DNA of 22,091 nt from a virus. This document shows positions 1-22,091 of this stretch, piece after piece. The position numbers and the translations under genes were made by a program. How positions within the stretch are numbered: position 1 is the stretch's first letter; the number at the start of each line of letters is the position of its first letter. Location of the stretch: positions 1 to 22,091 of IMG/VR virus record IMGVR_UViG_3300023184_000567; one strand, given 5' to 3'. A model generated the notes under the pieces. That model saw only the letters and a program-made list of their open reading frames with translations. It was not told the origin of the DNA and did not search any database.

Positions 1-420
1 GTTGCTAGTCCAGATATCTAATTTTAATTCAAGTGTATAAGGAACAGGCATCAGTCTTTCAATACTAAAAGCATTGCCCTGACGTGCTTCGTATTCTTGT
101 GTGTCTTCATTATAATAACGTTGACGGATATTCATCTTACCAACGAAGTCAGGTTGCTGTACACGATCACGATCGTAGGTAATATTGTTAATATAAGCAG
201 TCATCGCCGGCACAGTAGGCATGGCATTCTCGCTCATATTATTAATGATAGCAGCCACTTGACGACTACCATCACCGTAGTAAACAGGTACACGTTGTAA
301 GGTGGTATTTCCTACACGGTCTTGTCCATACTCAACTTGGAATCCAGAAAGCATGCGAATAAACTGTGCGAGGAATCGCTCAATCTGAGCATCATAAAAA
401 TATTGTTGAAGAGCCGCCAT
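1..420 (-). CDS. T4-like virion protein, gp15-type (tail sheath stabiliser/completion-like), 3' partial
   Basis: The first 140 codons are visible; the reading frame is open to the window edge, so the C-terminus is missing. The protein begins MAALQQYFYDAQIERFLAQF and contains a VPVYYGDGSRQ segment, a YDRDR segment and RLMPVPYTLELKLDIW near the edge. This order (N-terminal FY...I.RFL helix, VP.YG strand, YDR.R, PVPY.L.F.L.I) resembles, from memory, gp15-type tail sheath stabiliser proteins and a second conserved virion protein of T4-like cyanophages. The ATG lies 2 nt after the stop of the upstream minus-strand gene, so the two are probably co-transcribed and translationally coupled. A virion structural role is likely. 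Assignment to gp15 itself rather than a paralog is inference. Confidence 0.6.
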   Translation of the reverse strand, partial: MAALQQYFYDAQIERFLAQFIRMLSGFQVEYGQDRVGNTTLQRVPVYYGDGSRQVAAIINNMSENAMPTVPAMTAYINNITYDRDRVQQPDFVGKMNIRQRYYNEDTQEYEARQGNAFSIERLMPVPYTLELKLDIWTSN

Positions 421-422
421 AA

Positions 423-1823
423 TTAATTATCCGCCGTGGGTCTTAATGCATCACTTAAACTCTGACGTTGATAAGTGACATTTGCATAAATTGTATATTC
501 TAATATGTCATTGGTATTTAATGCTGTGGATACTGTAAATGATATATTACCTGCTGTGTTGGCAATAGTATTAGTAATAATCTTGCTGTTTAGTTTTGTT
601 TTTACACCATATGTACTTCTGTACGCTGTCTTTGTAACAACCTGTTTAGAAGCAAGGGTAAATGATAATGTTTGTGCATTAGCTGCAGGAGTATATGCCC
701 CAGATGAAATACGTATAGCGTCCCATACCAATGCATTAGCATAGTTGGCATCTGTGTTATTGATAAAGCCGCTACGTTGAGTTGTATTAGTGGGTCCTGG
801 AGTAAGATTAGTACGTAATCCATCTTCAATTTTAACCCAACGACGACTATCATAACGGAATAATCTATTAGGTACATAATCTAAACGTAGATAGTAATCG
901 CCAATCACTGGACTGGTTGGGAACGCTATACCTGCCGCCACAGTAGCCCCATTTGGGGGGAACACATCGCTGGTTAAATAACCTTTGACTTTATCACTTG
1001 GACTTACTGTACTAGAACTTGAATAAGTGTTGCTTGAAACGTTGGCGTTTGAGCTAGCAAGAACACCCAATGGATCTCCTGGCTGTCCTTCTTGTGTCAC
1101 CGGAGCAGTGTATAGATTAGTAATATCGTATCCACTCTTAGGAACATCACTTTCAGCACGAGCAACGATAGCATCATTGATATCAATATATTTGTTATAG
1201 GTACTTAATACCTGACTTAGTGTGTTGGTGGTATTATCACCAGCAGTGATATTGTTGAGTATGTCTTTGTATTCTTGACTATCTACCAATGGTTGTAGTT
1301 TAACACGCCATAGGTGTGGATACCATGTAGGAGCAAATCCTTCTGCCGCACGTGTAGCATCATTGACTACATAATATCTTTTAAGTGCAGCTGGTACGGT
1401 ATCATCTAATGGGTAATAGTCTTTTAAGTTTGGTAGTTCCATGACATCGCCCACCATTAACTTACGACCGATCATGTCAACCATGTCATTTAAATGAAAC
1501 ACAGCAAACATGGTATCACCAGTCAGGAATAAACCAAACTGTGTTAGGTCAAAGTCGTTATCGTTTAGGCGATAGATAGTTCGCATGGTATAGATACTAG
1601 TATCATACTTGCGATCACGGTTTTCTAAGAAAAGCAAATCTTGGATACTAGTAACGCCAGTTGTGCCCGGTTCAGTATTACTGGTAAATGGTTGATCTAT
1701 TGGCCCAAGGTATTTGTGGATATTAACATCAACTCCGCCAACGGTGAACATCTCACTCATGCGTTGATCGAAGAACTTGTAATCGTTACCCTTGTTTGGT
1801 CTCCAAAGTGACAATCTTGGCAT
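423..1823 (-). CDS. T4-like virion protein, possibly gp14-type neck protein with a C-terminal decoration module
   Basis: 466 aa starting MPRLSLWRPNKGNDYKFFDQ. The N-terminal half contains LLFLENRDRKY, then FDLTQFGLFL and GRKLMVGDVMELP, a pattern (FGL...GD..ELP) reminiscent of T4-like neck proteins of the gp14 type. I recognise the family as a conserved virion protein of marine T4-like phages but cannot prove the gp14 assignment. T4 gp14 is about 256 aa, so this protein is much longer. The extra C-terminal part is Ser/Thr/Asn-rich and includes, at about residues 300-333, a GDYYLR...RLFRYDSRRWVK unit. This resembles the GD.W...Y.Y...W units inserted in the tail sheath gene of this window, suggesting a surface-exposed module. 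The start is supported by AGGA 7 nt upstream and by a late-promoter element further upstream. Confidence 0.6.
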   Translation of the reverse strand: MPRLSLWRPNKGNDYKFFDQRMSEMFTVGGVDVNIHKYLGPIDQPFTSNTEPGTTGVTSIQDLLFLENRDRKYDTSIYTMRTIYRLNDNDFDLTQFGLFLTGDTMFAVFHLNDMVDMIGRKLMVGDVMELPNLKDYYPLDDTVPAALKRYYVVNDATRAAEGFAPTWYPHLWRVKLQPLVDSQEYKDILNNITAGDNTTNTLSQVLSTYNKYIDINDAIVARAESDVPKSGYDITNLYTAPVTQEGQPGDPLGVLASSNANVSSNTYSSSSTVSPSDKVKGYLTSDVFPPNGATVAAGIAFPTSPVIGDYYLRLDYVPNRLFRYDSRRWVKIEDGLRTNLTPGPTNTTQRSGFINNTDANYANALVWDAIRISSGAYTPAANAQTLSFTLASKQVVTKTAYRSTYGVKTKLNSKIITNTIANTAGNISFTVSTALNTNDILEYTIYANVTYQRQSLSDALRPTADN

Positions 1824-1838
1824 TATATATTCCTAATT

Positions 1839-1852
1839 ATCTAGTATTTATC
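1839..1852 (-). promoter_or_regulatory. T4-like late promoter for the two minus-strand virion genes
   Basis: The minus strand reads CGATAAATACTAG, with TAAATAC at 1850 down to 1844. This matches the T4 late consensus TATAAATACTATT closely. Predicted transcription start is near 1839, giving a leader of about 15 nt that contains AGGA before the ATG at 1823. It lies back-to-back with the sigma70-like promoter at 1857-1885. Confidence 0.75.
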
Positions 1853-1856
1853 GCGA

Positions 1857-1885
1857 TTGACAGCCAGCCCAAATGATGTTATACT
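1857..1885 (+). promoter_or_regulatory. Strong sigma70-like (early) promoter
   Basis: TTGACA at 1857-1862, an exact 17-nt spacer, then TATACT at 1880-1885. The -35 is perfect and the -10 is 5/6. The expected start point, 6-7 nt past the -10, falls at 1891-1892, on the ATG of the following gene. This implies a leaderless or nearly leaderless early transcript. Confidence 0.7.
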
Positions 1886-1890
1886 GTATT

Positions 1891-2157
1891 ATGACTGAAA
1901 TTAATCACAGCTTAGAATGGGCAAAAGTTCAAATTGACCTAGAACGCCCAGCTAAAAAACTCAAACGTTATAGTAATGACATGTTACAGATAAGTACCAA
2001 TATTGGTAGATTGGTCAAGCATTTAAGTGAAGAAGAAATTAACTGCCGTAGACAGGGACGTCAAACCCGTAAACACCAAGAACTATTGACAAAAATCAAT
2101 GAAGAAATTAACATGTATGAGCAAATGCTTACATTTGGTGTGTTATTAAATGGTTGA
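1891..2157 (+). CDS. Small helical protein of unknown function (probably early)
   Basis: 88 aa from the ATG at 1891 (MTEINHSLEWAKVQIDLERP). An upstream in-frame ATG at 1873 is rejected because it lies inside the promoter spacer, upstream of the -10. The protein is highly charged and appears almost entirely alpha-helical, with an Arg/Lys-rich centre (KKLKRYS, then NCRRQGRQTRKHQELL) and no transmembrane segment or Cys motif. I vaguely recognise it as a conserved hypothetical of aquatic T4-like phages, with no known function. No Shine-Dalgarno precedes the ATG. Its sigma70-like promoter, with no late element, suggests expression soon after infection, which could fit a small host-interaction or nucleic-acid-binding protein (inference). 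Confidence 0.75.
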   Translation: MTEINHSLEWAKVQIDLERPAKKLKRYSNDMLQISTNIGRLVKHLSEEEINCRRQGRQTRKHQELLTKINEEINMYEQMLTFGVLLNG

Positions 2158-2161
2158 TTTA

Positions 2162-2175
2162 GTTAAATATCTATC
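2162..2175 (+). promoter_or_regulatory. T4-like late promoter (weaker match)
   Basis: GTTAAATATCTAT with TAAATAT at 2164-2170. The predicted start near 2175 leaves a 30-nt leader containing a strong AGAGAGGG Shine-Dalgarno (2193-2200) before the ATG at 2205. Confidence 0.5.
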
Positions 2176-2204
2176 ATATAATATAGATTACAAGAGAGGG
2201 TAAT

Positions 2205-3392
2205 ATGGCAATCAAACTTGATGGAATGAAAAAGAAAGCAAAAGTTAGTAATATTAACTTTAGCGATGAAAAATATACAGGCAATGAACCAATTTGGGAT
2301 TATGATCGCGCACTAACTTTTTCAAATGAAGAATTTGACCACCATCTACGTGATAGTTTTCGTTATTATAATTACTATTACAGTACCAAAGATCTTAAGA
2401 AATATGTTGTAGCATGGTTACGCCAACATGAAGGTAGCGAAGGGTTACATAAGTTAGATAAAACTACTATTGATAGTTATCAACGCTCAGCAGATAGCCT
2501 AACACCATTTACAGTCTGCGCCTTAATCAAAGCACATGAACGTGGTATGCCTTTACGTGATCGCCATGTAGAATATATCCTTGATGCGGTTCAGCGTGTG
2601 CTATTGCTTAAAGCAGACGACGAAGATTTTGAAGAAAAGAAAGTTACTAAGATCGAAGCAAAGATTCCAACGATCCAAGACCGTATGAACGAAGTGGCTA
2701 AAAAGCATATCTTATATTTTGAAATGCTTGAAGATGCACTATTCACAGGTGAAACTGTAGATCCTAAAGCCTACGAATATCTAACTAAGAACAATGTGCC
2801 ACAGGTACTGATAAGCAAGATCCAGGCAGTGTTTGAACCACGCTGTGCAGAAGTACGTGAAGCACGCACGACCAAAGATGAAGATCTTAAAGAAGCCTAC
2901 AGCTATATGAAAGCCGCTGACTATAAACGCTATGATACTTTCTATGACAAGTTATTTGCTGACTTGACTGCTTATAATCAAACTAAAAAAGCAACTAAAA
3001 AAGCCGCAGTGCGTAAGCCACCAGCTAAAGAAAAACTAGTTAAGAGTTTAAAATATCTTAAACAAGATGCTGGCATGAAACTAGTATCGATCAATCCAGT
3101 GGACATCGTTGGTGCAGAACAGCTATGGGTCTACAACGTTAAGAATCGTAAACTAGGTCGTTATGTAGCAGAAGACCAAGGTGGTGCACTTGGAGTTAAA
3201 GGTACTACGATCACGGGCTTTAACGAAAGCAAGAGCACACAGAAAACTCTGCGTAAACCTGAAGAACAGGTCAACGCATTCTTAGCCAGTAATAAAGTAG
3301 AACTGCGTAAGTTCTTAGACAATATCAAAACTACTGAAATCAAACTCAATGGACGTATCAACGCTGATACTATCCTACTCAAAGTAATCTAA
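2205..3392 (+). CDS. Conserved T4-like phage protein of unknown function (395 aa)
   Basis: The start is fixed by AGAGAGGG 4 nt upstream of the ATG. The N-terminal part is aromatic-rich (DHHLRDSFRYYNYYYSTKDL, about residues 45-64), followed by a long helical segment. A Lys/Ala/Pro-rich linker (TKKATKKAAVRKPPAKEK, about 260-277) leads to a C-terminal globular region with INPVDIVGAEQLWVYN, KLGRYVAED and KGTTITGFNES. I recognise the C-terminal pattern as a conserved hypothetical of marine T4-like phages, but no function is known to me. No nuclease, ATPase or membrane signature is visible. It sits between an early-type small gene and gp13 and has a late-type promoter, so a late or virion-assembly role is the best guess. 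Confidence 0.8.
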   Translation: MAIKLDGMKKKAKVSNINFSDEKYTGNEPIWDYDRALTFSNEEFDHHLRDSFRYYNYYYSTKDLKKYVVAWLRQHEGSEGLHKLDKTTIDSYQRSADSLTPFTVCALIKAHERGMPLRDRHVEYILDAVQRVLLLKADDEDFEEKKVTKIEAKIPTIQDRMNEVAKKHILYFEMLEDALFTGETVDPKAYEYLTKNNVPQVLISKIQAVFEPRCAEVREARTTKDEDLKEAYSYMKAADYKRYDTFYDKLFADLTAYNQTKKATKKAAVRKPPAKEKLVKSLKYLKQDAGMKLVSINPVDIVGAEQLWVYNVKNRKLGRYVAEDQGGALGVKGTTITGFNESKSTQKTLRKPEEQVNAFLASNKVELRKFLDNIKTTEIKLNGRINADTILLKVI

Positions 3393-3420
3393 TCCCCCTC
3401 AAGGTAGCGTAAAGCCAAAC

Positions 3421-3460
3421 TTATCCTGTTGTCGATAATAAATACACGATAACAGGATAA
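3421..3460 (+). promoter_or_regulatory. Late promoter in the loop of a 14-bp inverted repeat, with the gp13 ribosome-binding site in the 3' arm
   Basis: Arms TTATCCTGTTGTCG (3421-3434) and CGATAACAGGATAA (3447-3460) pair over 14 bp with one G-U. The 12-nt loop holds ATAATAAATACA, i.e. the late-promoter core TAAATAC (3439-3445, its last base being in the edge of the stem region). Predicted start is about 3450, inside the 3' arm. The gp13 Shine-Dalgarno AGGAT (3454-3458) is also in the 3' arm. Transcripts reading through from the 395-aa gene would hide the site; transcripts starting in the hairpin would leave it free. No U-run follows, so it is not a classical terminator. Confidence 0.65.
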
Positions 3461-3465
3461 TTTAC

Positions 3466-4383
3466 ATGTCTGAACTACCAGCAAATGTCACAGCAACTAC
3501 AGGGTTAACCGCCACCAACAGCGTACAAACAAAAAGTTTGTACAGTAATGTCACTGGCACAGGATCAGGACATATCGCGTTTGATTCTAATATAACAGAT
3601 CAACTAACTTCGCTAGCTAAACAACAAAGTGACATCGTTGATTATATCCGCCTACGTTTGGGCTATGGTATGATTGATGTCGAAGCTGATAAAGAACACT
3701 TTGACATGGGTATTAAACAAGCTCTTATACGATACCGCCAACGTAGCAGTAATTCAGTAGAAGAAAGCTATGTGTTCTTAGATGTCTATCCTGAAACACA
3801 AGAATATATCCTACCTAATTATATTATTGATGTTAAACAAATATTCCGTCGTGGTATTGGTAGTGTCTCAGGAACAACAGCCAGTCAATTTGAACCATTC
3901 GCAAGTGGCTACTTAAACACCTATATGTTAGTAGCTGGGCGTGTTGGTGGCTTGGCAAATTATGAAATGTTCACACAATACCAAGAATTAGCAATGAAAA
4001 TGTTTGGTGGTTTTATGAACTTTACATGGAATAAAGTTACTAAGAAATTAACCTTAGTTCGCAAGATTCCTTGGGGTGGTATCCAAGGTGCGGACATAGT
4101 TAAAGAAAGTGTATTACTATGGACTTATAACTATAAACCAGATATCGTATTAATGAACGACCCACAGGCATTCCCGTGGATACAAGACTACGCTTATGCA
4201 CTAACTTCGATGAGCATAGGTCAAGCACGTGAAAAATTTGCTACAATCGCAGGGCCACAGGGCGGTACTACTCTTAACGGTACAGCACTCAAACAAGAAG
4301 GACAGGCACTGTTAGATAAACTTGATGAAGATATCAAGAATTATGTAGATGGTGGTCAACCAATGTGGTGGATAACCGGTTAA
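3466..4383 (+). CDS. 13: Neck protein gp13 (T4 gp13 family)
   Basis: 305 aa, close to the 309 aa of T4 gp13. gp13 and gp14 form the neck that closes the portal vertex after packaging and receives the tail. The diagnostic region is DYIRLRLGYGMIDVE (about 59-73) followed by FDMGIKQALIRYRQRSS and EYILPNYIIDVKQIFRRG, as in T4-like cyanophage gp13. The first 45 residues are Thr/Ser/Asn-rich and probably disordered. The protein ends MWWITG. Start supported by AGGAT 7 nt upstream and a late promoter. Its 3' end runs into a long hairpin that also serves the next gene. In T4, gene 14 follows directly; here the nucleotide kinase gene follows, and the candidate gp14-like gene is upstream on the opposite strand. 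Confidence 0.9.
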   Translation: MSELPANVTATTGLTATNSVQTKSLYSNVTGTGSGHIAFDSNITDQLTSLAKQQSDIVDYIRLRLGYGMIDVEADKEHFDMGIKQALIRYRQRSSNSVEESYVFLDVYPETQEYILPNYIIDVKQIFRRGIGSVSGTTASQFEPFASGYLNTYMLVAGRVGGLANYEMFTQYQELAMKMFGGFMNFTWNKVTKKLTLVRKIPWGGIQGADIVKESVLLWTYNYKPDIVLMNDPQAFPWIQDYAYALTSMSIGQAREKFATIAGPQGGTTLNGTALKQEGQALLDKLDEDIKNYVDGGQPMWWITG

Positions 4384-4389
4384 AAAGTC

Positions 4390-4418
4390 TAGACACTAAA
4401 CAAAAACTCCCGTATAAT
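4390..4418 (+). promoter_or_regulatory. Sigma70-like promoter for dNMP kinase
   Basis: TAGACA (4390-4395, 5/6 to TTGACA), a 17-nt spacer, and a perfect TATAAT (4413-4418). The -10 lies in the loop of the hairpin at 4402-4439. Expected start is about 4424-4425, giving a leader of about 16 nt with AGGGAG as Shine-Dalgarno. An early/middle promoter suits a nucleotide-metabolism gene placed within late genes. Confidence 0.7.
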
Positions 4419-4439
4419 AAACATATACAGGGAGTTTTT
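4402..4439 (+). terminator. Terminator-like hairpin after gp13 that encloses a promoter -10 and the next gene's ribosome-binding site
   Basis: Perfect 10-bp arms AAAAACTCCC (4402-4411) and GGGAGTTTTT (4430-4439), with an inner GTATA/TATAC helix (4412-4416, 4424-4428). The T-run at the 3' arm makes it terminator-like for gp13 transcripts. The 3' arm also carries GGGAG, the Shine-Dalgarno of the kinase ATG at 4441. Read-through RNA would therefore sequester that site, whereas RNA from the internal TATAAT lacks the 5' arm. Confidence 0.65.
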
Positions 4440-4440
4440 A

Positions 4441-5121
4441 ATGGCTAAAATTATCGCAATTTGTGGGTTCATTGGCAGTGGTAAAGATACTATTGCTGAT
4501 TATTTGGTTAATAATCACGGGTTCAAACGAGAGAGTTTTGCTAATAGTTTAAAAGATAGCGTAGCCACGGTATTTGGTTGGGACCGTGACATGTTAGAAG
4601 GTCGCAGTAAACAGAGCCGCGAATGGCGCGAAACGGTAGACCTGTTTTGGTCTACTCGATTAAAGATGCCAAAACTAACTCCTAGATGGGTCTTGCAATA
4701 TTGGGGCACCGAAGTAGTCCGTAAAGGATTCCATGATGACATGTGGGTAGCCAGCTTAGAAAATCGTCTACGATCTAGTACAGATGATATTGTTATTACA
4801 GACTGTCGATTTCCTAACGAAATTAAAGCAGTTAAACGTATTGGCGGACAAGTTGTGCGTGTTACACGCGGACCAGAACCTGAGTGGTATAATGATGCTA
4901 AGAGCATGAACAAAGGCGCCAGTCGTAATATGAGTTGGGCATTAAGTAAGCATCGTATTGAAGAATTAGGCATCCATGCTAGTGAAACAGCTTGGGTAGG
5001 ACAGAAGTTTGACGTGATATTAGATAACAACGGTACACTAGATAAATTGTACAACCAAATTGAGCCCTTACTTAAAAGTCAGGAACAAGATCACCCTGCC
5101 GCCAACCCAATCCCTCTTTAG
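4441..5121 (+). CDS. 1: Deoxynucleoside monophosphate kinase (T4 gp1 family)
   Basis: 226 aa, against about 241 for T4 gp1. This family phosphorylates dNMPs to dNDPs for phage DNA synthesis in the host cytoplasm. The N-terminus holds a P-loop, GFIGSGKDT (residues 9-17, Lys15). The body has FANSLKDSVATVFGWDRDML, LQYWGTEVVR and a DCRFPNEIKAV segment, all typical of the phage dNMP kinase family. The Shine-Dalgarno AGGGAG sits 6 nt before the ATG in a hairpin arm. The gene has its own sigma70-like promoter, unlike the late genes around it. The last 50 nt overlap the 3' end of the convergent minus-strand gene at 5072-5422. In T4, gene 1 is near gene 3 at the edge of a tail cluster; here it follows gp13. 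Confidence 0.92.
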   Translation: MAKIIAICGFIGSGKDTIADYLVNNHGFKRESFANSLKDSVATVFGWDRDMLEGRSKQSREWRETVDLFWSTRLKMPKLTPRWVLQYWGTEVVRKGFHDDMWVASLENRLRSSTDDIVITDCRFPNEIKAVKRIGGQVVRVTRGPEPEWYNDAKSMNKGASRNMSWALSKHRIEELGIHASETAWVGQKFDVILDNNGTLDKLYNQIEPLLKSQEQDHPAANPIPL

Positions 5122-5422
5122 CAATTTCATATTGACAATTAGCACAAACAGTTTTTAAATTAAGCTGGGTATTGTTATTTAGATTGCCATCAACATAATA
5201 GACAAATAACTGTTCTTTATACTTTGCTTTAAAGCCACACTTTTCACAGTGCGGTTTCTTTTTATATCCTATTTTATGCCAACTTGGAACAGGAACAGGT
5301 AACTTTTTTTTCTTACGGACACAGGTATCACACCGACGCCTATAATAGGTTTTATCACCTCGTTTATAGTTGACGGCACAGGGCTTTTTACCGCAAACTG
5401 TACATAATAATCGCCATTGCAT
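5072..5422 (-). CDS. HNH-like zinc-binding protein lacking the HNH histidines
   Basis: 116 aa with eight cysteines in pairs: C7/C10, C31/C34, C59/C62 and C93/C96, suggesting two zinc sites. The C-terminal half, CEKCGF...VYYVDGNLNNN...NLKTVCANC, has the layout of an HNH nuclease (CxxC, HH.DGN..NN, C..C), but the positions normally holding His are Tyr75/Tyr76. Catalysis by a standard HNH mechanism is therefore unlikely from the sequence. The lysine-rich linker (RKKKK at about 36-40) suggests nucleic-acid binding. Related hypothetical proteins occur in T4-like cyanophages, from memory. The gene overlaps the kinase gene tail-to-tail by 50 nt. A late-promoter core lies only 3 nt before the ATG and there is no Shine-Dalgarno. 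Confidence 0.75.
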   Translation of the reverse strand: MQWRLLCTVCGKKPCAVNYKRGDKTYYRRRCDTCVRKKKKLPVPVPSWHKIGYKKKPHCEKCGFKAKYKEQLFVYYVDGNLNNNTQLNLKTVCANCQYEIAKEGLGWRQGDLVPDF

Positions 5423-5423
5423 G

Positions 5424-5434
5424 GTGTATTTAGC
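5424..5434 (-). promoter_or_regulatory. T4-like late promoter immediately before the HNH-like gene
   Basis: The minus strand reads GCTAAATACACC then ATG; TAAATAC occupies 5432 down to 5426. With T4 spacing the start point would fall at or one base inside the ATG, so the transcript would be leaderless or lose the first base. The spacing is one base shorter than at the other candidate leaderless genes. Confidence 0.5.
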
Positions 5435-5481
5435 ATGGACCTTTCAAAGGGCACCTAATACCACTATTTTAATCAAATAAT

Positions 5482-5494
5482 TATAAATAGTTTA
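5482..5494 (+). promoter_or_regulatory. T4-like late promoter for the tail sheath gene
   Basis: A perfect TATAAATA (5482-5489) in TATAAATAGTTT. Predicted start is near 5495, giving a leader of about 28 nt that contains AGAGGA (5508-5513) before the ATG at 5523. It is the best consensus match in the window, as expected for a major virion protein. Confidence 0.8.
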
Positions 5495-5522
5495 AAGTAA
5501 CCTATTTAGAGGAACAAATACT

Positions 5523-8500
5523 ATGGCACTTATATCACCTGGAGTACAAGTAACGGTAACAGACGAAAGTCAATATACACCAACCGCGGCAGGATCAATT
5601 GCTTACGTTCTACTTGCTACAGCCCAAGACAAATTAACACCAAGCGGAACGCTTGCTACTTACACAACAGCAGCTAATGCTGGCAAACTATTTAACATTA
5701 CTAGTCAAAGAGATCTAGTATCAAAATATGGTAAGATTGAATTTGAAGTTGACTCAGCAGATAATCCATTACATGGTGATGAGCGCAATGAATACGGTTT
5801 ATTGGCTGCTTACAGCGCACTTGGCGTTAGCAATCAAATTTATATCCAACGTGCAGATGTTGACCTAGCTCAACTTACAGGCACAAGCATTCGCCCAACA
5901 GGTACACCAACAGATGGTACTTATTGGCTAGATGTGAGTTCTAGTGGTACTAATTGGGGTATTTATGAATGGGACGCCGATGGCGGGTTTACATTACAAA
6001 CTCCAAGAGTTATCACAAGTGCATCACAAGTAAGCGGCACAGTTCCTCTTACTTCAGTGGGGTCAATTGGAGAATATGCTGTAGTTACTACTAGCAGTTC
6101 AAATCCAGTTTATTATAAAGGTTATAACAATAATTGGTCATTGGTTGGTAGTGATGATTGGAAAGATGTTGTTCCTACTATCACTGGTTTAATTGCTAAT
6201 CCAGCTAACTTAGCAATTGGTCAAAAAATGCGCCTAAACGGCACAAACGTTACATTAACAGGAACAACAGTTACATCAACAGCCAGCGATATTAATTCAG
6301 CAAGCATCACTGGGGTCAGTGCTAGAGCAAACAGCTCTGGTGCAATTGAAATTTTTGTTGACAGCCTAGCTGCAAGCACAGGTAATATTTCATTAGCAGA
6401 CGGTAAACTAAAAATTGAAAAAGGCGGTACTAACGGTATTGGTGGCACAGACTGCTCAATGCGTTTAGGTATCTTTAATGCTACAGGTGATTCAGGTAAT
6501 ACTAAAACAATCCTTGGACCAACAGTAGCATTTGACAGCTATAGAAATGCTCCGGCCTGGAGAGATTCAGACACATATCCTCGACCATATGGTTCAGTAT
6601 GGTTTAAAACTTCAGCGACCGGTAACGGTGCTAACTGGGGTGTTAAAGAGTATGATGCTAATTTAGATTCATGGGCATTACAAAGTGCTCCGTTATATTC
6701 AAGCGACAATGCTGCAATCTACGGATTAAGTCCAGTGGCTGGTGGTGGTGATCTAGCAGTCGGTACATTGTATGTTCAATATGATACATTAGGTACAACG
6801 ACAGGTACAGCTAAATTATATCGTAAGAATACAGCAGGTGTAGTTAAAGTAACAGGCACAGTAGCAGGTGGTTCAGCTACATATACAACTAGTGATAGCT
6901 TTACAATGGAAGTTAGTGTTCCTGGCACAAGCACAACACAAAGTGCAACAATTACAACGATCGGAACTACAGCCGTTACTTTAGTTGCTAAGATTTTAGC
7001 CGCTAATTTACCCAACATAGTTGCTGCGATTGAATCAAGCGGTGCTATTAGCATTAGTCATCTAGCTGGCGGTACTATTAAATTTACATATGGTACAGGT
7101 ACACCATTAACCACAGCTGGTATTATCACTGATAATAAGATACAAGTAATTTCAGCAGGTAGTGTATATCTAGCTAGTCCATTTAAAGCTCTAACATATA
7201 CGTACTCAACAACTGCACCATATAGTAATCCAACAGATGGTACACTATGGTATTACAATAGTGCGTTAGAAGTTGACATCATGATCAATGATGGTAGTGG
7301 TTGGAAAGGTTATCAAAACGTAGCAAATGATTCACGTGGCTATGACCTATCAGCCACAGATGATGCTGGTCCTATCCTTGCAGCCGCAGAACCAACACTA
7401 CAAAGTGGTGGCGGACAATTAGTAGCAGGCGATATATGGATTGACACTGGTGATTTAAATAACTATCCAAAGATTTATCGTTACAATGGTTCAGCGTTTG
7501 AATTAATTGATAACACCGACCAAGTAACTACAGATGGTATCTTATTTGCAGATGCACGTTGGGCTACCGATGGTTCAACAAATCCAGTCGTTGATGATAT
7601 TCCAACTATCGTTAGTTTGCTATCCAGCGATTATTTAGACTATGATGCACCAGACTATAGACTATATGCACGTGGTACATTGTTGTTTAATACTCGTCGT
7701 AGTGGATACAACGTTAAATCATTCAATAGCACAGCTTTAGCAGATGATCCAACCCCAGCATCAGTAGTTGCTGCTTGGGTAAGTGCTAGTGGTAATGATT
7801 CAAATGGTGTTCCATATATGGGTCATAAGGCGCAACGTAATGTTGTTGTAGAAGCCCTTAAAGCTGCGATTGAGTCAAGCACAGCACTACGTGAAGAACA
7901 AACACAGTTTAACTTAATTGCTTGCCCAGGTTATCCTGAGTTAATCAGCAACATGATTACACTGAACAATGATCGCAAACAAACAGCGTTTATTATTGGT
8001 GATAGCCCATTGGCATTAAATTCAAGTGATATTCAACCTTGGATACAAAATACTAATCTAGCACTAGACAACGGTGAAAACGGCCTAGTAAGCCATAGTG
8101 AATACCTAGGGGTTTACTATCCAAGTGGTTACGGTACAGATCTAGCAGGTGAGAGTGTTGTTGTCCCAGCATCACACATGATGTTACGTACAATGATCCG
8201 CAGTGATAATGTTAGCTATCCGTGGTTTGCACCAGCTGGTGTACGACGTGGCTTGATTGACAATGCTACAAGCATTGGTTACATTGATGTTACTGATAGT
8301 AACTTGTTTAAATCGATTGGAGTAACAGTTGGCTTACGTGATACACTATATGCTGATAATGTTAACCCATTAACAGTACTTCCAGGCGTTGGTCTGGTAG
8401 CATATGGTCAAAAGACACGTGCTAGTATGACAAGTGCAATGGATCGTATTAATGTGTCAAGACTAGTTGCTTACCTACGTTTAGTATTAGATAAAGTTGC

Positions 8501-8762
8501 TCGTCCGTTCATATTTGAACCAAATGATACAATTACACGTAATCAAGTTAAATCAGCATTCGAAAGTGTGCTAAATGACCTAGTTGCTAAACGTGGTTTA
8601 TATGACTACTTGGTAGTTTGTGATACAACAAATAACACACCAGATCGTATTGATCGCAATGAATTGTATGTTGATATTGCTATCAAACCAGTTAAAGCAA
8701 TTGAGTTTGTTTACATTCCAGTAAGAATTGTTAACACTGGTGCAGCTTTAACAATAGCATAA
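5523..8762 (+). CDS. 18: Tail sheath protein gp18 with a very large internal insertion
   Basis: 1079 aa, against 659 in T4. gp18 forms the contractile sheath around the tail tube. The first ~125 residues (MALISPGVQVTVTDESQYTP, then SKYG and AAYSALGVSNQIYIQRADVD) and the region from about 690 to the end are canonical sheath: DYLDYDAPDYRLYARGTLLF, ACPGYPELI, WFAPAGVRRGLID, LPGVGLVAYGQKT, SRLVAYLRLVLDKVARPFIF and the terminal IAIKPVKAIEFVYIPVRI. Between them lie ~560 Gly/Ser/Thr-rich residues. These contain repeated DGT.W/GD.W...Y.Y...W units and two copies of a beta-type unit ending SSGAI.I (near 271 and 505). The insertion stays in frame with the same base composition, so it is not an assembly artefact. 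It probably decorates the sheath exterior (inference). Start set by AGAGGA and the late promoter. Confidence 0.93.
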   Translation: MALISPGVQVTVTDESQYTPTAAGSIAYVLLATAQDKLTPSGTLATYTTAANAGKLFNITSQRDLVSKYGKIEFEVDSADNPLHGDERNEYGLLAAYSALGVSNQIYIQRADVDLAQLTGTSIRPTGTPTDGTYWLDVSSSGTNWGIYEWDADGGFTLQTPRVITSASQVSGTVPLTSVGSIGEYAVVTTSSSNPVYYKGYNNNWSLVGSDDWKDVVPTITGLIANPANLAIGQKMRLNGTNVTLTGTTVTSTASDINSASITGVSARANSSGAIEIFVDSLAASTGNISLADGKLKIEKGGTNGIGGTDCSMRLGIFNATGDSGNTKTILGPTVAFDSYRNAPAWRDSDTYPRPYGSVWFKTSATGNGANWGVKEYDANLDSWALQSAPLYSSDNAAIYGLSPVAGGGDLAVGTLYVQYDTLGTTTGTAKLYRKNTAGVVKVTGTVAGGSATYTTSDSFTMEVSVPGTSTTQSATITTIGTTAVTLVAKILAANLPNIVAAIESSGAISISHLAGGTIKFTYGTGTPLTTAGIITDNKIQVISAGSVYLASPFKALTYTYSTTAPYSNPTDGTLWYYNSALEVDIMINDGSGWKGYQNVANDSRGYDLSATDDAGPILAAAEPTLQSGGGQLVAGDIWIDTGDLNNYPKIYRYNGSAFELIDNTDQVTTDGILFADARWATDGSTNPVVDDIPTIVSLLSSDYLDYDAPDYRLYARGTLLFNTRRSGYNVKSFNSTALADDPTPASVVAAWVSASGNDSNGVPYMGHKAQRNVVVEALKAAIESSTALREEQTQFNLIACPGYPELISNMITLNNDRKQTAFIIGDSPLALNSSDIQPWIQNTNLALDNGENGLVSHSEYLGVYYPSGYGTDLAGESVVVPASHMMLRTMIRSDNVSYPWFAPAGVRRGLIDNATSIGYIDVTDSNLFKSIGVTVGLRDTLYADNVNPLTVLPGVGLVAYGQKTRASMTSAMDRINVSRLVAYLRLVLDKVARPFIFEPNDTITRNQVKSAFESVLNDLVAKRGLYDYLVVCDTTNNTPDRIDRNELYVDIAIKPVKAIEFVYIPVRIVNTGAALTIA
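5907..7530 (+). repeat. Degenerate protein-level repeats inside the tail sheath insertion
   Basis: Short beta-hairpin-like units recur: DGTYWLD...WGIYEWD (from Asp131), GEYAVV...VYYKGYNNNW (from Gly183), GSVWFK...WGVKEYD...SW (from Gly357), GTLYVQ...AKLYRK (from Gly414), DGTLWYY...GSGWKGY (from Asp572) and GDIWID...KIYRYNGSAF (from Gly636). The common pattern is G-[DST]-x-[WY] followed by x-Y-x-Y and W. They match the style of small modules in phage tail fibres and other surface proteins. DNA identity between copies is low, so they are old. Confidence 0.6.
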
Positions 8763-8776
8763 TATATGTAGTTAAT

Positions 8777-8794
8777 GGGAGTGGCAACGCTCCT
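8777..8794 (+). other. Intergenic hairpin with GCAA tetraloop between gp18 and gp19
   Basis: GGGAGTG (8777-8783), loop GCAA, CGCTCCT (8788-8794): 7 bp including two G-U pairs, capped by a GNRA-type tetraloop. No U-run follows, so it is not a clear terminator. It could stabilise the 3' end of the gp18 mRNA or be a processing site. Confidence 0.4.
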
Positions 8795-8813
8795 ATAACT
8801 CAATTGAAAAACA

Positions 8814-8827
8814 GGTAAATACTATAA
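8814..8827 (+). promoter_or_regulatory. T4-like late promoter for the tail tube gene
   Basis: GGTAAATACTATA, with TAAATAC at 8816-8822 and the CTAT extension of the T4 consensus. Predicted start is near 8827. The leader contains AAAAGGA (8834-8840) ahead of the ATG at 8848. A 6-bp inverted repeat AATACT/AGTATT (8818-8833) overlaps the start region. Confidence 0.75.
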
Positions 8828-8847
8828 AGTATTAAAAGGAAAACAAG

Positions 8848-9465
8848 ATGGCAACATCATCATTAAGTAAATTTACGGTACCCCTAAGTACTAACCAAAG
8901 TGCAACAAGTCAAGGCTTGTTAATGCCTAAACTCAAGTTCCGCTTTCGCGTAACGTTTGAGAACTTTGGTGTTAGCCAACCAACAACTGAGTTGACAAAA
9001 CAAGTCATGGACTTTACTCGTCCTAAACTAAGTTTTGAAGAAATCACTATTCCAATTTACAACAGCAAAGTCTATCTTGCTGGTAAACCAACTTGGGAAA
9101 CTGTACAATGTACACTTCGTGATGATGCAGGCGGCGAAGTTACTAAACGTGTTGGTGAACAACTACAGAAACAATTTGACTTTATGGAACAAGCTAGTGC
9201 AAGTTCAGGTATTGACTATAAATTCTTAACACGTTTTGAAGTATTAGATGGTGGCAATGGCGCAAGCGAAGCATCAGTTCTTGAAACTTGGGAACTATAT
9301 GGTTGCTATCTATCAAATACTGATTATGCTGATGCTAACTATGGTACAAATGATCCGATGACCGTTGCATTGACAATCCGCTTTGATAATGCCCTACAAA
9401 CTCCGGGCGGTACAGGACTTGGTACAGCAGTTGGTCGTACACTTGGTACTACAATCACTGGTTAA
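8848..9465 (+). CDS. 19: Tail tube protein gp19
   Basis: 205 aa, against 163 in T4, typical of the longer gp19 of marine T4-like phages. gp19 hexamers stack to form the inner tube through which DNA passes. Diagnostic segments are MPKLKFRFRVTFENFG, FTRPKLSFEEITIPIYNSKV, AGKPTWETVQCTLRDDAGGE and ASVLETWELYGCYLSNTDYA, ending with a Gly/Thr-rich tail (GGTGLGTAVGRTLGTTITG). Start supported by AAAAGGA 7 nt upstream. It has its own late promoter after gp18 and is followed by a strong terminator, allowing separate high expression. Confidence 0.93.
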   Translation: MATSSLSKFTVPLSTNQSATSQGLLMPKLKFRFRVTFENFGVSQPTTELTKQVMDFTRPKLSFEEITIPIYNSKVYLAGKPTWETVQCTLRDDAGGEVTKRVGEQLQKQFDFMEQASASSGIDYKFLTRFEVLDGGNGASEASVLETWELYGCYLSNTDYADANYGTNDPMTVALTIRFDNALQTPGGTGLGTAVGRTLGTTITG

Positions 9466-9482
9466 TCCAGACGAAACTCCTC

Positions 9483-9510
9483 AAAGCCCGGTTAAAATCC
9501 GGGCTTTTTT
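9483..9510 (+). terminator. Rho-independent terminator after gp19
   Basis: AAAGCCCGG (9483-9491), 7-nt loop TTAAAAT, CCGGGCTTT (9499-9507), then TTT: a perfect GC-rich 9-bp stem continuing into a run of six T in total, 18 nt after the gp19 stop. Confidence 0.9.
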
Positions 9511-9515
9511 ATCTC

Positions 9516-9529
9516 GATAAATAATATAA
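9516..9529 (+). promoter_or_regulatory. T4-like late promoter downstream of the gp19 terminator
   Basis: CGATAAATAATAT with TAAATAA at 9518-9524. Predicted start is near 9529, with GGATAAG (9532-9538) as a weak Shine-Dalgarno before the ATG at 9543. It restarts transcription for the gp48/54-like operon. Confidence 0.7.
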
Positions 9530-9542
9530 ATGGATAAGATAT

Positions 9543-10631
9543 ATGGCTGGCTTCTTTAATCAATTCTTAAAAGAATTAGCTACCGGTGATGAAATACATG
9601 ACTGGCAACACGCCTCACGTACTTTCATTGACAGTTTATATAGACTAAGTCCTAAGATAGGCACAGTATATCATGTGTTCATGGACTTAAATCCTGTAGT
9701 ATCTCAAGTCGATCAGAATAGTCAAATTGAAATAGGTATGATGGCTAAAACAGTAGCACTACCAAGATTCTCAGTGACCACAAAAACATATAATGCTTAT
9801 AATCGCAAGAACATAGCACAGGAAAAAATTAATTACGATCCGTTAACAATTACTTTCCATGATGATTCGTCTGATGTGGTGCGAAACTTTTGGTATGGAT
9901 ACTATGCTTACTATTATAGAGATGCTGATCATCAGGAAACTATATATAATCAAGATCACAAATATAACAAACGTCAAGAACAAAATTGGGGGTTTACTCC
10001 GTTAAGTAATAATGGTACACAAAATTATATTAATGCTATTAGAATATATAGTTTACATCAAAAAGAGTTTAGCAGCTATACCTTAATTCGACCAACAATT
10101 ACTAGTTTCCAACACGGGCAACATCAGGCAGGTGAATATACTCCGATGGAACATACTATGACCGTGGCCTACGAAGCTGTACAATATGCTACAGGTGCAG
10201 TTAGTAACGGAACAGTATTAGGATTTAATACTATACACTACGATCACAGCCCTAGCCCACTTACATCACTGGGCGGCGGAACTACTAGCATATTAGGTCC
10301 GGGCGGGTTAGTAGAAGGTGCTAGTGATGTTATTACTAATTTACAAAATGGTAATTTCCTTGGTGCCGCTCTCGGCGGTTTCCGTACAGCTAATAATTTT
10401 AAAAATACTAATCTTAAAACTGTAGCTGGTGCTGAATTAGCGCAGTTAGGTAAAAATATCCTTTCAGGACAAAATCCACTTAGTACGGTGTTTGTTCCTA
10501 CAGCAGGATCGATCAATCAAGGTATAGCAAAAGCCGTTAACGGACTGCCTGGTGGCGGCATCGGAACTAATATGAATAGTCAAAATGCTCAAATACCTTC
10601 AAGCAATCAAGGAACTACGTTCCTCCCATAA
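9543..10631 (+). CDS. Baseplate/tail-tube junction protein (gp48/gp54-like)
   Basis: 362 aa. The N-terminal part DWQHASRTFIDSLYRLSPK, then YHVFMDLNPVV, VALPRFSVTTKTYNAYNRK and PLTITFHDDSSDVVRNFWYG matches T4-like proteins annotated as tail tube initiator/cap (gp54/gp48), which are structurally related to the gp19 tube fold and seat the tube on the baseplate. The second half contains TMTVAYEAVQYATGAV, the typical strand closing that fold. After about residue 240 it is Gly/Asn/Gln-rich with GPGGLVEGASDVITNLQNGN and probably flexible. I cannot separate gp48 from gp54 by eye (T4 lengths are about 364 and 320). First gene of a probable operon with the next three genes. Confidence 0.75.
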   Translation: MAGFFNQFLKELATGDEIHDWQHASRTFIDSLYRLSPKIGTVYHVFMDLNPVVSQVDQNSQIEIGMMAKTVALPRFSVTTKTYNAYNRKNIAQEKINYDPLTITFHDDSSDVVRNFWYGYYAYYYRDADHQETIYNQDHKYNKRQEQNWGFTPLSNNGTQNYINAIRIYSLHQKEFSSYTLIRPTITSFQHGQHQAGEYTPMEHTMTVAYEAVQYATGAVSNGTVLGFNTIHYDHSPSPLTSLGGGTTSILGPGGLVEGASDVITNLQNGNFLGAALGGFRTANNFKNTNLKTVAGAELAQLGKNILSGQNPLSTVFVPTAGSINQGIAKAVNGLPGGGIGTNMNSQNAQIPSSNQGTTFLP

Positions 10632-10640
10632 GGACATTAA

Positions 10641-11600
10641 ATGGCAACTAACGGCAACCTACCCCCAAATAATAATGTAAATTCTACCACAGAATATTTT
10701 AATAACTATTTCTCAGAAAGATTTACCACTAGCCCAAATATCAATGATGCTGTTATAGGATATTTTCAATCAGTGACTGGTGATGCGGATTCTGGAAAAG
10801 CTCTTGCTAGTACAGTAATATATACTGCACTAAGCCAGGGATTAGATCCGATGAGTCTAGTTGATGAATTTAAAAAACTTAAAGCTGGTCGACGAGTAGA
10901 AGTTAAAACACCAATAGCATCTAATTCAGTAAATGATTCTTATATAACATATGATCAAATTGTCTCTCATAAAAATGAATACCCAGTGGGGCAATTATTT
11001 TATGTGCCAGCAAGCAGTACATTTTATAGATCCTATTATGCTGAAATTCCTATAGACCAACCGTTGATTATACAAACAACATTTGATAACCCAAATTTTA
11101 ATGCTAATACTATTGGTATTCAACAACAACAGATACTCATGGGACAGCCTCAGCTTGATACAATATATACCCCACCAGTTCCTAGTTATGTAGATACTGA
11201 TGTTCCATTTTATGCCGCTGCTGATAATGCTGTCGGAAATACGATCGTGGGTAATGTTGAACTAGTATCTGGAAATGCTTTTGTTGATACAACCTACACT
11301 ACTCCTGTAGAATATACTATTCCACCAGAATTAGAAAATCCCAATGATTATATAGTAAAAACATATCTTGACCAATCTATTAAAATAGAAGCAATACAAG
11401 GATACAAGCGTGAAACAGTTAGTTTGGGTAGTGGCCAGTATGAATATAATTATTTTTACGTATCATATACACAAGAACAAGATGAAATTACTCCGTATCT
11501 GACGGTGTTATTAAATCAAAATCGTGTAAATACCAGCCTATTAGGTATTAGCAATACTCCTGCGGTTAACAAATACGTCCAACGTGCGATCCTAGCATAA
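10641..11600 (+). CDS. Conserved T4-like virion structural protein of unknown function
   Basis: 319 aa starting MATNGNLPPNNNVN. The N-terminal domain has AVIGYFQSVTGDADSGKALA and TALSQGLDPMSLVDEFKKL. The C-terminal end has PYLTVLLNQNRVNTSLLGIS...KYVQRAILA, both patterns I recall from a conserved structural ORF of marine T4-like phages. The middle is Pro/Tyr/Thr-rich and likely extended. Start supported by AAGGA 7 nt upstream. It follows the gp48/54-like gene by 9 nt and is followed by gp4 with a 1-nt gap, so it belongs to the same transcript. No specific role can be assigned. Confidence 0.8.
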   Translation: MATNGNLPPNNNVNSTTEYFNNYFSERFTTSPNINDAVIGYFQSVTGDADSGKALASTVIYTALSQGLDPMSLVDEFKKLKAGRRVEVKTPIASNSVNDSYITYDQIVSHKNEYPVGQLFYVPASSTFYRSYYAEIPIDQPLIIQTTFDNPNFNANTIGIQQQQILMGQPQLDTIYTPPVPSYVDTDVPFYAAADNAVGNTIVGNVELVSGNAFVDTTYTTPVEYTIPPELENPNDYIVKTYLDQSIKIEAIQGYKRETVSLGSGQYEYNYFYVSYTQEQDEITPYLTVLLNQNRVNTSLLGISNTPAVNKYVQRAILA

Positions 11601-11601
11601 C

Positions 11602-12033
11602 ATGAGCAAATACGCCAGCGGCAAATATCAAGTTAAAAATCCAGAAAAATACATGGGTAAACGCTTGCCTAGCTATCGCAGTAGTTGGGAATTTACATTC
11701 ATGAGCTTTTGTGATAACAATCCAGCAGTAATCAATTGGGTTAGTGAAGGAGTCAAGATTCCTTACTTTAATCCAGTTAGCGGCAAACAAACAGTATATG
11801 TGCCAGACTTTATTGTAGTGTATGTAGATGCAAATCAACGCAAACACACAGAACTAGTAGAAATTAAACCTAGCAAAGAAGCTACTATGGAATCAGCTAA
11901 GAGCTATCGTGATAAACTTATGGTAGCAATGAACATGGCCAAATGGGCTGCTGCCGATGCATGGGCTCGAGCAAACGGCATGCGCTTCAGAGTAGTTACA
12001 GAATTTGATATCTTCAAGAATCAGAAGCGGTAA
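11602..12033 (+). CDS. 4: Head completion protein gp4 (gp50/gp4 family)
   Basis: 143 aa, close to T4 gp4 (about 150). T4 gp4 acts late on the filled head before tail joining. Conserved block: LPSYRSSWEFTFMSFCD, NWVSEGVKIPYFNP, YVPDF and ELVEIKP. The residues Glu30, Asp69 (in PDF) and Glu87-x-Lys89 are arranged like a PD-(D/E)xK nuclease core (E...D...ExK), so a DNA end-trimming activity is conceivable (inference). The ATG lies 1 nt after the previous stop with no clear Shine-Dalgarno, suggesting translational coupling. Its TAA stop forms the first three bases of the late-promoter core driving gp16. Confidence 0.88.
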   Translation: MSKYASGKYQVKNPEKYMGKRLPSYRSSWEFTFMSFCDNNPAVINWVSEGVKIPYFNPVSGKQTVYVPDFIVVYVDANQRKHTELVEIKPSKEATMESAKSYRDKLMVAMNMAKWAAADAWARANGMRFRVVTEFDIFKNQKR

Positions 12034-12041
12034 ATACATGC
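12029..12041 (+). promoter_or_regulatory. T4-like late promoter giving a candidate leaderless gp16 mRNA
   Basis: GGTAAATACATGC with TAAATAC at 12031-12037, four bases, then the gp16 ATG at 12042. In T4 the start point is directly after TATAAATAC plus four bases, so +1 should be the A of ATG. No Shine-Dalgarno is present. The first TAA of the element is also the gp4 stop codon. Confidence 0.6.
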
Positions 12042-12533
12042 ATGACACAAAAACTAGAAGAACTATTTAACTTACCACCTGCTGACTCTACTACCCCAGA
12101 AGAAGCCAAATCCAGTATTGAAGAAAATCGTGCTATCATCCAAGAAGTTGATCTGGCTATCGATAAGATTGATGCGGCCTTGCCCTTTGTTAATGACTTA
12201 GACGTCAGCGATAAAGAGCTAGATGATCTCAGCGACCTTGCTAAAGAAAAATTCCAGGACCTAATTGATCTAGGCATGAACGTTGAAGCACGCTTCAGCG
12301 GGCACATCCTGGCCACAGCAGGCACCCTGCTAGGACATGCTATCACAGCCAAGCAAGCCAAGCTGGATAAGAAGCTACGTATGGTCGATTTACAGCTGAA
12401 AAAGGCTCGTTTAGATCAGCAAAACAGTAAAAACGATGGCGAAAAGTTAATAACTGCGGAAGATGGCAAGGGTGTAGTGTTAGACCGCAATGAGCTATTA
12501 AGACAGATCCTAGGTGAAAAACCTAAGAACTAA
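12042..12533 (+). CDS. 16: Terminase small subunit gp16
   Basis: 163 aa, matching the 164 aa of T4 gp16. It recognises DNA ends/concatemers and stimulates the gp17 motor. The protein is nearly all helical: an acidic N-terminal region (PADSTTPEEAKSSIEENR), a central helical hairpin, and ILATAGTLLGHAITAKQAKL followed by KLRMVDLQLKKARLD, the coiled region typical of gp16 oligomerisation. The end is ELLRQILGEKPKN. Identification rests on pattern, size and position after gp4, not on a catalytic motif. gp17 does not follow directly: 4.6 kb and five genes intervene. Confidence 0.8.
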   Translation: MTQKLEELFNLPPADSTTPEEAKSSIEENRAIIQEVDLAIDKIDAALPFVNDLDVSDKELDDLSDLAKEKFQDLIDLGMNVEARFSGHILATAGTLLGHAITAKQAKLDKKLRMVDLQLKKARLDQQNSKNDGEKLITAEDGKGVVLDRNELLRQILGEKPKN

Positions 12534-12546
12534 ATTAGCCAATCAA

Positions 12547-12560
12547 GATAAATAACAAAT
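12547..12560 (+). promoter_or_regulatory. T4-like late promoter for the inter-terminase gene cluster
   Basis: AGATAAATAACAA with TAAATAA at 12549-12555. Predicted start is near 12560. The short leader contains TAGGATA, exposed in the loop of a weak AATATA/TATATT inverted repeat, before the ATG at 12577. Confidence 0.65.
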
Positions 12561-12576
12561 ATAGGATATATTACGT

Positions 12577-13179
12577 ATGAAAAACTTTTTAAACTACTTA
12601 GAACAAAGCCAAAAGACCTACGAATTCCGTATTAAGATCGCTAATACTGATCCAGCAGAAAAGTTTGCTGCATTAGAATCAGCATTAAACGCCTACGGTT
12701 TAGAAAGTCTCAGCAAGCCAAAACGCTTGCCACTTAAAGAAAGCGATATTGACTTTCCTAATCACGGCACAGTAGAGTTATATTTGATGGACGCTGTACT
12801 AAAATATCCATGCAATGAATATCAACTACGCACAGTTATCGCTGAACGTGCTGGTATCGCACAGGCTAATATTGTTGTAGTTCCTAAAAATCATCCTGAA
12901 GAGCAACGTCGCTGGAACGAAAACGACACTAGTGATATCAAAGAATACAAAAAAGGTGAAGCTGTATTAGATAAGCCATATGAAGACAATCCAGAAGCTA
13001 AAAAAGCTGGTGATGCTTATGCTAGTTTCAATAGCATCCTTAAAGAATTAACTGAGATCAAGTTAGCTGAAGCAGAAGGCGGTAAGACACCAGAAGCTAA
13101 AACAACTAATGATCTACCTGTAGGTGAAAAGAGCCCTGTAGGCAGTAATCAAAATAAAATACCTAAAGCGAAAAAATAA
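12577..13179 (+). CDS. Putative head-associated protein with capsid-targeting-like N-terminus (200 aa)
   Basis: Starts MKNFLNYLEQSQKTYEFRIK. The first ten residues resemble the T4 internal-protein capsid-targeting peptide (MKTYQEFIAE), although the exact L/I-x-E cut site is not present at that point. A globular alpha/beta region follows: KTYEFRIKIA, ESLSKPKRLPLKESDIDFPN, VELYLMDAVLKYP and QLRTVIAERAGI...NIVVVPK. I recall this pattern from T4-like aquatic phages, usually next to head genes. From about residue 105 it is charged and low in complexity, ending Lys-rich. The stop overlaps the next ATG (TAATG), indicating coupled translation with the 980-aa protein and possibly joint assembly. Function unknown. 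Confidence 0.78.
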   Translation: MKNFLNYLEQSQKTYEFRIKIANTDPAEKFAALESALNAYGLESLSKPKRLPLKESDIDFPNHGTVELYLMDAVLKYPCNEYQLRTVIAERAGIAQANIVVVPKNHPEEQRRWNENDTSDIKEYKKGEAVLDKPYEDNPEAKKAGDAYASFNSILKELTEIKLAEAEGGKTPEAKTTNDLPVGEKSPVGSNQNKIPKAKK

Positions 13180-16121
13180 TGAGTAACGGCATCTACGATA
13201 TCTTAGGCAAGCTCAATGGATTACAACCAAAAGATAATCCTGTGAGCATGTCTGCTGAGCCTGTATACGAAAGCATAGATCCTCAAGATATCACTTCTGC
13301 TGTAGACAGCCTAGAAGAAAAATACCAAAACTTTTTAATTGAAGAAACTGCTAAAAAATCACAGGCTCAAAAAGATGCTGAGATATCCAGAGGTGAGCCA
13401 GAGATCGTTAAACTATTAAACAAATCAAGATTAGAACGACCTGCAGCGGCCAGCGACACAGAAGCACTGGCATATCAGATGGTTAAAGCAAATAAAGAAT
13501 TAGAAAAAGCAACAGCAGCCAATGACGAACAAGAAAAGAAAATAGCTGATCTACAGGCTAAGGTTAGTGCAGTACCAACAGCACCACCAACCGTCGAGCC
13601 AACGGTGCTAAAACCAACCCCATCAGCGATTCCTCCTGTGGCACCAACAACAGCTCCAGCACAAGCCCAAGCAGAACCAACTGTGGATAGATTACCAACA
13701 CTAGCGAGAGAACCAGCAACTGCTACAACTCCAGCACAAAAATCTGCAGATGTTGTTAACTTTCCAAAAACTGCAGCGCAAACCGGAACGACATACAAAC
13801 CTGCGGGAAATAAAAAGCAATCAGTTGGTGGTAAAGTTGCTCCAAGCGATGTTGCTATTCCTGGTGAAACTATCCCAGATGAAGTCGCACAAGCAAGAGC
13901 TGCAAGAGCTGCTAAATTAAAACCAGCAGATGTTGGTGGGTTTGCACCTATTGGGCAAGCAGTTGGACAACAATTTGATACAAAACAAGAGAATAAACTT
14001 ATGAAAGATATGTTAAAAGAAAGTATAGAAATGCTAAGAGAATATAAAGAAGGCTCTCCAGAGTTGGGTATCTATAACTACAATGACATGCTGAAAAAAT
14101 TCCAATCAGGTCAACAAAGAGTTACATTAAATTTTGGTACTAGTAAACCACCACTTACACTTTATGATTATCAAGCGTATGGATTGCTAGCAGTTCTAGG
14201 CAGTGATCAGGATCAAGAACGTAAAGTACAAAACATTGAAACTACGATGTCTAACTATGATGCTGTAGTTCAACTGTTGATGACTCCACGAGTAAAAAAA
14301 TACATTAGTTTATTCCCAGAATTTGCCTCAAAGAGTCCAGTGTTTAAAGCACGTGCCAGCATTGAAAAAGGGAGTAAGTTTAAGTTAAGTGCGCCAGATC
14401 CAAAAAAAGGATTCCAAGATCCAAACTATAATCCTAAAACAGATCCAAATTCACCAGAATATGATCCAAAATATCCTGTACACCCCTATCAACAAGGTGA
14501 TACACAATTAGAAGAAAACTCAGGAAACGATACCATGCAAGAAAATGTCAAAACTAACAGCATCTTAGAAGGTGTTCGCCAAGTTGAAATTAAGAAACTA
14601 CGTGAAGCTGCTAAGCCAGACTTTTTAGATCTAGACAAAGACGGTGACACTGATGAGCCAATGAAGTCTGCGGCCAAAGATGCTAAAAAACATGAACCGG
14701 CTGATATAGACAAAGATGCAGTTGCTAAACGTAAACGCTTACAGGCACTTAAAGACAAGCAAGAAGATGAACGTGCTGAGAAAGGTGATTATGATGATGA
14801 GAAATCATCTAAACGTGTTGTCAAAGGTCGTGCCTACGGTGGTGCCGCTCAGAAAGATGACGAAGATAAAGATGACTTAGAAGAAGTAGCACCTCCAGGT
14901 GCTAAAGCTGAACGTATGGTTAAACATGTTAAGAAAGGTTATGCTAAAGATGGTAAACTATCTAAACGTGAAAAAGGTATCGCTTACGCGACAGCATGGA
15001 AAGCACATAACAAAGGCCAAGTAGAAGAAGGCACAAATTTTGGAGACACTATTAAAAACAGTGAAGGTAAAATGACTAAAGTAAAAGTTACAGAAGGTAA
15101 AGATGCGATACGCAATCACCCAATCTATACAACAAAAGAAGCATGGGATCACTATTCTCAAGAACTAGCAGAACAAGAAGCCATGGACCAAGAAGTGATG
15201 GAAGCTCCAATGGTTGATGTCCAACAAGAGCTAGATGAGATCGCAAAACTTGCAGGCCTTCCACCTAAGATGGAAAGCAAATGTTCAAGTTGTGGTTGTG
15301 CAGATTGCAAATGTACAACATTAGAAGAAGCTGCGACACGCAAAGACTTCCGCCAAGCTGCTGATACGATTAAAGATATTGAAGATTTAGAAAAACGTAA
15401 AGAACATGCACATCATTATGCTGATTTCTTTAAAGAACAAAATCCACGTTTCAAACGCGAAATGTTCTTAGCCGCATGCGGTTTAGAAGAATGTGATTAT
15501 AATATGAGCGCACAACCAGCAACAATCATAGTTGGTGAAACAAATGGATGTCCAGTATGTAACGAAGATCCATGTATGTGTGATCGCGAACGTGAAATGG
15601 GTGAAGGTAATGAGTTTACTAAAGCACGTTTAGATGCTATCGCACAAGGTGCTGATACATTCACAGTTGGTGGTAAAACATACAATGTAAGTGGTGATAC
15701 CAGTGATGAAAAAACACAAGTTGAATCAATGAATGAAGACATTAATGTTAATATTACTGCTAACGGTGAGCAAGATGCACTAAATCTACTACGTAAATTA
15801 TCAGGTATGGCAGAAGTCCCACACGTAACAGGCGTTGCGATTCCAATGGGTGAAGAACAATCGACATGTGAAGCATGTGGCATGATGCCATGTGGTTGTG
15901 AAGAATCTGTAGAAGAAGAACGTGATATTGAACTAGCTAATACTCCACATGAAAAAACAGCACCAATCAATGCAGTTACAACAGATGCAGGCGGTGGCTT
16001 AGGTGGTGTTAAGAAACAGTACCCATTGGCCGCTAACCGTGGTGCTAATCCATTAGAAGAGCAAGTTGAAGAAAGTCTTTGGTCCGCATATGAAACGATG
16101 ATCAATGACGTTAAGGCATAA
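13179..16121 (+). CDS. Large mosaic acidic protein, candidate prohead scaffold/core or internal protein (980 aa)
   Basis: Ordered modules: ILGKLNGLQPK (8-18); a coiled coil (about 93-127); a Pro/Ala/Thr-rich linker (about 130-200); a helical domain (about 270-410); an EF-hand-like loop DLDKDGDTDEP (484-494); a Lys-rich helix pair AERMVKHVKKGYAKDGKLSK...AYATAWKAHNK (about 576-611); IAKLAGLPPK (688-697); three CxxCxxxxCxC knuckles (702, 791, 897); TRKDFRQAADTIKDIEDLE...NPRF...AC (about 720-770); FTVGGKTYNV; LLRKLSGM (870-877). Many of these modules recur, in my recollection, in unrelated combinations in aquatic phage structural proteins. ILE-G (462-465) and LEE-A (715-718) fit the T4 prohead protease preference (L/I-x-E). 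No enzyme motif is visible. Position between gp16 and gp17 favours a head-assembly role (inference). Confidence 0.75.
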   Translation: MSNGIYDILGKLNGLQPKDNPVSMSAEPVYESIDPQDITSAVDSLEEKYQNFLIEETAKKSQAQKDAEISRGEPEIVKLLNKSRLERPAAASDTEALAYQMVKANKELEKATAANDEQEKKIADLQAKVSAVPTAPPTVEPTVLKPTPSAIPPVAPTTAPAQAQAEPTVDRLPTLAREPATATTPAQKSADVVNFPKTAAQTGTTYKPAGNKKQSVGGKVAPSDVAIPGETIPDEVAQARAARAAKLKPADVGGFAPIGQAVGQQFDTKQENKLMKDMLKESIEMLREYKEGSPELGIYNYNDMLKKFQSGQQRVTLNFGTSKPPLTLYDYQAYGLLAVLGSDQDQERKVQNIETTMSNYDAVVQLLMTPRVKKYISLFPEFASKSPVFKARASIEKGSKFKLSAPDPKKGFQDPNYNPKTDPNSPEYDPKYPVHPYQQGDTQLEENSGNDTMQENVKTNSILEGVRQVEIKKLREAAKPDFLDLDKDGDTDEPMKSAAKDAKKHEPADIDKDAVAKRKRLQALKDKQEDERAEKGDYDDEKSSKRVVKGRAYGGAAQKDDEDKDDLEEVAPPGAKAERMVKHVKKGYAKDGKLSKREKGIAYATAWKAHNKGQVEEGTNFGDTIKNSEGKMTKVKVTEGKDAIRNHPIYTTKEAWDHYSQELAEQEAMDQEVMEAPMVDVQQELDEIAKLAGLPPKMESKCSSCGCADCKCTTLEEAATRKDFRQAADTIKDIEDLEKRKEHAHHYADFFKEQNPRFKREMFLAACGLEECDYNMSAQPATIIVGETNGCPVCNEDPCMCDREREMGEGNEFTKARLDAIAQGADTFTVGGKTYNVSGDTSDEKTQVESMNEDINVNITANGEQDALNLLRKLSGMAEVPHVTGVAIPMGEEQSTCEACGMMPCGCEESVEEERDIELANTPHEKTAPINAVTTDAGGGLGGVKKQYPLAANRGANPLEEQVEESLWSAYETMINDVKA
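15282..15899 (+). repeat. Three zinc-knuckle-like CxxCxxxxCxC coding repeats
   Basis: CSSCGCADCKC (residues 702-712), CPVCNEDPCMC (791-801) and CEACGMMPCGC (897-907) of the 980-aa protein share exact C-x2-C-x4-C-x-C spacing, while the residues between are different. Each is followed by an acidic stretch. Four thiolates per unit is enough for one metal ion. Confidence 0.75.
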
Positions 16122-16122
16122 T

Positions 16123-16455
16123 ATGAAAGAGCTACGTGAATTTGTTGAAATGATGGATGCCATCGAAGCAGGACAGCCTATCCAAGAAGAAGCTGTTGAC
16201 CTAGCTCAGATCAGTGACATGTTGGATCAACTTGAAGAACATCTCAATCAGGCGGCGGGCATTGCCAACGATCTAGCACGAGTAGGTCGTGACGTTCCGG
16301 GCCCATTTGCAGGACAGATCCGGAGTTACCTAGCACCACACTTAGAAAGTTTCTTAGATGATCGCCGCCAACCAGGTAGCATTCCTAGCCTACGCGGTAT
16401 GTTGATTGACAGCAGTGAAGACGACCAAGACGACGATAGTTATGAAAATCAATGA
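16123..16455 (+). CDS. Small acidic helical protein, CTS-like N-terminus, unknown function
   Basis: 110 aa from the ATG at 16123, 1 nt after the stop of the 980-aa gene, with AAGG at 16113-16116 as Shine-Dalgarno. An in-frame ATG at 16105 lies inside the upstream gene and is less likely. The protein starts MKELREFVEMM, similar to the T4 capsid-targeting peptide, and has a PIQE-E site (19-23) fitting the prohead protease preference. The rest is helical (DMLDQLEEHLNQAAGIANDL), then GPFAGQIRSYLAPHLESFLD, ending very acidic (SSEDDQDDDSYENQ). No known family recognised. Confidence 0.72.
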   Translation: MKELREFVEMMDAIEAGQPIQEEAVDLAQISDMLDQLEEHLNQAAGIANDLARVGRDVPGPFAGQIRSYLAPHLESFLDDRRQPGSIPSLRGMLIDSSEDDQDDDSYENQ

Positions 16456-16828
16456 AATAGTTACAGAAAGCACACGAGGTAAAAAACCTCACAGTGCTCG
16501 CAACGCAGATGTAGGTGAATGGTTATTCCGTGACGAAGGTATAGATCGTGGTTATAACTTAAACCGTGTTATGATGGCCTCAGCCATGCATGATGGTAAA
16601 ACTACCAATGCTGTTGACATGCCTGACGCTAGTTGGGTTGAAAAACACAATGTAGCCATTCCTTATACCGAAGAAGAACACCGTATGATGCAGGGTGCGT
16701 TTAAAACAGTCGGAGCCAATTATCAGCATACAGGTAAAGTTCACAAGAGCGTAGAAAATGATGATGTGCATAAACACAGCGCAGTGCCACACAATGCTGG
16801 TGCACGTCGTAATAAACCAAAAAATTAA
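16442..16828 (+). CDS. Unknown protein with CTS-like N-terminus (128 aa)
   Basis: The start at 16442 (MKINEIVTESTRGKKPHSAR) overlaps the end of the preceding gene by 14 nt. The upstream ATG at 16406 would extend it into a low-complexity Thr-rich stretch read out of frame from the previous gene and is rejected. The first nine residues, MKINEIVTE, are followed by Ser, similar to a T4 internal-protein leader cut after Glu. The conserved-looking core is VGEWLFRDEGIDRGYNLNRV and the PYTEEEHRMMQGAFKTVGAN segment. The C-terminus is His/Lys/Arg-rich. I recall similar proteins in uncultured aquatic phages, without function. Basic charge would suit DNA binding inside the head (inference). Confidence 0.72.
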   Translation: MKINEIVTESTRGKKPHSARNADVGEWLFRDEGIDRGYNLNRVMMASAMHDGKTTNAVDMPDASWVEKHNVAIPYTEEEHRMMQGAFKTVGANYQHTGKVHKSVENDDVHKHSAVPHNAGARRNKPKN

Positions 16829-17137
16829 ATGACAAAACAATACTCAATCCGCACACAAGACTATACTACTTCTCATATTGAAGAAGCTGTATTAGATGAT
16901 GCTGATCCAATACATGAAATCAAAGCTCTGGCAGGACTTAGTAGCATTGGTAATCTAGGCAAGTTACAAGAATACAAAGGCCTAGAAAGTGAAATGTCTA
17001 ATCAAGGTAGCAATCCCAGCATTACTGCTATGGAAAAAATCAAGCATCAAAAAGAGCATGATATCAAACCAGGTACACCAGAGTGGTTCCGTCTTTGGTT
17101 CAGCCTACCATACCTGACAGGCGAAAAACCCTGGTAA
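16829..17137 (+). CDS. Small protein immediately upstream of gp17, unknown function
   Basis: 102 aa; the ATG directly follows the TAA of the previous gene and lacks a Shine-Dalgarno, so translation is probably coupled. It has an HIEE-A site (16-20) compatible with prohead protease cleavage near the N-terminus, an EIKALAGLSS motif (30-39) like those in the 980- and 811-aa proteins, and a distinctive aromatic end, GTPEWFRLWFSLPYLTGEKP. The position just before gp17 could suggest a terminase partner, but gp16 is identified elsewhere and this protein lacks its coiled helices. Confidence 0.72.
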   Translation: MTKQYSIRTQDYTTSHIEEAVLDDADPIHEIKALAGLSSIGNLGKLQEYKGLESEMSNQGSNPSITAMEKIKHQKEHDIKPGTPEWFRLWFSLPYLTGEKPW

Positions 17138-17160
17138 TTGTAATACCTCTTTAAACTCAA

Positions 17161-17173
17161 GATAAGTAACTGT
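17161..17173 (+). promoter_or_regulatory. Late-promoter-like element giving a candidate leaderless gp17 mRNA
   Basis: GATAAGTAACTGT then ATG at 17174. TAAGTAA (17163-17169) differs from TAAATAA at one position and stands exactly four bases before the ATG, the same spacing as at gp16 and at 18756. No Shine-Dalgarno is visible. Confidence 0.45.
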
Positions 17174-18742
17174 ATGGCTACAGCAAAAGGTACAGACTCA
17201 GTTCTAGTAAAAAAACCTCATCAACAAGAGAGTTTTACTGAACATCAACTGAAAGAATTCGCCAAGTGCGCAGATCCTGTCGCCGGTCCTGAATACTTTA
17301 TGAGTAACTATTTCTATATACAGCATCCTACACAAGGACGTATGTTATATAAACCATTTGAGTATCAAAAACGATTAATACATTCATACCATGCTTACCG
17401 ATTCAGCATCTCACTGATGCCTCGACAAACAGGTAAATCAACATCAGCTGCCGGATACTTACTCTGGTATGCCATGTTCGTGCCTGACAGCACTATCCTG
17501 ATTGCCGCACACAAATACACAGGCTCACAAGAAATCATGCAACGTATACGTTACGCTTATGAAAGCGTGCCAGACTTTATACGTGCTGGTGCTGTGAGTT
17601 ACAACAAAGGTAGCATTGACTTTGACAATGGTAGTCGCATAGTGAGTGCTACTACAACAGAAAACACTGGTCGAGGTATGAGTATTTCGTTACTATACGC
17701 AGATGAGTTTGCCTTCGTGCGCCCTACCATAGGACGAGAATTTTGGACTTCAATCAGCCCAACCTTGGCCACTGGTGGTAAATGTATTATTACTAGTACA
17801 CCCAACAGCGATGAAGATCAGTTTGCTACCCTATGGAAAGGTGCTAACAAACAGTTTGATGAATTTGGTAATCCTACAGAACTAGGCGTTAACGGATTTA
17901 AGGCTTTTAGAAGCTATTGGAATGAACATCCAGACCGTGATGAAGCATGGGCAGTACAAACTCGTAGTCAACTAGGTGATGAACGTTTCCGCCGTGAGAT
18001 GGATTGTGAATTTATTATCTGGGATGAGACACTGATCAATCCTAGTTATCTGATAGAACTGCAAGGTATAGAACCGCTCGAACGACAAGGACAAGTACGT
18101 TGGTATAAACGCCCCGATCCTAAGATGACTTATCTAGTAGCATTAGATCCTAGCCTGGGCACAGGTGGTGATCCTAGCGCCATACAGGTATTTGAATTAC
18201 CTACATTTATTCAAGTAGCAGAGTGGCAAAATAATCGCACACCTGTACAGCAACAGATAGGTATCCTTAGTGAAATCACCAAATATCTAGCAGAAACCGT
18301 ACCCGTAAACAGCATCTATTACAGTTTAGAAAATAACACGCTAGGTGAAGCGGCACTGATCAGCGTAGCAGAGATAGGTGAAGAAAATATCCGAGGAACA
18401 TTCCTAAGTGAGCCAGCCAGGATGGGCACTAGTCGTAGATATCGAAAAGGATTTAATACCTCAAATAAACCTAAAATAACCGCCTGTGCAAAACTTAAGA
18501 GTTTAATAGAAAGCAAGCGCATGACTATCTATAGTCGCCCATTGATCAGCGAACTAAAAACCTTTGTAGCCAGTGGATCTGGTTTTGCGGCTAAACCAGG
18601 TGAAACAGACGATTTAGTTATGAGTTTGGTATTAATAATACGTATGGCACAGCTACTACAAAGCTATGATGCTAGTCTAGACACCGCTATGAAAGATGGC
18701 TTAGATGATTTCATTGAGCCAATGCCATTTATAATTCTTTAA
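17174..18742 (+). CDS. 17: Terminase large subunit gp17 (packaging ATPase/nuclease)
   Basis: 522 aa, shorter than T4 gp17 (610) but complete in both domains. It pumps DNA into the prohead and cuts the concatemer. ATPase: Walker A PRQTGKST (Lys88) and Walker B LLYADEFAF (Asp177, Glu178), followed by ITSTPNSDEDQF (coupling motif region). RNase H-like nuclease: LVALDPSLGTGGDPSA (Asp325), YYSLENN (Glu386) and GETDDLVMSL (Asp479/Asp480). The N-terminal region HQLKEFAKCADPVAGPEYF resembles other T4-like gp17 proteins. The gene lies 36 nt after the 102-aa gene with its own promoter-like element. It is separated from gp16 by five genes. Confidence 0.96.
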   Translation: MATAKGTDSVLVKKPHQQESFTEHQLKEFAKCADPVAGPEYFMSNYFYIQHPTQGRMLYKPFEYQKRLIHSYHAYRFSISLMPRQTGKSTSAAGYLLWYAMFVPDSTILIAAHKYTGSQEIMQRIRYAYESVPDFIRAGAVSYNKGSIDFDNGSRIVSATTTENTGRGMSISLLYADEFAFVRPTIGREFWTSISPTLATGGKCIITSTPNSDEDQFATLWKGANKQFDEFGNPTELGVNGFKAFRSYWNEHPDRDEAWAVQTRSQLGDERFRREMDCEFIIWDETLINPSYLIELQGIEPLERQGQVRWYKRPDPKMTYLVALDPSLGTGGDPSAIQVFELPTFIQVAEWQNNRTPVQQQIGILSEITKYLAETVPVNSIYYSLENNTLGEAALISVAEIGEENIRGTFLSEPARMGTSRRYRKGFNTSNKPKITACAKLKSLIESKRMTIYSRPLISELKTFVASGSGFAAKPGETDDLVMSLVLIIRMAQLLQSYDASLDTAMKDGLDDFIEPMPFIIL

Positions 18743-18755
18743 GATAAATACTTAC
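18743..18755 (+). promoter_or_regulatory. T4-like late promoter giving a candidate leaderless mRNA for the 811-aa gene
   Basis: GATAAATACTTAC with TAAATAC at 18745-18751, then four bases, then ATG at 18756. The predicted +1 is the A of the ATG. No Shine-Dalgarno is present. Confidence 0.65.
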
Positions 18756-21191
18756 ATGAGAGAAATTGACAAAATCGCAGAAGGTCTATTTGAAAAAATC
18801 CGTGATAGATTTGAGGATGTTAGCCTAGGCAACGATAACGCCAAAGCCACTACAGATCCGCAAAAAGCACGTTTTTTCAACTTTGACTATGTTGTAGATG
18901 ATGCAAACCATGGTAATATTACCATGAGTTTGATTGATGAAATCAGCTTAAAAGTCTACTTTAGCAAAAACATCAGCAGTGATCTAGATGACGAACAGAA
19001 AAAAGAATGGTATAGCTTCCTACGTGAACTACGTGAATTTGCCCGTAGAAACCTATTGAGTTTTGAGCCGCGTGACATAACACGTAGCACACTAAAACAT
19101 CGTGACATCCAACAACAAAGTAAAGCTGACAGTACCTACGATGCAGATGAAGTAGTTGCTGAAAGCCGTATGTATGGTACATTAAATCGTAGCTATGAAA
19201 GTTTTGGTCCTGTGCGTATTAAGCTACAGCATACTAAACCAATCATGGATGAAGCGCATGGTGCACGTAGTCGTAATATTGCCGCAGTGTTTGTAGAAAA
19301 TGATCAAGGTGAAAGATTTAAATTACCATTTGAAAACTTAACTGGTGCACGTGCCATGGCACGCCATGTGTCAGCTGGTGGGGTTCCTACAGATGAACTA
19401 GGTCGCCACATCACTGAGATGGTAAATGAAATGACTACACTACGTCCGTTTGTCAGAGGTATGGCTCGTCGTACATTTGAAGACGCTGTTACTAAAGAAA
19501 TGGTAGAATCAGCATTTGGCTATCATGCTTTATTAAAAAATACCTTGAAGAAACTCAAAGGTAAACGCGGTTATACAGAATTTAAAGAAAGCTTCAAACC
19601 GGCATTGGTCGAAGATGATGCAAACGTAGCAGAACTCAAAGAGTTGTTTGTTAAGAAAATACTTGACGAACGAATTGAACAAGCACTACCACTAGTACAT
19701 AAGGCATATAACATCATGAAAGAGAATAATAATCCATACGCACAACAATTTGAAAATTGGGCTGACAAATTATCTGAAGGTAGCTGGGCACTTCCCGATA
19801 CTGATGATGATGTTGAGCAATTAATTGATTGGATGAGTGAAGAACACCCAGTGGGTGTTGACGCACAAGACGCTACAAACTCATTATACAACATCATTGG
19901 TGATGATAACTTGTTTGATCGTTTACAAGAATTAGCAGATATTGATCCTACAGCAGATGCACGTGATGTAGTTACAAGTTGGTTATACGATAACTTGCCA
20001 CAGGTTTACCAACGTATTGAAAGTGAAATGGGTGATCCGGATACGCCGGCAGAACCATCAGAAGACAATCAAGAAGTAGATGAATCATATACTCCTCCTC
20101 CAGTGATGATCAATGGTAAACAAGTTGATATAGGCAGTATTGAATTAGACGGTGTTGAGTCATGGGACCGCCCAGACTATGCTGATGCTTATGCCAGCGC
20201 CGCAACTTTTACAGATGGCACACCATTATCAGATGATGAATTAGATACATTAAGTAATCAGCATGGTGACATTATTAATATGAAAGCGCATGATATGTTA
20301 GAAGGCAACGAATATGGCGAAGCTATTCCGGGTGGCACAGAGAACATGCTAGCAACAACAAATGAAGATGATGACAAAGATGAATTAAGTGATATCGAAT
20401 CGATACAATCAGCAATTATCCGTAGAATCTTAAACAGTATTAATGATCATAGCGAGTTACTTAAGAAAGCAGGCCCAGAAGGTATCATGAATGCTTCACT
20501 TGATGTAGCATCATTCCACGCACCAATGGAAGAAATAGGTTCAAGCGATATCAGCATCATGGTCCGTGAAGTATACCGTGAAGTGGGCGTAGACTATCCA
20601 GAAGACGAGGTAGCAGAAGCCAAAGATAAAGTAACATACGATCCTAAGACAGGCAAACTGTCAGGTTGGGAACACGAAGGTGATTGGAAAAAACAAACTA
20701 AGAAGAAAGACCCTGTTGGTAAAGTACATCACATGAGTGACGTTGCCCGCAGACGAACAGAAAAGATGGCTAAAGATGAGACACTAGAAGAAGCATTTGA
20801 AAGATTAGTAAATGAAGGAGCAATCAACGTAGGCGATGTGATCAGAGATAAAACTCAACCAACTATCCAAGGTAAAGTAGTAGGCGATATGGATGAAAAC
20901 TATATTATACAAGTTGAAGATGATCAATACCATATTAAAAAATTAAATGCAGAAAAGGTGGCCAAAGAAGCGATTGAAATGCCAGATAATCCAGATTATA
21001 GTGGATATGACAAACCAACATTCCAACGTAAAGGTATTACACCAGGACAACCAAACAAAACATTACCAGGTATGGCTGATAAGAAAAAACCAGGATGGAC
21101 GGGATATAATACAGATGAACCTGCATACAAAAGACAAGCAGATTATAATCAAGAAAGAGAACAAATGAAGAAACTAGCAGGCTTAAAATAA
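18756..21191 (+). CDS. Large conserved phage protein, candidate internal/core head protein (811 aa)
   Basis: Starts MREIDKIAEGLFEKIRDRF; IAE-G (7-10) is an exact L/I-x-E site and the leader resembles the T4 capsid-targeting peptide. Modules: an N-terminal alpha/beta domain (1-125); ARSRNIAAVFVENDQGERFK then LTGARAMARHVSAGG (about 170-210), a pattern I recall from aquatic T4-like phages; helical regions (about 270-420); INGKQVDIGSIELDGVESWD...DGTPLSDDELD (about 450-510), a small recurring phage domain; LEE-A (677-680); an SH3-like strand set GDVIRDKTQPTIQGKV; and a C-terminal MKKLAGLK (804-811). No catalytic motif was found. It directly follows gp17, has its own late promoter and ends at a terminator. 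A virion or prohead-associated role is the best inference. Confidence 0.75.
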   Translation: MREIDKIAEGLFEKIRDRFEDVSLGNDNAKATTDPQKARFFNFDYVVDDANHGNITMSLIDEISLKVYFSKNISSDLDDEQKKEWYSFLRELREFARRNLLSFEPRDITRSTLKHRDIQQQSKADSTYDADEVVAESRMYGTLNRSYESFGPVRIKLQHTKPIMDEAHGARSRNIAAVFVENDQGERFKLPFENLTGARAMARHVSAGGVPTDELGRHITEMVNEMTTLRPFVRGMARRTFEDAVTKEMVESAFGYHALLKNTLKKLKGKRGYTEFKESFKPALVEDDANVAELKELFVKKILDERIEQALPLVHKAYNIMKENNNPYAQQFENWADKLSEGSWALPDTDDDVEQLIDWMSEEHPVGVDAQDATNSLYNIIGDDNLFDRLQELADIDPTADARDVVTSWLYDNLPQVYQRIESEMGDPDTPAEPSEDNQEVDESYTPPPVMINGKQVDIGSIELDGVESWDRPDYADAYASAATFTDGTPLSDDELDTLSNQHGDIINMKAHDMLEGNEYGEAIPGGTENMLATTNEDDDKDELSDIESIQSAIIRRILNSINDHSELLKKAGPEGIMNASLDVASFHAPMEEIGSSDISIMVREVYREVGVDYPEDEVAEAKDKVTYDPKTGKLSGWEHEGDWKKQTKKKDPVGKVHHMSDVARRRTEKMAKDETLEEAFERLVNEGAINVGDVIRDKTQPTIQGKVVGDMDENYIIQVEDDQYHIKKLNAEKVAKEAIEMPDNPDYSGYDKPTFQRKGITPGQPNKTLPGMADKKKPGWTGYNTDEPAYKRQADYNQEREQMKKLAGLK

Positions 21192-21210
21192 TATAATATA
21201 AGAGTAATAT

Positions 21211-21240
21211 CAAAAGGGCTTAACGGCCCTTTTGTTTTGG
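21211..21240 (+). terminator. Rho-independent terminator after the 811-aa gene
   Basis: CAAAAGGGC (21211-21219), loop TTAACG, GCCCTTTTG (21226-21234), then TTTT: a perfect 9-bp stem, 19 nt after the stop codon. It separates the late block from gp32. Confidence 0.85.
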
Positions 21241-21262
21241 CTAAAATATCTGAAAATATCTC

Positions 21263-21291
21263 TTGCGGAATAAATAATAGTAGCGTATTAT
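21263..21291 (+). promoter_or_regulatory. Overlapping sigma70-like and late promoter elements upstream of gp32
   Basis: TTGCGG (21263-21268), a 17-nt spacer and TATTAT (21286-21291) form a moderate sigma70-like promoter. Nested between them is GAATAAATAATAG, with TAAATAA at 21271-21277 (late core, predicted start near 21282). T4 gene 32 is likewise transcribed at more than one stage. The leader to the ATG at 21353 is 60-70 nt, much longer than others here, and includes an ATGC/GCAT inverted repeat (21298-21318). It ends with AAAGGAG (21339-21345). Confidence 0.5.
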
Positions 21292-21352
21292 GTATAGATG
21301 CATAACACGTTTAGGCATATAAAGACCAACTTAAAACAAAAGGAGTAACACC

Positions 21353-22091
21353 ATGGCAACATCATTAGCAGAAATCCGTGCAAAATTACAAGCACAAGAG
21401 TCACGCGGTACAGGTGGCAATTCACAACAAGGTGGCGACAACGCTATCTACGCACACTGGAACATCCAAGAAGGCACAAACGCTCGCATTAGATTCCTTC
21501 CAGACGCAGATCCAAAAAACACATTCTTCTGGGCAGAACGAGCAATGATCAATTTACCGTTTGCTGGCGTTAAAGGCCAAGCTGATAGTAAACCAGTCAC
21601 TGTACAAGTACCATGCGTTGAGATGTGGGGTGAAGCATGTCCAATCTTAGCAGAAGTCCGTACTTGGTTTAAGGACCAAAGTTTAGAAGAAATGGGTCGT
21701 AAGTATTGGAAGAAAAGATCATACTTGTTCCAAGGTTTTGTGCGTGAGAATCCTATCACAGACGATAAGACACCAGAAAATCCAATTCGTAGATTTATCA
21801 TTAGTCCACAGATTTTTAACCTGATTAAATCAGCATTACTTGATCCAGAGTTAGAAAACTTACCAACAGACTACCAAGGTGGTTTAGACTTTACTGTTAC
21901 TAAAACATCAAAAGGTGGTTATGCTGACTACTCAACTAGTAAATGGTCACGCAAAGAATCTGCACTTACAGCAGAAGAAGCGACAGCTATTGAAACTCAT
22001 GGCTTATACAACTTGAAAGATTTCTTACCTAAGAAACCAAGCGAAGTTGAACTTAAAGTCATGAAAGAAATGTTTGAAGCTTCAGTAGATG
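21353..22091 (+). CDS. 32: Single-stranded DNA-binding protein gp32, 3' partial
   Basis: 246 codons are visible and open to the window edge (T4 gp32 is 301 aa). It coats ssDNA in replication and recombination. N-terminal SLAEIRAKLQAQ (cooperativity region), a Gly/Gln-rich linker, then the OB-fold core: NARIRFLPDADPKNTFFW, INLPFAGVKG, VQVPCVEMWGEACPILAEV, RKYWKKRSYLFQGFVREN, FIISPQIFNLI and DFTVTKTSKGGYADYSTSKW. Only Cys88 and Cys96 are present where T4 has the His-Cys3 zinc site, so zinc binding is probably lost or altered. A strong AAAGGAG lies 7 nt before the ATG. The acidic C-terminal tail is beyond the window. Confidence 0.95.
   Translation, partial: MATSLAEIRAKLQAQESRGTGGNSQQGGDNAIYAHWNIQEGTNARIRFLPDADPKNTFFWAERAMINLPFAGVKGQADSKPVTVQVPCVEMWGEACPILAEVRTWFKDQSLEEMGRKYWKKRSYLFQGFVRENPITDDKTPENPIRRFIISPQIFNLIKSALLDPELENLPTDYQGGLDFTVTKTSKGGYADYSTSKWSRKESALTAEEATAIETHGLYNLKDFLPKKPSEVELKVMKEMFEASVD

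Follow-up and report, generated by a model that had tools for sequence, protein, structure and literature searches.

Two short sequence signals proposed for head loading of terminase-region proteins in a giant T4-like phage and its relatives

The terminase region of the phage fragment described here likely encodes proteins of the head interior or head lining, and two short signals would direct these into the prohead. One would be an N-terminal leader, M[KR]...[FIY][ILV]-x-E, docking the 128-aa protein and most of the 200-aa proteins on the assembling scaffold core, with a protease of the S77 family (gp21 type) predicted to cut after the leader Glu during head maturation; the same leader would tag many unrelated proteins elsewhere in the genomes of giant T4-like phages. 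The 811-, 980-, and 102-aa proteins, which have no leader, may use the tail of the scaffold, hhxxLAG[LI], to enter the prohead and stay in it, this tail probably binding the target of the scaffold tail (shell or portal) and holding the three proteins at the inner surface. We infer this role for the LAG tail because its sequence is shared with the end of the gp22 scaffold.

The window and its relatives

The window, i.e., the entire stretch analyzed, 22,091 nucleotides of the IMG/VR record IMGVR_UViG_3300023184_000567, represents part of the genome of a giant T4-like phage, a relative of PA5oct. Its terminase shares approximately 55% identity with the one encoded by the Pseudomonas jumbo phage PA5oct and 51-54% with those of Sinorhizobium phage Phosso and Agrobacterium phage Atu_ph07, and metagenomic contigs of up to 354 kb share 69-98% terminase identity with the window. 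The gene order matches that of PA5oct, from the sheath through two tube proteins, head closure, a 163-aa protein and the 200-aa protein, and on through the long Glu-rich protein, the terminase, the 811-aa homologue and an SSB-like protein, with gp279 as one additional PA5oct gene between the terminase and the 811-aa homologue. The gene at positions 4441-5121 is found at the slot of the PA5oct deoxynucleoside monophosphate kinase (a kinase with a virion mass-spectrometry note) and directly precedes the 1079-aa tail sheath gene (5523-8762), in the same order as in PA5oct.

As to the presence of the terminase-region proteins in virions, proposed in the earlier note, support is indirect: in the PA5oct record, ESI-MS/MS notes are attached to gp282 (equivalent to the 200-aa protein), gp281 (at the position of the 980-aa protein) and gp278 (the 811-aa homologue), all in the same gene order. 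Such notes are also attached to the PA5oct leader proteins gp333 and gp246, and not to gp213, gp75 or the scaffold gp330; strict leader matches with the note amount to two of five, too few for use in an enrichment. For Atu_ph07, 131 virion proteins are reported (PMC6102473).

The sequence [GT]ATAAATA is found in the window on the minus strand at 1845-1852 and on the plus strand at 5482-5489, at 9516-9523 and at the two positions listed in Table 1. All five matches precede an ORF start by 5-33 bases, in correct orientation, although their number is at the level of chance. These sites look like T4-type late promoters.

Table 1. Features of the terminase region, in window coordinates
Feature	Position	Strand	Remarks
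GATAAATA, T4-late-promoter-like	12547..12554	+	Precedes the 200-aa gene
200-aa protein; its family has a T4-like leader of 10 residues and an S6/ferredoxin-like domain	12577..13179	+	39-sequence alignment
Leader MKNFLNYLEQ of the 200-aa protein	12577..12606	+	P1 Gln in this copy; most relatives have Glu
980-aa Glu/Lys-rich protein	13179..16121	+	Leader absent; two LAG-type motifs; three CxxC-x-CxC units
IAKLAGL motif, internal, aa 688-694 of the 980-aa protein	15240..15260	+	
LRKLSGM, second LAG-like motif, aa 871-877 of the 980-aa protein	15789..15809	+	
110-aa protein, MKELREFVEM	16123..16455	+	CTS resemblance unsupported; relatives read MKELREFIELMDAI
128-aa protein, CTS-like leader conserved	16442..16828	+	32 N-termini compared
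Leader MKINEIVTE, predicted cut before Ser10	16442..16468	+	Close to T4 gp24 leader (M)AKINELLRE-S
102-aa protein, immediately 5' of the terminase gene	16829..17137	+	IEE-A unconserved; LAG motif conserved
IKALAGL motif, aa 31-37 of the 102-aa protein	16919..16939	+	
Large terminase, gp17-type	17174..18742	+	phrog_36964 E=3.8e-121; Pfam Terminase_6N E=5.3e-18
GATAAATA, T4-late-promoter-like	18743..18750	+	Upstream of the 811-aa gene, 5 bases from ATG
811-aa virion structural protein homologue	18756..21191	+	phrog_13484 virion structural protein E=3.6e-15
C-terminal tail MKKLAGLK of the 811-aa protein	21165..21188	+	Common to gp22-type scaffolds

Leaders at the N-termini

In T4, internal proteins join the scaffold core via a capsid-targeting sequence (CTS), which they then lose to gp21 (PMC5694885; PMC9958956). 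The earlier note likened to this leader the starts of the 200-, 110-, 128-, and 811-aa proteins and an IEE-A site at residues 17-20 of the 102-aa protein, and all five are present where it had placed them. By the strict (L/I)-x-E rule of T4 gp21, only IAE-G (811 aa) and IEE-A (102 aa) fit, while YLE-Q and LEQ-S (200 aa), FVE-M (110 aa) and VTE-S (128 aa) break the rule. Conservation reverses this ranking, raising the 128-aa and 200-aa families and lowering the 811-, 102-, and 110-aa proteins. Comparison of N-termini over relatives, suggested in the same note and carried out here, thus upholds the resemblance for the 128-aa protein and the 200-aa family, with their conserved E9 and E10, respectively, and removes it for the other three. 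The clustering of such N-termini had been considered the stronger point; the five shrink to two leader-bearing families, and this argument was inflated because three of the five resemblances are due to chance. What stands of the capsid-targeted cluster is a T4-CTS-like leader of fixed geometry in the 128-aa protein and the 200-aa family, with which the S77 protease and the gp23 site of the relatives agree.

The 128-aa family has an N-terminal leader of the CTS kind, approximately 10 residues ending in (L/I)-x-E before A, G or S. Over 32 distinct relatives it reads M-[KR]-[IA]-x-[ED]-[IF]-[IVL]-x-E, with E9 and [ILVFM]xE each present in 31 of 32 and [IL]xE in 24 of 32, the copy in the window reading VTE-S, with Val at P3 instead of Leu or Ile. 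Column entropies show residues 1-9 to be conserved, save for the variable position 4 and a free P2, and conservation drops sharply from residue 10 onward, a pattern expected of a removable leader. The nearest known sequence is the start of the T4 vertex protein gp24, MAKINELLRE-S (shared KINE..xE-S), from which gp21 removes the first 10 residues (PMC9958956); however, gp24 is a shell protein, while the 128-aa protein is small and has no match to gp24. Profile searches against Pfam and PHROGs returned no function for the 128-aa protein, and none for the 110- and 102-aa proteins.

The leader of the 200-aa family, MKxFxxY[LI]xE-S (commonly MKxFxxYLTE-S), shares with T4 MKTYQEFIAE-A its length, M1-K2 and E10, with position 8 hydrophobic and positions 4 and 7 aromatic in both. 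In the 39-sequence alignment, K2, F4 and E10 are among the best conserved columns, E10 (30 of 35 sequences) being nearly invariant while mean column identity is 48%. This family too has a leader of the CTS kind, but the copy in the window reads LEQ-S, missing the P1 Glu, as do the homologues of PA5oct (YYDAS) and Phosso (LSSV), and cleavage therefore cannot be essential to the 200-aa protein. In the predicted model of the 200-aa protein (m8e79499a05c8), a helix at residues 4-10 is followed by a domain with S6/HPPK-like matches, from which, as they are weak, no conclusion is drawn.

The remaining three N-termini do not have a leader of this kind. In the 110-aa protein, [IL]xE is present at residue 9 in one of nine relatives, and IxE at the 102-aa site in 3 of 44 family members. 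In the 811-aa family, E9 is found in only 36 of 70 sequences, and the residues that follow (LF-x-KIR-x-RF) are better conserved; the N-terminal domain of this protein has a predicted fold of fair confidence (pLDDT 82), with no PDB match below E 0.06.

Similar leaders are apparent across the giant relatives. Among the genes called in nine of these, 331 start with MK or MR; of these 331, 6.3% have [FYIVLH][ILV]xE ending at residue 9 and 2.7% have it ending at residue 10, versus 0.3-0.6% for the same residues in genes with other starts and after internal Met. Only MK/MR starts thus show a peak at these two positions. At the level of families, with one random member per family drawn from twelve genomes and 200 shuffles preserving residue 2, 18.9 leaders were seen versus 4.5 in the shuffles (with a maximum of 10 in the 200), approximately four times chance. 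About 25 unrelated families in the giant relatives hold at least one leader-bearing member, the same leader thus being present on unrelated proteins. As a positive control, T4 was scanned: the strict pattern recovers ipII and ipIII, a looser one recovers gp21, gp22, gp24 and gp2, and most of the proteins recovered are known protease substrates or head proteins. Leader-bearing proteins of the relatives include a GNAT-like match, along with weak RegB-like and metallopeptidase-like matches.

Some leader-bearing, unrelated ORFs occur in runs, at L142:6855-10906 (genome G004) and L117:10407-16367 (genome G002), where leaders are found on tandem GNAT (MRAQEFLLE-Y), RegB-like (MRFSEFVAE-Q), metallopeptidase-like (MRASDFLIE-G), DUF6321 (MKFEEIVTE-T) and PGDYG-like (MKPTEFVTE-L) proteins, which we regard as candidate packaged enzymes. 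In T4 itself, gene 61.1 (AF158101, 18966-19130), encoding a hypothetical protein of 54 aa, has a CTS-like start, MKTFKEFIKE-D. The PA5oct gene for gp333 (L163:22922-23143; 82921-83142 of the record), encoding 73 aa, is located in the interval between portal and protease, the position of T4 gp67, and its product starts MKINDIITE-G, its relatives having starts of the MNIFELFD type.

The window fragment does not include genes for the prohead protease or gp23, and these were sought in relatives. Of the 16 records searched, 10 encode both an S77 protease and gp23, including PA5oct, Phosso, Atu_ph07 and 121Q, and every gp23 of the clade examined has a matching site, [LF]-x-E followed by [NTS]-A, at about residues 42-50 or slightly later. 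Between the protease and gp23 genes sits the gene for the gp22-type scaffold, which in several phages has a leader-like start, M[ST]KLEKLLKE-S. The sequence at the gp23 cleavage site, E-NASAGSTTSGNIATL, recurs in other proteins, as FIAE-NASAGGTSSGSIATVA at G004:270700-270906 and as VEE-TASAGASSAGGIASVA at aa 42 of PA5oct gp281; no site like these (VEE-TASAGASSAGG of gp281, FIAE-NASAGG of G004) is present in the window.

The scaffold-tail motif beside the terminase

The second proposed signal is the hhxxLAG[LI] sequence at the extreme C-terminus of the 811-aa protein, which ends in QMKKLAGLK. In a scan of whole genomes, 10 of 10 gp22-type scaffolds end likewise, with LAG[LI] or LSG[LI], their endings including VVDIKRLAGLK, VEELRRLAGIK, INDLKRLAGIKK and IHELRRLAGIEK, with a variant, LKELDVLSGINKK, in 121Q; five more scaffolds, examined singly, have weaker endings (SGINKKR, SGIIKK, AGIRK, AGIRK and AGIHKK). 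When every gene of fourteen sequences was scanned for a C-terminal LAG, 20 matches were found, versus a shuffle mean of 1.3, and 18 of these belong to gp22 (10) or to the 811-aa family (8). Of the 69 complete homologues of the 811-aa type, approximately 390 to 1170 aa in length, 51 end in the tail motif and 18 lack it; the homologues in PA5oct and 121Q are without the LAG tail. The tail is likewise absent from T4 gp22 and from two cyanophage gp22 proteins.

In two further families, a LAG-type motif is found internally only: in 15 of 15 complete homologues of the 980-aa protein and 43 of 46 of the 102-aa protein. PA5oct gp281, at the 980-aa slot, has two such motifs. Since the motif is present in the 811-, 980-, and 102-aa families and absent throughout the 200-, 128-, and 110-aa families, the genes of the terminase region divide into leader carriers and scaffold-tail carriers. 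That two very large packaged proteins are encoded here, as the earlier note had it, is plausible; the leader route suggested for them is not upheld, both being devoid of a leader and carrying the scaffold-tail motif instead. LAG sequences in the PA5oct ATPase gp149, and those of a few proteins of membrane or fibre type, were set aside as chance matches. The 980-aa protein also has CxxC-x(n)-CxC units, at aa 702, 791 and 897, some of them after LAG-type motifs, and the number of such units in its homologues varies from 0 to 3.

Scaffolding proteins of P22, phi29 and herpesvirus possess C-terminal tails that bind the coat. As in these, the scaffolds considered here have a short conserved C-terminus; unlike in these, the tail also ends a family of virion proteins that are not scaffolds and is found internally in two other families. 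In the open-access literature searched, nothing relevant to the C-terminal motif of the scaffold was found, and the shared scaffold tail, if confirmed, is the new part.

Alternative readings and known systems

Could the N-termini be ordinary conserved amphipathic helices, their likeness to the T4 leader arising by chance? Such an interpretation does hold for the 811-aa protein, in which conservation continues through LFxKIRxRF, and for the 110- and 102-aa proteins, but as a general one it is quite unlikely, given that conservation in the 128-aa family stops at E9, that MK/MR starts alone show the peak of the motif at residue 9 or 10, and that unrelated families have the leader above the level of shuffles. 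A leader that serves as a docking peptide for scaffold or shell and is kept uncut, cleavage being incidental, would explain why P1 Glu is replaced in the 200-aa proteins of the window (by Gln), PA5oct and Phosso, with much of the leader otherwise kept. This too is unlikely, as E9 and E10 are among the best conserved letters and P2 is free, the pattern of a protease site, in both families, and as the LxE site also occurs in the gp23 of these phages.

As to the LAG motif, the location of the 980-, 102-, and 811-aa genes on both sides of the gp17 gene might be taken to point to the terminase or some other packaging partner, rather than the target of the scaffold, as what the motif binds. However, the most constant carrier of the motif is the gp22 scaffold, encoded far from the terminase, between the protease and gp23, and in gp22 the motif is always C-terminal, making a terminase-binding role very unlikely. 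Loading into the prohead by a cleavable leader and by the scaffold tail is thus the reading we prefer for the terminase region. Its extension to giant T4-like phages in general is tentative: these may load their heads via two separable tags, a cleavable leader and a copy of the scaffold tail (hhxxLAGhK), with non-scaffold proteins imitating the tail to get inside the shell, and both tags may be readable from sequence.

The closest known system is the CTS of T4 IPII and IPIII (MKTYQEFIAE-A). Like the CTS, the leaders described here are N-terminal, 9-10 residues long, with an MK or MR start and a hydrophobic-x-E before a mostly small residue, they are found on unrelated proteins, and the relatives possess an S77 protease. 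Unlike the CTS, they belong to uncultured giant T4-like phages, their letters are different (MKIxEIIxE, MRAxEFIxE, MKxFxxYLTE), and their packaging and cleavage are predicted. In T4, the sorting of proteins into the scaffold core is still called mysterious, and IPII and IPIII are the only proteins on which the CTS is known (PMC9958956). In the open-access literature searched on capsid targeting in jumbo and T4-like phages, only the work on SPN3US was found. The head propeptides of phiKZ and SPN3US are cut at A/S-x-E and are thought to act in a CTS-like manner (PMC5694885). The similarity is in the processing of giant-phage head proteins after Glu, predicted in our case, but the phiKZ and SPN3US propeptides are mostly longer than 100 residues, the protease is of the S80 family, and a gp22 counterpart is unconfirmed (PMC5694885), while the phages considered here have leaders of 9-10 residues and a clear gp22. 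In kind, then, the leader is a known signal; its location and the proteins bearing it are new.

Overall, the leader and the scaffold-tail motif present two concrete sequence signals for testing, from which the internal cargo of uncultured giant phages could be predicted. They also offer a route to listing candidate injected proteins, predicted enzymes among them, in phages known only from metagenomes.
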